64,000 nt of DNA, from NCBI GenBank assembly GCA_016190985.1, contig JACPPI010000007.1:62001-126000 (forward strand), read 5' to 3'. The stretch comes from Opitutia bacterium (GTDB taxonomy: Bacteria > Verrucomicrobiota > Verrucomicrobiia > Opitutales > Opitutaceae). Below, piece by piece: positions 1 through 64,000 of the stretch (the stretch's first letter is position 1; every line of letters starts with the position of its first letter). A program made the position numbers and the translations under genes. The notes beneath the pieces were generated by a model, which had not been told where the DNA came from, did not search any database, and worked only from the letters and a program-made list of their open reading frames with translations.

Positions 1-326
1 AACGGGTTGCGCGGAACGCGGCCGCTAAAGTGGCGGGACCGGCGAGCAATTGCAGGGCCGGTCAGCCCCAGGGCCAGCAGGGCGATTCGCTCCGGCACGA
101 GCGGCATTCCGGCAAACTCTTCGATCCCGATGAGCAGCAACAGCGCGGCGACCGGGACCAGCAGACCGAGGAACTGCCAGACAGCGACGCGAGCCAGGCA
201 TGAGGCGCGGGTAAGACTACCCGTCCGGAATCCCGCCACGCTGCGCCACCATACCCGCCAGTGCAGCTCGGTGATAACGACGATGCACCCGACCAGATAG
301 AAGAAGGTGACGAGGTTATCGCTCAT
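1..326 (-). CDS. Membrane protein of unknown function, 3' end outside the window
   Basis: An open frame runs from an ATG at 326 leftwards past the window edge, giving about 108 residues with no stop. It starts MSDNLVTFFYLVGC and contains hydrophobic stretches near residues 5-22, 50-70 and 83-97, so an inner-membrane protein with at least two or three membrane segments is likely. I do not recognise the family. No strong Shine-Dalgarno sequence is visible. It follows the divergence-free gap after the neighbouring cytosolic gene on the same strand. The reading frame is supported only by hydrophobicity and lack of stops, so confidence is moderate. Confidence 0.5.
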   Translation of the reverse strand, partial: MSDNLVTFFYLVGCIVVITELHWRVWWRSVAGFRTGSLTRASCLARVAVWQFLGLLVPVAALLLLIGIEEFAGMPLVPERIALLALGLTGPAIARRSRHFSGRVPRNP

Positions 327-419
327 ACGCTCAGGCTGCGGTTGGCAACGCTTGCGGCGACCGCGCAGCGACCATCGGCGGATGATTGCGCGACCAAGCG
401 CATCGATTCACCAGTAAAC

Positions 420-1301
420 TCATGCAGCGGCCAGCCGGCGCTCGCACAGCGCGATGAGGCGGGCCCGGAGCGGCTGGCTGCGCGCGGCGAAGTCGCGCTG
501 GTGCGCTTCATACTCGGCGCGGCCCGCGGGTGTCTCGATCCGGATGGGAGCGTAGCCGAGTTTTTCCAGGTCGTAGGGGCTGGCGCGCATGTCGATCTCA
601 CGGATCTCGCGGGCGAAGGCGAAGCAGTCGGCGATCAGTTCGGCGGGCGTGAACGGCGCGAGTTTGAACGCCCACTTGTAGAGGTCCATGTTGGCGTGGA
701 GGCAGCCGGGTTGCTCGAAGTCCGGCGCGGTGGCGCGCGTGGGCGCGAGCTTGTTCAGCGGCGACGCGGGCGCGGTGAAGAAGCGGAAGGCGTCGAAGTG
801 CGAGCAGCGCACGGGCTGGGCTTCAACGAGGCGCGCCAGCTCGTCGGGCGGAAAGCGCAGCGGCCAGGCGTTGTGCCGCACCTCGGCGGGCGTCTGGCGG
901 TGGACCATCGCCCACTCGTGCAGGCCGAAGCAGGCGAAGGCCGGTGCGCGCCCGGCGGTGAGGCGGAGAAGGTTGAGGATCCACGCCACGCTCTCGCGGC
1001 GGGGCAGGGCGGCGGGGTTCAGCGCCACTCCGCCGTCGGCCTCGTGGTATTCGGGCCAGCGGAGAAACTCGCGCGCGGTCGCGCCGAGCAGCACGACGTC
1101 GGGGCCCGGATGCCAGCGCCGCAGCCACGCCGGGCGGAAGCGGTAATATTCGAAAAGAAAATCATGGACGGGGTGTTTTTCGCCGCGCGCGGCCCGGGCC
1201 TGGTGCGGCGCGGTCCAGGCGGTGACGCGCTCCTCGTGGGCGCGGCGGCGCGCATGCCAGTCGGCCTCGGGGAGGACAACGGGTTTGTCCGTGGCGACCA
1301 C
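420..1301 (-). CDS. Conserved protein usually labelled 3-methyladenine DNA glycosylase (unverified)
   Basis: A 293-residue protein. From memory it resembles actinobacterial proteins of about 300 residues that databases call 3-methyladenine DNA glycosylase: shared signatures include HPVHDFLFEYYRFRP near residue 43, RRWHPG near residue 60, CFGLHEWAMV, CSHFDAFRFF, QPGCLHANMDLYKWA and REIDMRASPYDL. None of these is a helix-hairpin-helix or AAG-fold motif, so the enzymatic label is doubtful; conserved His, Cys and Asp residues hint at an enzyme or metal protein. The GTG start lies one base after the stop codon of the upstream BadF-type kinase gene, so the two are probably co-translated. The frame is sure; the function is unknown. 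Confidence 0.75.
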   Translation of the reverse strand: MVATDKPVVLPEADWHARRRAHEERVTAWTAPHQARAARGEKHPVHDFLFEYYRFRPAWLRRWHPGPDVVLLGATAREFLRWPEYHEADGGVALNPAALPRRESVAWILNLLRLTAGRAPAFACFGLHEWAMVHRQTPAEVRHNAWPLRFPPDELARLVEAQPVRCSHFDAFRFFTAPASPLNKLAPTRATAPDFEQPGCLHANMDLYKWAFKLAPFTPAELIADCFAFAREIREIDMRASPYDLEKLGYAPIRIETPAGRAEYEAHQRDFAARSQPLRARLIALCERRLAAA

Positions 1302-1302
1302 G

Positions 1303-2211
1303 TCAGCCTTTCGCCAGCAGCCGGCGCACGCCCTCGATCGGCGGCTCGCTGATGAAACGATACTCGACCGGCCAGGCGTGGGTCTCGGCCAGGGCCTTGA
1401 GCGCGCAGATGGCGGGCGGGCTGTTGAGGATCGCGCCGCTCACCCCGCACGGCACCACGGCGGCGCCGAACAGCTTGGTGGTGACGAGGCGGGCGTTATC
1501 CACGAGGTCGGTCACGGTGCAGGCGAGGGCGGTCCGGGCCGGGGCGCAGCCGGCGTTGGCGAGTTCGAGCACGCGCGGGGCGAAGGCCGCGATGCGGCCG
1601 TTGGCGTCCTCGGCGGTGTAGAAGAAACGGGTGTTGGCCGCGGCGTCGGCGAGGCCGGTGTGGGTTTTCAGCGCGTCGCCCAGCGCGGTCGGCTTGGCCC
1701 AGCCCTGCAGTTCGAGGAGCGCGTGGCCAATGGCGCGGCGGCCGAGATCGGAGCCGCTGCCGGGATCGCCGAACCGCCAGCCCAGGCCGCCGGCGTAATG
1801 GATGGCGCCGTCCAGGCCGCGCGCGGCAACGAACGAGCCGGTGCCGGCGTGCAGCACGAGGCCCGGTGCGCCGTCGGTGGCGAGTTCCAGCACGGGCAGC
1901 GAGTCCGGTCCGGTCACCACGGTGCCGTGGTCGCGCAACGTGGCGGCGAAATCCTTCCAGAAAGCCGCCGCACCGGCGGTGTAGAGGTGGGTCGCGGCGA
2001 TGTCGGGTCTGGGGGCGTTGATTTTCGCCTTGGCCAGCAAGGCGGCGATCGCCTCGCGCACCACGGCGGCGGCTTTTTCCGGCCCGAGCTGGCTGGGGTT
2101 GCAACCCGGCGCGCTGTGTCGGGCGACGACGGTGCCGGCATCATCGACGAGGATGAGCTCCGTCTTGGTGCCGCCGCCGTCGAGACCGATGCGATAGGGG
2201 GAATTCGTCAC
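1303..2211 (-). CDS. BadF/BadG/BcrA/BcrD-family ATPase (N-acetylglucosamine-kinase-like)
   Basis: A 302-residue ASKHA-fold ATPase. The N-terminal phosphate-1 loop reads GLDGGGTKTELILVDDAG (about residues 8-25), and a second phosphate loop is seen in VLHAGTGSFVAARG, followed by GGLGWRFGDPGSGSDLGRRA, as in GlcNAc-kinase-like members of the BadF/BadG family. Such proteins phosphorylate amino sugars or act as activators; with no benzoyl-CoA reductase genes nearby, a cytosolic amino-sugar kinase (cell-wall recycling) is the better guess. I chose the GTG at 2211 because the kinase fold begins immediately afterwards and the upstream open frame is antisense to ridA. It lies between ridA and the glycosylase-labelled gene on the same strand. 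Confidence 0.8.
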   Translation of the reverse strand: MTNSPYRIGLDGGGTKTELILVDDAGTVVARHSAPGCNPSQLGPEKAAAVVREAIAALLAKAKINAPRPDIAATHLYTAGAAAFWKDFAATLRDHGTVVTGPDSLPVLELATDGAPGLVLHAGTGSFVAARGLDGAIHYAGGLGWRFGDPGSGSDLGRRAIGHALLELQGWAKPTALGDALKTHTGLADAAANTRFFYTAEDANGRIAAFAPRVLELANAGCAPARTALACTVTDLVDNARLVTTKLFGAAVVPCGVSGAILNSPPAICALKALAETHAWPVEYRFISEPPIEGVRRLLAKG

Positions 2212-2243
2212 GTTTGCGGGAAGACCCAGAAAAGCGCGCGCGT

Positions 2244-2621
2244 TCAGCGGGCGAGGGCGATGACCTCGATCTCCACGCGGCAGTCGAGCGGAAGCTTGGC
2301 GGCCTGGATCGTGGTGCGGGCGGGTTTGTGCGGGGCGAAGGCCGCCTCGTAGATCGCGTTCATCCTGGCGAAGTCGGCCATGTCCTTGAGGTAGACAGTG
2401 GACTTCGCGACGTCCTGCAGGGTGAGGCCGGCGGCGGCGAGCACGGCCTTGACGTTGGCGAAGACCTGGTGCGTCTGCGCGTCGATGTCGCCCTCGACGA
2501 GCTTGGCGGTGGCGGGGTTGATCGGCGTCTGGCCGGAGCAAAACACGAAGGGACCGGCGTGGATCGCGTGGGAATAGGGGCCGATGGCGGCCGGGGCGGA
2601 GGGAGCGGTGATGATTTTCAT
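2244..2621 (-). CDS. ridA: RidA family reactive-intermediate deaminase
   Basis: A 125-residue protein, the standard length of the RidA/YjgF family. It begins MKIITAPSAPAAIGPYSHAI, with the family signature IGPYSHA, then FCSGQTPINPATAKLVEGD, and ends with the conserved substrate-carboxylate arginine region HKPARTTIQAAKLPLDCRVEIEVIA (split here by function: R in PARTT, E in VEIEVIA). RidA proteins are cytosolic trimers that hydrolyse enamine/imine intermediates from PLP enzymes such as threonine dehydratase. It ends 32 bases before the kinase gene and could be co-transcribed with it. Confidence 0.93.
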   Translation of the reverse strand: MKIITAPSAPAAIGPYSHAIHAGPFVFCSGQTPINPATAKLVEGDIDAQTHQVFANVKAVLAAAGLTLQDVAKSTVYLKDMADFARMNAIYEAAFAPHKPARTTIQAAKLPLDCRVEIEVIALAR

Positions 2622-2649
2622 GGGAAGCGGAGGAGAACGAAGAAAGCTT

Positions 2650-2670
2650 ACGAGAACGAGTAAGATTTAA
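2650..2670 (-). repeat. Pyrimidine-rich motif at a stop codon (copy 1)
   Basis: On the minus strand the stop codon of the methyltransferase gene is followed directly by ATCTTACTCGTTCTC, and a second diverged copy (CTTTCTTCGTTCTCC) follows before ridA. Closely similar tracts occur at the ends of the penicillin-acylase gene, the gamma-glutamyltransferase gene and mdh in this window. Confidence 0.6.
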
Positions 2671-3560
2671 GACGACTCCCAGCGGCCGAAGATACCGCAA
2701 GGGAGAACCTTGCCGTCGCGGCGGACGGGCAGGCCGACCTCGCCGCCAGTGATGCGGCCGCCGGCGCCGCCCATGAGGCCGGCAAGGAGGTTGACGACGA
2801 CGGTGGGCGAGAGGCGGGCGGTGTAGGCGTTGATGAGGAAAAACAGCGGCTGGTCGCTCAGCACCTGCCGGCACTCCTTGAGCAATTCCCAGAGGTGGTC
2901 CTCCAGCTTCCACATCTCGCCGGTGCTGCCGCGGCCGTAGGTCGGCGGGTCCATGATGATGGCATCGTATTTGCGGCCGCGCTTGATCTCGCGGCGGACG
3001 AATTTCAGGCAGTCGTCGGTGATGTAGCGCACGGGCGCGGCGGCGAGGCCGGAGAGCGCGGCGTTTTCCTTGCACCACTTGACCATGCCCTCGGCGGCGT
3101 CGACGTGGCAGACGCTCGCGCCGGCGGCGGCCGCGGCGACAGAGGCGGCGCCCGTGTAGCCGAAGAGGTTGAGCACGCTGACCTCGCGGCCGGCGGCCCG
3201 GGCCTCCCTGATGCGCGCGGAAAACCAGTCCCAGTTGACGGCCTGCTCGGGGAAAAGGCCGGTGTGCTTGAAGCTGGTCGGGTGGATCTTGAAGGTCAGC
3301 GCGCCGTAACGGATGCTCCAGTGGTCGGGCAGGGGCTTGCGGTATTCCCACTTGCCCCCGCCGGTCTCGCTGCGGTGGTAGAAGCCGTCCCAGTTTTCCC
3401 AGCGCCCGTTGCCGCCGGTGCGCGGCCAGATGATCTGCGGGTCGGGGCGCACGAGGGTGAAGGGGCCCCACTGCTCGTGCTTCATGCCGTCGCCGCAGTC
3501 GAGCAGCTGGTAATCCTTCCAGGTGTCGGCGACGATCAGGCCGGGGCGTTCGATGGTCAT
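2667..3560 (-). CDS. Class I SAM-dependent methyltransferase, RlmI-like
   Basis: A 297-residue methyltransferase. The SAM-binding motif I is VLNLFGYTGAASVAAAAAGA (about residues 125-145), followed by HVDAA, and the motif IV MDPPTYGRG carries the NPPY-type catalytic signature used by base methyltransferases. Homologues are annotated as class I SAM-dependent rRNA methyltransferases related to RlmI/RlmK, but the N-terminal PUA RNA-binding domain of RlmI is absent; residues 1-100 instead carry the substrate-side domain seen in the shorter bacterial group. The ATG at 3560 is chosen because homologous sequence (MTIERPGLIVADTWKDYQLL) starts there and the upstream extension runs antisense into the divergent DUF1223 gene. 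Confidence 0.8.
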   Translation of the reverse strand: MTIERPGLIVADTWKDYQLLDCGDGMKHEQWGPFTLVRPDPQIIWPRTGGNGRWENWDGFYHRSETGGGKWEYRKPLPDHWSIRYGALTFKIHPTSFKHTGLFPEQAVNWDWFSARIREARAAGREVSVLNLFGYTGAASVAAAAAGASVCHVDAAEGMVKWCKENAALSGLAAAPVRYITDDCLKFVRREIKRGRKYDAIIMDPPTYGRGSTGEMWKLEDHLWELLKECRQVLSDQPLFFLINAYTARLSPTVVVNLLAGLMGGAGGRITGGEVGLPVRRDGKVLPCGIFGRWESS

Positions 3561-3633
3561 TGCCGGGCAACTTGCCCGCGATTCGCGCCGATGCCCACGA
3601 AAAAATGGAATGCCCGGCCGGTCCGCGCCTCCC

Positions 3634-4377
3634 ATGGGCATGCGCCTGATCCTCCTCTCCGTCCTGCTGGCCGCGCCGCTGCTCGCGGCGCCGCGGCATT
3701 TCCGCAGCGGGGAAAACCGCACGCACCTGCTTGAGCTCTTCACCTCCGAGGGCTGCAGCAGCTGTCCGCCGGCGGAGGCGCGGCTCGGCGCGCTGCGCGA
3801 CGCGCCCGGACTGTGGCGCGACTTCGTGCCGGTGGCGTTCCATGTCGTGTATTGGGACCGGCTCGGTTGGGCGGACCGGTTTGCCAGCAAGGATTTCACC
3901 GCGCGCCAATACGCCTACGCCAGCCGGTGGAGCCGCGACAGTGTCTACACGCCGGGCTTCGTGCTCGACGGGGCGGAGTGGCGCAAGGGTTCCCGCGAGA
4001 TGGTGCCGGCGGCGTCCGCCGAGAAGGCCGGCGTGCTGGCGGTCGACTATGCCGACAACGGCGTATGCCGGGTGCGCTACGACGCGTCCGGGGACCACGA
4101 GGTGCATGTCGCGCTGCTTGGCGGCGGCATCGTCTCCGCCGTGCGCGCCGGCGAGAACAAAGGCCGCACACTCCACCACGAGTTTGTGGCCCTCACGCTC
4201 CGGACCGCGCAGCTTGAGGCAGGCACGGCCGACGTGATGCTGCCCTCGGCGGCGCGCTACGGTGTTCCCCGGACCGCTCTGGCGGTGTGGATCACACGCC
4301 GGGGAGACCCAACGCCACTGCAAGCGACCGGCGGCTGGCTGGACGAGGCGGCCCTTGACGGCGGGCCAAATGCCTGA
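3634..4377 (+). CDS. DUF1223 family secreted thioredoxin-fold protein
   Basis: A 247-residue protein with an N-terminal signal peptide (MGMRLILLSVLLAAPLLAA) followed by LLELFTSEGCSSCPPAEARLG, the CxxC-containing signature of DUF1223, whose members adopt a thioredoxin-like fold. Further family motifs are FHVVYWDRLGWADRF and YTPGFVLDG. It is probably periplasmic and perhaps redox active; no substrate is known. The start may be 3634 or the second ATG six bases later. It diverges from the methyltransferase gene with a 73-bp gap, and its stop codon lies inside the palindrome that precedes the toxin-antitoxin pair, so readthrough into that pair is possible. Confidence 0.85.
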   Translation: MGMRLILLSVLLAAPLLAAPRHFRSGENRTHLLELFTSEGCSSCPPAEARLGALRDAPGLWRDFVPVAFHVVYWDRLGWADRFASKDFTARQYAYASRWSRDSVYTPGFVLDGAEWRKGSREMVPAASAEKAGVLAVDYADNGVCRVRYDASGDHEVHVALLGGGIVSAVRAGENKGRTLHHEFVALTLRTAQLEAGTADVMLPSAARYGVPRTALAVWITRRGDPTPLQATGGWLDEAALDGGPNA

Positions 4378-4387
4378 CAATTGTCAG
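4374..4387 (+). promoter_or_regulatory. 14-bp perfect palindrome, candidate toxin-antitoxin operator
   Basis: CTGACAATTGTCAG is a perfect dyad that ends two bases before the ATG of the antitoxin-like gene and overlaps the stop codon of the preceding gene. Phd/YefM-type antitoxins commonly repress their own operons by binding such palindromes; that function here is inferred from position only. Confidence 0.5.
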
Positions 4388-4389
4388 AC

Positions 4390-4653
4390 ATGGAGACCAC
4401 CGCCCGCGAATTCACTCGCAATTTTCGCACGCTCCGCGCCGCCGCCGCCCGGGGCAAGACGGTGCGCGTCAAAGCTCCCGAGGGTTTCTACCTTTTCACC
4501 CGGGAGAAGCCGGCCAAGACCTGTGGCGCGGTGCTGGCGGGGCTGGCGGCCTACGCCGGCAAGGGGTTTTTGACCAAGGAGGGAGCGGAGGCGGTTGAGC
4601 GGGCCAGGAAGAAACCAGCGCCGGCCAGGTCGCCGTGGGACGCAGAGTCGTGA
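4390..4653 (+). CDS. Phd/YefM-like antitoxin
   Basis: An 87-residue protein encoded just upstream of, and overlapping, a PIN-domain toxin. The N-terminal TTAREFTRNFRTLRAAAARG followed by KTVRVKAPEGFYLF resembles the Phd/YefM DNA-binding fold (helix, then beta strands), and the C-terminal half is charged and probably the toxin-binding tail. A TTG at 4381 would add three residues, but the ATG at 4390 is the more usual start and leaves the palindrome intact upstream. Assignment rests on context plus weak sequence similarity, so the exact antitoxin family is uncertain. Confidence 0.65.
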   Translation: METTAREFTRNFRTLRAAAARGKTVRVKAPEGFYLFTREKPAKTCGAVLAGLAAYAGKGFLTKEGAEAVERARKKPAPARSPWDAES

Positions 4654-5030
4654 TTTTTGACTCCACCTACTTTGTCGCCCTGCATCGGGAGCTGCAGCGC
4701 GGAACAACCGGCCCGGCCCAGGCGTTTCTATCCCGCCACGCCGACGAGGTGTGCGGCATGAGCGAGATCACGCGGGGCGAGCTGGCCCGGGGTTTTGCGA
4801 GCAAGTTGGCCTGGACCGAGTTCTGCGACCGCTTTGTTGTCTATCCCTTCAATGACGCCGTGGCGTGGCGGGCGGCGGAAATCTTTCACGATCTGCGCAA
4901 GCGCGGGGTCATGACCGGGGAGAACGATCTGTGGGTCGCCGCGACCGCCCTGGAGGCCGGCGGCGTGCTGGTCACCCGGAATACAAGGCACTTTCGCGAA
5001 ATACGCGGGCTCAAATTGTTGGCCCACTAA
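4650..5030 (+). CDS. VapC-like PIN-domain ribonuclease toxin
   Basis: A protein of about 126 residues with a PIN fold: IFDSTYFVALHREL at the N terminus supplies the first acidic metal ligand, MSEITRGEL the conserved Glu, and GENDLWVAATALE the third acidic site, then LVTRNTRHFREIRGL closes the domain. VapC toxins cleave tRNA or rRNA and are neutralised by the cognate antitoxin. The GTG at 4650 is preferred because it overlaps the antitoxin stop in a GTGA arrangement and gives the usual MIFDS start; a GTG at 4635 would add five residues. It converges on the next gene with a 7-bp gap. Confidence 0.85.
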   Translation: MIFDSTYFVALHRELQRGTTGPAQAFLSRHADEVCGMSEITRGELARGFASKLAWTEFCDRFVVYPFNDAVAWRAAEIFHDLRKRGVMTGENDLWVAATALEAGGVLVTRNTRHFREIRGLKLLAH

Positions 5031-5037
5031 CGCGCTT

Positions 5038-5523
5038 TTAGGCGGCGGGATAATCCAGCCCGAGGGTTTCGCCCGGCGGCAGGGCGCGCCAGCGGGCGAG
5101 CAGAGCTTCGAGCGTGTGCCAGATCAGCCGAAGGGACTCGGCGTCGATCACGGGCACGGCGGCGCCGGGACGCACACCATCAACGGCGGAGCGGACGAGC
5201 CAGTTGAACTCCTCCACCGCCGGCTCGCGGCCGGCGAACACGGCGTTGCCCAACTGTCCGACAATGCACTCGGTGACGATAGCCTCATCCGGCAGCTGGT
5301 GTGCTGCGCCCTTCACCTCGAAGTCCTGGATGTCCCAGCCCTGCGCGAGCAGGCCGTAGAAACCCTGGCGCAGGCCGAGCGTGGTCTCGACCGCGTAGTG
5401 CGTCAGGTCATGCACGGCGCCGAAGCCGCCCGAGCCGATCCGGCCGCTGGCCGCAGAGCCATCGGTGCGCACGAACGTGACGACCGCCTCGCCACCGGCG
5501 TGTTTTTTGAGCTTAACTTTCAC
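5038..5523 (-). CDS. Conserved protein of unknown function
   Basis: A 161-residue soluble protein starting at a GTG 25 bases downstream of the upp stop codon. Recognisable features are an N-terminal basic strand (KVKLKKHAGGEAVVTFVRTDG), a GGFGAVHDLTHYAVETTLG segment with two His and one Asp that could form a metal or active site, and a C-terminal helix rich in Leu and Arg. No membrane or signal segment is seen. I do not recognise the family. It is likely co-transcribed with upp. Confidence 0.6.
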   Translation of the reverse strand: MKVKLKKHAGGEAVVTFVRTDGSAASGRIGSGGFGAVHDLTHYAVETTLGLRQGFYGLLAQGWDIQDFEVKGAAHQLPDEAIVTECIVGQLGNAVFAGREPAVEEFNWLVRSAVDGVRPGAAVPVIDAESLRLIWHTLEALLARWRALPPGETLGLDYPAA

Positions 5524-5548
5524 GGCCGGTGGGACCGCCGCCGGGCGA

Positions 5549-6166
5549 TCAGGTGCCGTAGAGCCGGTCGCCGAAATCGCCGAGGCCGGGCAGGATGTAT
5601 TTCTTTGCGTTGAGCTCGCGGTCGAGCGCGCCGGCGTGGATGGGCACCTCGGGGTGGGCCTTCTGCATCGTGGCGACGCCTTCGGGCGCGGCGACGATGC
5701 AGACAAAGACAATCTCGGTCCCGCCGGCGGCCTTGACCACCGTGACGGCCTGCGCCGCCGAGCCCCCGGTGGCGAGCATCGGGTCGACGATGATGACGCG
5801 GGTGCCGGCGAGCGGCGGGAGCTTGCAATAATAACTGCGGGCGACGGCGGTCGTGTGGTCGCGCTCAAGGCCGACGTAGCCGACGGATACATCGGGGAAA
5901 ACATCGTGGAACGGCTGCAACATGCCGAGCCCGGCGCGGAGGATGGGCACGATGACGAGCGGCTTGGCCAGCACGCAGCCAGTGACAGGCTCGAGCGGCG
6001 TCTCGATCTTCTTTTCCTCGGTGGCGAGGTCGCGCGTGGCCTCGAGGGCGAGCAGCAGCGCGATCTGGTAGCTCAGGGTGCGGAACAGCGCGGGCTTCGT
6101 GGTCTTGTCGCGCAGGTGCGTGAGCACGTGGGCCCCGAGCGGATGTTGCAAAAGATGCAGCGGCAT
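5549..6166 (-). CDS. upp: Uracil phosphoribosyltransferase
   Basis: A 205-residue enzyme that makes UMP from uracil and PRPP in pyrimidine salvage. The PRPP-binding loop is VIIVDPMLATGGSAAQAV, preceded by LVIVPILRAGLGM; the C-terminal uracil-binding segment PGLGDFGDRLYGT is intact. Length and motif order fit the Upp family fully. The upstream gene ends 41 bases away with the pyrimidine-rich motif between them. Confidence 0.96.
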   Translation of the reverse strand: MPLHLLQHPLGAHVLTHLRDKTTKPALFRTLSYQIALLLALEATRDLATEEKKIETPLEPVTGCVLAKPLVIVPILRAGLGMLQPFHDVFPDVSVGYVGLERDHTTAVARSYYCKLPPLAGTRVIIVDPMLATGGSAAQAVTVVKAAGGTEIVFVCIVAAPEGVATMQKAHPEVPIHAGALDRELNAKKYILPGLGDFGDRLYGT

Positions 6167-6189
6167 GGGTTCGAGACTGGGGGGACGGG

Positions 6190-6210
6190 AACGAAGAACG
6201 AGAAAGATTA
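6190..6210 (-). repeat. Pyrimidine-rich motif at a stop codon (copy 2)
   Basis: The stop codon of the penicillin-acylase-family gene is the first three bases of TAATCTTTCTCGTTCTTCG on the minus strand, the same tract seen after other genes in this window. Confidence 0.6.
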
Positions 6211-8631
6211 TTCAGGCTTGAGGACGAGAGTGTGTTGCGCCGGCCCGGGGAGCAGCGGCGTGGGTTCGCCCTTCACCCAGGCGTCGTGGCCGGCGCGGTA
6301 AAAGGGCGACATCGGGTGGCCGCTCTGCCCGCCGGGCATGTGGAAGAGGCCCTCGGCCTCGTGGCCGGGCGAGACCACCATGCGCTCGGACTGGCCGAAG
6401 CGCCCGGTCTGCACGCGCGGCATGTCGGCGTCGCCGGGCAACCGGTCGGCCGGCATGTCGAGGAGACGGGCGATGGGCTTGGGCAGGAAACGCCCGAAGG
6501 GATGCTGCATGGCCAGGGTGTTGCGTGCGCCCCAAGTGAACTGCGCCAGCGGGCCGCCGGATTTCTTCACATCGGCCGCGAGATCGTCGGCCGCCGCGAG
6601 CAGCAGTTCCGGCCACGTGGCGTGCGCGGGGTTGAGCAGCCGTTCCGGCTTTTCGTGCACGAGCTGCCAGAGGGCGTCCTCAAAAATCAGGTTGCGCCAG
6701 TTGAAGGCGGCGTATGCGCGCTGCGCCGGCGCGACGAACGGCGCCAGCGCGCGCTCGGCCACGTGGAGGCGGAAGGCTTTCACCGCGCGGTAGGCGACGG
6801 AGCCGGTGCTCGCACGGCCGTCCCACGCGCGCACGGCGTCGCGGAGGTCGGCGCGGAATTTGTGGCCCGCCACCGCGTCGTCGGCGAGCACCTCCAGCAG
6901 GAATCTCTGCCAGCGGCCGAGAAACACGGCGCGGTCGTCGAGCTGGATGGCGAGCAGGTCGGCGGGCGCGGCCTTTTTGCCGGAGGCGATCAGTGCGAGG
7001 AGGTCGTCACGGATCTGCCCGGCGCGGGCACCGTCATCGTAGCCGCTGTCGCCGAGTCTTGAGTAGGCCTCGCCGCCGATCGGGCGGTTGTTGCCGGTCC
7101 AAACCGCGCCTTCCTTCGCGGGGAGATCGGCGGCCCGGCTGGCAGGCAGGGTCGTGACGACGGAAATTTCCTCGGGCTTGAGAAAGCCGTCCCAGCGGCG
7201 GTCGCCGTAAGCCCACGAGACCGGCACGCGGCCGTCGTAGCCGACACGGCGCGGCAGCAGCCCGAGGATGGTCCAGGCGATGTGGCCGTCGGCGTCGGCG
7301 ATGACCAGGTTCTCGTTGGGGAAACTGGCGCGATGGGCGAGGGCCACGGCCTCGGCGGTGGTGCGCACGTTGTCCATGGCGAGGAAATGCAGGTTGGTCG
7401 CCGCCGCGTCGTGCGCCGTCCAGCGCAGCACAAGGCCGCGGCCGTCTTTCGGGCCGTCGATGATCGGGCCCCACTCGGTCCACTTGGCGGTGAACGGCAC
7501 GGACTTTTCGCCCTTCACGCGGATTTCCTCGTGGCGCTCCTCGATCTCCTTCCAGCCGGCGGGCGCCTTGTAGAAACTGTGCGCAGTGGTCTCGGTCGCG
7601 AGGGTGATGACATCGGTCGTGTCCACATAGGCGTCGGTGAAACCCCAGGCGACGCGGCCATTGCTGCCGGCGACCATGAACGGCACGCCGGGCAGCGTGA
7701 CGCCGACCACGCGGCGCGGTCCGTCGGCCTCCGTCCACTGGAGCAGGGCGCGATACCAGATGTGCGGCACGTTGAGGTCGAGATGCATGTCGTTGGCGAG
7801 CAGCGCGGCCCCGGTGGCGGTGTGCGCGCCGGCGAGGGCGAAGGCGTTGGAGCCGACCACGCGCCGGCCCTCGGGCTCGGTCGCCGCGAGGCCGGCGGGC
7901 GGTGGGCCGGCCTTGCTGAAGCGCAACGGTGGCAGCGGGGCGGGCGCGAACGTGCTGCCGTCGAGCGCGGCGTCCCAGGAATTGCCGCGTGGGGCGAGGA
8001 ACTCCAGCCCCGCCGCACCGAGGGCGGTGCGCAGGGCGTCGCGGTTCAGGTCGAAGGCGCCCTTGTAGTCCTGCAGGTCGAACCACATGGCGTAGATGCA
8101 CAGCACCGAGTCCTCCTCGCGCCACGGCGCCGGGCGCGTGCGGATGACGAGGTATTCCCACGGGGTGTTGCCCAGCGCGGCGAGGCCGGCGTTGACGCCC
8201 GCGGTGTAGGCGGCGAGGACCGCGCGCTCGGCGGGCTCCGCCTGCGCGACGACCTGCGCCGCCAGCCGGCGGAAACCGTGGAGACGCGCGCTCTTGTCCA
8301 ACTCGACCGCGGCGGCGCCGAACAGCTCGGAGAGTTCGCCGGCGCCGCGCCGCCGCAGCAGGTCCATCTGGAAATAGCGCTCCTGGGCGTGGAGGAAACC
8401 CGTGGCGCGGGCCACGTCGGCGCGGGTCGCGCCCGTGATGGCGGGCATGCCGAGAGTGTCGCGCTCGATTTTCACCGGGGCGGACAGGCCGGCGATCGAC
8501 CGCTCACCGTCGAGCGGCGGCAGGCTGGCGCGCATTTGCCACCAACCCCAGGCGACGGCCGCCACGACGATGAGCAGAAGCCCGCCGAGCACGGCGGCGA
8601 TCCAACGGAGGCGGTGGCGCCACACGGCCAT
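6208..8631 (-). CDS. Penicillin acylase family (Ntn) amidohydrolase
   Basis: An 807-residue precursor of the penicillin-amidase/acyl-homoserine-lactone-acylase group. Residues 5-27 form a membrane anchor or uncleaved signal (LRWIAAVLGGLLLIVVAAVA). The alpha chain shows DTLGMPAITGATRADVARATGFLHAQERYFQMD. The self-cleavage site is in RRVVGSNAFALAG, where Ser becomes the N-terminal nucleophile of the beta chain; the oxyanion Asn lies later in NNRPIG. Substrates could be N-acyl amides such as AHL signals or beta-lactams; this cannot be decided from sequence. ATG 8631 is used because it directly precedes the membrane segment and is one base from the upstream stop codon, implying translational coupling. 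Confidence 0.9.
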   Translation of the reverse strand: MAVWRHRLRWIAAVLGGLLLIVVAAVAWGWWQMRASLPPLDGERSIAGLSAPVKIERDTLGMPAITGATRADVARATGFLHAQERYFQMDLLRRRGAGELSELFGAAAVELDKSARLHGFRRLAAQVVAQAEPAERAVLAAYTAGVNAGLAALGNTPWEYLVIRTRPAPWREEDSVLCIYAMWFDLQDYKGAFDLNRDALRTALGAAGLEFLAPRGNSWDAALDGSTFAPAPLPPLRFSKAGPPPAGLAATEPEGRRVVGSNAFALAGAHTATGAALLANDMHLDLNVPHIWYRALLQWTEADGPRRVVGVTLPGVPFMVAGSNGRVAWGFTDAYVDTTDVITLATETTAHSFYKAPAGWKEIEERHEEIRVKGEKSVPFTAKWTEWGPIIDGPKDGRGLVLRWTAHDAAATNLHFLAMDNVRTTAEAVALAHRASFPNENLVIADADGHIAWTILGLLPRRVGYDGRVPVSWAYGDRRWDGFLKPEEISVVTTLPASRAADLPAKEGAVWTGNNRPIGGEAYSRLGDSGYDDGARAGQIRDDLLALIASGKKAAPADLLAIQLDDRAVFLGRWQRFLLEVLADDAVAGHKFRADLRDAVRAWDGRASTGSVAYRAVKAFRLHVAERALAPFVAPAQRAYAAFNWRNLIFEDALWQLVHEKPERLLNPAHATWPELLLAAADDLAADVKKSGGPLAQFTWGARNTLAMQHPFGRFLPKPIARLLDMPADRLPGDADMPRVQTGRFGQSERMVVSPGHEAEGLFHMPGGQSGHPMSPFYRAGHDAWVKGEPTPLLPGPAQHTLVLKPE

Positions 8632-8632
8632 G

Positions 8633-9085
8633 TTACTCTTGTTCCCAGGCCCGGATGCTGACCGGGTCTCGACCCTCGTCGAAATCGAGGTAGTCAAACA
8701 TGGTCATGATCGGGGCGGCCTCCAACGCGCTCTGCTTGATGCGCCGGGCGAGCGTCTCGGCCATCCCGTCGCGGAAGCCGCATTTCATCATGAACTGGTT
8801 CCAGGCCTGGCACTCGTCGTCGGTGCGCGGCCCGCCTTTCCCGTGGCACCAGGCGAGGATTTCCTCGTCGGTGCCGCCGGCCAGCGTGCGGGCCTTGAGG
8901 TCGTCGTAATTCACGCGCAGAAAGGCGCAGGTGCGGCCGTCGAAGCCCTTGCCGAGGTTGGCGGCGTAGTCCTCGGGCGGGAGCCGGCCGGCGGCATGCA
9001 GGCGGATCTTGTCGAGCATGCGGCCGAAGAAGACGAGGCGGCCGACCTTGAGGTAGGGACTGCGGAGACCGGGAACAGCAGGCAT
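8633..9085 (-). CDS. DUF5069 domain protein
   Basis: A 150-residue cytosolic protein. It begins MPAVPGLRSPYLKVGRLVFF and contains GRMLDKIRLHAAGRLPPEDY and a WCHGKGGPRTDDECQAWNQFM segment, features of DUF5069 proteins found mainly in Verrucomicrobiota and Planctomycetota. No catalytic role is established. The stop codon is separated from the acylase start by a single base. Confidence 0.75.
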   Translation of the reverse strand: MPAVPGLRSPYLKVGRLVFFGRMLDKIRLHAAGRLPPEDYAANLGKGFDGRTCAFLRVNYDDLKARTLAGGTDEEILAWCHGKGGPRTDDECQAWNQFMMKCGFRDGMAETLARRIKQSALEAAPIMTMFDYLDFDEGRDPVSIRAWEQE

Positions 9086-9127
9086 GCCGCAGGATTCAGG
9101 ATTGCCGGGCCGGAATCCAGACGGAAT

Positions 9128-9400
9128 TCACTCGCGCCAGTAGTAGGCGAGGGTGGCGAGGAGCCCGAGGAGGAAGGTCGGGGCGTTGATCCAGAGCTGG
9201 TGGAAGGGCACGGCGTAGTGGTGCACCGCCCAGATGACCGCCACGTGCTTCACCGCGATCAGGCCCCAGCAGAGAAGGATGAGTTTTTCCAGGCGCGGAT
9301 TGCGCGGCACCGGCCGCACCGCCTGCACTTCCGCGACAAAGGCCTCCTCATAGGTTCCAGGCGGGCGGCGGACGATCCACTGGAGCAGGTTGGCGAACAT
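9128..9400 (-). CDS. Small membrane protein
   Basis: A 90-residue protein with two predicted membrane segments, LILLCWGLIAVKHVAVIWAV (about 41-60) and the C-terminal FLLGLLATLAYYW. The first 35 residues are soluble and basic. I do not recognise it. The ATG at 9400 follows a region with no other open frame; an upstream in-frame codon at 9436 is less likely because the extension is Arg/Cys-rich noise. Downstream of it is the DUF5069 gene on the same strand. Confidence 0.6.
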   Translation of the reverse strand: MFANLLQWIVRRPPGTYEEAFVAEVQAVRPVPRNPRLEKLILLCWGLIAVKHVAVIWAVHHYAVPFHQLWINAPTFLLGLLATLAYYWRE

Positions 9401-9472
9401 CCGCCGACACCCTAGTCCCCGCGCGGAGAAAAGCAAAGCCCGCCTTGGGAATCAGGTCCGCCACCCAAGGCC

Positions 9473-9493
9473 AATGTTCGCAATACGAACATT
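9473..9493. promoter_or_regulatory. Palindromic operator-like site, copy 1
   Basis: A 21-bp palindrome with arms of 10 around a central base and one arm mismatch (left arm AATGTTCGCA, right arm TACGAACATT). It overlaps the stop codon of the small HTH gene. Confidence 0.6.
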
Positions 9494-9851
9494 ACGCCTT
9501 GCGCCCGGCCCGGCTCGCGCTGAGGCGCTGCCGGGAATACCATTCGAGGAGCCGCAGCGTGCGCTCGGCATCCGGCATGGCGGCCTGGGTGACAAAGTAG
9601 TCGCTGATGCGTCCGCGATGCAGTCCCAGTTCATGGGCGAGGAGCGCCTTGGCCCCGCGGCGCTGCAGCAGAGGGTGGATGGCCACGACGAGTGCGCGCC
9701 ACAGCGGGGTCTCGACGCCGGGACGCAGGGTGGCACCTCGGGGAATGGGGGCGGGTTTCAGCTTCTGCCGGGCCACGCGATCAAGCACACGCGCGGCCGC
9801 CGAGACAGCCTCACCCATGGCCAGAAGCTGGCCGAGCTTGGAATAAGACAT
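9492..9851 (-). CDS. Small helix-turn-helix protein, putative autoregulator
   Basis: A 119-residue basic protein. The C-terminal half contains LLAHELGLHRGRISDYF, which fits a lambda-repressor-like helix-turn-helix (two helices, turn at Gly-Leu, recognition helix RGRISDYF), followed by PDAERTLRLLEWYSRQ. The N-terminal half is predicted helical with no recognisable domain. Its ATG lies two bases from one copy of a palindrome found three times around the gene, so it may bind those sites and repress itself; little room is left for a ribosome-binding site, suggesting a leaderless transcript. DNA target and ligand are unknown. It follows tag on the same strand. Confidence 0.65.
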   Translation of the reverse strand: MSYSKLGQLLAMGEAVSAAARVLDRVARQKLKPAPIPRGATLRPGVETPLWRALVVAIHPLLQRRGAKALLAHELGLHRGRISDYFVTQAAMPDAERTLRLLEWYSRQRLSASRAGRKA

Positions 9852-9852
9852 G

Positions 9853-9871
9853 ATGTTCGTATTACGAACAT
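9853..9871. promoter_or_regulatory. Palindromic operator-like site, copy 2
   Basis: ATGTTCGTATTACGAACAT, a perfect 9+1+9 palindrome that ends one base from the start codon of the small HTH gene, where bound protein would block transcription or translation initiation. Confidence 0.65.
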
Positions 9872-9922
9872 TGCCTGGCCGGGCAAGCTGTTTCCAGTCG
9901 TGGAATGAGGCAACTAGAAACG

Positions 9923-9943
9923 AATGTTCGTAATACGAACATT
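9923..9943. promoter_or_regulatory. Palindromic operator-like site, copy 3
   Basis: A perfect 10+1+10 palindrome (arms AATGTTCGTA and TACGAACATT) between the tag stop codon and the HTH gene, 71 bp centre-to-centre from copy 2. Confidence 0.65.
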
Positions 9944-9961
9944 GGGTTGGCAACGGATCGA

Positions 9962-10552
9962 TCAGCGGGAGCGGGGTGGCATTCGGCGCCGCCGGGCGCA
10001 GGCGGCGTGGCGGGGACAGCTGACGAGGTGGTCGTTGACCATCCCCGTCGCCTGCATGAAGGCGTAGCAGATAGTGGTGCCGACGAACTTGAAGCCGCGC
10101 TTCTTCAGATCCTGGCTCAGGGCGTCGGACTCCGCGGTGCGGACCGGAATCTGCGTGTGTTTCTTCAGGTCGTGCTGGATCGGCCGTCCGTCCACGAAGC
10201 GCCACAGGTAGCGGTCGAAGCCGCCGAACTCCGCCTGCACGGCGAGGAAGGCCCGGGCGTTGAGCACGGAGGCCGCGACCTTCAGCCGGTTGCGGACGAT
10301 ACCGGCGTCCGCCAGCAGGCGGGCCTCGTCCTTCGGGCCGTAACGGGCGATGCGCGCGGCGTCGAAGCCGTGATAGGCCGCGCGGTAGCTCGCGCGCTTT
10401 TTCAGGATGGTGGACCAGCTCAGCCCGGCCTGCGCGCCCTCAAGGATGAGCATCTCGAACAAATGGCGGTCGTCGTGGGAGGGCACGCCCCACTCGGTGT
10501 CGTGGTAGGCATGGTTGATCTCGGCCTCGGCCCAAGGGCAGCGGTTTTTCAT
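9962..10552 (-). CDS. tag: DNA-3-methyladenine glycosylase I
   Basis: A 196-residue base-excision-repair enzyme that removes 3-methyladenine from alkylated DNA. It begins MKNRCPWAEAEINHAYHDTEWG with the zinc-ligand Cys and the Tag signature YHDTEWGVP, then FEMLILEGAQAGLSW containing the catalytic-site Glu, and the C-terminal zinc ligands in GTTICYAFMQATGMVNDHLVSCPRH (Cys, His, Cys, His pattern). Length matches the family; the last dozen residues are Arg/Pro-rich. It diverges from the YebC-family gene and sits upstream of the palindrome-flanked HTH gene. Confidence 0.95.
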   Translation of the reverse strand: MKNRCPWAEAEINHAYHDTEWGVPSHDDRHLFEMLILEGAQAGLSWSTILKKRASYRAAYHGFDAARIARYGPKDEARLLADAGIVRNRLKVAASVLNARAFLAVQAEFGGFDRYLWRFVDGRPIQHDLKKHTQIPVRTAESDALSQDLKKRGFKFVGTTICYAFMQATGMVNDHLVSCPRHAACARRRRMPPRSR

Positions 10553-10652
10553 CCCGGCAGGTTAGCACAGGCTCGTGACAACGTCATGTCGGGAGTGGCG
10601 GCCGCGTTCGGTCTTGCCCGGCTGGCGGGGTTCCGCGTATATCTGGCCGCCT

Positions 10653-11387
10653 ATGGGACGCCAATGGCTGCATGCGAAACGCGCGATCGTGAACCTGAAG
10701 AAGGGCCAGACGGTCGGCAAGATGGTGAAGGAGATCACGGTCGCCGCCAAGCTCGGCGGCGGTGATCCCGAGGGCAACGCCCGGCTGCACGCCGCGATCG
10801 AGAAGGCGAAGAAGGCCAGCGTGACGCGCGACGCCATCGAGCGCGCCATCGCCAAGGGCACTGGCGTGGGCGGCGACAAGACGCACCTCGACCACGTGAT
10901 TTTCGAGGGCTACGCGCCGCACAAGGTGCCGGTCATCGTCGAGTGCATGACCGACAACCACCAGCGCATCACCCCGGAGATCCGGTTCCTGTTTAAGGCC
11001 GGCATCCTCGGCACGGCGGGCAGCAACAAGTTTTTGTTCGACCACGTCGGCCTCGTCGAGGCCTGGCACGCGGCCGACGCCGGGCTCGACGCGGAAGCCG
11101 TCGCGATCGAGGCGGGCGCGAACGATTTCGAGCCTCTGAGCCACGCGCAGAACGACGACATCCCGGAGGGCGTCGCGGGCGTGCGCTTCAGCACCGACCT
11201 GAAGGCGGTGCACGCCGTGTCCGTCTGGCTGAAGCAGCACGGCTGGCACGTGGTCACGAGCGAGATCGGCTATCTGGCCAAATCCTTCCCCGAGCTGGAC
11301 GACACGGCGCGCGGCGCGGTCGGCGAGTTCCTGCAGGCGCTGGAGGACCACGACGACGTGCAGCGCGTGTGGGCGGCGGTGAAATGA
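10653..11387 (+). CDS. YebC/PmpR family regulator (TACO1-like)
   Basis: A 244-residue protein of the YebC family. It starts MGRQWLHAKRAIVNLKKGQT, then KMVKEITVAAKLGGGDPEGNARL and the conserved KASVTRDAIERAIAKGTG; the middle has YEGYAPHKVPVIVECMTDN-type sequence (here FEGYAPHKVPVIVECMTDN). Members bind DNA as regulators or act on the ribosome to relieve stalling at proline stretches. I used the ATG at 10653 because the family N terminus (MGRxW) is invariant. It is divergent from tag. Confidence 0.92.
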   Translation: MGRQWLHAKRAIVNLKKGQTVGKMVKEITVAAKLGGGDPEGNARLHAAIEKAKKASVTRDAIERAIAKGTGVGGDKTHLDHVIFEGYAPHKVPVIVECMTDNHQRITPEIRFLFKAGILGTAGSNKFLFDHVGLVEAWHAADAGLDAEAVAIEAGANDFEPLSHAQNDDIPEGVAGVRFSTDLKAVHAVSVWLKQHGWHVVTSEIGYLAKSFPELDDTARGAVGEFLQALEDHDDVQRVWAAVK

Positions 11388-11410
11388 GGTCGCGGCACCG
11401 CGCATCCTGA

Positions 11411-11435
11411 GTCGCGAGCAAGCCCGCTCCCACAG
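11411..11435. repeat. REP-like half element
   Basis: GTCGCGAGCAAGCCCGCTCC is close to the repetitive extragenic palindrome core known from pseudomonads (reverse strand GGAGCGGGCTTGCTCGCGA). It sits just after the yebC-family stop codon; a degenerate relative is seen near 18607-18627. Confidence 0.4.
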
Positions 11436-11457
11436 CTTCAACCCGCCGCCGGTGAAA

Positions 11458-11490
11458 CAAAAAACCCTGCGCGGTTGAGTTCGCAGGGTC
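11458..11490 (-). terminator. Intrinsic terminator, distal of a tandem pair
   Basis: On the minus strand CCCTGCG and CGCAGGG pair around a 10-base loop and are followed by TTTTTTG. It would end the transcript of malQ and the Lys-rich peptide. Confidence 0.7.
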
Positions 11491-11494
11491 CCGG

Positions 11495-11524
11495 GAAAAA
11501 CGCCGGCTCAAAAAGAGCCGGCGT
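11495..11524 (-). terminator. Intrinsic terminator, proximal of a tandem pair
   Basis: ACGCCGGCTC and GAGCCGGCGT form a perfect 10-bp stem with a five-T loop on the minus strand, followed by TTTTT. It lies about 30 bases after the stop codon of the Lys-rich micro-gene. Confidence 0.85.
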
Positions 11525-11555
11525 CGAGGGGAGAGAGAATAAAGCAACGCGAACG

Positions 11556-11597
11556 TTACTTCTTCTTTTTCTTAGCTGCCTTTTTCTTTTTAGCCAT
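11556..11597 (-). CDS. 13-residue Lys/Ala micro-peptide
   Basis: The minus strand reads MAKKKKAAKKKKK followed by TAA, so apart from Met the peptide is three Ala and nine Lys. It is preceded by an A/T-rich stretch (11600-11690) unlike the surrounding coding DNA, which could hold a promoter, and it is followed by two consecutive intrinsic terminators, so the region looks like a small transcription unit. Short Lys/Ala-rich proteins resembling histone H1 tails occur in Verrucomicrobiota and Chlamydiota; a nucleic-acid-binding role is plausible but inferred. The alternative is an A-rich RNA element with an accidental frame. Confidence 0.5.
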   Translation of the reverse strand: MAKKKKAAKKKKK

Positions 11598-11719
11598 GAC
11601 GCAGTGTCGGAAATTTTCCGCGCACTTGCACTAAAAATATGCGCGGTGGCGAAAAATAATTCCGGCGCAGAAAATTTCGGAAAGACGGCGCGCACAAAAC
11701 TTTTCCGCGCGGGGATTTT

Positions 11720-13300
11720 TCAGCGGCCGTAAAGCGTCGCGAGTTCGCGAAGATAAGCTGTCGTGGAACCGGAGAGTTTCTCCAGCGCGGCCGCACGATA
11801 GCGCCACCGCCAGTTGCCCTGCGCCTGCGAGGGCGTGTTGAAGCGCGCGGCGGCGCCGAGCGAGAAAACATCCTGGAGCGGGATGAGGGCGAGGCGCGAG
11901 GCGCAGGCGTAGCAGGCGCGGATGAAATCCCAGGCGACATCGCGGCCGTCGACGCGCAGGTAGCGGCGCACGTGGTCGCGCTCGGCCTCGGGCGCGGCCT
12001 GATACCAGCCGGCGGTCGTGTTGTTGTCGTGCGTGCCGGGGTAGATGACGCTGTTCGGGGCGGCGTTGTGCGGCAGGTAGGAATTTTTCGCGTCGCCGCC
12101 CCAGGCGAACTGGAGCACGAGCATGCCGGGCAAGCCGGTGTCGTCGCGCAGTTGCACGACGGAGTCGGTCATGACGCCGAGATCCTCGGCGATGATGCGG
12201 GCCTGCGGCAGCGCGCGCTGGAAGGCGCGGAACAGGTCGAGGCCGGGGCCGGGCACCCAGGCGCCGACGCGCGCGTTCTTCGCCGGAAAGGGGATGCGCC
12301 AACAGGCGTCGAACCCGCGGAAGTGGTCGATGCGCACGACATCGCACACGGCGAAGGTGGCGCGCAGGCGGGCGAGCCACCAGGCGTAGCCGTCGGCGCG
12401 GTGGGCGGACCAGCGGTAGAGCGGGTTGCCCCAGAGCTGGCCGTCGGCGGAAAAATAGTCCGGCGGCACGCCGGCAACCGCGAGCGGGAGCAGCGTCTTG
12501 GGATCGAGTTCGAACAGGCCGGGGTTGGCCCACGCGTCGGCGGAGTCGGCGGCGACGAAGATGGGCAGGTCGCCGATGATCTCGACGCCGCGCTCGCGGG
12601 CGGCGGCGCGGAGCTGCGTCCACTGGCCGAAGAAGAGATACTGCCCGAACCGGCAGGCGGCGATGGCGTCGGCGAGCTGCGCGCGGAGCGGGGATTTCCT
12701 CGCGCGGTTGAAATCGCGGAGTTCCGCCGGCCATTCCCACCAGGCGGCGCCCTGGAAATGATCCTTCAGCGCGCGGAAATAGGCGTAGGCGTCGAGCCAG
12801 TGCGCGTGCTCCCGGCAGAAGGCCGCGAAGTCACCGTAGGGCAGGGCGGGTGTCTTTTCCCGGTAGCGCGCGGCGGCGGCGGCGAGGAGGCGCGGCTTGA
12901 GCTCGTAGAGGGCGCCGTAGTCGGTGGCGTCGGGCGGCAGCGCCGCGAGCGGGGCGAGGTCGGCGGCCTTGAGCAGGCCGAAGGGAACCAGCGCGGCGAG
13001 ATCGATGAGGCAGGGATTGCCGGCGAAGGCGGAGAAGCACTGGTAGGGCGAGTCGCCGTAGCCGGTGGGGCCGAGCGGGCAGACCTGCCAGTATTTCATC
13101 CCGGCCTCCCGCAGGAAATCGAGGAAGCGCACGGCGTGGCGGTCGAGCACACCGCAGCCCTGGTCGCCGGGCAGGGCGGTCGGGTGCAGCAGCACGCCGG
13201 CGCCGCGCGCCTGCAGCCAGTGGAAGAGCGGCCCGCCTTCGCCGGGAGGCTTCGGCGCGGCAAGGAGCGGGGCGGCGGACTTCGGGCGGGAGCGATTCAC
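11720..13300 (-). CDS. malQ: 4-alpha-glucanotransferase (amylomaltase, GH77)
   Basis: A 526-residue GH77 enzyme that transfers alpha-1,4-glucan segments in maltodextrin or glycogen metabolism. Key motifs: GAGVLLHPTALPGDQGCG near residue 33, WQVCPLGPTGYGDSPYQ, DLPIFVAADSADAW, the nucleophile region VVRIDHFRGF, the acid/base Glu in ARIIAEDLG, and YPGTHDNNTTAGWY near the C terminus. Length and order fit bacterial amylomaltases. About 30 N-terminal residues (to GEGGPLF) are poorly conserved, so an internal start is possible. It is cytosolic, and follows ggt on the same strand. Confidence 0.95.
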   Translation of the reverse strand: MNRSRPKSAAPLLAAPKPPGEGGPLFHWLQARGAGVLLHPTALPGDQGCGVLDRHAVRFLDFLREAGMKYWQVCPLGPTGYGDSPYQCFSAFAGNPCLIDLAALVPFGLLKAADLAPLAALPPDATDYGALYELKPRLLAAAAARYREKTPALPYGDFAAFCREHAHWLDAYAYFRALKDHFQGAAWWEWPAELRDFNRARKSPLRAQLADAIAACRFGQYLFFGQWTQLRAAARERGVEIIGDLPIFVAADSADAWANPGLFELDPKTLLPLAVAGVPPDYFSADGQLWGNPLYRWSAHRADGYAWWLARLRATFAVCDVVRIDHFRGFDACWRIPFPAKNARVGAWVPGPGLDLFRAFQRALPQARIIAEDLGVMTDSVVQLRDDTGLPGMLVLQFAWGGDAKNSYLPHNAAPNSVIYPGTHDNNTTAGWYQAAPEAERDHVRRYLRVDGRDVAWDFIRACYACASRLALIPLQDVFSLGAAARFNTPSQAQGNWRWRYRAAALEKLSGSTTAYLRELATLYGR

Positions 13301-13327
13301 CCCGGAATGAGAACGGGGAACGGGAAG

Positions 13328-13344
13328 GAGAACGAGAAAGATTT
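13328..13344 (-). repeat. Pyrimidine-rich motif (copy 3)
   Basis: AAATCTTTCTCGTTCTCC on the minus strand between the gamma-glutamyltransferase stop codon and malQ, the same sequence family as the tracts at 2650, 6190 and 44233. Confidence 0.55.
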
Positions 13345-13364
13345 GCGGGGTGAGGGCACCCCGC
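13345..13364. repeat. Short palindromic repeat GCGGGGTG-ARGG-CACCCCGC
   Basis: An 8-bp perfect stem with a four-base loop. The same 20-mer apart from one base occurs at 42411-42430, so this is a dispersed intergenic hairpin family. Confidence 0.6.
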
Positions 13365-13374
13365 CTCCCGGGGT

Positions 13375-15105
13375 TCAGTAACCCGCGGCGTGGCCGTCCT
13401 TGCGGGATTCGCTGGCGCCGAGGTAGGTGCCGTTTTTGGCGTCGCGGGCGATGGCCTGGTAGCCGCCGAAGCCGCCGTTGCCGAGGCGGACGACATGGCC
13501 GCGCTGGAGGAGGCCGCGCACGCTTTCGTAGGGCACGCCGCTCTCGACCTCGACGTAGCCGCCGTCGGTCATCTTCGGGTTGTCGTAATCCGAGGAGCCC
13601 TCGTGCTGCCAGCGCGCGGCGTCGCCGGCTTCCTGGAAGTTCATGCCCCAGTCGATCAGGTTGCAGATGATCTGGACGTGGCCCTGCGGCTGCATGGCGC
13701 CGCCCATGAGGCCGAAGCTGAGCCAGGGCGCGCCGTCTTTCAGGATGAACGCGGGGATGATGGTGTGGAAGGGGCGCTTGCCGGGCGCGTAGTCGTTGGC
13801 GTGGCCGGGGCGGAGGGTGAACATCTCGCCGCGGTCCTGGAAGGTGAAGCCGAGGCCGGGCACGGTGATGCCGGAGCCCATGCCGCGGTAGTTGCTTTGG
13901 ATGAGCGAAACCATGTTGCCGGCGGCGTCGGCGGTGCAGAGGTAGATGGTGTCGCCGTCCTTGAGCGCGGGATTGCCGGCGTCGTAGGTGCGCGCGGCGC
14001 GCGGGCCGATGAGCTGGCGGCGCTCGGCGGCGTAGGCCTTGGAGAGCAGGCGGGCGAGCGGGATTTTCGCGAATGCGGGGTCGGCGTAGAATCTGGCGCG
14101 GTCCTCGAAGGCGAGTTTCTTGGCCTCGATCATCAGGTGCAGCGCCTCGGGGGAGTTGCAGCCCAGCGCCTTGAGGTCGTAGCCCTCGAGGATGTTCAGC
14201 ATCTGGAGCGCGGCGAGGCCCTGGCTGTTGGGGGGCAGCTCGTAGACGTCGTAGCCGCGGTAGTTGACGGAGACGGGGTCGACCCAGGTGGACGTATGCT
14301 TTTCGAAATCGATCTTCCGCAGCCAGCCGCCGTGCGCGCGCATGAAGGCGTCGATTTTGTCCGCGATCTCGCCGCGGTAGAACGCGTCGCGTCCGCCGGT
14401 GGCGAGCAGGCCGAGGGTGCGGGCGAGGTCGGGGTTCCTGAAAATCTCACCCTCCTTCGGCGCACGGCCCTCCGGCGCGTAGGTGGCGAGGAAGGCGCCG
14501 GGAAACTTGTCGGCCTGCGCGGTGCGGACGCCGAGATCCCAGAGGGAGGAGATGTATTGGGTGACGGGGAACCCCTCCGTCGCGTAGCGGATGGCGGGAG
14601 CGAGCACGTCCTGCATGGGCAGCTTGCCGAACCTGGCGTGCAGCTCGAACCAGCCGTCGGCGGCGCCGGGCACGCTGATGGGCAGGAAGCCGCGCGGCGG
14701 GATGGTGTCGCGCCCGAGTCGGCCCAGCTCGGCCATGAGCTGCTCGCGCGAGAGGCCGAGGGGGGAGCGGCCGGAGGCGTTGAGACCGGAGAGTTTTTGG
14801 TCGGCCGCGCTCCAGACGATGGCGAAGAGGTCGCCGCCCAGGCCGTTGCCGGTGGGCTCCATGAGGCCGAGGGTGGCGTTGGCGGCGATGGCGGCGTCCA
14901 CGGCGGAGCCGCCGGCCTGGAGGATGTCGAGCGCGACCTGGGTGGCGAGCGGGTGGGAGGTCGCGGCCATGCCGTGTTGGGCGATGACCTGGGAGCGGGT
15001 GGCGAAGGCGCGGCCGTTGACACGGTCGGGCTGGGCGTGAACCAGAGGACAGAGGACAGAAAGCAGAAGCCAGAGGGCGGGCAGCAGGCGGCGGGGAGCA
15101 CTCAT
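13375..15105 (-). CDS. ggt: Gamma-glutamyltransferase family protein
   Basis: A 576-residue Ntn-hydrolase with an N-terminal signal peptide (RRLLPALWLLLSVLCPLVHA), hence periplasmic. Large-subunit motifs include GMAATSHPLATQVALDIL, GGSAVDAAIAANATLG and EPTGNGLGGDLFAI. The autoprocessing site is in DGDTIYLCTADAAGNMVS, where the Thr after DGD aligns with the catalytic Thr of the classical TTHxSVxD motif, and SGITVPGLGFTFQDRG follows. The subfamily is closer to YwrD-like enzymes than to E. coli Ggt, so the substrate may be glutathione, another gamma-glutamyl compound or a cephalosporin. Confidence 0.88.
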   Translation of the reverse strand: MSAPRRLLPALWLLLSVLCPLVHAQPDRVNGRAFATRSQVIAQHGMAATSHPLATQVALDILQAGGSAVDAAIAANATLGLMEPTGNGLGGDLFAIVWSAADQKLSGLNASGRSPLGLSREQLMAELGRLGRDTIPPRGFLPISVPGAADGWFELHARFGKLPMQDVLAPAIRYATEGFPVTQYISSLWDLGVRTAQADKFPGAFLATYAPEGRAPKEGEIFRNPDLARTLGLLATGGRDAFYRGEIADKIDAFMRAHGGWLRKIDFEKHTSTWVDPVSVNYRGYDVYELPPNSQGLAALQMLNILEGYDLKALGCNSPEALHLMIEAKKLAFEDRARFYADPAFAKIPLARLLSKAYAAERRQLIGPRAARTYDAGNPALKDGDTIYLCTADAAGNMVSLIQSNYRGMGSGITVPGLGFTFQDRGEMFTLRPGHANDYAPGKRPFHTIIPAFILKDGAPWLSFGLMGGAMQPQGHVQIICNLIDWGMNFQEAGDAARWQHEGSSDYDNPKMTDGGYVEVESGVPYESVRGLLQRGHVVRLGNGGFGGYQAIARDAKNGTYLGASESRKDGHAAGY

Positions 15106-15130
15106 GCCGGGAGGAGAGCAGTCTTTCCCG

Positions 15131-15167
15131 AAAAAGAAAAGCCCGCCGGGCGCGGGCCGGGCGGGCG
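15131..15167 (-). terminator. Intrinsic terminator of the response-regulator gene
   Basis: GCCCGCC and GGCGGGC pair with a GC-rich inner stem and are followed on the minus strand by TTTTCTTTTTC. Confidence 0.8.
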
Positions 15168-15192
15168 GAAAAACAGGCGGACCGCGATGGAA

Positions 15193-15594
15193 CTAGGCGG
15201 GGGGCGGCGGCACCGTGGGCGGGGCGGGCGCGGCGAGCACCTCGGCCACCGCTTGCAGCAGCACTCCGGCCCGGATCGGCTTGGCGAGGGTGCGCTGCAC
15301 TCCGAGCCGCTGGGCCACCGGCAGGTAGAGGGGTTCGCTGAACTTGGAGCCGCCGGAAATGGCGATCACGCGCGGCCGCGGCTCGGCGCGCCGCAAGGCC
15401 ATGATCAGTTCCACGCCGTCCATGTCGGGCATCATCATGTCGGTGATGATCAGGTCGTGCTGTTCCGCCTGGTGCCGCGCGAGGCCGGCCTTGCCGTCGG
15501 CCGCGGTGTTCACGGCGTGACCGGCCTGGCGGAGCACTTCGGCGGTGACGTCGCGGAGATCGTCGTCGTCGTCGATGAGGAGGATGCGGGCCAT
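15193..15594 (-). CDS. Stand-alone response regulator receiver protein
   Basis: A 133-residue single REC domain. The acidic pocket is LLIDDDDDLRD, the phosphoacceptor Asp lies in LIITDMMMPDMDG (about residue 53), and the switch Lys in LAKPIRAG. A Pro/Ala tail (about ten residues) follows and no output domain is present, so it acts as a phosphotransfer intermediate or by protein contact. It lies downstream of a hybrid histidine kinase on the same strand, but a 252-bp gap with a hairpin separates them, so it probably has its own promoter. Confidence 0.9.
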   Translation of the reverse strand: MARILLIDDDDDLRDVTAEVLRQAGHAVNTAADGKAGLARHQAEQHDLIITDMMMPDMDGVELIMALRRAEPRPRVIAISGGSKFSEPLYLPVAQRLGVQRTLAKPIRAGVLLQAVAEVLAAPAPPTVPPPPA

Positions 15595-15822
15595 AGGGGG
15601 AAGGTAGCCGGAAGCGACGAGGTTACAAGGGCAATGGGCTTCAGCGGGACTTGGCGGCTCGGTTCTGGCCGGTCCGGTGTCGCGCGGATTCGATCCGAAA
15701 CGAGATGGTGGTGGTGAAGGCCGGCACGTTGATGTTGATGAGGAGAAAGTTCATTCGCCATGGGTCCGATACCCCCGCCAGCCCCCTCCCAGAAACTGAT
15801 GGTTTTCATCGGCGGACTGACG

Positions 15823-15842
15823 ACCCGGGGCTTGCCCCGGGT
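15823..15842. repeat. Perfect GC-rich hairpin after the hybrid kinase gene
   Basis: ACCCGGGG-CTTG-CCCCGGGT, four bases beyond the kinase stop codon. It has no adjacent T-run, so it may be a 3' stabiliser or weak terminator. The remaining gap up to the response-regulator start holds no other feature I can support. Confidence 0.5.
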
Positions 15843-15846
15843 ATGT

Positions 15847-18363
15847 TCATGGCCGGGCCAGTGCGTCCCGGGCGGGCGGGCGTTGCAAGGCCGCCCGCAC
15901 GGTGCCGAGCAGCTTCGGAATGTCGAAGGGCTTGGCGACGAAGGCGGTGATGAACGAGGAAAGGCCCTCCCGCCCGCCGCTGCCCATGCCGGACATGCAG
16001 ATGACCGGCAGGCCGGGGCGGAGCCGGAGCACCTCGGTGACCAGATCCTGCCCGCCGAGCAGCGGCATCATGAGGTCGGTCAGGAGCAACTGGACCTCAG
16101 CGGAGTGCGCGAAGAAGCGGGCAACCGCCTCGGCCCCGTCGCCGGCGGCGAGCACGCGGTAGCCATGATCCTCGAGCACGCGGGTGACCAGCTCGCGGAC
16201 AAACTTTTCATCGTCCACCACGAGGATCAGCTCGCCCTGGCCGCGGGGCACGGGGGTGGCGGTGGCGGGACGCTCCGCGCGGCTGAGCGCGACCTCGTCG
16301 GCGGGCAGGTAGGCGGTGAAGACGGTGCCGCGGCCCGGGTGGGAGTCGAGGGTGATGAACCCGTGGTGGCCGGCGATGAGCCCGCGCACGGTGGACAGGC
16401 CGAGGCCGGTGCCCTTGTCGGGGGCCTTGGTGGTGAAGAAGGGTTCCCAGACGCGGGCGAGGATTTCGGGCGGGATGCCGGTGCCGGTGTCGGCCACGGT
16501 GACCACCACGAAGGAGCCCGGCCGGGCGTCGGGGATGGCCGCCGACTCGGCCTCGGTGAGCCGGCGGTTGGCCGCACCGAGCCGGAGGATGCCGCCGTGG
16601 GGCATGGCGTCGCGCGCGTTGATGCAGAGGTTGAGGAAAACCTGGTGGAGCTGGGTGGCGCTGCCGGTGACCGGCCAGAGGTCGCCCGGCAGGGCGGTCT
16701 CCAGCCGGATGGACTTGGGGAAGGTGGAATCGATCATCTCGGCGATATCCTTGAGCACATGGCGGACCTGGAGGAGCGCCGGCGCGTCGCTGGAGCCGTG
16801 GGCGAAGGAGATCAGCTGGCGCACGAGCGCGGCGCCGCGCTCGCCGCTTTTCTCCACGGTATTCAGGATGCGCTGGCCGCGCTCGTCGGTGATGCGGGAC
16901 TTGAGCAGGGGGGCGGCCATGATGATCGGGGCGAGAATGTTGTTCATGTCGTGGGCGATGCCGGCGGCGAGCATGCCGAGGTTCTCGAGCCGCTGCATGT
17001 GCTGCACGTGCAGCTCCATCTGCTTTTTCTCGGTGACATCCAGGGCGATGCTCAGCCGGTGCAGGGGCTTGTTGTCCTCGTCGCGGATCAGGCTCATGAT
17101 GAACTCGGCGGTGAGCCGGCGGCCGTTCCGGGTCTCGATGGGCACGATGCCGCGCCAGGCGCCGGTGGCGAGCGTCGCTTCGCGGCCCGGGCCGAGGGCG
17201 CGCATGGTCCCGGGCGAGAGCAACTCGTCGGCGGTGTGTCCCAGCAGCTCGGCCTCGCTCAGGCCGTAGAGCTGCCGCGCGCCCTCGTTGCAATAGGTCA
17301 CCCGGTGGGCGAGATCGGTGATGACGATGGCCACCGGCGATTTGTCGATGACCTCGGCCTGTTCCCGGAGGCGGGTCTCGGCCTGCTTGCGGTGGGTGAT
17401 GTCCTCCTTGATCGCGATGAAGTGGGTGACCTCGCCGCGCGCGCTGCGCACCGGCGTGATGGTCTGAAGCTCGGTGAAGAGGGAGCCGTCCTTGCGCCGG
17501 TTGATGGTTTCCTTCTTCCAGACGCGCCCGGCGAGAATCGTGTCCCAGAGGTCCTTGAAATACGCGGCATCGTGATGTCCGGACCGGAGCAGATCGCCGG
17601 GATTGCGGCCGATCGCCTCCGCGAGGCTGTAGCCGGTGAGCGCGGTGAACGCCGCGTTGACCCATTCGACGGTGCCATGCCGGTCGGTGATCAGCACGGC
17701 GTTGGCGGCGGCCTGGAGGGCGGCGCTGCGCAATTGCAGCTTGGCTTCGGCCTGCTTGTGCGCCGAGAGGTCCCGCCAGGTGGTCATCATGAGCCGCTGT
17801 CCCTCCAGCTGGATGGGCGTCAGCAGCACTTCCACGGGGAAATCCGCGCGGCGGGCGCTGCAATGGATCCACTCGAAGCGGTGGCTGCCGGCTTCCACCG
17901 CCCGGGCGATCATGAGCGGGGCCTTGGCCTCCGAGGCCTGGCCGTCGGGTTGAAATGGCGGGGAGAGATCGGCGGGGCGGAGGTTGAGCACATCCTCCGG
18001 GGTGGGGTAATCCAGCATGTCCGCCGCCGCCTGGTTGCAGTCGATGAAGCGGCCGGAGCCCAGCTCGAGCAGCAGCAGCGCGTCGGCCGATCCCTCGAAC
18101 AGGCGCCGGAACTTCGACTCGCTTTTCTGCAGGGCCAGCTCCGCGCACCGCCGCCTTTGGCCCTGCGCAACCACCCACCACCAGAAAAAGGGCGCCACCA
18201 GCAGCGTCAGGACGGTCGCGTCGAGCAGCGCCCGGAGCCATTTCGACGAATAACCCAACCCGAGCTGCAAGATGGCCAGCATGACGACCAGCTCGACGGC
18301 GAAGACCAACGCCAGCAGACGCGCGAATTGCGACCAGGGCCGGGGAAGGACGGGCGTTTTCAT
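15847..18363 (-). CDS. Hybrid sensor histidine kinase with multiple PAS domains
   Basis: An 838-residue protein. Two N-terminal membrane segments (about residues 12-33 and 44-65) are followed by three PAS domains, recognisable from FEGSADALLLLELGSGRFIDCN, ANAVLITDRHGTVEWVNAAF and SPVAIVITDLAHRVTYCNEG. The HisKA box is LGMLAAGIAHDMNNILAP with the phospho-His; the HATPase N box is FLNLCINARDAMPHGG and G boxes are ADTGTGIPPEI and KGTGLGLSTV. A C-terminal REC domain carries the Asp in LLLTDLMMPLLGG. It senses an unknown signal at the membrane; the nearby single REC protein is a candidate partner. Confidence 0.92.
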   Translation of the reverse strand: MKTPVLPRPWSQFARLLALVFAVELVVMLAILQLGLGYSSKWLRALLDATVLTLLVAPFFWWWVVAQGQRRRCAELALQKSESKFRRLFEGSADALLLLELGSGRFIDCNQAAADMLDYPTPEDVLNLRPADLSPPFQPDGQASEAKAPLMIARAVEAGSHRFEWIHCSARRADFPVEVLLTPIQLEGQRLMMTTWRDLSAHKQAEAKLQLRSAALQAAANAVLITDRHGTVEWVNAAFTALTGYSLAEAIGRNPGDLLRSGHHDAAYFKDLWDTILAGRVWKKETINRRKDGSLFTELQTITPVRSARGEVTHFIAIKEDITHRKQAETRLREQAEVIDKSPVAIVITDLAHRVTYCNEGARQLYGLSEAELLGHTADELLSPGTMRALGPGREATLATGAWRGIVPIETRNGRRLTAEFIMSLIRDEDNKPLHRLSIALDVTEKKQMELHVQHMQRLENLGMLAAGIAHDMNNILAPIIMAAPLLKSRITDERGQRILNTVEKSGERGAALVRQLISFAHGSSDAPALLQVRHVLKDIAEMIDSTFPKSIRLETALPGDLWPVTGSATQLHQVFLNLCINARDAMPHGGILRLGAANRRLTEAESAAIPDARPGSFVVVTVADTGTGIPPEILARVWEPFFTTKAPDKGTGLGLSTVRGLIAGHHGFITLDSHPGRGTVFTAYLPADEVALSRAERPATATPVPRGQGELILVVDDEKFVRELVTRVLEDHGYRVLAAGDGAEAVARFFAHSAEVQLLLTDLMMPLLGGQDLVTEVLRLRPGLPVICMSGMGSGGREGLSSFITAFVAKPFDIPKLLGTVRAALQRPPARDALARP

Positions 18364-18681
18364 GCGCGCTCAGTCCCGACAGACCAAAGGTGAAGAGATG
18401 ATCCGCCCCGTGATTTTTTTGTCACGCTGCTTCTGATCTACTGTCAACGGCCAGGACATGTCCATGCTGTAGTGTCCCTGGAAATGAGGTAAACACCGCA
18501 GCGGTAAAAATACGGTTAAACACCAAGCAGCCCTGGATATGGGCCGAATGGCCAAAGTTTGCCGTGCGCCTGCACCCAAGGCCGGAGCGAGACCGGGCGA
18601 CGGCCGCGCCCAAGCCCGCTCCCGCAAAACCAGCAGAGAAGCGGAATGATGGAGAAGCCCCGGAGTTTGCTCCGGGGCTGT
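18364..18681. other. Intergenic region between DUF4097 operon and hybrid kinase gene
   Basis: About 320 bases without a supported gene. On the minus strand a perfect TTGACA (complement of 18442-18447) lies about 80 bases before the kinase start, but the -10 at the proper distance is poor. Near 18490-18525 the motif GGTAAACACC recurs as GGTTAAACACC. A degenerate REP-like stretch is seen at 18607-18627, then the terminator of the DUF4097 gene. Confidence 0.5.
18657..18678 (-). terminator. Terminator hairpin after the DUF4097 gene
   Basis: GCCCCGGAG and CTCCGGGGC form a perfect 9-bp stem with a four-base loop, three bases beyond the stop codon; only a weak T-rich tail (TTCTCC) follows. Confidence 0.6.
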
Positions 18682-19761
18682 TTACTTCGCCTGCCGCAGG
18701 GTGATTTCGCCGTTCATGGTCGAGACCTTGATGTCCACGCCGCCGCCGTTGAGCGTGCCGGTGACGAGCTTGCCGCCGGTGATGGGGGGCAGCGGGGGCA
18801 GCGGCGCGCGCGGGGTCCGGGGGGCGCGCGGAGCGACCCGGTCTTTGGCATCCTCGGCGTCCTTCTCGGATTCCTCCTTCGCCTCGCGTTGGGCCTCGCG
18901 TATCGCCCGGTCAGATTCGCGGGCGGCTTTGTCCACTTCGCGGGCCACTTCCCGGGAAATCTGCCGGGCCATTTCCGTGCCGGCGCGGGCGGCCTCGGCG
19001 GCGGCGCGGGCGATCTCGCGGGTGTCGCCGTAACCGTAGCCGTAATGGCCGCCGTGCTTGCTGCCCTCGGTCTTGGTCTTGAGCAGGTCCTCGCTGAAAT
19101 CGGTGAGGATGGAGCCGTTGTGGGTGCGGAGACGGATGTTGGCCTTGGTGGCGGCGGGCAGGCGGAGGTCGACTTCGCCGTTCATCGAGGTGATGGAGAC
19201 GGGTTTTTGCGGCGCCTTGGCATAGACGGCGCGGATCTCGCCGTTCATGGTGTTGAGCACGGCGGAGCCGACGAGGCCCTCCAGTTTCATGTCGCCGTTC
19301 ATGTTGTTGACCTCGACATCGCCTTCGACGCCATCGACGACAAGGTCGCCGCCGGCGTCGGTCTTGAGGCTGAGGGCCATGGCGCGCGGCACGGAAATCT
19401 TGAACTCGGCGTCGTGGCCGGCCCAGGGGTTGTCGCCCCCGAGGCTGAGGGTGACCACGTTGTCTTTCTCGGTCAGCTCGAAGCTGACCTCGTCGTCGAG
19501 GCGGCGGAGTCCGCCCGGTCGGTCGGGCTTGGTGTTCTTCTGATTGAGGGTGGACTCGACAGTGACGGTGTCGCCGTCCACGCCGGTGATGTGAATGTCG
19601 GCCCACGGCATGTCGAGCCGGAGGGTGGCGGGCTTGCCCGGGGCCGAGAGCTTGACGGTGGCGGTGGAGCCTTCGTCTTCGCCGGCACGGGCGAGCGGGG
19701 TGAGGGCCAGGCTCGTGCAGAGCAGGCCAGGGAGGATGAGGGAAGGGAGGCGGGTTTTCAT
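18682..19761 (-). CDS. Exported DUF4097 family beta-strand repeat protein
   Basis: A 359-residue protein with a signal peptide (LPSLILPGLLCTSLALTPLARA). Residues 35-235 form repeated short beta-strands of the DUF4097 adhesin-like type: repeats such as VEVNNMNGDMKLEGL, LNTMNGEIRAVY and ITSMNGEVDLRL, each with an NMNG/TMNG/SMNG turn. A helical, strongly charged insert rich in Ala, Glu and Arg (about residues 245-310) and a Pro-rich hinge precede one last repeat, VSTMNGEITLR. Function unknown; probably periplasmic or surface-exposed. Its start codon overlaps the anti-sigma gene's stop by four bases, so it is the third gene of the sigma operon and a likely target or sensor component. Confidence 0.8.
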   Translation of the reverse strand: MKTRLPSLILPGLLCTSLALTPLARAGEDEGSTATVKLSAPGKPATLRLDMPWADIHITGVDGDTVTVESTLNQKNTKPDRPGGLRRLDDEVSFELTEKDNVVTLSLGGDNPWAGHDAEFKISVPRAMALSLKTDAGGDLVVDGVEGDVEVNNMNGDMKLEGLVGSAVLNTMNGEIRAVYAKAPQKPVSITSMNGEVDLRLPAATKANIRLRTHNGSILTDFSEDLLKTKTEGSKHGGHYGYGYGDTREIARAAAEAARAGTEMARQISREVAREVDKAARESDRAIREAQREAKEESEKDAEDAKDRVAPRAPRTPRAPLPPLPPITGGKLVTGTLNGGGVDIKVSTMNGEITLRQAK

Positions 19762-20651
19762 GTGAGAGCGGGGTGGACGTTTTGCGGGAGGGTGGCGGCG
19801 GGCGGAGCGGGCAGGCGCAGCACGGCGAGGGCGCGGCGGGCGGCGTCGCGGACGTTCTTGTCGGCGGCCTCGTCGCGGGAGAGTTTTTCAAACACGGGCT
19901 GGGCGGCGGGGTCGCGGGCGCCGGCGAGCAGCTCGATCATGGCGACCTGGACGAGCGGGGCGCGCTCGCGGGTGAGGACGGAGAGCACGCCGGCGCGGAC
20001 GAGCGAGTCGTCGGCGTGCTGGGCGAGGGCCTCGACGGCGGAGAGGCGGACGTTGATGGACGGGTCGAAGGCCAGCGCGCCGACGAGATCGGTGAGCACC
20101 TTGCGGTCGGGGGTCTTGAGGTCCATCTTGGCCAGCACGGTCTGGAGACGGTCGCCGGTGGACTGCTGCTGGAGGAGCGAATAGGTGACGAGCTGCCCCA
20201 TGGAGTTGACCTGGGCCTTGAGGGCGGCGAGTTCAGCTTTGGCGGATTCATCGGGGACGGCGACCACGGCTTTGGGCGCGAGGTAGTGCTGGCCGGCGAG
20301 CAGGCCGCCGAGGAGCAGCGCGAGCGAGAAGGCGAACTGCAGGGCGGGCTGCGCCGGCAGCAGGGCGGCGAAGAAACGGTCGATGCGGCCGCGGGCGAGC
20401 GCGAAGGGGCTGGGCGCGTCGACCGCGCGCTGGTGCGTCTCGAGCATGGCGTAGAAATTCTCGCGCAGGCGGGGGCCGGGCTCGGCGGCGGGGAGGGCGT
20501 CGAGCTTGCGGGTCATCTCCTGGAGGGCGGCCCATTCGCGCTGACAGGTGGGGCAGCTGGCCAGGTGGGCGCGGAGCGCGGCGGACTCGTCGGCCGGCAG
20601 CGAGCCGTCCTGGTAATCGATGAAGCTATCCTGGACGCGGGTGCAGTTCAT
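19758..20651 (-). CDS. Anti-sigma factor with zinc finger and HEAT-like repeats
   Basis: A 297-residue protein. The N-terminal 60 residues are a ZAS-type zinc finger: the segment HLASCPTCQREW gives the HxxxCxxC ligand set. A single membrane segment lies near residues 103-125 (ALQFAFSLALLLGGLLAG), so the finger is cytosolic. The part beyond the membrane contains a helical region and HEAT-like repeats (VLTDLVGALAFDPSINVRLSAVEALAQ and similar), likely the sensing domain. It directly follows an ECF sigma gene, the usual arrangement for membrane-anchored sigma/anti-sigma pairs, and it would hold the sigma factor inactive until a signal arrives. Confidence 0.85.
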   Translation of the reverse strand: MNCTRVQDSFIDYQDGSLPADESAALRAHLASCPTCQREWAALQEMTRKLDALPAAEPGPRLRENFYAMLETHQRAVDAPSPFALARGRIDRFFAALLPAQPALQFAFSLALLLGGLLAGQHYLAPKAVVAVPDESAKAELAALKAQVNSMGQLVTYSLLQQQSTGDRLQTVLAKMDLKTPDRKVLTDLVGALAFDPSINVRLSAVEALAQHADDSLVRAGVLSVLTRERAPLVQVAMIELLAGARDPAAQPVFEKLSRDEAADKNVRDAARRALAVLRLPAPPAATLPQNVHPALT

Positions 20652-20683
20652 GGGAGTGGGTGGTGGGAAAACCTCGGGGCGGG

Positions 20684-20694
20684 GGAAAGGTTAC
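20684..20694 (-). promoter_or_regulatory. GTAACCTTTCC motif before the anti-sigma gene
   Basis: The same 11-mer (plus strand GGAAAGGTTAC) that lies upstream of the sigma gene at 21371-21381. Here it overlaps the sigma gene's stop codon. It may be an ECF -35 element; no convincing -10 follows. Confidence 0.35.
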
Positions 20695-21323
20695 GCGGCG
20701 CATTCCTTGCGGATCTTGAAATAGACCTCGCGCAGCTCCTTGAGCGCGCGGTGGGCCCGGACCTTCACGGCGCCGACGGAGCAATCGAGGAGCCTGGCGA
20801 TCTCCTTGTGCTCGAGGTGCTGGAGGCGCGCGAGCACGAGCACCTCGCGGTGCTCGAGCGGCAGGCGGGCGAGGGCGGTGCGGAGGAGCACGACATCCTC
20901 GGCGGTGGCGGCCTGCTCGGACGGCTGGGGCTCGGCGGCGGGCTGCTCGTGCAGGTCGGCCGGGTTGGTGGGAGTGGGCGTGGACGCGTGCTTGCGGAAG
21001 TGGTCGGCCGCGACCTTGCGCGCAAGGTGGTAGATCCAGGCGGAGAACTTGCCCTCGTCGCGGTAGGTGTGCCGGTATTTGAGGATGCGGTAGAAAACGA
21101 TCTGCACCAGGTCCTCGCCGACCGAGGGCTGGTTGGTCAGGCGCACGAAGAAACCGTAGAGCGGCTTGTGATAGCGCTCGAAGAGGTCGCCCAGCCGGCG
21201 GATTTCACCCGCGCGGACGGCGATCATGAGTTCATGGTCGGACGTGGCTTCCACGGCGGCGGGCACGCTAGCGGCGACGGGCGCGGAGGGAACTCGGAAC
21301 TGGGTGACGGGGGCGAGGATCAT
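20691..21323 (-). CDS. ECF-type RNA polymerase sigma factor
   Basis: A 210-residue sigma-70-family factor with region 2 (LGDLFERYHKPLYGFFVRLTNQ, then GEDLVQIVFYRIL and FSAWIYHLARKVAADHFRK) and region 4 (LPLEHREVLVLARLQHLEHKEIARLLDCSVGAVKVRAHRAL), linked by a Pro/Glu-rich segment. Region 3 is absent, as in ECF sigma factors. It heads an operon with the anti-sigma gene and a DUF4097 gene. A GTAACCTTTCC motif with GTATTA 16 bases downstream precedes it and could be an autoregulated promoter. The first 25 residues are low-complexity, so the true start could be internal. Confidence 0.92.
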   Translation of the reverse strand: MILAPVTQFRVPSAPVAASVPAAVEATSDHELMIAVRAGEIRRLGDLFERYHKPLYGFFVRLTNQPSVGEDLVQIVFYRILKYRHTYRDEGKFSAWIYHLARKVAADHFRKHASTPTPTNPADLHEQPAAEPQPSEQAATAEDVVLLRTALARLPLEHREVLVLARLQHLEHKEIARLLDCSVGAVKVRAHRALKELREVYFKIRKECAA

Positions 21324-21370
21324 GAAAAGTAGTCATGGGTGTTGTGCGGCGGGTAATACCGGCCCGCGGC

Positions 21371-21381
21371 GGAAAGGTTAC
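21371..21381 (-). promoter_or_regulatory. Candidate ECF promoter of the sigma operon
   Basis: On the minus strand GTAACC is followed after 16 bases by GTATTA, about 25 bases before the sigma start codon. An identical 11-mer precedes the anti-sigma gene. Binding by the encoded sigma factor is inferred. Confidence 0.4.
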
Positions 21382-21449
21382 AGGGTTTCGGGGCGGTCCG
21401 CTGGTCTGGGGGCTTGCCATTCGATCCGGGTTGGGTGAATTTGCCACCG

Positions 21450-22601
21450 ATGAAAGTGGCCGGGCTATTTGCGGGAATCGGCGGTATCGAGCTGGGTCTG
21501 CATCGAGCAGGACACCAGACCGCATTGCTATGTGAAATCGATCCGGCGGCCTGCGCGGTTTTGGGACACCATTTCCCGAATGTCCCCTTGCACCGGGATA
21601 TTCGCACCCTGACCAAACTGCCAAAGGGCACCGAGCTGCTGGCCGGCGGATTTCCCTGCCAAGATTTGTCCCAGGCGGGCAAGACCCGGGGCATCGGCGG
21701 GAGGAACTCAGGCTTGGTGAACGAGATATTCCGCCTGCTGGCGAAGAACGACGTGCCGCACGTGCTGCTGGAGAACGTCTCTTTCATGCTAGCGTTGGGC
21801 CGTGGACTCGCGATGCGCCATGTGACCTCGGAGTTGGAGCGCCTCGGCTATCGCTGGGCTTATCGTGTGCTCGACAGCCGGGCTTTCGGCCTGCCGCAAC
21901 GCCGGCAGAGGCTATTCCTCGTGGCGTCGCGGGACTTGGAACCCATGGAGCTGTTGATGGCGGACAATCATGCGGGCGATGAACCCATTGAGTGGAAGGG
22001 CAAAGCCTGCGGATTCTATTGGACCGAGGGCATCCGAGGACTGGGTTGGGCAGTGGATGCTGTTCCGACGCTGAAAGGCGGATCAACCATCGGCATTCCC
22101 TCGTCGCCGGCCATCTGGTTGCCCGATGGACGGGTCGTCACGCCAGACATCAGGGATGCCGAGAGGATGCAGGGGTTTGAGACCGACTGGACCAAAGTGG
22201 CCGAGAAAACCGGGCGCAAAGGATTTCGGTGGAAGCTGGTGGGCAACGCCGTGTCCGTGCCGGCTGCCGAGTGGGTTGGGCGGAAACTGATGGCGGGCAA
22301 GGGTGCCGTGGACATGAGGGTTCTCGATTTTGATATGGAGAAAACCTGGCCATCCGCGGCATTTGGCGGGCCCGGCCAAAGGACGCTCGGCGTCCAGATA
22401 TCGCTCTTCCCCGAGCACAAGGCGCGGCCATCCCTGGAAAAATTTCTACAGCACGAAACCAAGGAACTTTCACTGCGCGCAACCGAGGGGTTCATCTCCC
22501 GGCTTAAATCAGGGTCATTGCGCTACCCGCCTGAGTTCATGAACGCCTTGGAGAGGCATGCCGAGCGCATGCGCTGCCAGAAGGAGCTGGCGGTCGCATG
22601 A
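21450..22601 (+). CDS. DNA (cytosine-5-)-methyltransferase
   Basis: A 383-residue m5C methyltransferase. Motif I is GLFAGIGGIELGL, motif IV with the catalytic Cys is AGGFPCQDLSQAG (Cys at about residue 70), motif VI is LLENV, motif VIII QRRQRLFLVAS and motif X GNAVSVP; the target-recognition region lies between VIII and X (residues about 165-250). The last 80 residues are an unusual C-terminal extension. The ATG at 21450 directly precedes motif I. Its stop overlaps the start of a restriction-endonuclease-like gene by four bases, giving a type II R-M system; the methylated sequence cannot be read from the protein. No Vsr gene is adjacent. Confidence 0.93.
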   Translation: MKVAGLFAGIGGIELGLHRAGHQTALLCEIDPAACAVLGHHFPNVPLHRDIRTLTKLPKGTELLAGGFPCQDLSQAGKTRGIGGRNSGLVNEIFRLLAKNDVPHVLLENVSFMLALGRGLAMRHVTSELERLGYRWAYRVLDSRAFGLPQRRQRLFLVASRDLEPMELLMADNHAGDEPIEWKGKACGFYWTEGIRGLGWAVDAVPTLKGGSTIGIPSSPAIWLPDGRVVTPDIRDAERMQGFETDWTKVAEKTGRKGFRWKLVGNAVSVPAAEWVGRKLMAGKGAVDMRVLDFDMEKTWPSAAFGGPGQRTLGVQISLFPEHKARPSLEKFLQHETKELSLRATEGFISRLKSGSLRYPPEFMNALERHAERMRCQKELAVA

Positions 22602-23452
22602 GCACGTCATTGGGAGAACAGATCATCGCTCGCACCATGCAGGCGGGTTTGGTGACAGACCGGCACGGCAATCACTGGCAATATCACTCCCGCAGCGATC
22701 ATCACAGTAAAACGGCCTGTTGGGCGATAATGTTTGATCTGTTGCGCAGCTGCCATCTGCTGCGAAAGCATGCGGCCGAGGGGAAAATCGGCTTCGGCAT
22801 CAACCATGAACTGCGGGACTTCAGGGTTAACCGGAAGAAAAACCTCGATCTGGTCGTGTGCGTCGGCCAGCCGCTCAATGAGCCGAAGTCTTCGTTGGCC
22901 GGGTATGGCGCCGAGATGGGCATCAAGCTGACGGCGGCGGAACAGAGGGAGCTCGACCTTTTGCCGGAGTTGCGCCGTGGAACGGTATCCAATGTGCATC
23001 TCGCGCTGGAGGCAAAAGCATGCATGACGGAGCACGGAAAGGCGAGGCCGCGGCTTTACGACGAACTCGCCTCCTCCTTCCAGGCGATACACGGCGATAC
23101 GAACAACGCGATCGCGGCGGCTTTTGTGATGATCAATACCACCGAAAAGTTTGCCAGCCCGTCATCGCGCAACCCAGGGCGCATCAGGAAAGGCAGTCTC
23201 GTTTTCAATGCGCACAAACAGCCCGAAGTGGCGCTCAAGGTTTTGGAAAAGATGATGGAGTTGCCGCGCCGGAGCGACGAAAAGCAGGCTGGTTTCGACG
23301 CCGTCGGCATATCCATGATCGACTGCCAGAACGATGGCTCGCGAATAACGATCAACGATGCGGTCAATGCGCAGGTCAGCCCGATTGTTCGTTACGATGC
23401 CCTGATCCAGCGTTTGGCCCACCTTTACGCCACCAAATTCAGCTCCATCTAA
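22598..23452 (+). CDS. Putative type II restriction endonuclease
   Basis: A 284-residue protein whose start overlaps the methyltransferase stop (ATGA). A PD-(D/E)xK nuclease core is visible: NLDLVVCVG gives the Asp near residue 84, and LALEAKACMTEH gives ExK at residues 138-140, followed by an alpha-helical RPRLYDELASSFQAIH. I do not recognise a specific isoschizomer family. Partnering with an m5C methylase is the main support. GC content looks somewhat lower than in flanking genes, in keeping with acquisition by transfer. Confidence 0.75.
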   Translation: MSTSLGEQIIARTMQAGLVTDRHGNHWQYHSRSDHHSKTACWAIMFDLLRSCHLLRKHAAEGKIGFGINHELRDFRVNRKKNLDLVVCVGQPLNEPKSSLAGYGAEMGIKLTAAEQRELDLLPELRRGTVSNVHLALEAKACMTEHGKARPRLYDELASSFQAIHGDTNNAIAAAFVMINTTEKFASPSSRNPGRIRKGSLVFNAHKQPEVALKVLEKMMELPRRSDEKQAGFDAVGISMIDCQNDGSRITINDAVNAQVSPIVRYDALIQRLAHLYATKFSSI

Positions 23453-23474
23453 TCCGCCCAAGGAGTTTTTGCTT

Positions 23475-24455
23475 ATGAATCGCCGTGATTTCCTCCTCAA
23501 GTCCGGCGCGGCCGCCTCGCTGGGCCTGTTCGCGAAAGCCCCGCTGTTCGCCCAAGCCCCCGCGACAAACTCAGGGCCCGCCGCCGCCACCACCACCTTG
23601 CTCGTCGCGCCGCCGCCCCCGGTGACCACGTTCACGCCATTGCGCCGCAACGTCGGGTATTTCACCGGCCGCGGCGGCAGCATCGGCTGGCTGGTCAATC
23701 CCGACGCGGTGGTGGCGGTGGACACGCAGTTCCCCGAGACGGCCGCGATTTTCCTCCGCGACCTGCCCGGCCGCGCCGGGCGCACCCTTGATGCGGTGAT
23801 CAACACACACCACCACGGCGACCACACGGGCGGCAACGGCGTCTTCCGGCCCGCGACAAAGACCATCGTGGCCCACGCCAACGTGCCCGGGCTCATGCGC
23901 GCTGCCGCCGCCCGCAACCCGAAGCCACCGAGCGAGGCGGAACTGGCGCTGATGATCCCCGATCTGGGTTTCGCGGAGGGCTACCGGCAGGGCTTCGGCG
24001 ACGAGGCGATCAGTTGCAAATACCTCGGGCCGGCGCACACGAAGGGCGACATTGTCGTCCTCTTCGAGCAGGCCAACGTCGTGCACCTTGGCGACCTGCT
24101 GTTCAACCGGCTCTATCCCGTCATCGACCGGCCCGGCGGCGCGAGCATCCGCCACTGGGTGACCGTGCTGGAGAAAATCGTCGCCGACTACCCGAAGGAC
24201 GCGATCTACGTCAGCGGTCACGGCCAGGCGAAGTTCGGCGTCGAGTGCCGCCCGGCCGACCTGCTGGTGTTCCGCGACTATCTGTCGGCGCTGCTGGCGC
24301 ACGTCGAAGGCGAGATCAAAGCCGGCAAACCGAAAGAGGAGATCACCAAGCTGGAAAACCTCGCCGGCTTTCCCGACTTCCATGTGCCGCCCGGGCCGGG
24401 CAACCGCCTGCCCGCGAACCTCGGCGTCGCCTACGACGAATTGACGGCAGGGTGA
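23475..24455 (+). CDS. Tat-exported metallo-beta-lactamase-fold hydrolase
   Basis: A 326-residue protein with a twin-arginine signal (NRRDFLLKSGAAASLGLF) and an MBL core: the metal motif is VINTHHHGDHTGGNG, with further ligands in YLGPAHTKGDIVV and YVSGHGQAKFG. This is a two-metal hydrolase of the broad MBL superfamily, closest in layout to periplasmic thiol-ester or lactam-type hydrolases; substrate unknown. The ATG at 23475 is used because AAGGAG lies at a suitable distance and the twin-arginine motif begins at once. A long Pro-rich linker follows the signal. Confidence 0.85.
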   Translation: MNRRDFLLKSGAAASLGLFAKAPLFAQAPATNSGPAAATTTLLVAPPPPVTTFTPLRRNVGYFTGRGGSIGWLVNPDAVVAVDTQFPETAAIFLRDLPGRAGRTLDAVINTHHHGDHTGGNGVFRPATKTIVAHANVPGLMRAAAARNPKPPSEAELALMIPDLGFAEGYRQGFGDEAISCKYLGPAHTKGDIVVLFEQANVVHLGDLLFNRLYPVIDRPGGASIRHWVTVLEKIVADYPKDAIYVSGHGQAKFGVECRPADLLVFRDYLSALLAHVEGEIKAGKPKEEITKLENLAGFPDFHVPPGPGNRLPANLGVAYDELTAG

Positions 24456-24480
24456 ACGGGTCCGCCTTGTATTGAACGCT

Positions 24481-24508
24481 GTCCGCCTTCGCCAAGGCTA
24501 CGGCGGAC
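24481..24508. repeat. Imperfect palindrome with GTCCGCC / GGCGGAC arms
   Basis: GTCCGCC and GGCGGAC enclose 14 bases. The same theme (TGTCCGCCATAGCCCCGC) occurs at 42583-42603 in the NUDIX region, so it is probably a dispersed repeat. Confidence 0.45.
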
Positions 24509-24510
24509 TA

Positions 24511-24535
24511 TTTCCTTTCCGCTTCGGAAAGGAAA
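24511..24535. terminator. Hairpin following the tmRNA 3' end
   Basis: TTTCCTTTCC and GGAAAGGAAA form a perfect 10-bp stem with a five-base loop one base after the tmRNA CCA end, convergent with the MBL gene. It may terminate both, though T-runs are weak. Confidence 0.6.
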
Positions 24536-24536
24536 T

Positions 24537-24892
24537 TGGTGGAGGTGAGGGGAGTTGAACCCCTGTGTCCCGGGCCTTCACGCACAGCATCTACCTGCAT
24601 AGCGTCGGTTTGGATCTCGCCTCAAAGGACGCGTGGACGCGCGCTTCCTTCTCGGCCAGCCATGGTTGAAGATACGGCGGCGAGGTCATGACGGCCCTCA
24701 CCGCTATTCCTGCTGTCGACGTTACTATCCCCTAGCAGGTGTCAGGGTAGGAACGTGGCTGCAATTTTTAGGCAGCCAGGGGCATTTCTTCGAATGTGCC
24801 GTTTGTTTGTTTTGAAGAGGGATTAACGAGAGGCCTTCACTCTCGACAGGCAGCTGCGCGCTCCAACCCAGGGTCGAATCCAGAACACCCCC
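24537..24892 (-). ncRNA. ssrA: tmRNA (ssrA)
   Basis: A 356-nt tmRNA. The 5' end GGGGGTG pairs with CACCTCC just before the encoded 3' CCA to form the 7-bp acceptor stem (one G-U). The T-arm is GGGTTCAACTCCCCT-like, and the 5' side continues TTCTGGATTCGACC, typical of one-piece tmRNA. The tag reading frame ends at 24768 and encodes a peptide ending NGTFEEMPLAA before TAA, a normal Ala-Ala proteolysis tag. tmRNA with SmpB rescues stalled ribosomes. The 5' boundary is inferred from the acceptor pairing. Confidence 0.95.
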
Positions 24893-24947
24893 GAAAGGGA
24901 AATGAGATGAATGACCGGAAGTGCCGAGCACACCGTCAAAGAACGTG

Positions 24948-24985
24948 CCCCTTCGACAAGCTCAGGGTCCCGGGCCTGTCGAGGG
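24948..24985. repeat. Common environmental repeat CCCTTCGACAAGCTCAGGG
   Basis: An intergenic imperfect palindrome of a type widespread in soil and water bacteria, followed by a partial second arm CCTGTCGAGGG. It lies in the 274-bp gap between tmRNA and the acyl-CoA dehydrogenase gene; nothing else is supported there. Confidence 0.5.
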
Positions 24986-25166
24986 AGGAGCGGGAACGTG
25001 CCACAACACCGGCTGAAAGCAAGCCGGGCGCGGCCCTTTCTCGGGGGGAACTTAGGCCCAAAGGGTTAAATGGGCGTTTGGCGGCCCCCACTCGGTTGAC
25101 GGAGAAGCCGCCGGGCCGTTTAGTGCCAGAACCACCACAGGTCGCCGCCGAGCGGTGCCCCGCGCC

Positions 25167-27074
25167 ATGTCCACCGTAGCCGAAACTCCGCCCCCGAAAA
25201 ACCCGACCGAAGACGGCCGGTCCGTCCTCGACATGTCGAAGATGAACGAGGGCCAGCGCGCGGCCTTGCAGATCACCGAGGCGGCGCGCGAGTCGCACGA
25301 CGACCTGAGCTTCGTCGCCCACCTCTTCATGGGCCGGTGGAAGCCGGAGAAGCTCTACCCGGTGACCGAGGTGGACGCGGAGGAGAAGGCGCGGGCGGAC
25401 AAATTCCTCGCCGAGCTCGCCATCTTCCTGCGCGAGAAAGTGGATGCGGACCGGATCGACCGCACGGGTGAGATTCCGGACGAGGTGCTGGCCGGCCTCG
25501 CGCAGCTCGGGGCCTACGGCATCAAGGTGCCGCAGAAATACGGCGGCCTCGGCTTCTCCCAGACGACCTATGGCCGCGTGTGCCAGCTCATCGCCAGCCA
25601 CTGCACGAACACTTTCGCCCACCTCTCGATCCACCAGTCGGTCGGCGTGCCGCAACCGCTCATGCTCTTCGGCACCGAGGAGCAGAAGCGGAAATTCCTC
25701 CCGCGCGTGGCGGGCGGCGAGATCTCGGCCTTCGCGCTCACCGAGGCGGGGGTGGGCTCCGATCCCGCGCGCATGGCCACCAAGGCCGTGCCCACCGCGG
25801 ACGGCGAAGCCTTCCTCCTCACCGGCGAGAAGCTCTGGTGCTCCAACGGCACGCGCGCCGGCCTGCTGATCGTCGCGGCGCAGACGCCGCCCAAGACGGT
25901 CGACGGCAAGCCGCGCACGCAGATCACCACCTTTGTCGTCGAGGCCAAGGCCCCCGGGGTCGAGGTCGTGTGCCGCAGCCAGTTCATGGGCCACCGCGCG
26001 ATCTACAACGGCGTGCTCCGCTTCACCAACGTCCGCGTGCCGCGCGCCCACATCGTCGGCGGCGAGGGCCGCGGCCTGAAGGTCGCGCTGACCACGCTCA
26101 ACGCCGGCCGCCTCTCGATCCCCGCCGCCAGCATCGGCGTCGCCAAGCGCGCGCTGCAGATCGCGCGCGAGTGGGGCAAGGCCCGCATCCAGTGGGGCGT
26201 GCCCGTCGGCGAACACGCCGCCGTGGCGGAAAAGATCCGCCGCATCGCCGCCCATGCCTTCGCCATGGAGGCCATGCTCACGGCCACCTCGCGCCTCGTC
26301 GACCGCGACAAGCGGGCCGACATCCGCCTCGAGGCCGCCATGTGCAAGCTCTGGGGCACGGAGAAGGCCTGGATGTGCCTCGACGACCTGATGCAGATCC
26401 GCGGCGGCCGCGGCTACGAGACCGAGCAGTCGTTGATCGCCCGCGGCGAAAAACCCTATCCCGTCGAGCGCCTGATGCGCGACAACCGCGTCACGACCAT
26501 CTTCGAGGGCTCGTCCGAGATCCTGCGCCTGTTCATCATGCGCGAGGCGCTGGACCCGCACCTCAAGGTCGCCGGCATCGCGCTCAATTCGGAGCGGCCT
26601 TGGGGCGAGCGGATCAGGAGCGCGCTCCACGCCGCGGGCTTTTATCTCTTCTGGTATCCGCGCCAGTGGTGGCCCTTCGGCGGCGCGGCCCCGGCCGGCA
26701 TGCATCCGCGCCTTGCCGGGCACATGACGGAAGTCGCCGGGCTCAGCCGCCGGCTCGCGCGGACCCTGTTCCACCAGATGGTCCTCCACGGCGTGAAGCT
26801 GGAGAAACGCCAGGTGCAGCTCGCCCGCTTTGCCGACATCGGCGCCGATCTCCTCGCCCTCGCCGCGACCTGCGTCTACGCGCAGAAACTGCTGCGCGAC
26901 GGCGAGCCGCCGGAAAAGATCTTCATGCTGGCGGATGATTTTCGCGCCCAGGCGCTCATGCGCGTGGAGCAGAACTTCCGCGGCATCCGGCGCAACGCCG
27001 ACCAGCACGGCTACGACCTCGCCCAGCAGGTGATCAACGGCGAGCACCGGTGGGTCGAGCGCGGGATCGTGTGA
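25167..27074 (+). CDS. Acyl-CoA dehydrogenase, VLCAD-like long form
   Basis: A 635-residue flavoprotein dehydrogenase. The N-terminal domain carries LGAYGIKVPQKYGGLGFSQ; the FAD/substrate segment is AFALTEAGVGSDPARMATKA, then WCSNGTRAGLLIV; the catalytic base is the Glu in RVTTIFEGSSEILRLF (about residue 455). A C-terminal extension of about 170 residues, typical of ACAD9/VLCAD-type membrane-associated enzymes, is present. It introduces the trans double bond in long-chain acyl-CoA and passes electrons to ETF. The ATG at 25167 follows a long non-coding stretch. It is alone on this strand and faces the gcdH-like gene. Confidence 0.9.
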   Translation: MSTVAETPPPKNPTEDGRSVLDMSKMNEGQRAALQITEAARESHDDLSFVAHLFMGRWKPEKLYPVTEVDAEEKARADKFLAELAIFLREKVDADRIDRTGEIPDEVLAGLAQLGAYGIKVPQKYGGLGFSQTTYGRVCQLIASHCTNTFAHLSIHQSVGVPQPLMLFGTEEQKRKFLPRVAGGEISAFALTEAGVGSDPARMATKAVPTADGEAFLLTGEKLWCSNGTRAGLLIVAAQTPPKTVDGKPRTQITTFVVEAKAPGVEVVCRSQFMGHRAIYNGVLRFTNVRVPRAHIVGGEGRGLKVALTTLNAGRLSIPAASIGVAKRALQIAREWGKARIQWGVPVGEHAAVAEKIRRIAAHAFAMEAMLTATSRLVDRDKRADIRLEAAMCKLWGTEKAWMCLDDLMQIRGGRGYETEQSLIARGEKPYPVERLMRDNRVTTIFEGSSEILRLFIMREALDPHLKVAGIALNSERPWGERIRSALHAAGFYLFWYPRQWWPFGGAAPAGMHPRLAGHMTEVAGLSRRLARTLFHQMVLHGVKLEKRQVQLARFADIGADLLALAATCVYAQKLLRDGEPPEKIFMLADDFRAQALMRVEQNFRGIRRNADQHGYDLAQQVINGEHRWVERGIV

Positions 27075-27086
27075 GCGGGAGCTGAT

Positions 27087-27198
27087 GGAGGGGCGGCTTT
27101 ACGCCGCGATGAATTGAGCACCGTTGTTTGCCGCAGCAAACCCGGTGTTTGTCCGGGCCGTCGCCCGGCAAAGGATCGCGGCATAAAGCCGCTCCTCC
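27087..27198. repeat. REP-like inverted repeat pair between convergent genes
   Basis: Two 24-base arms (27087-27110 and 27175-27198), differing at two positions, share GGCGGCTTTACGCCGCGAT-type sequence and enclose further inverted repeats (TTTGCCG / CGGCAAA). The element fills the space between two convergent stop codons and could also end both transcripts. Similar GGAGCGGCTTTAGCCGCGA elements are known REPs in proteobacteria. Confidence 0.65.
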
Positions 27199-27226
27199 AG
27201 TTCGATCATCGCCCTTTCCGCAAACC

Positions 27227-28420
<1,194 letters not shown>

Positions 28421-28444
28421 GGCGGGGAGATTGGTGCTAGGACT

Positions 28445-28504
28445 GGTAGGGCGAGGCGTCCCCGCCGAGCCGGGCGACGGCTCACCGGGACGGTTCGCCC
28501 TACC
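28445..28504. repeat. Imperfect palindromic repeat, 60 bp
   Basis: Arms GGTAGGGCGAGGCGTCCCC... and ...GGGACGGTTCGCCCTACC (26-27 bases each) pair with a few mismatches around a short loop, between two acyl-CoA dehydrogenase genes. Confidence 0.6.
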
Positions 28505-28546
28505 CGCAATCACTTGCCGGGAGTCGGGCGGCGAGGCAAGCCGGGT

Positions 28547-30343
28547 CTACTTGGCGGCGATGAGCGCCGGATAGCTGCCGACGGCGCCGAGGCGCGCGGC
28601 GAGGCGGCGGCGCATGGCGACGGTGTTGAGCGGCGTCCAGCGGAGGAGCTTGCGGGCGAGCCCGAGCTGCATCCGGAGCTCCTCGCCGGAGCCCATCGCG
28701 GCGAGGGCGTCGCGGGCGCGGTTCTCCATGCGGGCCACGCTGTCGTTGACCCAGGTCAGCGCGAGGTCGGCGTGGGTGGCGGCGTTGGCGCTGTGGCCGC
28801 GGATCTTCAGGGCGCGGAGCACGGCGCTCTCGCCGAGGAAGATCTCGATCACGAGGTCGCTGAGCACGGCGAGCACCTCCTGCTCGTGGATGAGCTTGTC
28901 GCCGAATTTCTGGTGGGCGCCGCCGAAGAGCAGCAGCACGGCCTTCTTCGCGCGGCCGAGGAGGAGCTGGGCGGAGGCGAGGTCGTCGCCGGTTTTCTCG
29001 GCGGCGGGCTCCTTCTGGGCGTCGGCGAAGGCGGCCATGGCGGCGGCCATGAGGGCGAGTTTGCCCTTGGCGGCGCGGCGGAGGAGGTTGGTCGGGATGA
29101 AGAGGCGGTTGATCTCGTTCGTGCCCTCGAAGATGCGGTTGATGCGCGCGTCGCGCGTCCCGCGGGCGGGCGAGAATTCCTCGGTGAAGCCGTAGCCGCC
29201 GTGGATCTGCAGCGCCTCGTCGGCGACGAAGGTGAGGATCTCGCTGCCGGCGACCTTGACGGCGGAGCACTCGAGGGCGAATTCCTCGATGGCGCGCGGA
29301 TAGCCGGCCTTGATCGACCAGACCATTTCGCCGGTCGCCTTGACCTGGTCCATCTGGCTGGCGGTGCGGTAGAGCGCGCTCTCGATGGCGTAGAGGCGCG
29401 CGGCCATCTCGCCGAGCTTGTGCTGGATCAGGCCGAACGACGCGATGGGCTTGCCGAACTGCTGGCGCTCGCCGGCGTATTTGACGGCGGCGCGGAGCAT
29501 GTCCTTCGCCGCGCCCGTCGTGCCGGCGCCGAGCGTGAAGCGGCCGAGGTTGAGGATGTTGAACGCGATGTAGGCGCCCTTCCCGACCTCGCCGAGCACG
29601 TTCTCGACCGGCACCTGCGCGTCCTCGAGGATGACCCGGCGCGTGGACGAGGTCTTGATGCCGAGCTTGAGCTCCTCGCGGCCGGTGGAGACGCCGGGGA
29701 AGGCCTTCTCGACGATGAACGCGGTGACGTGCTCGCCGTCGACCTTGGCGAAGACCACGAAGACATCGGCCCACGCGGCGTTGGTGATCCACATTTTCGC
29801 GCCGTTGAGGACGTAGTGGGTCCGGGCGGCGTTGAGCACGGCCTTGGTCTTCATGCCGAGCGCGTCGGAGCCGGAGCCGGCCTCGCTGAGGCAGTAGGCG
29901 GCCATCAGCTCGCCGGGGGCGAGGCGGGGCAGGTATTTCCTTTTCTGCGCCTCGGTGCCGAAATAGGTGATCGGGCCCGTGCCGATGCCGCTGTGCGCGC
30001 CGCAGGTGATGCCGAAGCCCGCGAGGCGGCTGAGCTGCTCGGCGACGCCGATGGCGGCGACCTTGCCGAGGCCGAGGCCGCCGTATTCCTCGGGGACCTC
30101 GAGGCCGAGCAGGCCGAGCTGCGCGGCCGAGCGGAACGCTTTCATCGCGACGCCGTCCTCGCGGTGTTCGAGCGCCTCGAGGTGCGGGAAGACTTCCTTG
30201 TCCATGAACTTCTCGGCGGTGGACGCCATCTCGCGCTCGTCGCTGGAGAGGTCCTCGGGCGTGAACACGAGTTCGGGCTTCGTCTCGGAGAACAGGAAAT
30301 TTCCACCGGTCAGGTGGGCGGGCAGGTCTTTTGGGTCGGACAT
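28547..30343 (-). CDS. Acyl-CoA dehydrogenase, FadE/VLCAD-like
   Basis: A 598-residue flavoprotein. Motifs: LGLLGLEVPEEYGGLGLGK, AAYCLSEAGSGSDALGMKTK for FAD/acyl binding, WITNAAWADVFVVFAK, and the catalytic Glu in RINRIFEGTNEINRLF, with a C-terminal extension of about 170 residues as in long-chain dehydrogenases. It oxidises medium- or long-chain acyl-CoA and reduces EtfAB encoded just upstream. The ATG at 30343 begins MSDPKDLPAHL; the earlier in-frame start would add an unlikely Arg/Pro-rich stretch. It ends the etf-emo operon on the minus strand. Confidence 0.92.
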   Translation of the reverse strand: MSDPKDLPAHLTGGNFLFSETKPELVFTPEDLSSDEREMASTAEKFMDKEVFPHLEALEHREDGVAMKAFRSAAQLGLLGLEVPEEYGGLGLGKVAAIGVAEQLSRLAGFGITCGAHSGIGTGPITYFGTEAQKRKYLPRLAPGELMAAYCLSEAGSGSDALGMKTKAVLNAARTHYVLNGAKMWITNAAWADVFVVFAKVDGEHVTAFIVEKAFPGVSTGREELKLGIKTSSTRRVILEDAQVPVENVLGEVGKGAYIAFNILNLGRFTLGAGTTGAAKDMLRAAVKYAGERQQFGKPIASFGLIQHKLGEMAARLYAIESALYRTASQMDQVKATGEMVWSIKAGYPRAIEEFALECSAVKVAGSEILTFVADEALQIHGGYGFTEEFSPARGTRDARINRIFEGTNEINRLFIPTNLLRRAAKGKLALMAAAMAAFADAQKEPAAEKTGDDLASAQLLLGRAKKAVLLLFGGAHQKFGDKLIHEQEVLAVLSDLVIEIFLGESAVLRALKIRGHSANAATHADLALTWVNDSVARMENRARDALAAMGSGEELRMQLGLARKLLRWTPLNTVAMRRRLAARLGAVGSYPALIAAK

Positions 30344-30395
30344 GGCGGGACGGGGTTGGCGGTTGGGTTGTTCGCGTGGGGAAAGTGAAAATACT

Positions 30396-31187
30396 TCAGA
30401 GGCCGAGTTTCTCAACGAGGAGTTCGGCGACGTCCAGGACGCGCGCCTCGCCGCCGTGGGCGGCGACGCCGTCGGACATCATGGTGAGGCAGAACGGGCA
30501 GCCGACCGCGACGGTCTTGGCGCCGGTGCCGAGGGCTTCCTTGGCGCGCTCGGTGGAGACGCGGCGCTTCGGGTCCTCCTCCATCCACATGCGGCCGCCG
30601 CCCGCGCCGCAGCACGAGGTGCCGGCGCGGTTGCGTTTCATCTCGCAGAGCGACTTGCCGCCGAGCGCGGTGGCGAGGACTTCGCGCGGCGCCTCGTGGA
30701 TGCCGTTCACGCGGGCGAGGTAGCACGGGTCGTGATAGGTGACGTCGCCCGCGGGCGCCGCGGCGGCGCCGGGCACGGCGGGCAGGCGGCCTTCCTTGAT
30801 GAGCGCGGCGAGCAGCTGCGTGTGGTGGACGACCTCGTATTGGCCGCCGAACTGCGAGTAGTCCTTCAGCAGCGCGTTCACGCAGTGCGGGCAATGCGCG
30901 ACGATGCGCTTCACGTTGTATTTCGCCAGGGTCCCGATGTTGGCGGTGGCGAGTTCCTGGAAAAGAAACTCGTCGCCGAGGCGCCGTGCGGAATCGCCGG
31001 TGCATTTCTCCTCGCGGCCGAGGATGGCGAAGTTGACCTTGGCGTGGTTGAGCAGCCGGACCATGGCGCGCGCGACGCGCTGGGCGCGGCGGTCATAGGC
31101 GGCGGCGCAACCGATCCAGTAGAGAATCTCGAAAGACGGATTCTCCTTCACGGTCGGGGCGGCGGGGACGTCGGGGGCGGTGCTCAT
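30396..31187 (-). CDS. CCG-domain Fe-S oxidoreductase, second subunit of ETF:quinone reductase
   Basis: A 263-residue protein with two CCG domains of the HdrB/GlpC type. Visible cysteine motifs are YWIGCAA, EKCTGDSARR, VAHCPHC, TYHDPCYLAR, SCCGAGGGRMW and VGCPFC, which bind a 4Fe-4S cluster of the heterodisulfide-reductase kind. Its ATG overlaps the stop of the membrane subunit gene by four bases. In syntrophic and other anaerobes the same modules (membrane NarI-like, 2x4Fe-4S, CCG) are fused in one ETF:(methyl)menaquinone oxidoreductase (DUF224 protein); here they are split. It would transfer electrons from EtfAB towards the membrane haem and quinone site. Confidence 0.85.
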   Translation of the reverse strand: MSTAPDVPAAPTVKENPSFEILYWIGCAAAYDRRAQRVARAMVRLLNHAKVNFAILGREEKCTGDSARRLGDEFLFQELATANIGTLAKYNVKRIVAHCPHCVNALLKDYSQFGGQYEVVHHTQLLAALIKEGRLPAVPGAAAAPAGDVTYHDPCYLARVNGIHEAPREVLATALGGKSLCEMKRNRAGTSCCGAGGGRMWMEEDPKRRVSTERAKEALGTGAKTVAVGCPFCLTMMSDGVAAHGGEARVLDVAELLVEKLGL

Positions 31188-32485
31188 GAAGTGGATTTGG
31201 TGGTCAGGCCCTCGGTCCAGTGGGCGCGCTCGGCGGGCGGCAGGCCCCAGGGGTTGGCGTTGGATTGCATGCGGCGCAGCGCGGTGGCGGCGGTGCCGCT
31301 CAAGCCGCCCTCGGCCACGAGGTGCCGGCGCAGGCCGATGATAAGCCGGAGCTGGTCGATGCGCACGGGGCAGACGTTGACGCACGCGCTGCACGCGGTG
31401 CAGGCCCAGAGCGTCTCGGCCTTGATCGTGTCCTCGTGCAGCGCGCGGAATTCCGTCTGGCCGGCGGCGAGACCCGCGGCGGTTTCCTCCATCAGGCCCT
31501 TGAGGTCCTGCACAACGCGTTTCGGCGACAGCGGCTTGTCGGTGGCGAAGGCCGGGCAGGCTTCCTCGCAGCGGCCGCACTCCATGCAGGCGTCGAGGCT
31601 CAGCAGTTCCTGCACGGTGAAATGGCGGATGTCGCTCACGCCGACGCGCCCGGTTTTCTCGACCTCCTCCATCGTCACGGGCGGCAGCGCGCCGAGCGAG
31701 GGTTTCGCGAGGAAGATGTTCATCGGTCCGGCGACGAAATGGAACAGCCGCGTGAACGGGATCGACGCGATGAAGCCGAAGACGAGGAACGCGTGGATCC
31801 ACCAGAGGGCGAAGTGCGCGCTGCGGGCGCCGGGTTCGCCGAGGCCGGCGAAATAGCCGGCGAGCCACAGGCCGACGGGCGAGCAGTGCGCGGCGAGGCC
31901 GGTCGGCTGCTGCCAGACGATGCGCAGGGCCTCGACCAGGTAGCCGGTCACGCCGATCGCGAGAAACGCGAGCAACACATACCAGTCGGTCGCGCGGTGG
32001 CCCAGCGCCGCGGGTTTGCGCGCGCGGCGCCAACAGAAGAACAGCGTGCCGAGGAGGAACAACAGCCCGAGGACATCGAGCGTGTATTCGTAGACGACGT
32101 AGTAGAGGCCGTGATGGAATTTCAACGACTCGGAGATGTGCGAGACGATGTTGTCGATCTCGAGCAGCGTCGTGCCGGCGAGCAGCGCCATGAAACCGAC
32201 GTAGAGGCTGAGATGCGCGACGGTGCCGAAGCCGTGGCCGCGCACGCGCTGCTGGGCGACGGCGTCGACGGCGACGCGCCGGGCGCCGGGGCGCGCGCGC
32301 TCCCAGACCGCGAGGAGATTGCCCGTGATCATCTCGCGGAAACTGATCGGCTGGCCGAGCTGCCAGAGTTTCCAGCGGCGCCGGACGCCCCAGCAAAAAA
32401 TCCCCGTCGCGACCGCCGCCAGCGCGTAGAACGCGAGCTGGGAGGAGAGGGGGATGTTGCCGAAGGTTTCGCGGGTGGGATTCAC
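31184..32485 (-). CDS. Membrane ETF:quinone oxidoreductase subunit (NarI-like plus 2x4Fe-4S)
   Basis: A 433-residue membrane protein. Five or six hydrophobic segments occupy residues 10-275, with His residues placed as in nitrate-reductase gamma subunits (HLSLYVGFMALLAG, KFHHGLYYVVYEYTL, WWIHAFLVFGFIA) and probably ligating haem b. Two ferredoxin motifs follow: CMECGRCEEACP and CTACSACVNVCP. It should pass electrons from reduced EtfAB, via the CCG subunit, to menaquinone. The GTG start overlaps the etfA stop (GTGA), and its stop overlaps the next gene, so the etfBA-emo genes form one operon. Confidence 0.88.
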   Translation of the reverse strand: MNPTRETFGNIPLSSQLAFYALAAVATGIFCWGVRRRWKLWQLGQPISFREMITGNLLAVWERARPGARRVAVDAVAQQRVRGHGFGTVAHLSLYVGFMALLAGTTLLEIDNIVSHISESLKFHHGLYYVVYEYTLDVLGLLFLLGTLFFCWRRARKPAALGHRATDWYVLLAFLAIGVTGYLVEALRIVWQQPTGLAAHCSPVGLWLAGYFAGLGEPGARSAHFALWWIHAFLVFGFIASIPFTRLFHFVAGPMNIFLAKPSLGALPPVTMEEVEKTGRVGVSDIRHFTVQELLSLDACMECGRCEEACPAFATDKPLSPKRVVQDLKGLMEETAAGLAAGQTEFRALHEDTIKAETLWACTACSACVNVCPVRIDQLRLIIGLRRHLVAEGGLSGTAATALRRMQSNANPWGLPPAERAHWTEGLTTKSTS

Positions 32486-33453
32486 GTCTTCAGTTTCTGC
32501 ATCAGCTCGGGCACGGCTTCGTAGACGTCGGCCACGAGGCCGTAGTCGGCGATCTCGAAGATGGGCGCCTCGGGGTCCTTGTTGATCGCGGCGATGACCT
32601 TGGTGTCCTTCATGCCGGCCATGTGCTGGATGGCGCCGGAGATGCCGAGGGCAAAATAGAGGTCGGGCGCCACGACCTTGCCGGTCTGGCCGATCTGGAG
32701 CGAGTTGGGCGTGATGCCGGAGTCGACCAGCGCGCGCGACGAGCCGACGGCGGCGCCGAGCACGTCGGCGAGACCGCCGACGAGGCGCTCGAAGTCCGCG
32801 GCGTTTTTCAACGCGCGGCCGCCGGAGACGATGATGCGCGCCTCGGTGGCGTCGGGCCGCGCGCTGACCTTGACCTCGCGGCTGATGAACTCGGCGAATT
32901 GCGGGAGCGACGCGGCGTCGACGGCGACGGCCTCGACCGGCGAGAGCGCGGCGGTGGCGGCGGGAGCGGCGAAGGCGGCGCTGCGCACGGCGATGCACTT
33001 GACCGGGCCGTCGAGCTGCACGGTGGCGATGACGTTGCCCGCGAACATCACGCGGCGGAAGGTGAGGTCGGAGCCCTCGCTGCGCACATCGATCACGTCG
33101 CTGAGCATGCCGGCGTCGAGCAGCGCGGCGGCGCGGGGGAGGATGTCCTTGCTGAACGTCGAGGCGGCCGCGACGACGATGGTGGCGCCGCGGGCCCGGG
33201 CGGTGGCGGCGACGACTTGCGCGCAGCGGTCGGCGAGCGGCTGGGCCAGCCCGGGCGAATCGGCGGCGAGCACGGCGGCCGCGCCGGATTGGCGGAGACC
33301 CTCGGCGGCGGCGGCGAGGCCGGAGCCGAGGAGGAGAAAATCAAACGAGCCGCCCGAGGCGGCGCAGACTTTCGCGGCGAAACCGGCGGCGGCGAAGCTC
33401 GCGAGTTTCAGGGCGCCGTTGTCGTGTTCGGCGAGGACGAGGATGCGGTTCAT
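32482..33453 (-). CDS. etfA: Electron transfer flavoprotein, alpha subunit
   Basis: A 323-residue EtfA. The C-terminal FAD domain shows [67 protein letters not shown] and [19 protein letters not shown], all family signatures. It receives electrons from acyl-CoA dehydrogenases together with EtfB. The ATG at 33453 starts [13 protein letters not shown] as usual. It overlaps the membrane oxidoreductase gene by four bases and follows etfB after 13 bases. Confidence 0.97.
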
Positions 33454-33466
33454 GGGCGGCGGAAAG

Positions 33467-34222
33467 TCAGAGGACCTTGGCTTCGGTGCGGAGCCGGGCG
33501 ATGAGTTCGTCGACGGACTTGACGCGGACGCCGGCCTTGCGGCCCGCGGGGCGCTCCACCTTGAGGACGCGCGTGCGGCTGGCGGCGCTGACGCCGAGCG
33601 CCTCGGGGCTGAGTTCCTCAAGCGGCTTTTTCCTGGCCTTCATGATGCCCGGGAGCGAGACGTAGCGCGGCTCGTTGAGGCGGAGGTCGGCGGTGAAGAC
33701 GGCGGGGAGGCTGATGGCGACGTGCTCGATGCCGGCGTCGGTCTCGCGGCTGCACCGCGCGCGCTGGTGGCCGTCGGTCAGCTCGAGCTTGGAGACGAAC
33801 GTGGCCTGGCCGAGGCCGAGGAGCGCGGCGAGCATCTGGCCGGCCTGGTTCGAGTCGTCGTCGATGGCCTGCTTGCCCATGATGACGAAGGAGGGCTGCT
33901 CCTTCTGGCAGACGGCGGCGAGGACCTTGGCGACGGCGAGGGAATCGAGCGCCGCGGCGGATTTGACGAGGATCGCGCGGTCGGCGCCCATCGCGAGGCC
34001 GGTGCGGAGCTGTTCGCCGCACTCTTCGCCGCCGATGGTGACGACGACGATCTCGGCGGCGCCGGTCTTCTCGCGGAGGCGCAGGGCCTCTTCGAGCGCG
34101 ATCGAGTCGAAGGGGTTGACGGCGAACTTCACGCCGTCGGTCTCGATGCCCGAGCCGTCGGGTTTGACGCGGATCTTGGTGTCGGGGTCGGGGACCCGCT
34201 TGAGGGGGACGAGAATTTTCAT
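33467..34222 (-). CDS. etfB: Electron transfer flavoprotein, beta subunit
   Basis: A 251-residue EtfB: MKILVPLKRVPDPDTKIRVK at the N terminus, FDSIALEEALRLRE, IMGKQAIDDDSNQAGQMLAALL for AMP binding, and VFTADLRLNEPRYVSLPGIMKARKKP, the recognition-loop region that docks on acyl-CoA dehydrogenases. First gene of the etfBA-emo-acyl-CoA dehydrogenase operon; the regulator gene ends 31 bases upstream on the same strand. Confidence 0.97.
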   Translation of the reverse strand: MKILVPLKRVPDPDTKIRVKPDGSGIETDGVKFAVNPFDSIALEEALRLREKTGAAEIVVVTIGGEECGEQLRTGLAMGADRAILVKSAAALDSLAVAKVLAAVCQKEQPSFVIMGKQAIDDDSNQAGQMLAALLGLGQATFVSKLELTDGHQRARCSRETDAGIEHVAISLPAVFTADLRLNEPRYVSLPGIMKARKKPLEELSPEALGVSAASRTRVLKVERPAGRKAGVRVKSVDELIARLRTEAKVL

Positions 34223-34253
34223 GAAGGGGAAAAGGGCCGTGACACAAACAGGC

Positions 34254-35804
34254 TCAGGCGCGGTCGGCAAGTTGGTTGAGCGCGGCCAGCTGCCGGGCAT
34301 GCTGCTGCTGGCGGCCGAGGAGGTCGGCGGGCACGGCGCGCTCGGCGCAGTCGGCGACGGCGCAGCGCTCGCAGGTGTCGCCGACCAGGCGCGTGGACAG
34401 CGCGGGGTCGTTCCAGAAGCGCACGGCCTGTTTCAGGGCGTCGTTCAGCTGGAACCCGATCGTCACGCAGGAGTTCATGCCCGTGTCGAGGTTCTGCGGG
34501 TGGGCGAGGGCGATGGAGAAATACTCGTCGTTGGTCGCGCAGAAGGTCGAGCGCTGGGCGCCGGCGAGGGTGGTGGTGGCGCCGCCGGCCGCCTGCTGCT
34601 CCTCGAGGCGCCGCAGGGCATCGAGCGAGCCCCAGCGGCGGCAGTAGTGCTCGTCGACGCCGATGCTGTGCGAGGCGTGCATGCGCTGGTAGTGCAGCTC
34701 CTTGCCGATGCGCACCTGCGGGGTGCCGCGGCGGTGGTCGAAGCGCACGAAATACATCTGTTCGAGGCCGAAGAAGCGCGGCACGATCTGCGAGAGCCGG
34801 TGGAAAAACATCTCGGGCGTCGCCTGGTATTTTCTTTTGATGGCGAGCAGCGCCGCGCCGTCCCAGGCGGGCTGGGCGAAAAACTGCCGGAGGTCCGCGA
34901 CGAGCAGGTGGCGGTCGAGCAGGAGGGCGCCGGCAAAGTAGGAGGCGCGGAAATTGTTCAGCAGTTGCTCGAAGGAACCGACCTTCACGATGGGCGAGGT
35001 GGCGACCGCCTCGCGCTGGCCGAACTGCTGGCGGCCGATCTCCCGGGCGAGCAGAAAGGCGCGCTGCCACTCCCCGAGGCGGGGGTTGAGCAGCAGCCGG
35101 GGGTGCGCGGTGTCGCCTTGCAGGGTGACCGCCCGCAGGTCGTGCAGTTCGGGGTGCCCGGCGAGGGTGTGCTCGTCGAGGGTGTAGCCGCAGGCCGTGA
35201 CGAGGTGGCCGCGCAGCAGGGCGAAATCGGGCACGGGGCGGCGTTCCCAGCCTTGCGCGAGACGGAACGCCTCGGCGGCCCGCTCAAGGTCCTCAAAATA
35301 ATTCTTGTTCTGCTCGACGTGCGAGCGCATGGCGGCGAGCAGCAGGTGCTCGATCTTCACGTCGAAGCGCCGGGCGATCTTGACGAAGGTGTCGAAGAGG
35401 GCGCTGATTTTCTGCGGCTCGTCGGCCATCATCGCCAGCAGGCCGGTCGGGGTGAGGCCGAAGACCTTGAGCGGGATTTCCTGCAGGATGCCGGACTTGA
35501 GCACGCCGGAGAGCGGATGGAGCTTCTCCCCGAGATGCAGCGAGACGAGATCGTCGAAACTGACCCCCAGGGCCTTGGCGAGGGCGAGAATCTTCTCGGG
35601 TTTCGGGTATTTTTTCCCCTTCTCGATCTCGTTGAGGTAGGAAATGGCGATGCCGGCGCGGCGGGCGAGATGCTTGAGCGAGAGGGCTTGCTGCTTGCGC
35701 AGCTGGTTCAGTTTCAGGCCGAGGATGAAGCGCAGGTTCTGCTCGCTCGGCGGCACCGCGGGGGCGGCCGGGGGCGAAGGGGGCAGAAGGGTCGTGGTGG
35801 GCAT
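34254..35804 (-). CDS. XRE/ImmA-IrrE-type regulator, ScfR/RamB-like
   Basis: A 516-residue regulator. After a Pro-rich leader, residues 28-85 form an XRE helix-turn-helix (LNQLRKQQALSLKHLARRAGI...SYLNEIEKGKKYPKPEKI). The central region matches the ImmA/IrrE-like domain of short-chain fatty acyl-CoA regulators (ScfR, RamB), but the HExxH metal site is replaced by LAREIGRQQFG, so a protease role is unlikely. The C-terminal DUF2083-like part ends with the Cys cluster DTCERCAVADCAERA. RamB/ScfR proteins control acetate, propionate and glyoxylate genes by sensing acyl-CoA. Its place amid beta-oxidation genes fits control of this island. Confidence 0.88.
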   Translation of the reverse strand: MPTTTLLPPSPPAAPAVPPSEQNLRFILGLKLNQLRKQQALSLKHLARRAGIAISYLNEIEKGKKYPKPEKILALAKALGVSFDDLVSLHLGEKLHPLSGVLKSGILQEIPLKVFGLTPTGLLAMMADEPQKISALFDTFVKIARRFDVKIEHLLLAAMRSHVEQNKNYFEDLERAAEAFRLAQGWERRPVPDFALLRGHLVTACGYTLDEHTLAGHPELHDLRAVTLQGDTAHPRLLLNPRLGEWQRAFLLAREIGRQQFGQREAVATSPIVKVGSFEQLLNNFRASYFAGALLLDRHLLVADLRQFFAQPAWDGAALLAIKRKYQATPEMFFHRLSQIVPRFFGLEQMYFVRFDHRRGTPQVRIGKELHYQRMHASHSIGVDEHYCRRWGSLDALRRLEEQQAAGGATTTLAGAQRSTFCATNDEYFSIALAHPQNLDTGMNSCVTIGFQLNDALKQAVRFWNDPALSTRLVGDTCERCAVADCAERAVPADLLGRQQQHARQLAALNQLADRA

Positions 35805-35825
35805 GACGAAGGGGCGCCGGTTGCC

Positions 35826-36652
<827 letters not shown>

Positions 36653-36656
<4 letters not shown>

Positions 36657-37144
36657 GGAAAAACCAGGGATTGCATCGGCCGTTCGTGCGCCGACCGGCG
36701 GCAGAAATGCAGGGTGAGGGTGAAAAGGGCGGATTGCACACCGGCTTTGTCGGCGAGCGAGATGGCGAAATCGCGGTCAACCTTGTCCTCACGCAGCAAC
36801 GCGGCGCGGACCGCTTCGATGTCCTGCCGCTCCAGGCGGGCATGAGCGTAAAGATCGCCGCGGCCAGGCCGGCGGAACTCGATTTTCGCCGCCTTCATCC
36901 AGACATGACAGTCCGGCCCGAGATGCGCCGCCATCATGACCGCGTGCAGCGGGTCCACGGCGGCATACATCGAGCCGCCAAAGATTGACCCGTGAATGTT
37001 GCGCGTCGCCCGGCACAAGGGCAACCGCACCCGGGTTTCAAGCAGGTCCTCGGAAATGTAAATGATGCGGGCCCCGGTGTTCCGGTAAGCCGGATACCAG
37101 TTCATGCGCCAGCGCAGCAGTTTGATTTTCCACGACTCAGCCAT
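36653..37144 (-). CDS. DUF4442 hotdog-fold protein
   Basis: A 163-residue protein with the hotdog-fold signature of DUF4442/YiiD-C-like proteins: YRNTGARIIYISEDLLETRV, RNIHGSIFGGSMYAAVDP (HGSIFGGS corresponds to the helix-capping active-site turn) and WMKAAKIEFRRPG. Such proteins are thioesterase relatives and often sit in fatty-acid gene clusters; acyl-CoA hydrolysis is likely but not shown. An in-frame ATG at 37162 would add six residues. It is the first gene of the minus-strand unit and diverges from the ligase gene across a palindrome-bearing intergenic region. Confidence 0.85.
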
Positions 37145-37191
37145 GGATCGATTGATTCCCATCGAATGCGCCACGGAACAAATGGCGAGGA

Positions 37192-37218
37192 GAATATTCG
37201 TTGTGGGCGAATATTCGC
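37192..37218. promoter_or_regulatory. Two GAATATTC dyads in the divergent promoter region
   Basis: GAATATTC and, seven bases later, the perfect 12-bp palindrome GCGAATATTCGC. They lie in an unusually A/T-rich gap between divergent DUF4442 and ligase genes, so they are good candidates for regulator binding, perhaps by the ScfR-like protein encoded nearby (inference). Confidence 0.5.
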
Positions 37219-37317
37219 TTGTAATAACTAATCTTCTCCGAATGATTGCCTTGCATCCTTGGCCAACGCCAAGTTTTTCACGCGCACCTGCAGCCCATTG
37301 CCTTGTGATCTGACCCC

Positions 37318-38862
37318 ATGTCGCACGCCAAACTGACAAAAAAATGGCACAGCTTGGACAGGCACACCTGCCTTGAACTCCAAGGGCGCAAACTGCACGA
37401 CTATCTGCGCGACTGTGTGCTGCCGTTCTCGCCGCACTATCGGAAACTCTTCGCCGATCACGGGCTCACGGCCCGTGACATCCGCACGGTCGGCGATCTG
37501 CGCAAGATTCCCTTCACGAGCAAAGTGGACCTGCTGCCGACGCCCGAGGCGCCGCGCAAGTCCCTCGAATTTGTGCTGCAACCTGACCCGGCCAAACTCG
37601 CCCGCCGCCCCTCGGTCATCCTGCGCGCCCTGCTCCAGGGGCGCGAACGGGTGCGGGACAGGCTCGACCGCGAATGGCGGCCGATCTTCATGACGGCCAC
37701 CACCGGGCGCTCCACCGAGTCGGTGGCCTTTCTCTATTCGCAGCACGACATCCGCAACCTCGGGCTCGGGGCGGGACGCATCGCCGACATGGAAGTGAAC
37801 GCGCGCGACAACCGGATGCTGAACATGTTTCCCTTCGCGCCGCACCTCGCTTTCTGGTATATGTATTACTCCGGCATCGACCGGAACATCTTCTGCCTCT
37901 CCACCGGCGGCGGCAAGGTGATGGGCACCGAGGGCAACCTCCGGGCCATCCAAAAGATCAAGCCGCACGTCATCACCGGCATGCCGACCTTCCTCTACCA
38001 TGTGCTGACCCAGGCCGTGCAGGAAGGACTGCGGATTGAGGGAGCCAACGTCCTTCTGCTCGGCGGCGAGAAAGTCCCCGACGGCATGCGGCGCAAGCTG
38101 ACCGAGCTTTGCGCCCGGCTGGGATCGCCCAACGTCACCGTGATCGCCACCTACGGGTTTACCGAGGCCAAGCTCGCGTGGGCGGAGTGCCCCTTTCCGC
38201 CGGAGCAGACGCCGCCGGGCTACCATCTCTATCCCGACCTCGGCATCTTCGAGGTGATCGATCCCGAGACCGGTCACGTGCAGCCTGACGGCGTGGGCGG
38301 GGAGATCGTCTGGACCCCGCTGGAGCAACGCGGGACCGTCGTGCTCCGCTACCGCACGGGCGACCACATCGAGCACGGGCTCACCTACGAGCCGTGCTCC
38401 TGCTGCGGCCGCCGCATGCCGCGGCTCATGGGGCACATCTCCCGCGTGTCTGATTTCCGCGCGCTGCGCTTCCAGAAGATCAAGGGCACCATCCTCGACT
38501 TCAACGAGCTGGAGCACGCGCTCGACGACCTGCGCGACATCGGCTCCTGGCAAATCGAGCTGCGCAAGGCGCAGGACGATCCGCTGGAGCTGGATGAGGT
38601 CCACCTGCACGTCACCAAAACCGGCGGCCAGAGCCAGGAGGCCCTGGCCACGCAGTTGAGCAACATGCTCCACTCCCGCTTTGAAATGCGGCCCAACAAG
38701 ATCAATTTTCACACCCAGGAGCAGATGTGCGCGCTCCAGAAAGTGGGCGTCGCCCTCAAGGAGCAGCGCGTGGTGGACAACCGTCCTAAATCCGCGCCAG
38801 GGCCGGCGGCCTCCGCCAATTCCAGCAGCTCGGCCGACCGGCCCGCTGCCGTCCACCCATGA
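37318..38862 (+). CDS. Phenylacetate-CoA-ligase-like AMP-forming enzyme
   Basis: A 514-residue member of the ANL superfamily, PaaK-like branch. The P-loop-like ATP motif is FMTATTGRSTESVAFLY; later motifs are VIATYGFTEAKLAWAECP (A5 region) and LRYRTGDHIEHGL (A7, Asp for ribose), followed by a CSCCGRRMPRLMGHISR Cys-containing linker and a C-terminal domain. The Lys-containing A10 motif near the end is not clear. It probably activates a carboxylic acid to acyl-CoA before beta-oxidation; an aryl or unusual fatty acid substrate is possible. Stop overlaps the thiolase start (ATGA). Confidence 0.82.
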   Translation: MSHAKLTKKWHSLDRHTCLELQGRKLHDYLRDCVLPFSPHYRKLFADHGLTARDIRTVGDLRKIPFTSKVDLLPTPEAPRKSLEFVLQPDPAKLARRPSVILRALLQGRERVRDRLDREWRPIFMTATTGRSTESVAFLYSQHDIRNLGLGAGRIADMEVNARDNRMLNMFPFAPHLAFWYMYYSGIDRNIFCLSTGGGKVMGTEGNLRAIQKIKPHVITGMPTFLYHVLTQAVQEGLRIEGANVLLLGGEKVPDGMRRKLTELCARLGSPNVTVIATYGFTEAKLAWAECPFPPEQTPPGYHLYPDLGIFEVIDPETGHVQPDGVGGEIVWTPLEQRGTVVLRYRTGDHIEHGLTYEPCSCCGRRMPRLMGHISRVSDFRALRFQKIKGTILDFNELEHALDDLRDIGSWQIELRKAQDDPLELDEVHLHVTKTGGQSQEALATQLSNMLHSRFEMRPNKINFHTQEQMCALQKVGVALKEQRVVDNRPKSAPGPAASANSSSSADRPAAVHP

Positions 38863-40145
38863 AAGAACCGCTCTACATCGTCGACGGCGTGCGGACGCCC
38901 TTCGCCAAAATGGGCACGACGCTCGCGGCCTGTGATGCCACCGAGCTGGGCCGCACCGCCGCCGCCGCCGTGCTCGCCCGCACCGCCCTGGACCCCGCGA
39001 TGATCGACGAGGTTGTCTTCGGCTGCGTCGGGAATCCCGTGGATGCCGCGAATGTCGCGCGGGTCATCGCGCTCCGCGCCGGCGTGCCCGAGTCGGTGCC
39101 GGCCATCACCGTGTCGCGCAACTGCGCGTCGGGCTTCGAGGCGATCACGCAGGCCTCCGACAAGGCGGCCAACGGCCGCGGCGACATCTTCCTGGTCGGC
39201 GGCGCCGAGAGCATGAGCCACTACCCGCTCATCTACAACGCCGGCGCCGTGAGGAAATACGCCGCGCTCGGCAAGGCCAAGACCGCCGGCCAGAAACTGG
39301 GCGCGCTGCTCGCGTTCCGCCCGGCGGATTTTTCTCCGCGCGTCGCCCTGATGCTCGGCCTCACCGACCCGGTCTGCGGGCTCGGCATGGGCCAGACCGC
39401 CGAGCTGCTGGCGCGCGACTGGCGGCTCACGCGCGACCGGCAGGACGAGTTTGCGCTGCAATCCCACCAGCGGGCCGAGGCGGCGCGGGCGAAATTCAAG
39501 GAGGAGATCACGCCCGTCTATCCGCGCGGCGGTCGCGAGGCGGCGGCGGTCGAGGCCGACAACGGCGTGCGCGACGGCCAGACGATGGAGGCGCTCGGCA
39601 AGCTGAAGGCGGTCTTCGACAAGCGCGGCGGCACCGTCACCGCCGGCAACGCCTCGCAGATCACCGACGGCGCCGTGGCGCTCCTCGTGATGACCGAGGC
39701 CGGGCTTCGGCGCACCGGGCTGAAGCCCCTCGGCAAGCTGGCCGGCTTTGCCTACGCCGGCTGTGAGCCGGCCCGCATGGGCCTCGGCCCGGTCTATGCG
39801 ATGGCCAAGGCGGAGAAACTCACGGGCTTGACGCTGGCGGACGCCGACCTCGTCGAGATCAACGAGGCGTTCGCCGCGCAGGTGCTCGCCTGCCGCGCCG
39901 CCGCGGCCTCGGCGGAGTTCTGCCGCCAGCACCTCGGCCGCGACACCGCCCTGGGCGAGATTCCGCTGGAGAAACTCAACGCCAACGGCGGCGCCATCGC
40001 GCTCGGCCATCCGGTCGGCGCCTCGGGCGCGCGCCTCGTGCTCACCGCGCTCCGCGAACTCCGCCGCCGCGGCGGCCAGCGCGCCCTCGTCTCCCTCTGC
40101 GTCGGCGGCGGCCAGGGCGGCGCGCTCTGGCTGGAAACCGTCTGA
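38859..40145 (+). CDS. Thiolase (acetyl-CoA acyltransferase, FadI/FadA type)
   Basis: A 428-residue thiolase that cleaves 3-ketoacyl-CoA with CoA, or condenses acetyl-CoA. The nucleophile Cys lies in VSRNCASGFEAI, the general-base His in ALGHPVGASGARL, and the second Cys in SLCVGGGQGGAL. NEAFAAQVLACR is also standard. Length is slightly longer than E. coli FadA and closer to FadI/MTP-beta. It pairs with the downstream hydratase/dehydrogenase gene (12-bp gap), forming the classic beta-oxidation complex. Confidence 0.95.
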   Translation: MKEPLYIVDGVRTPFAKMGTTLAACDATELGRTAAAAVLARTALDPAMIDEVVFGCVGNPVDAANVARVIALRAGVPESVPAITVSRNCASGFEAITQASDKAANGRGDIFLVGGAESMSHYPLIYNAGAVRKYAALGKAKTAGQKLGALLAFRPADFSPRVALMLGLTDPVCGLGMGQTAELLARDWRLTRDRQDEFALQSHQRAEAARAKFKEEITPVYPRGGREAAAVEADNGVRDGQTMEALGKLKAVFDKRGGTVTAGNASQITDGAVALLVMTEAGLRRTGLKPLGKLAGFAYAGCEPARMGLGPVYAMAKAEKLTGLTLADADLVEINEAFAAQVLACRAAAASAEFCRQHLGRDTALGEIPLEKLNANGGAIALGHPVGASGARLVLTALRELRRRGGQRALVSLCVGGGQGGALWLETV

Positions 40146-40156
40146 CGCCCCCGGCC

Positions 40157-42268
40157 ATGAACATCACCCTGACCTTTGGCGGCGACGGCATCGCCCTGCT
40201 CACGCTCGACCGGCCCAACTCGTCGGCCAACCTGTTCGACGTCCCGACCCTGGAGGAATTGGACGCCCACCTCGGTGTTCTCGAAGCCCGGCGGGATCTG
40301 CGCGGCGTCGTGATCGTCAGCGCGAAACCCAGGATCTACATCGCCGGGGCCGACCTGAACTCGTTCACGAAGGATTTCACGACCGAGGGCCTGGGCCGGG
40401 TGGTCGATCTGGGCCACCGGATTTTCACGCGGCTCGAGCGGCTGCCGGTTCCTTCGGTCGCGGCGATCAACGGCGTCTGCCTCGGCGGCGGCTGCGAACT
40501 CGCGCTGGCCTGCGACTGGCGCGTGGGTTCGCTCGACAAATCCACCAAGATCGGCCTGCCCGAGACGCAGCTCGGCATCCTGCCCGCGTGGGGCGGCTCG
40601 GTGCGGTTGCCGCGCCTGATCGGCCTGCCGGCCGCGCTCGGCATCATCCTCGCGGGCAAGCAGCTCGCCGCGATCCCCGCGCAGAAGGCCGGGCTTGTCG
40701 ACGAACTCGCCCATCCCGAATATCTGCTCGGCGTCGCGAAAAAATTTATCACGAAAGGCAAACGCCCGCCGCCGGCGCCGAAGGGATTGATCAACTCCGC
40801 GCTCGCCCGGCCCCTCGTCGCGCTGAAGGCGAAGCAGGGCGTGCTGGCCAAGACGCACGGCCACTATCCGGCGCCGCTGAAGGCGCTGGAGGTCTGCCTG
40901 GCCGCCTGCGGCCAGCCCCTGGAGCAGGGGCTGGCGCTGGAGCGCGCGGCCTTTCTCGAACTCGCCCAAACCCCGGAGTGCCGCAGCCTGATGGGGATAT
41001 TTTTTCTGCAGGAGCGGGCCAAGAAACTGAAGGCCCCAGGCGCCGACGGCGCCGGCCGCAAGGTGGGCTCGCTGGCCGTGGTGGGCGCCGGGGTGATGGG
41101 CGCCGGCATCGCGCAATGGAGCGCCGCGCGCGGCTACCCGGTCATCCTGAAGGACATCGCGCCCGAGATGCTCGCCAAGGGCCTCAAGGCGGCGGAGAAG
41201 ATCTTCCGCGACGCCGCCAAGCGCCGCGTGTTCACCGAGGCCGAGGCCACGGCCGGATTCGACCGCATCAAACCGGTCGCGGAGGATGTGCCGCTGACCC
41301 ACGTCGACCTCGTGATCGAGGCCGCCGTCGAGAAACTGGAGCTGAAGCAGAAGATTTTCCGGCAACTGGAGTCCAGCGCCGGGGCGCACACGGTTCTGGC
41401 CACGAACACCTCGGCCCTGTCGATCGATGCCATCGCGGCCGGCCTGGCCGACCCGGGGCGCGTCGTGGGCATCCACTTCTTCAATCCCGTGCACCGCATG
41501 CAGCTCGTCGAGATCGTGCGCGGGCCGCGCACGTCGCCGGCCGCGCTCGACACGGCGCTGCAGTTTGTGAAGGCGATCGGCAAGCTGCCCGTGCTGGTGA
41601 AGGACAGCCCCGGCTTCCTCGTAAACCGCATCCTGCTGCCTTACATGGTCGAGTCGGTGCGCCTCTTCAACGAGGGCTGCGGCGTGCGGCAGCTCGACAA
41701 ACTGATGCTCGATTTTGGCATGCCCATGGGGCCGCTGCGCCTGAGCGACGAGGTCGGGCTCGACGTCGCCCAGCACGTGGCCACCGACCTGCAAAACCGC
41801 CTGCCGAAGCCCGTGCCGATCAACGACACCTTGCAGAAGATGATCGCCAAAGGCTGGCTCGGGAAAAAATCCGGCACGGGTTTCTATGTTTTCAGCGACA
41901 AAAAAGGAGCAAAGGAGCAGCCGAATGATGCGGCGGGTTTTCTCCAGGCAACCGGCAAGGGGCAGGGCCAGGACGCCGCCACGCTGCTCGACCGCATGGT
42001 GCTGGTCATGGTCAACGAGGCCGCCCGCGTGCTCGAGGAAGGCGTCGTCGCCGCGCCGGAGGACGTGGACTTCGGGATGATCTTCGGCACCGGCTGGGCT
42101 CCGTTCCGCGGCGGCCCGCTGCGTTACGCCGACACCCTTGGGGCGGCGGAGATTGTCAAGCGCTTGGAGAATCTCGCCACCGAGGTCGCCCCCTATTTCG
42201 CGCCCTGCGCGAGGCTCATCGAGATGGGCCGGTCGGGCCGGTCTTTTTATCCTGGGGAAAGCAGTTGA
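40157..42268 (+). CDS. Enoyl-CoA hydratase / 3-hydroxyacyl-CoA dehydrogenase fusion (FadB/FadJ type)
   Basis: A 703-residue bifunctional enzyme. The N-terminal crotonase domain shows IYIAGADLNSF, NGVCLGGGCELALACDWR (first active-site Glu region) and IGLPETQLGILPAWGGSVRLP (second Glu). The central dehydrogenase has the NAD motif VVGAGVMGAGIAQWSAARGY, then HFFNPVHRMQLVEIVRG with the catalytic His, and DSPGFLVNRILLPYM; the C-terminal helical domain is present. It performs steps two and three of beta-oxidation and works with the adjacent thiolase. Confidence 0.95.
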   Translation: MNITLTFGGDGIALLTLDRPNSSANLFDVPTLEELDAHLGVLEARRDLRGVVIVSAKPRIYIAGADLNSFTKDFTTEGLGRVVDLGHRIFTRLERLPVPSVAAINGVCLGGGCELALACDWRVGSLDKSTKIGLPETQLGILPAWGGSVRLPRLIGLPAALGIILAGKQLAAIPAQKAGLVDELAHPEYLLGVAKKFITKGKRPPPAPKGLINSALARPLVALKAKQGVLAKTHGHYPAPLKALEVCLAACGQPLEQGLALERAAFLELAQTPECRSLMGIFFLQERAKKLKAPGADGAGRKVGSLAVVGAGVMGAGIAQWSAARGYPVILKDIAPEMLAKGLKAAEKIFRDAAKRRVFTEAEATAGFDRIKPVAEDVPLTHVDLVIEAAVEKLELKQKIFRQLESSAGAHTVLATNTSALSIDAIAAGLADPGRVVGIHFFNPVHRMQLVEIVRGPRTSPAALDTALQFVKAIGKLPVLVKDSPGFLVNRILLPYMVESVRLFNEGCGVRQLDKLMLDFGMPMGPLRLSDEVGLDVAQHVATDLQNRLPKPVPINDTLQKMIAKGWLGKKSGTGFYVFSDKKGAKEQPNDAAGFLQATGKGQGQDAATLLDRMVLVMVNEAARVLEEGVVAAPEDVDFGMIFGTGWAPFRGGPLRYADTLGAAEIVKRLENLATEVAPYFAPCARLIEMGRSGRSFYPGESS

Positions 42269-42355
42269 AACCACGGATTTCGCGGATGACACGGATTTGA
42301 AACAGTTATTTCCGGGCAAATTTCCGTATCCGTGCGATCGGTGAAATCTGTGGTT
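42269..42355. repeat. Inverted repeat AACCACGGATTT... / ...AAATCTGTGGTT
   Basis: A left arm at 42269-42298 and a right arm at 42328-42355 are imperfect inverted copies of a palindromic element widely dispersed in environmental bacteria (AACCACGGATTTCACGGAT type). It starts directly after the fadJ-like stop codon. Confidence 0.6.
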
Positions 42356-42406
42356 AAATTGAACTGCTGAAATTAGGATTATGGATTGGTTTGAGTCGCC
42401 TCAATT

Positions 42407-42434
42407 GTGGGCGGGGTGAAGGCACCCCGCCCAC
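42407..42434. repeat. Perfect 12-bp hairpin of the GCGGGGTG repeat family
   Basis: GTGGGCGGGGTG-AAGG-CACCCCGCCCAC. The inner 20 bases match the hairpin at 13345-13364 except for one loop base. Confidence 0.65.
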
Positions 42435-42465
42435 AGTGGAGCCCGAAAGCAAACAGTAACCGGTA

Positions 42466-42570
42466 TTACGCGGTGGCGCGGAGCCGGGCGATCACCGGCA
42501 GGTCGGCGGGGGCGAGATCGTAACATTCCAATCCGGCCGGGGGCACCCACGCCACCGCGACGTGCTTCCG
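42466..42570 (-). pseudogene. Remnant of a second NUDIX-gene 3' end
   Basis: In a frame different from the intact NUDIX gene, the minus strand encodes 34 residues, HVAVAWVPPAGLECYDLAP then ADLPVIARLRATA, ending in TAA. They align with the last part of the intact neighbour (HIALEWVEPAQVTDFDLAP then ADLPVISSY). There is no start codon or upstream domain. It looks like the displaced end of a related gene left after recombination or repeat insertion. Confidence 0.6.
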
Positions 42571-42590
42571 CCGTCGCCCGCAGTGCGGGG

Positions 42591-43007
42591 CTATGGCGGA
42601 CAAGCGTGCTCCCCGCGATAGCTTGAAATTACTGGCAGGTCAGCCGGAGCCAGGTCGAAGTCAGTGACCTGGGCAGGCTCTACCCATTCGAGAGCAATAT
42701 GCTCGCGCGGGTGGGGCGTAGCCGAACTGTCGGCCAGCACGCAGACGAACGGGATCATTTCGATGAGCACGGTCTGGTAGTCGTGCAGAAAACGCGGCAA
42801 GGCGCGCCCGACGACGATTTCGCAGCCGAGTTCCTCGCGGATTTCGCGGACGATGGCGGCGGCGGGATCCTCGCCCGCCTCGACCTTGCCGCCGGGGAAC
42901 TCCCATTTGAGCGGCAGGTGCTTGTGCGCTGGGCGCTGGGCCAGCAGCACGCGCCCCTTGCGCCCGATCACGGCGCAGACGACAGGGAGGGGGTTTTCGA
43001 CGGACAC
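42591..43007 (-). CDS. NUDIX hydrolase, MutT-like (8-oxo-dGTP diphosphatase family)
   Basis: A protein of about 138 residues. After VSVENPLPVVCAVIGRKGRV, the NUDIX box reads GGKVEAGEDPAAAIVREIRE followed by ELGCEI, with the metal-binding Glu residues intact, and PLKWEFPGGK precedes it as in MutT. MutT removes oxidised nucleotides from the pool. The start is taken as the GTG at 43007; there is no ATG in the plausible range, so the N terminus is uncertain. The last seven residues (GEHACPP) are encoded by a repeat-like palindromic sequence that abuts a remnant of another NUDIX 3' end, so the C terminus has probably been replaced. Confidence 0.85.
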   Translation of the reverse strand: MSVENPLPVVCAVIGRKGRVLLAQRPAHKHLPLKWEFPGGKVEAGEDPAAAIVREIREELGCEIVVGRALPRFLHDYQTVLIEMIPFVCVLADSSATPHPREHIALEWVEPAQVTDFDLAPADLPVISSYRGEHACPP

Positions 43008-43073
43008 GGCCGCTTCTTGAACAGTGAGTTGCGGCCGGCTGCAACTTTTCCCGGCGCGCGGTGTTTTTCGGGT

Positions 43074-43343
43074 ATGAAGACCTTCCTGAAAATCCTCCTC
43101 GTGGCGGCCCTGCTGCTTGTGGCCATCAAATTGAGCCCGGTGCTTTTCATCGCGGTGCTCGCCGGCCTTGTCGTGGCCGCCGTGCTGGGGGCGGTCGGCA
43201 TCACGCTGGCGGTGGCGCTGCTCGCCGTGGTCCTGGCGTTGGCGGTCGCGCTCTCGCCCATCTGGGTCCCCGTTTTGGTGGTGCTGGGCCTCGTCAGTCT
43301 TTTCCGGAAGAGCGAGCGCACGCCGCCGCCGGTGACGGCGTGA
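43074..43343 (+). CDS. Small hydrophobic membrane protein
   Basis: An 89-residue protein made almost wholly of hydrophobic residues between MKTFLK and FRKSERTPPPVTA, with three likely membrane segments (about 5-22, 25-45 and 48-75) rich in Ala, Val and Leu. Positive residues at both ends suggest both termini could be cytosolic-proximal. No family is recognised. It diverges from the NUDIX gene. Confidence 0.6.
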   Translation: MKTFLKILLVAALLLVAIKLSPVLFIAVLAGLVVAAVLGAVGITLAVALLAVVLALAVALSPIWVPVLVVLGLVSLFRKSERTPPPVTA

Positions 43344-43347
43344 GTGG

Positions 43348-43420
43348 CTGTAGCGGCGGTCTATGACCGCGGTTGGCAAGATCATGCCACGTTCCCGGCG
43401 GTCATAGACCGCCGCGACAG
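43348..43420. repeat. REP-like inverted repeat pair
   Basis: Arms 43348-43370 and 43398-43420 (CTGTAGCGGCGGTCTATGAC type) are inverted copies with 22 of 23 bases matching, enclosing a 27-base centre. Confidence 0.7.
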
Positions 43421-43474
43421 GGCCGGCGTTTTGATTCCGCCGGAAACTTGCCACGGATACTGCCGCCTGCCTGA

Positions 43475-44188
43475 ATGCGGCGCATGACGCGGCCCGCCGG
43501 TTCATCCAATCCCTTCGTGTCCCGCATCAGCCTGGTGGGGCGCGATGCCGGTCTCGTGAAAAACCTGGGCGGTTTCCGGAAGCAGCACCACACGGTGCCG
43601 GACGCGGTCAACGCCGCGACCACGGCGTTTCTGGGCAAGCTGTGTGCCGGCGAACTGGCGGCGGAAGCGGAAAAATTTTTCCAGCGGAGCAAAGCGGCCT
43701 TTGCCTACCGGCGCGCCGACCTGACGCTGGAGGTAAGCAGTCCTGGCGCCGTGCTCACCACGCGCGATTTCACCTTTGAACTGGCCTATGCCTTGGTGAA
43801 GACGGACCCGGCCAGCTACGAGATCATCCGAACGCTGCACAGCCTGCGCGACGGCGAACTGGTGAAGCGGCCGGAGCTCAACGGGCTTTTTGCCGCCGGG
43901 TTCTCCAGCGTGGTCTTCAATCTGGCCAAGGGCGTGAAGGTCGAGGCGGTGATAGACGCGGTCGAGGCCCGCGGGGCGGCCCGCGGGCTGACGGTCAGTT
44001 ATCCGTCGGATTGCCGCCACTGTCTGCTGGCGGTGGAGGGAATCGCCGCCGAGGTGTCCTGCGATGGCGCGACGCTGGAGATGAGGTTTGCGCAACCCGG
44101 GTCGCCCGCCGGGCTCATCGAGGCGTTCGTCGCCATGAGGTCGGCTTTTGCTTTGAGCAAAGACCGGGTGCTGGCGCGGCTGCTATGA
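43475..44188 (+). CDS. Conserved protein of unknown function
   Basis: A 237-residue soluble protein starting MRRMTRPAGSSNPFVSRISL (a second ATG nine bases later is equally possible). It has an alternating charged pattern with segments ADLTLEVSSPGAVLTTRDFTF, YEIIRTLHSLRDGELV and a Cys-containing DCRHCLLAVEGIAAEVSCDG, suggestive of a beta-rich fold with a Cys-His site, but I do not recognise the family. It converges on the mdh terminator. Confidence 0.65.
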   Translation: MRRMTRPAGSSNPFVSRISLVGRDAGLVKNLGGFRKQHHTVPDAVNAATTAFLGKLCAGELAAEAEKFFQRSKAAFAYRRADLTLEVSSPGAVLTTRDFTFELAYALVKTDPASYEIIRTLHSLRDGELVKRPELNGLFAAGFSSVVFNLAKGVKVEAVIDAVEARGAARGLTVSYPSDCRHCLLAVEGIAAEVSCDGATLEMRFAQPGSPAGLIEAFVAMRSAFALSKDRVLARLL

Positions 44189-44212
44189 AAAAGGCGGCCC
44201 GAGTGGGCCGCC
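44188..44212 (-). terminator. Intrinsic terminator of mdh
   Basis: GGCGGCCC-ACTC-GGGCCGCC followed by TTTTT on the minus strand, about 35 bases after the mdh stop codon. Confidence 0.88.
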
Positions 44213-44232
44213 GAGAGAAAGAGTGGGATAAA

Positions 44233-44249
44233 GAGAACGAGAAGGATTA
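44233..44249 (-). repeat. Pyrimidine-rich motif at a stop codon (copy 4)
   Basis: The mdh stop codon begins the tract TAATCCTTCTCGTTCTC on the minus strand, between the coding end and the terminator. Confidence 0.6.
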
Positions 44250-45230
44250 TTTGATCATGTCGGCGACGAAGGCGCGTTCCTCGGCGAGTTCCTTGTTGGT
44301 CGCGGCGATCTTGGCTTTCGCGAAGTCATCCATCGGGTAGGTCGTGACGACCTCGTAGCTGCCGGGGGTCGTGGTGCGGACCGGCATGCCGGCCCAGACG
44401 TTGGCGTCGAAACCGTAATGACCGTTCGATTTTACCGCGACGGAATGGATCGCACCCGGCGTGACGAGCGAACGCACGTGATCGACGAGGGCGTTGGCGG
44501 CCGAGGCGGCGGAGGACAATCCGCGGGCGGCGATGATGGCCGCGCCGCGCTTGCCGACCGTCTCGCAGAACGGGCCCTGCAACCAGGCGTTGTCGTTGAT
44601 CACCTGAGCCGCCGGCTGGCCGTTGATGGTCGCGTGGGCGAAGGCCGGGAACATGGTCGGGCTGTGGTTGCCGTAAATGAAGATGTCCTTCACGGCGGTG
44701 AGATCGACGCCGGCTTTTTTCGCGAGCTGGGCCTGGGCGCGGTTCTGGTCGAGGCGGACCATGGCGGTGAAGCGCTCGGGCGGGAGGCGTTTCGCCTGCG
44801 AGGCGGCGATCATGCAGTTGGTGTTGGCGGGATTGCCGACGACGGCGATGCGGGCATCGGCGGCGGCGACGGCGTCGATGACCTGACCCTGGCCGATGAA
44901 AATCTTGCCGTTGTCCTTGAGCAGGTCGGCCCGCTCCATGCCGGGGCCGCGGGGCTTGGCGCCGACGAGCAGGCACCAGTTGGCGTCCTTGAACCCGACG
45001 GCAGGGTCGGAGGTCTGGACGATGCCCTTGAGCAGAGGGAAGGCACAGTCGTCGAGTTCCATCGCGACGCCCTCGAGGGCCTTGAGGGCTTTCTCGATCG
45101 GCGCCTCGATCAATTGGAGGATGACGGGTTGGTCGGGGCCGAACATCGCGCCCGAGGCGATGCGAAAAAGAAGCGAATAACCGATCTGACCGGCGGCGCC
45201 GGTGACTGCGACACGGATGGGGGATTTCAT
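44247..45230 (-). CDS. mdh: Malate dehydrogenase
   Basis: A 327-residue NAD-dependent malate dehydrogenase of the cytosolic-type group (327 residues is its usual length). The NAD motif is [21 protein letters not shown], then [18 protein letters not shown] with the mobile-loop Arg residues, [24 protein letters not shown] and the catalytic-His region [11 protein letters not shown]. It interconverts malate and oxaloacetate in the citric-acid cycle. The ATG at 45230 is 140 bases from a candidate structured leader. Confidence 0.95.
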
Positions 45231-45572
45231 AGGAAAACAGCTTACACGCCGGAGTGGGGCGAAGCCACGTGAAATTTTTTTCCTCCCGGGAAAACAGTTT
45301 AAGTTTTTGGAGCGGAAAGACGCCCTGTTGGCCGGCTTAAGATCCAGGCCTTGCGTGTGCGCTGAATTCGGGCAAAGAAAAGGCCGGTCGCCTACCCCTA
45401 AGCGACCGGCCATTGCTTTCTTAGTTACCCCAAAACTCCCCGCTAGGCGGGGAGAAGTGTTAGTTGACTGCCATATATCTACCTCGTTCCTCCGTTTCGT
45501 CAAATAGAAGAACATAAGTTAAATAAATCCTGCGCATATTATTGATGGCCATATGGAAACACTCGACAATTT
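45231..45572. other. A/T-rich intergenic region between divergent mdh and ygfZ
   Basis: About 340 bases, much richer in A/T than the rest. It contains the candidate minus-strand RNA with two hairpins and a promoter-like TTGACG-N16-TAGATA; promoters for ygfZ probably lie at 45500-45560 but no clear -35/-10 pair is visible. Confidence 0.55.
45374..45469 (-). ncRNA. Candidate structured leader of mdh or small RNA
   Basis: On the minus strand TTGACG (45498-45503) and TAGATA (45476-45481), 16 bases apart, form a near-consensus promoter. Downstream, CTCCCCGC-CTA-GCGGGGAG is followed by TTTT, and GGCCGGTCGC / GCGACCGGCC with a 10-base loop is followed by TTTTCTTT. The result would be a transcript of about 95 nt ending in a strong terminator, either an independent sRNA or a leader that attenuates mdh. 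A tiny frame MAVN lies in the first part. No known riboswitch fold is recognised. Confidence 0.4.
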
Positions 45573-46490
45573 ATGACATCATTGGAATCAAGGTTAACAG
45601 CCTATCGACCAGCGGCCCGCTTGAAAGTCGCCGGAAATGACGCCTTTGAGTTCCTACAGGGCCAGTTCTCGAATGAACTGCGAAGGCCACCGGGCAGTGT
45701 CACCTATGGACTCTGGCTCAACCCCAAAGGGAAAGTCGTGGCAGACAGCCACGTGCTGCGGATGGCGGCAAATGAATTCCACATAGCGAGTGTGAAGTCG
45801 ACTGCGGCGAACATACGGCAGCGGCTCGAGGAATATATCGTCGCGGACGAGGTTGTATTGACCGACGAAACAGACCGGGCCCATGGACTGACGATTTGGG
45901 GACAGGGGAGCAACGCCGGGATAAAATCACTACTGGGCGAAGTGCCGGCTCCGGGATGTTTCTTGCAGCGCGGAGGCTTGATGATCCATCGCGGGCGCCG
46001 GTTTCCGGGCGAAACATTTGAGGTGTTCGGGCCCAAGGATGCGTTGGCAGAAGCCGAGGCCGAATTACTGTCGCATGGCGCGGTGCGGGCGGACGAAACG
46101 GAATTGGAGTTCGCCCGGATCTGCGCGGGGATTCCGGCGGTGCCGGCGGATTTGGGACCGGGCGACCTGCCTAACGAAGGCGGTCTGGACGACACTGCGC
46201 TCTCCTACACCAAGGGCTGCTATCTGGGCCAGGAGGTGATGGCCCGGTTGAAGAACCTCGGGCAAGTGCGACGTCGCCTCCATGTCGTGCGTGGTCGCGG
46301 GCCGACACCCGCGCCTCGGGCGGCGCTGTATCAGGGGGAGAAAAAAACCGGCGAGATCCGCTCGGTCGCCGCCTGCGCCGATGAGTTTGTCGCGCTGGCG
46401 ATGCTTTCGCTGGTCAATCTGCAGCGGGAGGCCGGCCTCAGCCTAGAACCGTCCGGACCGGCCAACATCAGCCTCGCCCCTCATGGATGA
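45573..46490 (+). CDS. ygfZ: YgfZ/GcvT-like folate-binding protein
   Basis: A 305-residue protein. The family hallmark KGCYLGQE appears in SYTKGCYLGQEVMARLKN near residue 215; the N-terminal NDAFEFLQGQFSNEL is also typical. YgfZ proteins bind tetrahydrofolate and help repair or assemble Fe-S clusters (e.g. in MiaB). The N-terminal half of the gene has a lower GC content than its neighbours. It overlaps the next small gene by eight bases. Confidence 0.9.
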   Translation: MTSLESRLTAYRPAARLKVAGNDAFEFLQGQFSNELRRPPGSVTYGLWLNPKGKVVADSHVLRMAANEFHIASVKSTAANIRQRLEEYIVADEVVLTDETDRAHGLTIWGQGSNAGIKSLLGEVPAPGCFLQRGGLMIHRGRRFPGETFEVFGPKDALAEAEAELLSHGAVRADETELEFARICAGIPAVPADLGPGDLPNEGGLDDTALSYTKGCYLGQEVMARLKNLGQVRRRLHVVRGRGPTPAPRAALYQGEKKTGEIRSVAACADEFVALAMLSLVNLQREAGLSLEPSGPANISLAPHG

Positions 46491-46737
46491 GCTGGCTCAA
46501 CTCACCGGGCTCTGCCGCGGGCTCGGCGCCCCGGCGGGACAGGCCGAGAGCATGGCGCGGCAATTGATCAAGCGCGCCGACCAGCTCGTGGTCGAACGCG
46601 GCCAGGCGCGCGAAGAGGCGATGGCGTATCTGCTGCGGCTGGTCGTGCAGGGCCGCCAGGGCGAGGTGCCGCCGGAATTCCGCCCGCCGACTCCCGGCGC
46701 GGAGAATCAGAACAGGCCGGACAGCTCCGCAAAGTAG
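46483..46737 (+). CDS. Small helical protein of unknown function
   Basis: An 84-residue, charged, mostly helical protein (MDELAQLTGLCRGLGAPAGQ, then ARQLIKRADQLVVERGQA) with a disordered Pro-rich end. Its start overlaps ygfZ and its last 31 bases overlap the 3' end of the convergent prepilin-peptidase gene. The overlap with ygfZ suggests coupling. Family not recognised. Confidence 0.6.
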   Translation: MDELAQLTGLCRGLGAPAGQAESMARQLIKRADQLVVERGQAREEAMAYLLRLVVQGRQGEVPPEFRPPTPGAENQNRPDSSAK

Positions 46738-47615
46738 GCATCCACCCAGCGGTGGGCGCCGAAGAAATAGATCAGGGCCGCGACGCCGAGCATGGGTCCG
46801 AAGGGCACATGCACGCCGAAGCCGAGCGCGGCCGGCTGCCCGTCGGGTGTTTCGGCCGGCAAGGCGACCGGGGCCGCGCGGCCCGTGGCCTTTTGCCAGA
46901 GGTAGGCGGCCACAAACCAGGCGCAGCCCAGCATGGCGCCGCCAAACATGCCGAAGGCCGCGCCCTTCCAGCCGACGAAGGTCCCGATGGCGCCAAGGAA
47001 TTTAACGTCGCCGAAACCCATCGCCTCTTTTTTCAGGATGGCCTCCGCCCACAGCGCGATCCAGAGCACCAGCCCCGAACCCACGCACAGGCCGAGCACC
47101 GCCTCCCGGCCGGACCGCAGGCTGGCGACCGCGAAGAACTCATGGCTCTGGCCGTGGAGAGCGGGCAGCAGCAGCGACAGCAACAGCCCGGCCGCCGCGC
47201 CGCCCACGGTGAACACATCCGGGATGATCATGTGGTCGAGGTCGATGAACAGCGCGCAGACCACGATCACGCACAGCACCGCGCCGGCGACCGCCTTGCC
47301 GGGCGGGAAGGCCAGCCAGCAGGCGAGAAAAAGCGCCGAGGTCAGCAGCTCGACCGCCGGGTAACGGATGCTGAACGGCCGGCCGCAGCAGCGCGCGCGG
47401 CCGCGCAGGATGAGCCAGCTGAGGACCGGGATGTTGTCGTGCCAGGCGATGGGCTGGCCGCAGCCGCAGCGCGAGCGGGGTGAAATCACCGATTCGTTTT
47501 TCGGGATGCGGTAGATGCAGACATTGAGAAAACTGCCGACGCAGGCCCCGACCACGGCGGCAAACAGCGGGAAGAACCAGGGCAGGGAGGTCGTGACTTC
47601 GTGGTAGGATTCCAT
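46707..47615 (-). CDS. pilD: Prepilin leader peptidase / N-methyltransferase
   Basis: A 302-residue type IV prepilin peptidase. Membrane segments run throughout. The aspartyl-protease residues lie in LFIDLDHMIIPD and AMGFGDVKFLGAIG (the GxGD motif). The cytosolic zinc-finger-like Cys motifs of the methylase domain are present as RCGCGQPIAWHDNIPVLSW and RARCCGRPFSIRYP. It cleaves and N-methylates type IV pilin or type II secretion pseudopilin precursors; no pilin gene is in the window. Its start is one base after the aroE stop codon. Confidence 0.94.
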   Translation of the reverse strand: MESYHEVTTSLPWFFPLFAAVVGACVGSFLNVCIYRIPKNESVISPRSRCGCGQPIAWHDNIPVLSWLILRGRARCCGRPFSIRYPAVELLTSALFLACWLAFPPGKAVAGAVLCVIVVCALFIDLDHMIIPDVFTVGGAAAGLLLSLLLPALHGQSHEFFAVASLRSGREAVLGLCVGSGLVLWIALWAEAILKKEAMGFGDVKFLGAIGTFVGWKGAAFGMFGGAMLGCAWFVAAYLWQKATGRAAPVALPAETPDGQPAALGFGVHVPFGPMLGVAALIYFFGAHRWVDAYFAELSGLF

Positions 47616-47616
47616 C

Positions 47617-48534
47617 TCAGGCGGAGTTGAGGGCGGCTTGCGCGGCGGCCTGCATGACCGGCACCGGCACGCTGGCGCCGGTCCACAGCTCGAGCGCGCG
47701 GGCGCCTTGGTGGACCAGCATGGACAGGCCGTTGGCGCGGGCAAGACCCAGCTCGGCGGCCTGGCGGAGCAGGGCGGTCTGAGGCGGCCGGTAGACCATG
47801 TCGAAAACCGCCGTGGGTTTCGGGAGACGGCGCAGGTCAACCGGCGATGGATCCGCCGCCCCGAGCCCCAGCGAAGTGGCGTTGATCACGATCGCGTCGG
47901 AGGGGAGGCCGGGGGGAAGCCGCGCGAGGTCAAAGCCGCGCAGTTCGCTGTTGCCGGCCAGCGGAGCAAGCTCGGCCACCAGCGCCGCGAGCGTCGCCGC
48001 CGTGCGGTTGCCGATCCACAGCGCGGCGCAGCGGGCGCGCAGGCATTCCACGGCCGCCGCGCGCGCCGCCCCGCCAGCCCCGAGCAGGATGAGGTTTGCG
48101 CCGGTGAGCGAAACGCCGAGTTCTTCCTTGAGGGCGGTGGCGAGACCGTAGCCGTCGGTGTTGGCCCCGCGCCAGCCCGCCTCGGCGCGGATGAGGGTGT
48201 TGGCGGCGCCGGCCGCGCGCACGAAGGCGTCGCTGCCGGCGAGGTGCGCCACCACGAGCGACTTGTGCGGCACGGTGAGGTTGAGGCCGTGAAATCCTCT
48301 CTGCTGAAAAAGCCCGAGCGCGCGCGGCAGTTCCGCCGGTGCGATGTCGAACTTGAAGTAGCGCCAGCCGGCCAGCCGCGGCTGCATCTTCGCCATCTCG
48401 GCCAGGGCGGCGTTGTGGATCACCGGGCTGAGGGAGTGGGCGATGGGCCGGCCGACGACGGCAAGCGCCGGGCCGGGAAACGACCAGGTGTCCAGGTCGG
48501 CCAGGGTGTGGATGGATTCGGTGGCGGCGCTCAT
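47617..48534 (-). CDS. aroE: Shikimate dehydrogenase
   Basis: A 305-residue enzyme of aromatic amino-acid synthesis, reducing 3-dehydroshikimate with NADPH. The shikimate site shows VGRPIAHSLSPVIHNAAL, LTVPHKSLVVAHL (catalytic Lys) and ANTDGYG (catalytic Asp); the NADPH domain has LLGAGGAARAAAVE and IGNRT. MVYRPPQTALLRQA near the C terminus is usual. Directly upstream of pilD. Confidence 0.95.
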   Translation of the reverse strand: MSAATESIHTLADLDTWSFPGPALAVVGRPIAHSLSPVIHNAALAEMAKMQPRLAGWRYFKFDIAPAELPRALGLFQQRGFHGLNLTVPHKSLVVAHLAGSDAFVRAAGAANTLIRAEAGWRGANTDGYGLATALKEELGVSLTGANLILLGAGGAARAAAVECLRARCAALWIGNRTAATLAALVAELAPLAGNSELRGFDLARLPPGLPSDAIVINATSLGLGAADPSPVDLRRLPKPTAVFDMVYRPPQTALLRQAAELGLARANGLSMLVHQGARALELWTGASVPVPVMQAAAQAALNSA

Positions 48535-48602
48535 CGGGCGGCGGCAGCAAAGCCCGTTTCGCCGGGGAGAACGAGCCCGATTTTCGCCGCCCGCCCGCGG
48601 GG

Positions 48603-49472
48603 CTAGGGCTGCGCGTGCCGCTCGTGCGTCGATTCAAATTCCGAGACGAACTCGGCGAACAACCGCGCCCGCTCGGGCTCGCCGGCCGCGGCGTAGTGGT
48701 TGACGAGATTGCGACAGCACCGGCAGAGCACCTCGCGCACGGGGGTGGGGGCGAGGTCGGACACCGAGGCGCTGGCGCTGCTGGCGCGCAGCAAGGCGTA
48801 GACTTCGCCGGCGCTGAGGAAGACCCCGGCGTTGAACGGGTCGATGAAGAAGGGCACGTGCTCCTCGTAGCATCCGACCATGAAGTGGCCGGGCAGGCCG
48901 ACGGCGGAGAGGCTCAGGCCCGCGCGTTCCGCCACCAGCAGGTAGACGATCGAGAGGGAGATGGGGATGCCCTTGCGCCGGACGAGCACCTGGTCGAGGT
49001 AGCTGTTGAGCGGGTCGGTGTAATGGTCGGTGTTGCCGCGCAGGCCGTATTCGTGGAAGAGCACGCGGTTCAGCACGCGGCATTTTTCCCGCGCGGTGGC
49101 CGGCTCGGCGATGAGCTGGCGGCAGCGGGCGGCCATCGCGTCGAGCTGCAGGCAGCTGGCTCCGACATCGAGGTCGGGGTTGACCGTGCGGCTGAGCAGG
49201 AGCGCCCCGGTCTCCAGCTCGTAGTTGAGCGAGCGGATGAAGCCGCGGAACTCGGTGACGGGGTCGGAAAAATTCAGCTCCCGCAGGTAGGAGACGGCGT
49301 GGAGCGCCAGCACGCGGTTCGGCTGGCTCGCGAGCCAGCGGAGCAGCTCCACGCTCTCGCGGCCATGCCGGGCGAACTGGGCGAGCAGCGCGGCCCGCAC
49401 CGCCGGTGAAGGATCATCCAACAGCGCCTCCAAGGCTTTTCGCTGGGCGGCCGTGAATTTTTTCGCTTCCAC
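48603..49472 (-). CDS. SirB1 family transglutaminase-like protein
   Basis: A 289-residue protein. N-terminal residues form short helical repeats (ALEALLDDPSPAVRAALLAQF, HEAT-like), followed by a SirB1 transglutaminase-like core: FHEYGLRGNTDHYTDPLNSY, VLVRRKGIPISLSIVYLLVAER and VGLPGHFMVGCY, whose His and the downstream Asp could form part of a papain-like triad; the expected Cys is not at the usual site. The GTG at 49472 starts just before conserved sequence. Function unknown; related to YchA in E. coli. Confidence 0.82.
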   Translation of the reverse strand: MEAKKFTAAQRKALEALLDDPSPAVRAALLAQFARHGRESVELLRWLASQPNRVLALHAVSYLRELNFSDPVTEFRGFIRSLNYELETGALLLSRTVNPDLDVGASCLQLDAMAARCRQLIAEPATAREKCRVLNRVLFHEYGLRGNTDHYTDPLNSYLDQVLVRRKGIPISLSIVYLLVAERAGLSLSAVGLPGHFMVGCYEEHVPFFIDPFNAGVFLSAGEVYALLRASSASASVSDLAPTPVREVLCRCCRNLVNHYAAAGEPERARLFAEFVSEFESTHERHAQP

Positions 49473-49555
49473 GGAAGAGCAGCCAAGAGGGTTCCGACCG
49501 CGGCGCAACGAGGAAAGTTTTCCGGGGCCGGACGATTTTGCTGGAGTCCGGCCGA

Positions 49556-50251
49556 TTAGCCGCGCGGCCCGAAGAGCGCGGTGCCGACGCGCACCAGCGT
49601 GCTGCCCTCGGCGATCGCGGCCTCAAGGTCGGCGCTCATGCCCATCGACAGTTCGCGCAGCGGCGCGCCCGTGCGCGCGGCCAGAGCGTCGCGGATCGCG
49701 CGGAGATTGGCAAAGGTGCGACGGGCCACGGCGGGATCGTCGGACAGCGGCGCGATGGTCATCAGGCCGTCGATCTGGAGGTGCGGCTTGGCCAGGGCGA
49801 GATCGAGCAGGCGCGGGGCCTCGGCGGGCTCGGCGCCGAATTTGGCCGGGTCGTTGCCGGCGTTGACTTGGAGCAGCACGGGCAGTTTGCGGCCGAGTTC
49901 ACCCGCGGCGCGGTCGAGCGCGTTGAGCAGCTTCTCGCGGTCGACGCTCTGGATGCGGTCGAAATGGGTCGCGGCCAGCTTCGCCTTGTTGGTTTGCAGG
50001 TGCCCGATGAGTTCCCAGCGCACGGCGGCGGCGGCCGCGGCGCGTTTTTCCACGGCTTCCTGCACGCGGTTTTCGCCCACGGCTCCCAGACCGTAGCGGG
50101 CGGTGTATTCCACGGCCACAGCGGGGTGGGTCTTGGTCACGGGCAGGAGAGTCACTTCGCGCGGATCGCGCCCGGCGGCCCGGCATAGCCCCGTTATTCG
50201 ATCGAGCAGGGCGGCGGCGCGCAGCCGGAAAACATCATATTCGATAAACAT
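49556..50251 (-). CDS. YggS/PLPBP family pyridoxal-5'-phosphate homeostasis protein
   Basis: A 231-residue PLP-binding protein. The PLP Lys lies in TLLPVTKTHPAVAV, with FGENRVQE-type GLGAVGENRVQEAVEK, HLQTNK in WELIGHLQTNKAK, and LSMGMSADLEAAIAEGSTLVRVG near the C terminus. These proteins control PLP levels. It diverges from the LysR-type gene with a 70-bp gap. Confidence 0.95.
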   Translation of the reverse strand: MFIEYDVFRLRAAALLDRITGLCRAAGRDPREVTLLPVTKTHPAVAVEYTARYGLGAVGENRVQEAVEKRAAAAAAVRWELIGHLQTNKAKLAATHFDRIQSVDREKLLNALDRAAGELGRKLPVLLQVNAGNDPAKFGAEPAEAPRLLDLALAKPHLQIDGLMTIAPLSDDPAVARRTFANLRAIRDALAARTGAPLRELSMGMSADLEAAIAEGSTLVRVGTALFGPRG

Positions 50252-50321
50252 CTGGTTCGGGCACTTTTAGGGTGGAGTGCTGATAAGCCGGCTTTATGGT
50301 GAACCCAACAGAAAAGACTGC

Positions 50322-51212
50322 ATGCAAATCGAAAACTTTAAAATCTTCGCCGATCTGGTGGAAACCAAGAGTTTCTCCAAGGCGGCCAAACTGAACGGCA
50401 TCACCCAGTCGGCCGTCAGCCAGCAGGCCCGGTCCATGGAGCGCAATTTCAAGGCGCTGATGATCGACCGCAGCCAGAAGCAGTTCAACCTGACCCGGGA
50501 GGGCCAGCGCATTTATGAGGCCGCCAAGGAAATCCTCCATGTCTACGAGAAGCTGGAGAGCGAGCTGCAGGAGATGAAGAAGGTCATCAGCGGCACCATC
50601 CGGATCTCGACCATCTACTCGATCGGCCTCCACGAGCTGCCGCCCTACATCAAGAAATTCCTGCACGATTACCCCTCCGTCAACGTGCGGGTCGAATACC
50701 GCCGCTCCAACCTGGTCTACGAGGACATCCTGCACAACTCGGTGGATTTCGGCCTCGTCGCCTTCCCGCAGCGCATCCGGCAGATCGAGAACATCCCGTT
50801 CCGCAACGACACCCTGGTGCTGATCACGCACCCGCAGCACCCGCTGGCGCAGACAGGTGACGTGGACATCAAGGCGCTGGCCGGCCACAAGTTCATCGGC
50901 TTCGATCCCGACATCCCGACCCGCAAGGCCGTCGACCAGATCTTCCGCGACTACAAGCTCGAGATCACGCCGGTGATGGAGTTCGACAACATCGAGACGG
51001 TGAAGCGCGCCGTGGAGATCGACCACGGCGTGGCCATCGTGCCGCACGCCACCGTGGTCCAGGAGGTGAAGCAGGGCACGCTCAGCGCGATCCGTTTCAA
51101 GGGGAAGGAATTCACCCGGCCGCTGGCCATCCTGCACCGCAAGGGCCGCGTGCTGACCCCGGCCATGAAGAAGTTCATCGAGGTGCTCAGTGTCGACCGG
51201 TCGGGCGACTGA
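50322..51212 (+). CDS. LysR-type transcriptional regulator
   Basis: A 296-residue LysR protein: the N-terminal winged HTH (FADLVETKSFSKAAKLNGIT then QSAVSQQARSMERN) and a ligand-binding domain (LHELPPYIKKFLHDYPSVNV, VAFPQRIRQIENIPF). It resembles the CysB/Cbl or CbbR sub-branches in layout; no ligand can be named. The ATG at 50322 is preceded by GACTGC rather than a good ribosome-binding site. The yggS gene diverges, a possible target. Confidence 0.92.
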   Translation: MQIENFKIFADLVETKSFSKAAKLNGITQSAVSQQARSMERNFKALMIDRSQKQFNLTREGQRIYEAAKEILHVYEKLESELQEMKKVISGTIRISTIYSIGLHELPPYIKKFLHDYPSVNVRVEYRRSNLVYEDILHNSVDFGLVAFPQRIRQIENIPFRNDTLVLITHPQHPLAQTGDVDIKALAGHKFIGFDPDIPTRKAVDQIFRDYKLEITPVMEFDNIETVKRAVEIDHGVAIVPHATVVQEVKQGTLSAIRFKGKEFTRPLAILHRKGRVLTPAMKKFIEVLSVDRSGD

Positions 51213-51271
51213 GACGGGCGCCATTGCCCGGGAACAAGACCGGGTTTGGCGGCTCCCATGACCAATACTGC

Positions 51272-51796
51272 ATGAATCCACTCCGCCTCATTTCCGTCCT
51301 GGTTGTTGTTGTCGCCCTGATTGCGGGGGCGGTGTTGTTGCGGAATCGACCTGGCCCGGCCGCGGCACAGGGTGCCACAACCGCGCTGCCGGCGCCGGCG
51401 TGGAAACTCAAGGATCTCGACGGCCGCGAGGTCAGCTCCGGCCAGTTCAAGGGCAAGGTGGTCGTGGTCGATTTCTGGGCCACCTGGTGCGGACCGTGCG
51501 TGGAGGAAATCCCCGGCTACATCGCTTTGCAGAAGAAATACGGAGCCGCCGGGCTGGTCGTGGTCGGGGTCTCGCTGGACCGCAAGGGCCCGGCGCACGT
51601 GAAGCAATTCGCCCAGGCCAAGGGCATGAACTACACCCTGGTCATGGGCGACGAGGCCGTGGTCGAGGCCTTTGGCGACTTCCAGGCCATCCCCACGACT
51701 TTTCTGATCAGCCGCGACGGCCGCATCCTGCACCAGAAAACGGGCGGCATGCCGGCCGAGGAATACGAGAAACTGGTCAAGGTGGCGTTGCAGTGA
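51272..51796 (+). CDS. TlpA/ResA-like thioredoxin-fold protein
   Basis: A 174-residue exported thiol-redox protein. An N-terminal membrane anchor or signal (LRLISVLVVVVALIAGAVLL) is followed by a TlpA core with the WCGPC active site in VVVDFWATWCGPCVEEIPG and the cis-Pro loop AIPTTFLISRDG. Such proteins reduce disulfides in the periplasm, for example in cytochrome c maturation. Its stop codon lies only eight bases before the first CRISPR repeat on the same strand. Confidence 0.93.
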   Translation: MNPLRLISVLVVVVALIAGAVLLRNRPGPAAAQGATTALPAPAWKLKDLDGREVSSGQFKGKVVVVDFWATWCGPCVEEIPGYIALQKKYGAAGLVVVGVSLDRKGPAHVKQFAQAKGMNYTLVMGDEAVVEAFGDFQAIPTTFLISRDGRILHQKTGGMPAEEYEKLVKVALQ

Positions 51797-51804
51797 GGCG
51801 ACTG

Positions 51805-52500
51805 GTTCCGGCTAGACCACAGATTCCAAACCGGTAGGCTGTGCAGGCTCTGGCTCAGGAGTTTGGATTAGTTCCGGCTAGACCACAGATTCCAAACCGG
51901 TAGGCTTCGCAGTCTCGCCGATACGACCACCTATGCGTTCCGGCTAGACCACAGATTCCAAACCGGTAGGCTAGAGCCCTTTTAAAGCAGGCGCTGTTCA
52001 GTGTTCCGGCTAGACCACAGATTCCAAACCGGTAGGCTGTCAGGTTCACGCGCATCAACGGGAGAATGGTTCCGGCTAGACCACAGATTCCAAACCGGTA
52101 GGCTGGCCACGAGCACATTGCCCAAATCCCACTTGTTCCGGCTAGACCACAGATTCCAAACCGGTAGGCTTACGAAAGCGAACTGCGCCGCCGCATATAT
52201 GTTCCGGCTAGACCACAGATTCCAAACCGGTAGGCTCGCCTTGCCCGCCGTGCCGAACAGACCGTCGTTCCGGCTAGACCACAGATTCCAAACCGGTAGG
52301 CTTACGAAAGCGAACTGTGCCGCGGCGTATATGTTCCGGCTAGACCACAGATTCCAAACCGGTAGGCTGTCGGCTGCAACTTCAACGTCGAAAGCGGTGT
52401 TCCGGCTAGACCACAGATTCCAAACCGGTAGGCTTATTGTTCCCCCATCACAGATCGGTGGAACGTTCCGGCTAGACCACAGATTCCAAACCGGTAGGCT
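51805..52500 (+). CRISPR. Type II-C CRISPR array, 11 repeats and 10 spacers
   Basis: Eleven identical 36-base repeats (5' end GTTCCGGCTAGACC, 3' end AACCGGTAGGCT) are separated by ten spacers of exactly 30 bases, giving a strict 66-base period. No repeat is degenerate, so neither end is marked as older. The GTT end, and the complementarity of repeat bases 4-26 to the tracrRNA at 57284, make the plus strand the crRNA sense. There is no room for a leader before repeat 1 (8 bp after the tlpA-like stop). Spacers 6 (52171-52200) and 8 (52303-52332) differ at only three positions. Confidence 0.98.
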
Positions 52501-52558
52501 CCAAGTTAAACAACCCGCACGTTGCGTGCGGGTTGTTTAACTTGGAGCGAAATTTTTT
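52501..52558 (+). terminator. Perfect 21-bp hairpin closing the CRISPR array
   Basis: Left arm 52501-52521 and right arm 52525-52545 are perfect inverted copies (CCAAGTTAAACAACCCGCAC...) with a TTG loop, beginning at the base after the last repeat, and followed by AATTTTTTC. It probably ends pre-crRNA transcripts and also lies beyond the cas2 stop codon on the opposite strand. Confidence 0.75.
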
Positions 52559-52571
52559 CAGGCATTTTGGC

Positions 52572-52910
52572 TCAGAAGAGAGTCAATTGATCCGGATTTT
52601 CCCGTTTTCTTCTGCGCATGCCTTCCTCGGTGCCGTGGAAAGTTTTCATCTTCTCGTATTGCCGGTCTGTCACCATGAGGATGTGGATGCGACCGTAACG
52701 GGGGAGGTTTTGTTCAATCTGTTTCGTAAGAGTGTCTGCCATCTCTTTTCCAGAGCAGGCTCGCTGATAGACGGAATATTGCGCCATCTCGAAGCCAAGG
52801 CCGAGCAGGAAATCCCGGAATTCCGTGGCGGCTTTTTGCTTGGCCTTGGAGGTTACGGGCAGGTCGTAGAGAACTTGGAGCCACAAGAGTCGGTAGCCGG
52901 AGAGTTGCAC
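52572..52910 (-). CDS. cas2: CRISPR-associated endonuclease Cas2
   Basis: A 112-residue Cas2 with the conserved Asp at the end of the first strand (WLQVLYDLPVTSKA, Asp16) and the YSVYQRAC and ILMVTDRQYEKM segments of the II-C type. It forms the adaptation complex with Cas1. The gene is the last of the cas operon; cas1 ends 12 bases upstream, and the array-closing hairpin follows its stop codon. Confidence 0.96.
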   Translation of the reverse strand: MQLSGYRLLWLQVLYDLPVTSKAKQKAATEFRDFLLGLGFEMAQYSVYQRACSGKEMADTLTKQIEQNLPRYGRIHILMVTDRQYEKMKTFHGTEEGMRRRKRENPDQLTLF

Positions 52911-52922
52911 CGGGGTTGAAGG

Positions 52923-53819
52923 TTAGCGGCTGGGGAAAAGGGAATCAGGCAGGTCTAGGGTGGCCGCGCCATCAAGCAGGCTGCGGGCGAGGGATTGCGC
53001 CGACGTATGCAAGGCGGTGGCGAGGATGGTGTGGCCGTCGGCCGTCGCCACATCAGCGACGAGAAGTTTGGCGAGAGTGCGCTTGGCCGTGGTGTTCACT
53101 TCGCTCGAGCCCGTGCTCCAAATGGCATGAACCTGGGCGTCAACCAATGGACGGAACGGTTCCATCATGTCGTCGGCGAGCACGAAGGCGTTGGCCTGGT
53201 TGGTGTGATGGAGGCCAAGCGCGGGATAAAGCCCCGCCGCGACCAGCGCCCGCGCCGTGGCGGCGCGCAGCACGGCATAACCGTAGTTCAGCAGGGCGTT
53301 GATGCCGGGGCGGGCGGGATCACGGGTGAAGCCCTCGTCGAAAAGGCCGGCCCAGTAACGCCGCGCCGCCTGGGCTTCGACGTTCTCGGGATCGCCCGAG
53401 CCCACGCGGTGAACCAGCACATCGAGCGTCGGGTCGGGCCGGGTGCAACGGCGCAGGCAGGCGGATTGGTTCTCCACTTTGGCACGGATGATCTGCTGCC
53501 ACAGGCGCTTCTTCAGGGGCTCGCTGGCGCCGATCTGGGCTTCGAGACGCTGGCGATGCAGGTGATGGGAGTCGTAGGGCAGCACCATCGCCTTGGGGTG
53601 ATAGTTGTCGCCGCAGACCACGGCGCAAACCGACCGGTCCGCCAGCGCGGTGATCAGGTTGGTGGAAACCGAATTGCCCGGACCGGAGAAAAGCAGCACG
53701 GCGATGTCGTCCAGCGGCACGCGCCCGGCCTCCTCGCCGGCCTTGTCCACGACCAGGAATCCCCGCTCCAGATGGGCGTGGTTTCCCTGTTCCTGGAGTT
53801 CGACCACCCGGTGAATCAT
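52923..53819 (-). CDS. cas1: CRISPR-associated endonuclease Cas1
   Basis: A 298-residue Cas1, the integrase of spacer acquisition. Metal ligands are the Glu in NVEAQAARRYW (residue 148), His in LGLHHTNQANAFVLADD (about 205) and Asp in ADDMMEPFRPLVD (about 217). Sequence around GPGNSVSTNLITALADRSV is typical of type II Cas1. The start codon overlaps the cas9 stop (ATGA), so the two are translationally coupled. No csn2 or cas4 is present, hence subtype II-C. Confidence 0.97.
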   Translation of the reverse strand: MIHRVVELQEQGNHAHLERGFLVVDKAGEEAGRVPLDDIAVLLFSGPGNSVSTNLITALADRSVCAVVCGDNYHPKAMVLPYDSHHLHRQRLEAQIGASEPLKKRLWQQIIRAKVENQSACLRRCTRPDPTLDVLVHRVGSGDPENVEAQAARRYWAGLFDEGFTRDPARPGINALLNYGYAVLRAATARALVAAGLYPALGLHHTNQANAFVLADDMMEPFRPLVDAQVHAIWSTGSSEVNTTAKRTLAKLLVADVATADGHTILATALHTSAQSLARSLLDGAATLDLPDSLFPSR

Positions 53820-56800
53820 TTGAGCGGTCCCGGATCACGCACGTCGCCTATCGGATCAACATGAACGAGGCGGGTCTCAGTTTTTAAGATGCGCCCAAAC
53901 GCGATATTCCATTTTCGCCCCTTGGTGGATGAAGTGTGCTCAAAGCACCATAGTTGCTGGTTATCCTCTGACGGGGCGATGCTGCTTACCCATACAACAC
54001 GCGTCTCTCCGCCGAGCTTCGTCAGCAGGGTGTCATGTTTGTGGACAGTGAACAAAAGCTGCGCTGCTGGATGCGGGCGCATACCGCGATAAACCCAGAT
54101 TCCATGCCGACGGTGCCAGACTTCGTCATGTGCGGGTCTGCCATTGGGCGGGAAAACTTTTGTCGCTTCAAAAAGATTAAGGGCCACGCCGGTGACGGCG
54201 CCGTCTGGCAGCCGCCAAAACGTTATACAGTGGACGCCTCCTGGAATGACGGAGCGCTCCATTGCCTGTCCGGCATGAGGTAACGGAATACTGGCTTTCT
54301 TTTTGACGAGGCGCACCGTGCGCACATGTGTCGCTTGTGCAAAGGCATGAAGCGCGCCCAGACGCGCCTTCCGTTCACTAACGGTCTCCTGTTTGCCTGC
54401 CGGCTTTGGCACGTCAGCAAGGCAAGCGGCCAGACGCTCACGCAGTTTCCGGTCTCTGACACAGCCCGTGGTGGTGCTGCTCACATCGAGGTGGGCATGT
54501 CTGATCTCATCGAGCTTCACTCGATAAACCAGATCATATTCGTGCTCCTGTTCCCAACCGCGCTCCTTGCGCCACGCGCCGTGGCTCTCGTCGTCTGGAA
54601 TTGGGCGAACCGGGCCGTAGAACTTATCTTCGTGAAGGCCGCCGGCGGGGTTGTGATCGGGTCGATGCGACACGACGATTTTCGCGACAGCGGCCGCGAC
54701 TTCCGCACGGAACTTGCTCTTGGCCTCGGAGACTGCTGTCTCACAGGTTACGTCGTGAATCATCGGCCACGGCGCAGGAATCACAATTCCATGCAAGCTG
54801 TCGTTTTGATTGGCGAGCGTGATGCGCTGAAGTGTGGTCCGGTCGGCAAGCGCGACGACAAGTGCATCTATCGCATGATGCCGGTGGTCGGAGCGATTCT
54901 TCCCGATACGGTCGGGATCGTCTTCCGGTGCTAGAATTGTTTCCAGTCCCCAATGATGCCGGAGCAGTGCGGTCAGGCGTCCTGGATAAACGTTTACCTG
55001 GTGCTCGGGACAAATCGTGGTGAGGTAGCGACGCGCAGCCTTGCTGAGGTGACGCGTGTCATGGAGTTGCTTGGCGGAGAACTCTTCCGTGTTGAATTTC
55101 TCCATCGCGTCGGGGCCGAAACGCCAAAGTTTGTTCGGTGGCAACAGCGCGGCGAGCTGCTCGATGCGCGACCACTCGGGGCTAGTGCCGAATGCCTCGA
55201 ATGGTGAACGCTTACGTTTGATGCGATTAGCGTCGCGAAAACAGAGCACTTTGTTCGCAGGCGAGTCATCACGGGTAAGGGCGAACGGCAGGATATGATC
55301 GACCTCGATTTGATCTGAAAACAGAATTTTCAGCGGAATGTTGCGACCCGTGTAGGGACAAAAATGCGAGGCACCATCTTGCTGTTCCTCCCACAGACGG
55401 AGACGGAGGCGGTTGTCATAGTCGGTCGCCAGGTCGAGGTCTTGTTCCTTTGCAATCTGTTCGATGCGTTGGTCGCGCGCCTCGTTCAACTTTTTATTTT
55501 CGGTCTGCTGCTCATCCACTTTGCGTCGCGCTTCGCGACTGAGTTTCAGGTCACGGGTAATTTCGAGCGAGATTTGCGCGGGCTTGCCATGCTTTCTGAT
55601 GAGCGTGTTGACGACGACACGGAGTTGGTTGAGCGCGATGTGGACCGTCGGATTCGGAAAGCGGCCGAATTCGCGTTCCTCCCGCATCCGCATGGAGGCC
55701 TTGCTTTCATCGGTATCGAGCAGTGGAAACTGATTTCCCAAGACTCGCACGCAAGACTCTGGCATGGCTTGGCCGTAGTAAGGCAGTTCAGGTGCGCTTC
55801 CATCGGCGGGAACGAGGGGATCGACAAAATCGAGCTTCTTGCTCAACGAGACGACGGCCTCAGTGTATGAGATGCCTTCGGGCTGCCCGATACCCGCTTC
55901 CAACTCGGGCACGATATGATGGAGGAATCTCTGACTAAACGGAGCGAAGCCGAGAGGAAACTTCTTGGCAGGCAGATCGGCGAGTGCTTGAGCGGCCTCG
56001 GGAGAAAGGCCCCATTCTGCCTCGGCGTAAGCGCGAACCTGATCGGCCTGCTCAGTGTCGAGGAGCCTCGCGACAATGGCATCACGCTCGGTGAGAGTCA
56101 GCTTGTGCCATCTACCGCCGAAAATGTTTTTTGCCGACATTTGTTTGCCGACCCTGTCGCCTTCGAGTTTCTCGCGCTTTTTAGATTCAATCGTGAAGCG
56201 AGACTCTTCGGGTAGGCGGAGCTTCGTGCGCAGGGAGCTGAACTTGACTTCGGCTTGGCAGCGCAAGACCTCGAGAACCGTTGCGCGCTGTCTGGCATCC
56301 AGACGTTGCACGGGATCGAGCGGCGTGTTGCGATAACGGAGATGACACGCGTCGCTCAGAATCTGAAATTCCTGGAAACTGGCGAGGGCAAGGCGGGCAC
56401 GCGGGAGTGGTTTGCCGTCGGCATCCTTTAGGAAACGGCATCCACCGCGGGACTGTGGTCGGAGCGGAAGCTGATTGAAGATGATGTCACGAAGCACCCG
56501 CCAGTCGGCGGCGCTGATTTTCTGGTGCGGGGCCTGCGCTGTGTTTATTGCGGCGAATTCGTCCGCATACATTTGCCGTGTCGGATAGAACGCGAATTTC
56601 TCGCTCTTCGGTTTGTGCTCTTCGGGGCGAAAGCGGATGCTCTCGCGTTTGTATGACTTCGAATCGACCGCTAGCCGGTTCCGCTCTGCTTCCAACCGCT
56701 GGTGGAGAAGTTGGCCCAGCGTGGACGAGCCTAGTTCGGATTTAAGGCGCTCAATGCCGAAGCCGGTTGTCTGGGCCTCGTCGTCATCGCCCGCAAGGCG

Positions 56801-57208
56801 ATTGCTCTTGAATCCACGGCGCTTCGCCAGATGCAAAAGCGCGCGGCCGAGATGCCACGGATGGAGCGCTCCGTCGAGGGCCTTAGCACGAAGCTCGTAG
56901 GGATCGAGGGTCGCGAGATTGCGCCGAGCGATTTGGTCCGTCTCGTCGGGAAACAGACCGAGGGAAGTTAGGCTTGTGAGCAACTTGGTGCGTCGCGCGA
57001 GAAAGCGCTCACGGCGCACGCGTTGACCGCGAGCCTTAGTGCGGGCTGCTGCGAGCGACTCGCCGGTTTTCGGGATGCGTCCATCGGAGAAGATGCGCGA
57101 ACCCATACGGCGAATGGCGACGGGGCGGCCTGTGGCGTCGAGGTCCATCATCGCCCAGCCGATGGAGTTGGTGCCGAGGTCGAGGCCGAGACGGTAGGGT
57201 GTGCTCAT
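53816..57208 (-). CDS. cas9: Cas9 endonuclease, type II-C
   Basis: An 1130-residue Cas9 with all catalytic parts. RuvC-I is YRLGLDLGTNSIGWAM (Asp10); the Arg-rich bridge helix covers residues 52-76; RuvC-II is ISLEITRDLK (Glu549); HNH is IEVDHILPFALT (Asp637, His638) with a following Asn in FRDANRIK; RuvC-III is SDHRHHAIDALVVAL (His778, Asp781). The C-terminal wedge/PAM-interacting region runs from about 870 to the end. The size and gene order fit the compact II-C group. The PAM cannot be read from sequence. ATG 57208 directly precedes RuvC-I. Confidence 0.98.
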   Translation of the reverse strand: MSTPYRLGLDLGTNSIGWAMMDLDATGRPVAIRRMGSRIFSDGRIPKTGESLAAARTKARGQRVRRERFLARRTKLLTSLTSLGLFPDETDQIARRNLATLDPYELRAKALDGALHPWHLGRALLHLAKRRGFKSNRLAGDDDEAQTTGFGIERLKSELGSSTLGQLLHQRLEAERNRLAVDSKSYKRESIRFRPEEHKPKSEKFAFYPTRQMYADEFAAINTAQAPHQKISAADWRVLRDIIFNQLPLRPQSRGGCRFLKDADGKPLPRARLALASFQEFQILSDACHLRYRNTPLDPVQRLDARQRATVLEVLRCQAEVKFSSLRTKLRLPEESRFTIESKKREKLEGDRVGKQMSAKNIFGGRWHKLTLTERDAIVARLLDTEQADQVRAYAEAEWGLSPEAAQALADLPAKKFPLGFAPFSQRFLHHIVPELEAGIGQPEGISYTEAVVSLSKKLDFVDPLVPADGSAPELPYYGQAMPESCVRVLGNQFPLLDTDESKASMRMREEREFGRFPNPTVHIALNQLRVVVNTLIRKHGKPAQISLEITRDLKLSREARRKVDEQQTENKKLNEARDQRIEQIAKEQDLDLATDYDNRLRLRLWEEQQDGASHFCPYTGRNIPLKILFSDQIEVDHILPFALTRDDSPANKVLCFRDANRIKRKRSPFEAFGTSPEWSRIEQLAALLPPNKLWRFGPDAMEKFNTEEFSAKQLHDTRHLSKAARRYLTTICPEHQVNVYPGRLTALLRHHWGLETILAPEDDPDRIGKNRSDHRHHAIDALVVALADRTTLQRITLANQNDSLHGIVIPAPWPMIHDVTCETAVSEAKSKFRAEVAAAVAKIVVSHRPDHNPAGGLHEDKFYGPVRPIPDDESHGAWRKERGWEQEHEYDLVYRVKLDEIRHAHLDVSSTTTGCVRDRKLRERLAACLADVPKPAGKQETVSERKARLGALHAFAQATHVRTVRLVKKKASIPLPHAGQAMERSVIPGGVHCITFWRLPDGAVTGVALNLFEATKVFPPNGRPAHDEVWHRRHGIWVYRGMRPHPAAQLLFTVHKHDTLLTKLGGETRVVWVSSIAPSEDNQQLWCFEHTSSTKGRKWNIAFGRILKTETRLVHVDPIGDVRDPGPLK

Positions 57209-57283
57209 AAAGTGGAATGAGAAAACGGGCTTGAAAATAACACCGGTTGATTCTGAGTGGAGGCGTTACCAGTCAGTTCTGCA

Positions 57284-57366
57284 TTTGGAATCTGTGGTCT
57301 AGCCGGTAACAAGCGCGCAAGCGCACCAGATTGAAGCCTCGGCTACGGCCGGGGTTTCCTGCTTTT
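57284..57366 (+). ncRNA. tracrRNA
   Basis: The anti-repeat (57284-57310) contains 23 contiguous bases complementary to repeat positions 4-26, followed by a one-base bulge and AAC pairing with the repeat's GTT. Downstream, GCGC-GCAA-GCGC forms a nexus stem with a GNRA tetraloop, and CCTCGGC-TACG-GCCGGGG a 7-bp stem followed by TTTCCTGCTTTT, as in a terminator. It is transcribed away from cas9 from a shared 75-bp promoter region; the exact 5' end is unknown. Confidence 0.88.
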
Positions 57367-57367
57367 G

Positions 57368-57390
57368 GGGCGGCAGCAAAACTGCCGCCC
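57368..57390 (+). terminator. Extra hairpin after the tracrRNA
   Basis: GGGCGGCAG-CAAAA-CTGCCGCCC, a perfect 9-bp stem that directly follows the tracrRNA T-run; it could be a further tracrRNA stem or a back-up terminator. Confidence 0.45.
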
Positions 57391-57517
57391 GCTGCATTTG
57401 CCGGGAGGGATTCATGGTTGTGGCCCCGGGGCTTTCTGCGGGATAAAGACGCCCGGGTCAACGGCGCTCCGGGGGCTTTGGGTTTGTGCCGGCGGGGTGG
57501 GCGGGTTTGCTCCGCTC

Positions 57518-58402
57518 ATGAAGTTCAACGCCGTCCTGCTCCTGCCCCTCGCCTGCGCGCTGACCTATGTGCTGGGGGCGCTGGCGGTGAAGCGCGCCAC
57601 CGCGTTCGGCGTCGGCATCTGGCGCACGAGTTTCCTCTCCAATGTGGCGATTGCGCTGCTGTTTGTGCCCGTGTGGCTCGGGTATGGCGGGCAGGTCCAT
57701 CCGCTGGCGGACTACTGGCAGCCGGCCGTGACGGCGCTGTGCTTTCTGGGCGGACAGGCACTCACGTTCCTCGCCCTCAGCCGCGGCGATGTTTCCGTCA
57801 CGACGCCGGTCATGGGCACCAAGGTGATCCTGGTGGCGCTGTTCAGCAGCCTGCTGCGGGTGGGTGAGGTGCCGTTGCAATGGTGGATCGGGGCAGCGCT
57901 GAGCACGGCGGCCATCGCGTTGCTGCACCTCGGCGGAGAGTCGCGGCAACGCCACGTCGGGCGGACCGTGCTGCTCGCTTTCGGCAGCGCGGCCTCCTTC
58001 AGCCTCGGCGATGTCCTGATGCAGAAGTGGGTGCCGGTTTGGGGCCTCGGCAATTATTTCCCGCCGATGTTCCTGCTCGTCGCGCTGCTGTCGTGCGCCT
58101 TCGTGCCGTTTTTCCACGCGCCGCTGTCGGCGATGCCCGCCGCCGCGTGGCGCTGGGTGGGGCCGGGGGCGCTGTTGCTGGCGGTCAACAACGCCGGCGT
58201 GGTGCTGGCGATCATGCTCGTGGGCAGCGCCACGGTGGTGAACATCATCTACAGCGTGCGCGGGCTGTTTAGCGTGCTGTTGGTCTGGCTGATCGGCCAC
58301 TGGTTCACCAACGACGAGAAGCACCTCGGCGGCCGCGTGCTGCGGTTCCGCTTCACTGGCGCCGTGCTGATGGTGGCGGCGATCGTGCTGGTCCTGGTGT
58401 AG
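57518..58402 (+). CDS. DMT/EamA superfamily transporter
   Basis: A 294-residue membrane protein with nine or ten hydrophobic segments and the two-repeat EamA layout (N-terminal half ending near LLHLGGES, second half from VLLAFGSAASFSLGDVLM). GGQALTFLALSRGDVSVTTPVMGTKVIL carries the repeat's conserved small-residue pattern. Likely a metabolite exporter; substrate unknown. The ATG at 57518 is about 150 bases after the tracrRNA end. Confidence 0.87.
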   Translation: MKFNAVLLLPLACALTYVLGALAVKRATAFGVGIWRTSFLSNVAIALLFVPVWLGYGGQVHPLADYWQPAVTALCFLGGQALTFLALSRGDVSVTTPVMGTKVILVALFSSLLRVGEVPLQWWIGAALSTAAIALLHLGGESRQRHVGRTVLLAFGSAASFSLGDVLMQKWVPVWGLGNYFPPMFLLVALLSCAFVPFFHAPLSAMPAAAWRWVGPGALLLAVNNAGVVLAIMLVGSATVVNIIYSVRGLFSVLLVWLIGHWFTNDEKHLGGRVLRFRFTGAVLMVAAIVLVLV

Positions 58403-58451
58403 CCGTGCCAGCGCCTCGCGGGCGCGCTGCTTGGCCCGGCGGCTGGCCTCT

Positions 58452-59471
58452 TCACGGCTTGCGGAACAGATAGTGGCTCACGTGCCATTCCTCGCCGGCG
58501 CGGAACCACCAGAGCTCGGCGCAGGCGAGGTAGAAGACGCGCCAGTAGCTCCACCACTTCACGGCCTGGTCCGCGCCGTAGGTCTGGGCGAAAAGCGGCA
58601 GAATCTCGGCGCGGTGCGCGTCCATGTTGTGCAGCCAGTGCTCGGCTGTGCGGGCGTAGTGGGTGCCGTTGACCCGCCAGTCCTGCACCAGCTTCAGGTC
58701 GTCCTGGAAGAGCGGGAACAGGCCGTGGGCGGGCATCAGCCCGCCGGTGAAAAAATACCGGCTCATCCAGTCGCTCGCGTCGCGCGCCTCGAAATGATAG
58801 GCGACGCGGGCGTGGGTGAAGACATGTGCGAAGAACATCCCGCCGGGTCGCAGCCAGCGCGCGATGTTGGCCATCAGGCGCGGCCAGTTCTTCATGTGCT
58901 CGAACATCTCGACCGACACCACGCGGTCCCAGCGCCCGGCGTCGAGCGCGAGATCGTTCATGTCGCAGGTGATGATGCTGACGTTGGCCAGGCCGCGCCG
59001 CTGCGCCTCGCCGAGGATGTGCTCGCGCTGCGTGCGGGAGTGCGAGACGCCGGTGATGCGGGCGCGGGGATATTTCTCCGCCATCCACAAGGTGAGCGAG
59101 CCCCAGCCGCAGCCGAGTTCGAGGATGTCGAGGCCGTCGGCCAGTTGCGCCCGCTCGCAGGTGAGCGCGAGCATCGCCTCCTCGGCCTGCGCGAGCGTCT
59201 CGGTGCCGTGCTCGTAGAGGGCGGAGGAGTATTTCAGGCGCGGCCCGAGGCAAAGCCGGTAGAACGCCGTCGGCACCTCGTAGTGCTGTTCCTTCGAGTC
59301 GGTGGTGTTGATGGCGATCGGCTGGGCGCGAAGCGCCTCGGCGAACTGCCGGAGCTGCTGCTCCGGCGACGGATGCGCGATCTCGCGCAGCCGCAGCCGC
59401 AACAGCCGCCGGATGCCGAGCCGGATCAGCCAGTCGGGGAGAAGGTCGCGGGCGAGGAGGGTGTCGATCAT
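58452..59471 (-). CDS. CFA-synthase-family SAM-dependent methyltransferase, short form
   Basis: A 339-residue methyltransferase. The SAM site is ILELGCGWGSLTLWMAEKYP, followed by GVSHSRTQREHI, and the family active-site segments VVSVEMFEHMKNW and FFAHVFTHARVAYHF; HYEVPTAFYRLCLGPRLKYSSALY is the N-terminal lipid-facing hallmark. It probably methylates unsaturated acyl chains, or acts as a related methyltransferase. It ends a tightly packed seven-gene cluster, overlapping DUF1295 by four bases. Confidence 0.9.
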   Translation of the reverse strand: MIDTLLARDLLPDWLIRLGIRRLLRLRLREIAHPSPEQQLRQFAEALRAQPIAINTTDSKEQHYEVPTAFYRLCLGPRLKYSSALYEHGTETLAQAEEAMLALTCERAQLADGLDILELGCGWGSLTLWMAEKYPRARITGVSHSRTQREHILGEAQRRGLANVSIITCDMNDLALDAGRWDRVVSVEMFEHMKNWPRLMANIARWLRPGGMFFAHVFTHARVAYHFEARDASDWMSRYFFTGGLMPAHGLFPLFQDDLKLVQDWRVNGTHYARTAEHWLHNMDAHRAEILPLFAQTYGADQAVKWWSYWRVFYLACAELWWFRAGEEWHVSHYLFRKP

Positions 59472-60259
59472 GGGAGTTGCTTCGGGAACCACGGCACGAA
59501 GGCGCTCGTGGTCTGCTGGTAGCGGCGGTAGGCGTCGCCCTTCGAGCGCACGGCGGCCTCCTCGTTGAGGGGAATGCCGCTGACCTTGAGCAGGAGGAAG
59601 AGGATGCTCGCGGGCGCGATGATGGCGATGCCGCCCCACGGCGATGCGAGGGCGATCAGGAAGCAGGCCACCCAGATGAGCCATTCGAAAAAGTAGTTGG
59701 GATGCCGGCTGAAGCGCCACAGGCCGACGGCGCACACGCGGCCGTGGTTGGCCGGATCACGCCGAAAGGCGGCGAGCTGGGCATCGGCCAGCGATTCACC
59801 GAGCAGCGCCGCGAGCCAGAGCCCGGCGCCGGCCCATTCCAGCCAGTGGAACCCCGCGGTGCGGTTCAGCATCGGCAGGAGAAACGGGACCGAGAGCAGC
59901 GCGACGGTGAAGGCCTGCAGCTGGAAGAACCCGAACATCTTCGCGTGGAAATTCGCGGCCCAGTCGTGGCGCATGCGCACGTAGCGGCTGTCCTCGACCG
60001 GGTGGTGGCCGGCCACGCGCTTCAGCAGGTGCGAGCCCAGCCGCAGGCTCCAGAGCACCGCCAGACCGCCGACCAGCAGGCGGCGCGGCACCCAGCCGGC
60101 ACCCAGCCCGGCGTAAAGCGCGGCGACGCCGACAAAGGCATAGGACCACGCGACGTCGACGAAGCCGTAGTTGTCGAGCCGGCGGCAAAGAAAATAGAGC
60201 AGGCCAAACAGCCCGCAAAGCGCGGCGAGGACGGTGAGCAGGAGGGACAGGGCGGACAT
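59468..60259 (-). CDS. DUF1295 membrane protein (steroid-5-alpha-reductase-like)
   Basis: A 263-residue membrane protein with about six hydrophobic segments. Family signatures are DNYGFVDVAWSYAFVGVA, RMRHDWAANFHAKMF and GLWRFSRHPNYFFEWLIWVA, the latter being the NADPH-binding RHPNY motif of the 5-alpha-reductase/isoprenylcysteine-methyltransferase superfamily. It may reduce a lipid double bond made or modified by the neighbouring enzymes. Confidence 0.9.
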   Translation of the reverse strand: MSALSLLLTVLAALCGLFGLLYFLCRRLDNYGFVDVAWSYAFVGVAALYAGLGAGWVPRRLLVGGLAVLWSLRLGSHLLKRVAGHHPVEDSRYVRMRHDWAANFHAKMFGFFQLQAFTVALLSVPFLLPMLNRTAGFHWLEWAGAGLWLAALLGESLADAQLAAFRRDPANHGRVCAVGLWRFSRHPNYFFEWLIWVACFLIALASPWGGIAIIAPASILFLLLKVSGIPLNEEAAVRSKGDAYRRYQQTTSAFVPWFPKQLP

Positions 60260-60265
60260 GGAAAT

Positions 60266-60769
60266 TCAGGCGCGGGCCGGTGGAGAGGAGGCAAGCCGTC
60301 GCAACACGGGCCGCAGCGAGCAGAACAGGACCGCGACCAGCAAGGGCGAGGTCAGCGCCCAGGCCGTGAACGCGTGGGCGCCGGCCCGCCCGAAAATCGC
60401 GAGGAACTCGCCCACCGTCTTGCCGCCGAAGGTCCCGATCATTCCCGAAAAGGAGAACGGCATCGGCGGATCGCGCCAGAGAAATTCGCCGAGGCGCAGG
60501 TAGGCGACCACCAGCACGAGCTGGAGCGGGCCGAGCACCTGGTTGAGGGTCTGGAGCACGGGCTGGTTCATGCGCAGCGCGACGCCGACCCCGAGGTTGA
60601 GCAGCGAGGTGAAGCCGAGGAAGGGAAACAGCGAGCAGGCCGTGCCGACCGCGAGCGTGGCCGACAACTTGTCCGGCGTGACACCCTGGGTGAGCTGCGC
60701 CAGCAGCGGCGCCACGACCCGGCGTTGCCAAAAGGGGGGACGGGCAAGCGTGGTGACGGGAGCGGTCAC
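60266..60769 (-). CDS. DUF2062 membrane protein
   Basis: A 167-residue protein with the DUF2062 pattern: TLAVGTACSLFPFLGFTSLL, ALRMNQPVLQTLNQV and three or four membrane segments, ending in RRLASSPPARA. The GTG start overlaps the DUF1475 stop (GTGA). Function unknown; perhaps lipid or glycan-related membrane scaffold in this cluster. Confidence 0.8.
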   Translation of the reverse strand: MTAPVTTLARPPFWQRRVVAPLLAQLTQGVTPDKLSATLAVGTACSLFPFLGFTSLLNLGVGVALRMNQPVLQTLNQVLGPLQLVLVVAYLRLGEFLWRDPPMPFSFSGMIGTFGGKTVGEFLAIFGRAGAHAFTAWALTSPLLVAVLFCSLRPVLRRLASSPPARA

Positions 60770-61176
60770 GCCAGTAGGTAGACGGCCACCGACAAGGCCG
60801 CGAGGATGCCGGGCAGGAGCAGGCCGCCGGGGTTGCGGCGGGTGAAAACCTTGTCCAGGGCGTCTCGCGCCGGCTCCTTGGCCGAGACGGAAAAAAGCTC
60901 GTCGAGCATGTAGGCGGCCATGGCGATGTTGCCCAGCAGGATGATGCCGACAAACCAGAGAGCGCGCGCCACCCAGGACTGCTCCTTCCACGCCACCCAG
61001 GCATAGAAGGCGATGAAGGCCCAATAGGCGTCGAAAAGCGTGGCGATGACCCACGGATCGCGGATGGTGGCGCTGCGCGCAAAGTCGCCGAGGGACTGGT
61101 GCAGGCTGGCCCAGGTGGTGACCCCGAGCATCGAGGCGATGACGGTGCAAAAGAGGAGGCGGAGAAACCAGATCAT
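60766..61176 (-). CDS. DUF1475 membrane protein
   Basis: A 136-residue protein with four hydrophobic segments. VTTWASLHQSLGDFARS, WVIATLFDAYWAFIAFYAWV and AWKEQSWVARALWFVGIILLGNIAMA match the DUF1475 layout found next to CFA-type methyltransferases in other bacteria (from memory). Its role is unknown. Confidence 0.8.
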   Translation of the reverse strand: MIWFLRLLFCTVIASMLGVTTWASLHQSLGDFARSATIRDPWVIATLFDAYWAFIAFYAWVAWKEQSWVARALWFVGIILLGNIAMAAYMLDELFSVSAKEPARDALDKVFTRRNPGGLLLPGILAALSVAVYLLA

Positions 61177-61185
61177 GGCGGCGGA

Positions 61186-62475
61186 TCAGAACGAGAGGTT
61201 GTTGGGCCGCGTGTGCACGGTCTGCACGACGGAGATGTTGCGCAGGGCGAAGGCCGCCTCGCAGTAACAGAGATAATAATCCCACTTCCGGATGAAGCGC
61301 TCGTCGAAGCCGAGGGCGCGCACCCGGTCGAGCCGCGCGTGGAAGAGCTGCCGCCAGGAGCGCAGGGTGCGCGCGTAGTCGCGGCCCATGTCCTCCAGGC
61401 CGTGGAGCACGAAGCCGCCTTGTTCGGCCAGCAGGCGGTTGAGGCGGTTGACGGAAAGCAGGAGGGAACCGGGGAAGATGTGTTTCTGGATGAAATCCAC
61501 GCCGCGCCGGAGCTGGTCGTAACGGGCGTCGGGGTAGGTGATGAACTGGAGCGCGATCAGGCCGTCGCGCTTGAGGACGCGGTCGCACACGGCGGCGTAG
61601 TCGGGGAGATATTCATGGCCGACGGCCTCGATCATCTCGATGGAGGCGATCTTGTCGAACCGGCCGGTGAGGTCGCGGTAGTCCTGCAGCCGCACCTCGA
61701 TGCGGTCGCCCAGGCCCGCGGCGGCGATGCGGGCGCGGGCGCCGTCGAGCTGCTGCGGCGACAAGGTGAGCGTGGTGACGCGGCAGCCGTAGTTCTTCGC
61801 GGCGTGGATGCTCCAGCCGCCCCAGCCGGAGCCGATCTCCAGCACGTGGTCGGTGGGCTGGAGGTGCAGCTTGCGGCAGAGGGAGTCGTTCTTGGCGACC
61901 TGCGCCGCCTCAAGGGTCTCGGCTCCCGCCCAACGGGCGCCGGAATACATCATGGACGGATCGAGCCAGAGCGCGAAGAAATCATTGGAGAGATCGTAGT
62001 GTTCGCGGATGTTGCGCCCGGCCGTGGCCCGGGAGTTGGGCCGGAGCAGGTGCCCGAGGCGGTTGCCGAGCCGGAGGAGGTTCAGGGCGAGCGATCGGGC
62101 CCGCCGGGAACCGGTAAGGGTCGGCGCGTGCTCGAGGTTGAGGATGAACCAGCCGACCACGGAGGTGAGATCCGGTGTCTCCCAGTCGCCGTCGAGGTAG
62201 GCCTCGGCAAAACCGATGTCGCCGTAGAGGGCGCATTTGGTGAAGAAGGTCGCGCGGCGCACGCGGAGGTGCGCGGCGTTGCTCACGCCCGGGGCCACGG
62301 TCGTGGCGACGGTATCCGGGTCGCCGAACTCGCGGACGGTGCCGTCGGGCAACTCAAGGCGCAGGCGGCCGAGCTTCATGTCCGCAAACGAGCCGAGCAC
62401 GGCGTTTTGAAAAAACGACTGGGCGGGAACGCCGGTGGCGGTCGCGGCGGGGGTGGTGGCGAGGTCGTGGCTCAT
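61186..62475 (-). CDS. cfa: Cyclopropane-fatty-acyl-phospholipid synthase family protein
   Basis: A 429-residue enzyme with the long N-terminal domain of Cfa (LRLELPDGTVREFG, FAEAYLDGDWETPDL) and the SAM domain VLEIGSGWGGWSIHAAKNYG. Family residues continue in SIEMIEAVGHEYLPDY, FITYPDARYDQLRRGVDFI and HIFPGSLLLS. It would add a methylene or methyl group to unsaturated acyl chains in membrane phospholipids. Its start overlaps the DUF1365 gene stop. In some alphaproteobacteria the same neighbours (FAD oxidase, DUF1365, CFA-like) respond to singlet oxygen. Confidence 0.92.
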   Translation of the reverse strand: MSHDLATTPAATATGVPAQSFFQNAVLGSFADMKLGRLRLELPDGTVREFGDPDTVATTVAPGVSNAAHLRVRRATFFTKCALYGDIGFAEAYLDGDWETPDLTSVVGWFILNLEHAPTLTGSRRARSLALNLLRLGNRLGHLLRPNSRATAGRNIREHYDLSNDFFALWLDPSMMYSGARWAGAETLEAAQVAKNDSLCRKLHLQPTDHVLEIGSGWGGWSIHAAKNYGCRVTTLTLSPQQLDGARARIAAAGLGDRIEVRLQDYRDLTGRFDKIASIEMIEAVGHEYLPDYAAVCDRVLKRDGLIALQFITYPDARYDQLRRGVDFIQKHIFPGSLLLSVNRLNRLLAEQGGFVLHGLEDMGRDYARTLRSWRQLFHARLDRVRALGFDERFIRKWDYYLCYCEAAFALRNISVVQTVHTRPNNLSF

Positions 62476-63335
62476 GTCTTGGATACGGGTTGGGCGGCGG
62501 GCGTGAGGCTGGCGTGGGGCCGGTAAAGGTCGCGCTGCGCCCCGGGCCGGGCGGCCTTGGCGAACCAAGGCACTTTCTTGAGGTAAATGCGGAGGGCGTT
62601 CCAATGGATGAGCCCGATGATCCGGAGGGTGAGGAAGGGATACTTGAAGGTGAACCAGGCGAGCGCGCGATCGGTCAGGGGGCGGCGCGTGCCGGTGAGG
62701 GAGCTGGTGAGCGTGCGCCGGTCGGCGTCGTAGTCGTCGATCTGGACCGAGAGCTTGTCGCCGGGGTCGCGCAGCGTGAAGTCAAAGGCCACATCCATGT
62801 CGGTGAACGGCGAGACGTAGAAATACTTGGGCGTGCGCAGAGTGAAGGCCGCGCCCTGCCGGGTGGCGGGGCCGAGCACGAAGGGTTTCATCTCGCGGAA
62901 GGTGTTCGTGACCTCCGCGAGCGCGGCGACGGGCCGGCCATCCCGGTCGGAGCAAAAATAAAACGAGACGGGATTGAACAGATAGCCGAGCACGCGCGGC
63001 AACGTCACGAGCAGCACGCGGGTGTCGGCGGGCAGGGTGGTGCCGTGGGCGGCGAGGTAGGCGAGGACCCGGGCCTTGAGGTGGGGGATCGCGGACGGAG
63101 GTGCGGGGGCAACGCCGGAACCGGGGTTGTGCAGCGGTTCATTGGTCGGCAGGAAGTCGGCCTCCCGGAACGAATACGCGTTCCGGCGGTTGTGGGAGAA
63201 AAACCGCAGGCGGCGGTGCAGGGCCTCCAGTTCGTCGAGGTCGAGCGCGAACATGAAGATGCGATACAGGAACCGGTTGTCCACGGGCGAAAACCGGTGG
63301 TGCAGCACAAGGCACTCGTAGAGGCAGGAGTTCAT
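62472..63335 (-). CDS. DUF1365 family protein
   Basis: A 287-residue soluble protein. MNSCLYECLVLHHRFSPVDN, FLYRIFMFALDLDEL, RVLLVTLPRVLGYLFNPVSF, NTFREMKPFVL and KYFYVSPFTDMDV are DUF1365 signatures. I chose ATG 63335 because homologous sequence begins there; an earlier ATG at 63374 would add 13 residues. DUF1365 proteins nearly always sit next to CFA-type and FAD-oxidase genes and are thought to act in lipid modification. Confidence 0.9.
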   Translation of the reverse strand: MNSCLYECLVLHHRFSPVDNRFLYRIFMFALDLDELEALHRRLRFFSHNRRNAYSFREADFLPTNEPLHNPGSGVAPAPPSAIPHLKARVLAYLAAHGTTLPADTRVLLVTLPRVLGYLFNPVSFYFCSDRDGRPVAALAEVTNTFREMKPFVLGPATRQGAAFTLRTPKYFYVSPFTDMDVAFDFTLRDPGDKLSVQIDDYDADRRTLTSSLTGTRRPLTDRALAWFTFKYPFLTLRIIGLIHWNALRIYLKKVPWFAKAARPGAQRDLYRPHASLTPAAQPVSKT

Positions 63336-63405
63336 GCGGTGGGGCAAGGGGCCGACATGCAGGCAGGATGCCATTTGGATGGCTCAGGAGGGCCGGATAT
63401 TCCAC

Positions 63406-64000
63406 TCATGGCCGGTTCTCCCAAGGATCGCGCCCGAGCAGCTGGCGGCTGAGGTTCACGGCGGAGAGCAGGCCGTCCTCGTGAAACCCGTAGCGCGTCC
63501 AGGCGCCGGCGAAATAAGTCTCGGTGCCGCCGACCGCGGCCAGGTTGAGGGCCGGAATCTCCGCCTGGGCCCGCACGGCGCCGAGCGAAAAAAGCGGATG
63601 CTCGTAGGCGATGGTCTTGAGCACCCGATCCGGGTGGATGCGTTCGGGGCCGTTGATGGACACGAAATAATTCTCCCGGTCGGAGACTCCCTGCAGGCGG
63701 TTCATCCAGTAATGCGTGGCGGGGGCGGCGGCGCCGGCCGGAGCGCGGCCGAGGGAATAGTTCCAGGCGGACCAAGCGAGCCGGGTGCGCGGCATGACGG
63801 TGGGGTCGGTGTGCAGCGTGGCGGTGTTGGGCTGGCAATGGAATTCGCCCAGCAGCCGCCCCTCGGCGGGCGTCGGATCCGCGAGCAACCGGAGGGACTG
63901 GTCGGCGTGGCAGGCGAGGATGACCCGGTCGAAGCGCCCGACCGCGCCGTCGGAGGTGGCGAGAGTGACGCCGCCTTTTTCCCGCCGCACGCGGGTGATC
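63406..64000 (-). CDS. FAD-dependent amine-oxidase-like protein, C-terminal part
   Basis: About 198 residues are inside the window; the 5' part lies beyond the right edge. GVTLATSDGAVGRFDRVILACHADQSLRLL is the domain hinge, NYSLGRAPAGAAAPATHYWMNRLQG resembles the predicted NAD/FAD-binding proteins paired with DUF1365 and CFA synthases, and LAAVGGTETYFAGAWTRYGFHEDGLLSAV is the C-terminal FAD-binding motif. It probably oxidises or desaturates a lipid intermediate. Confidence 0.88.
   Translation of the reverse strand, partial: ITRVRREKGGVTLATSDGAVGRFDRVILACHADQSLRLLADPTPAEGRLLGEFHCQPNTATLHTDPTVMPRTRLAWSAWNYSLGRAPAGAAAPATHYWMNRLQGVSDRENYFVSINGPERIHPDRVLKTIAYEHPLFSLGAVRAQAEIPALNLAAVGGTETYFAGAWTRYGFHEDGLLSAVNLSRQLLGRDPWENRP

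Follow-up and report, generated by a model that had tools for sequence, protein, structure and literature searches.

Near-identical spacers with silent differences in a type II-C-like CRISPR array of an Opitutaceae bacterium

Results and discussion

A type II CRISPR-Cas locus

The window, i.e., the whole stretch of 64,000 nucleotides analyzed here, taken from the genome of a bacterium of the Opitutaceae, contains a CRISPR array next to a compact set of cas genes. The array was delimited by repeat parsing and its strand was set from the anti-repeat. The elements of the locus are the following:

51805..52500, plus strand (crRNA strand): CRISPR array of 11 identical 36-nt repeats and ten 30-nt spacers
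52572..52910, minus strand: cas2 (TIGR01573, E 4.2e-19)
52923..53819, minus strand: cas1 of type II (TIGR03639 cas1_NMENI, E 1.5e-74)
53816..57208, minus strand: cas9, 1130 aa (TIGR01865, E 3.5e-145)
57284..57306, plus strand: tracrRNA anti-repeat, 23 bases, the exact complement (23/23) of repeat positions 4-26

The matches to TIGR01865, TIGR03639, and TIGR01573 are all above the cut-offs of these profiles. The presence of Cas9, of a type II Cas1, and of Cas2, together with an anti-repeat complementary to the repeat and located on the far side of cas9 from the array, identifies the locus as a type II CRISPR-Cas system. Subtype II-C is marked by an operon that lacks a fourth adaptation gene such as csn2 or cas4. 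Here the genes cas9, cas1, and cas2 are contiguous and the array adjoins cas2, from which it is separated by 71 bases. We regard the subtype as type II-C-like. The tracrRNA is predicted to extend rightwards from the anti-repeat at 57284-57306, and the fold of the putative tracrRNA region (57280-57420) has a z of -3.25. Given this anti-repeat, the plus strand was taken as the crRNA strand. In Cas9 systems the PAM generally lies beyond the 3' end of the protospacer when this is read on the crRNA strand, so the PAM side corresponds to the 3' end of the spacers as written here. Type II-C arrays typically have a promoter in every repeat; a scan of 51780-52600 that was limited to sigma-70 promoters gave no match to the consensus. 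A search with Rfam over 51500-57800 returned nothing above gathering scores.

Two spacers that differ at silent positions

Two of the ten spacers are near-duplicates of each other:

52171..52200, plus strand: spacer 6, probably the older of the pair under the type II-C rule of spacer addition (passages in PMC12080349)
52303..52332, plus strand: spacer 8, probably the newer of the pair under the same rule

These spacers are identical at 27 of 30 bases and differ only at positions 16 (C/T), 22 (C/G), and 25 (A/G), which share one codon phase, exactly as described in the initial annotation of this DNA. Such likeness is far beyond chance: among 1,397,022 between-locus spacer pairs (see the survey below), compared in register, the best same-strand likeness was 20/30 (six pairs) and the best opposite-strand likeness was 22/30 (once). 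When read from the second base, spacers 6 and 8 both encode TKANCAAAY, which agrees with the silent changes already proposed for the pair. The pair had also been said to reveal the coding strand and the frame of the target. This is not the case, since on the opposite strand, read from its first base, both spacers encode IYAAAQFAFV. On each strand there is thus one frame in which the three differences are silent. The third positions of these two frames coincide, and the pair fixes neither the strand nor the frame of the target.

How often would such a pattern arise by chance? Three random substitutions leave the translation of at least one open frame unchanged in 5.7% of the cases, a value that rises to 6.5% when the simulation includes a transition bias. 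If the types of base change that were observed are kept, 11.2% of the simulated pairs are all-silent. With a chance probability of 5.7 to 11%, the window pair taken alone is weak evidence, i.e., suggestive, not strong.

Near-duplicate spacers in type II arrays of the phylum

We assembled a set of loci from Cas9 hits in the phylum, of which a subset was fetched, giving 123 stretches and, with the window, 124 loci. Arrays were found at 93 of these loci (window included). By repeat length, 94 of the 96 arrays are type II-like, and these 94 comprise 1,688 spacers. One array, that of L106 (12717-18160), was split by the parsing script into three pieces, which together hold 84 repeats; the split occurs where two repeats seem to abut without a spacer. 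Spacer 5 of its second piece is identical over 23/23 bases to positions 2833-2855 of L135, which comes from another genome of the phylum and may be a protospacer in a mobile element. At the level of the family, 9 of the 180 genomes searched (our own included) have a Cas9-like match, and only one of these nine matches, in a genome of the same genus (G015, the sister genome in what follows), could be aligned over the whole length, with 51% identity. The sister genome has an array of 19 repeats with a spacer pair of its own, whose single difference can be silent.

Only 27 of the 26,806 within-locus pairs were above the likeness limit: 13 are identical, 9 are in register and non-identical, 3 are shifted on the same strand, and 2 are on opposite strands. 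An additional identical pair in L092, seen on separate inspection, is missing from this list. In L168, spacers 25-27 recur in the same order as spacers 28-30, apparently a segmental block duplication within the array. The nine in-register non-identical pairs are the window pair (6/8), L025 7/13, L075 3/28, L080 16/35, L094 19/24, L098 15/25, L105 36/39, L144 1/16, and L148 26/42.

Seven of these nine pairs are all-silent in some frame, against 5.1 expected (P 0.023), and when all nine are pooled, the best frame renders 16 of the 18 differences silent (null 11.5, P 0.002). The five pairs with a single difference are almost powerless because their null is 0.85 to 1.0. The four pairs with at least two differences give 11 silent differences out of 13 (null 6.7, P 0.002). 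The window pair was chosen for its pattern and was hence also left out of the tests, in which case 8 out of 10 differences are silent (null 5.0, P 0.016). The best case is L080 16/35, where the four differences are all in one phase and all silent in one frame, which ends in a stop codon. Against this, the differences of L148 26/42 are not all silent, and one change at the edge of L098 15/25 is not silent. Two weaker pairs, L075 49/50 (22/30) and L140 12/25 (20/30), are in register, fall below the score limit, and are absent from the nine-pair and four-pair tests. By themselves they show no silent excess (P 0.34 and P 0.91, respectively). When they are added to the four multi-difference pairs the excess has a P of 0.025, and of 0.077 if the window pair is also removed. 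The near-duplicate spacers in the surveyed arrays lean to silent changes with a modest excess, and the phenomenon is somewhat more general than the sequence of the window alone could show. The initial annotation held that the array keeps evidence of selection on the target protein; what stands of this is the modest silent excess, based on three changes here and on a small survey.

Search for the target

The check proposed for these spacers, a search of viral data with both sequences and with the peptide, was carried out, and it returned no protospacer in the viral, phage, and plasmid sets. The full peptide patterns of both strands had no match in IMG/VR, and the two-strand wobble pattern had none in the GTDB genome collection. 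In BLAST searches of both spacers against phage and plasmid records, the matches listed (best 20 of 48, 6 of 6, best 8 of 378, and best 8 of 22 records) were partial, with E 0.4 or worse and in unrelated genes. No protospacer was found in the bacterium's own genome, nor among the 282 genomes searched as relatives (own included). The one match outside the own genome among these 282, to a peptidase U32 (L003), is chance-like, as a control search with the pattern reversed yielded one match too.

A pattern of the 16-base core is present in nine IMG/VR contigs. Compared with the nearer spacer, eight of them have 8 to 10 mismatches and the other (L010) has more than 11. These contigs do not look like one family and we treated them as chance matches. 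Peptides recorded in this search are YAAAQLAF in a 958-aa frame of L007 (at a guess by eye, a primase-helicase), YAAAQFAF in an 816-aa frame of L006, YAAAHFAF in a 178-aa frame of L013, and, in both L008 and L009, NAKWAAAYL within frames of roughly 150 aa, which look by eye like lytic transglycosylases.

We extended the searches to other spacers. The pairs of the sister genome, of L080, and of L098, as well as spacers 4 and 7 of the window, had no match in IMG/VR, and the spacers of L080 and L098 had none in phages. With the whole array as query, phages yielded short matches and plasmids six records, including a Limnohabitans plasmid (E 0.004, 71% identity over pieces) that is probably a repeat-like match. 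The invaders of this lineage may be missing from the databases sampled so far.

Origin of the pair

The initial annotation proposed that the two spacers were captured from different alleles of one viral or plasmid gene. A coding region captured twice, each time from a different allele, does fit the data best, considering the unmutated repeats (see below) and the similar pairs in the sister genome and in the phylum. The viral or plasmid nature of the source is presumed, as the searches returned no protospacer. Overall, we find it probable that a single protospacer was captured on two separate occasions, as spacer 6 and as spacer 8, from two alleles of an invader gene, and that the differences between these alleles are silent.

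The pair might also come from two captures of a homologous region in which there is no selection at the protein level, either because it is non-coding or because it is read in another frame, the silence then being due to chance. The chance probability of 5.7 to 11% for this pair leaves room for such a scenario, and the other multi-difference pairs speak against it because they lean silent too, though the lean weakens to the P of 0.077 given above when the weaker pairs are in and the window pair is out. We consider this scenario unlikely.

Alternatively, one of the two spacers could be an in-array copy of the other that later acquired three point mutations. Duplication within arrays is a real process: identical in-register pairs are common (13 of the 27 listed pairs) and some form clear blocks, like the one in L168. 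If the pair were a mutated duplicate, however, repeats of similar age should be mutated too, and they are not. In the window, not one of the 324 inner repeat bases is changed, compared with 3 of the 60 spacer bases (Fisher P 0.004). The same holds for L080 (0/1,764 against 4 changes per 60 spacer bases, Fisher P 1e-6), L098 (0/972 against 4 per 60, Fisher P 1e-5), and L148 (0/2,016 against 2 per 60, Fisher P 8e-4). The differences between the spacers thus most likely predate their capture. Moreover, there is no reason for mutations arising in place to be silent, and duplication followed by mutation is very unlikely to explain the pair. Finally, the sampling of two paralogous gene copies in a single invader genome, instead of alleles of related invaders, is contradicted by nothing in the array, but it has no positive evidence in its favor and seems highly improbable, as 30-mers that are identical but for a silent difference would be more usual between related phages.

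Probable order of capture and possible re-sampling of the same site

In type II-C systems, the repeat through which new spacers enter is the last one on the transcribed strand, a mode of addition that the array studied here would share with those of the survey by Feussner et al. (passages in PMC12080349). The last-repeat end is the cas2 side. In this flank the sister genome carries a hairpin of the same kind, and the remaining flanks show no apparent resemblance. By the rule of last-repeat addition, spacer 8 would be newer than spacer 6. Counted from the PAM side, the differences between the two are at distances of 6, 9, and 15 bases. Pairing by Cas9 is usually strict near the PAM side, where the first two of these differences fall, so the crRNA of spacer 6 is expected to act poorly on the variant. 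Separate captures from two alleles would then have unfolded as follows. Spacer 6 would have been captured first from an invader, and a related invader would have arrived later with three silent differences in the same protein-coding region. The crRNA of spacer 6 would have acted poorly on this variant, and the same 30-base protospacer would have been captured afresh as spacer 8. We infer the order, the escape, and the viral or plasmid source of the protospacer. Re-capture after escape and capture from a co-circulating relative both fit.

Feussner et al. also report, in the passages cited, that the oldest repeat tends to mutate (PMC12080349), and it does likewise in two of the four arrays checked here (L080 and L098). 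In the type II-C system of Flavobacterium columnare, new spacers are drawn from a limited pool of protospacers and the non-unique ones peak around an existing matching spacer (passages in PMC8092290, where 1,528 PAM sites were counted for the phage). Taking about 1,500 PAM sites and our 26,806 pairs, a rough estimate gives about 18 in-register repeats if the spacers of each array all derive from one invader family, and fewer otherwise. We observed 22 in-register pairs (13 identical and 9 not), although some of the identical ones are array duplications, e.g., L168 25-30. This points to favored sites or to guided re-capture, and the data fit both. In type II primed adaptation following Cas9 cleavage, new spacers cluster near the site that is already targeted. 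Priming from cut ends gives spacers near the site, whereas the register of the window pair is identical to the base. One could imagine that Cas9 with an imperfectly matching crRNA holds the old site and marks the exact protospacer, such that an outdated spacer is updated in register and not by chance re-sampling. We regard such guided updating as distinctly unlikely; if it took place, the in-register near-duplicates would be its products.

Comparison with known systems

The closest parallels come from F. columnare, whose system is of type II-C and for which a limited protospacer pool, a peak of non-unique captures near an existing spacer, and protospacer changes in co-evolving phages are reported (passages in PMC8092290 and PMC5524643). 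Its phages are known, whereas the protospacers of the window pair were not found in the databases searched. The four most specific protospacer changes reported in the passages of PMC5524643 are non-synonymous, whereas the differences of the window pair are silent, which counts against the reading of the pair as silent alleles. The array of F. columnare is placed between cas9 and cas1/cas2 (PMC5524643, passages cited), whereas here cas9, cas1, and cas2 are contiguous. Escape and mismatched spacers have been described in other systems (passages in PMC6452269 and PMC6452263), and two independent captures of one protospacer are known in a type I-C system (passages in PMC5071653). Among the entries listed in our search of titles and beginnings of abstracts, with narrow terms on near-identical, mismatched, or synonymous spacers, none deals with near-identical spacers of a single array that differ silently.

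The finding is an ordinary episode of the arms race between CRISPR hosts and invaders, neatly recorded and well explained by known biology. Even when the invader is not known, near-duplicate spacers within an array can serve as an ordered pair of its alleles. With more such pairs, arrays alone would suffice to measure the selection that acts on genes of unknown invaders, and one could also test whether type II-C systems re-sample favored or previously matched sites.

A hairpin at the end of the array

The end of the array on the cas2 side is marked by an additional element:

52498..52548, plus strand: perfect hairpin of 24 bp that takes in the final 3 bases of the last repeat

A run of T starts four bases after it. 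The hairpin is not among the terminators listed by a terminator scan. In the type II-C survey of Feussner et al. (passages in PMC12080349), terminators are found upstream of the array, whereas here the hairpin lies downstream and adjoins the last repeat. A hairpin of this shape is also present at the same end of the array in the sister genome (L025, just before 9003), where the stem is different but fully paired. A perfect stem of at least 11 near one end was found in 15 of the 94 surveyed arrays. Leaving out L076, where the stem contains a copy of the repeat, and L134, which has a run of N, the remaining 13 stems all lie 3' of the array on the crRNA strand, an assignment made by eye on the basis of the repeat ends.
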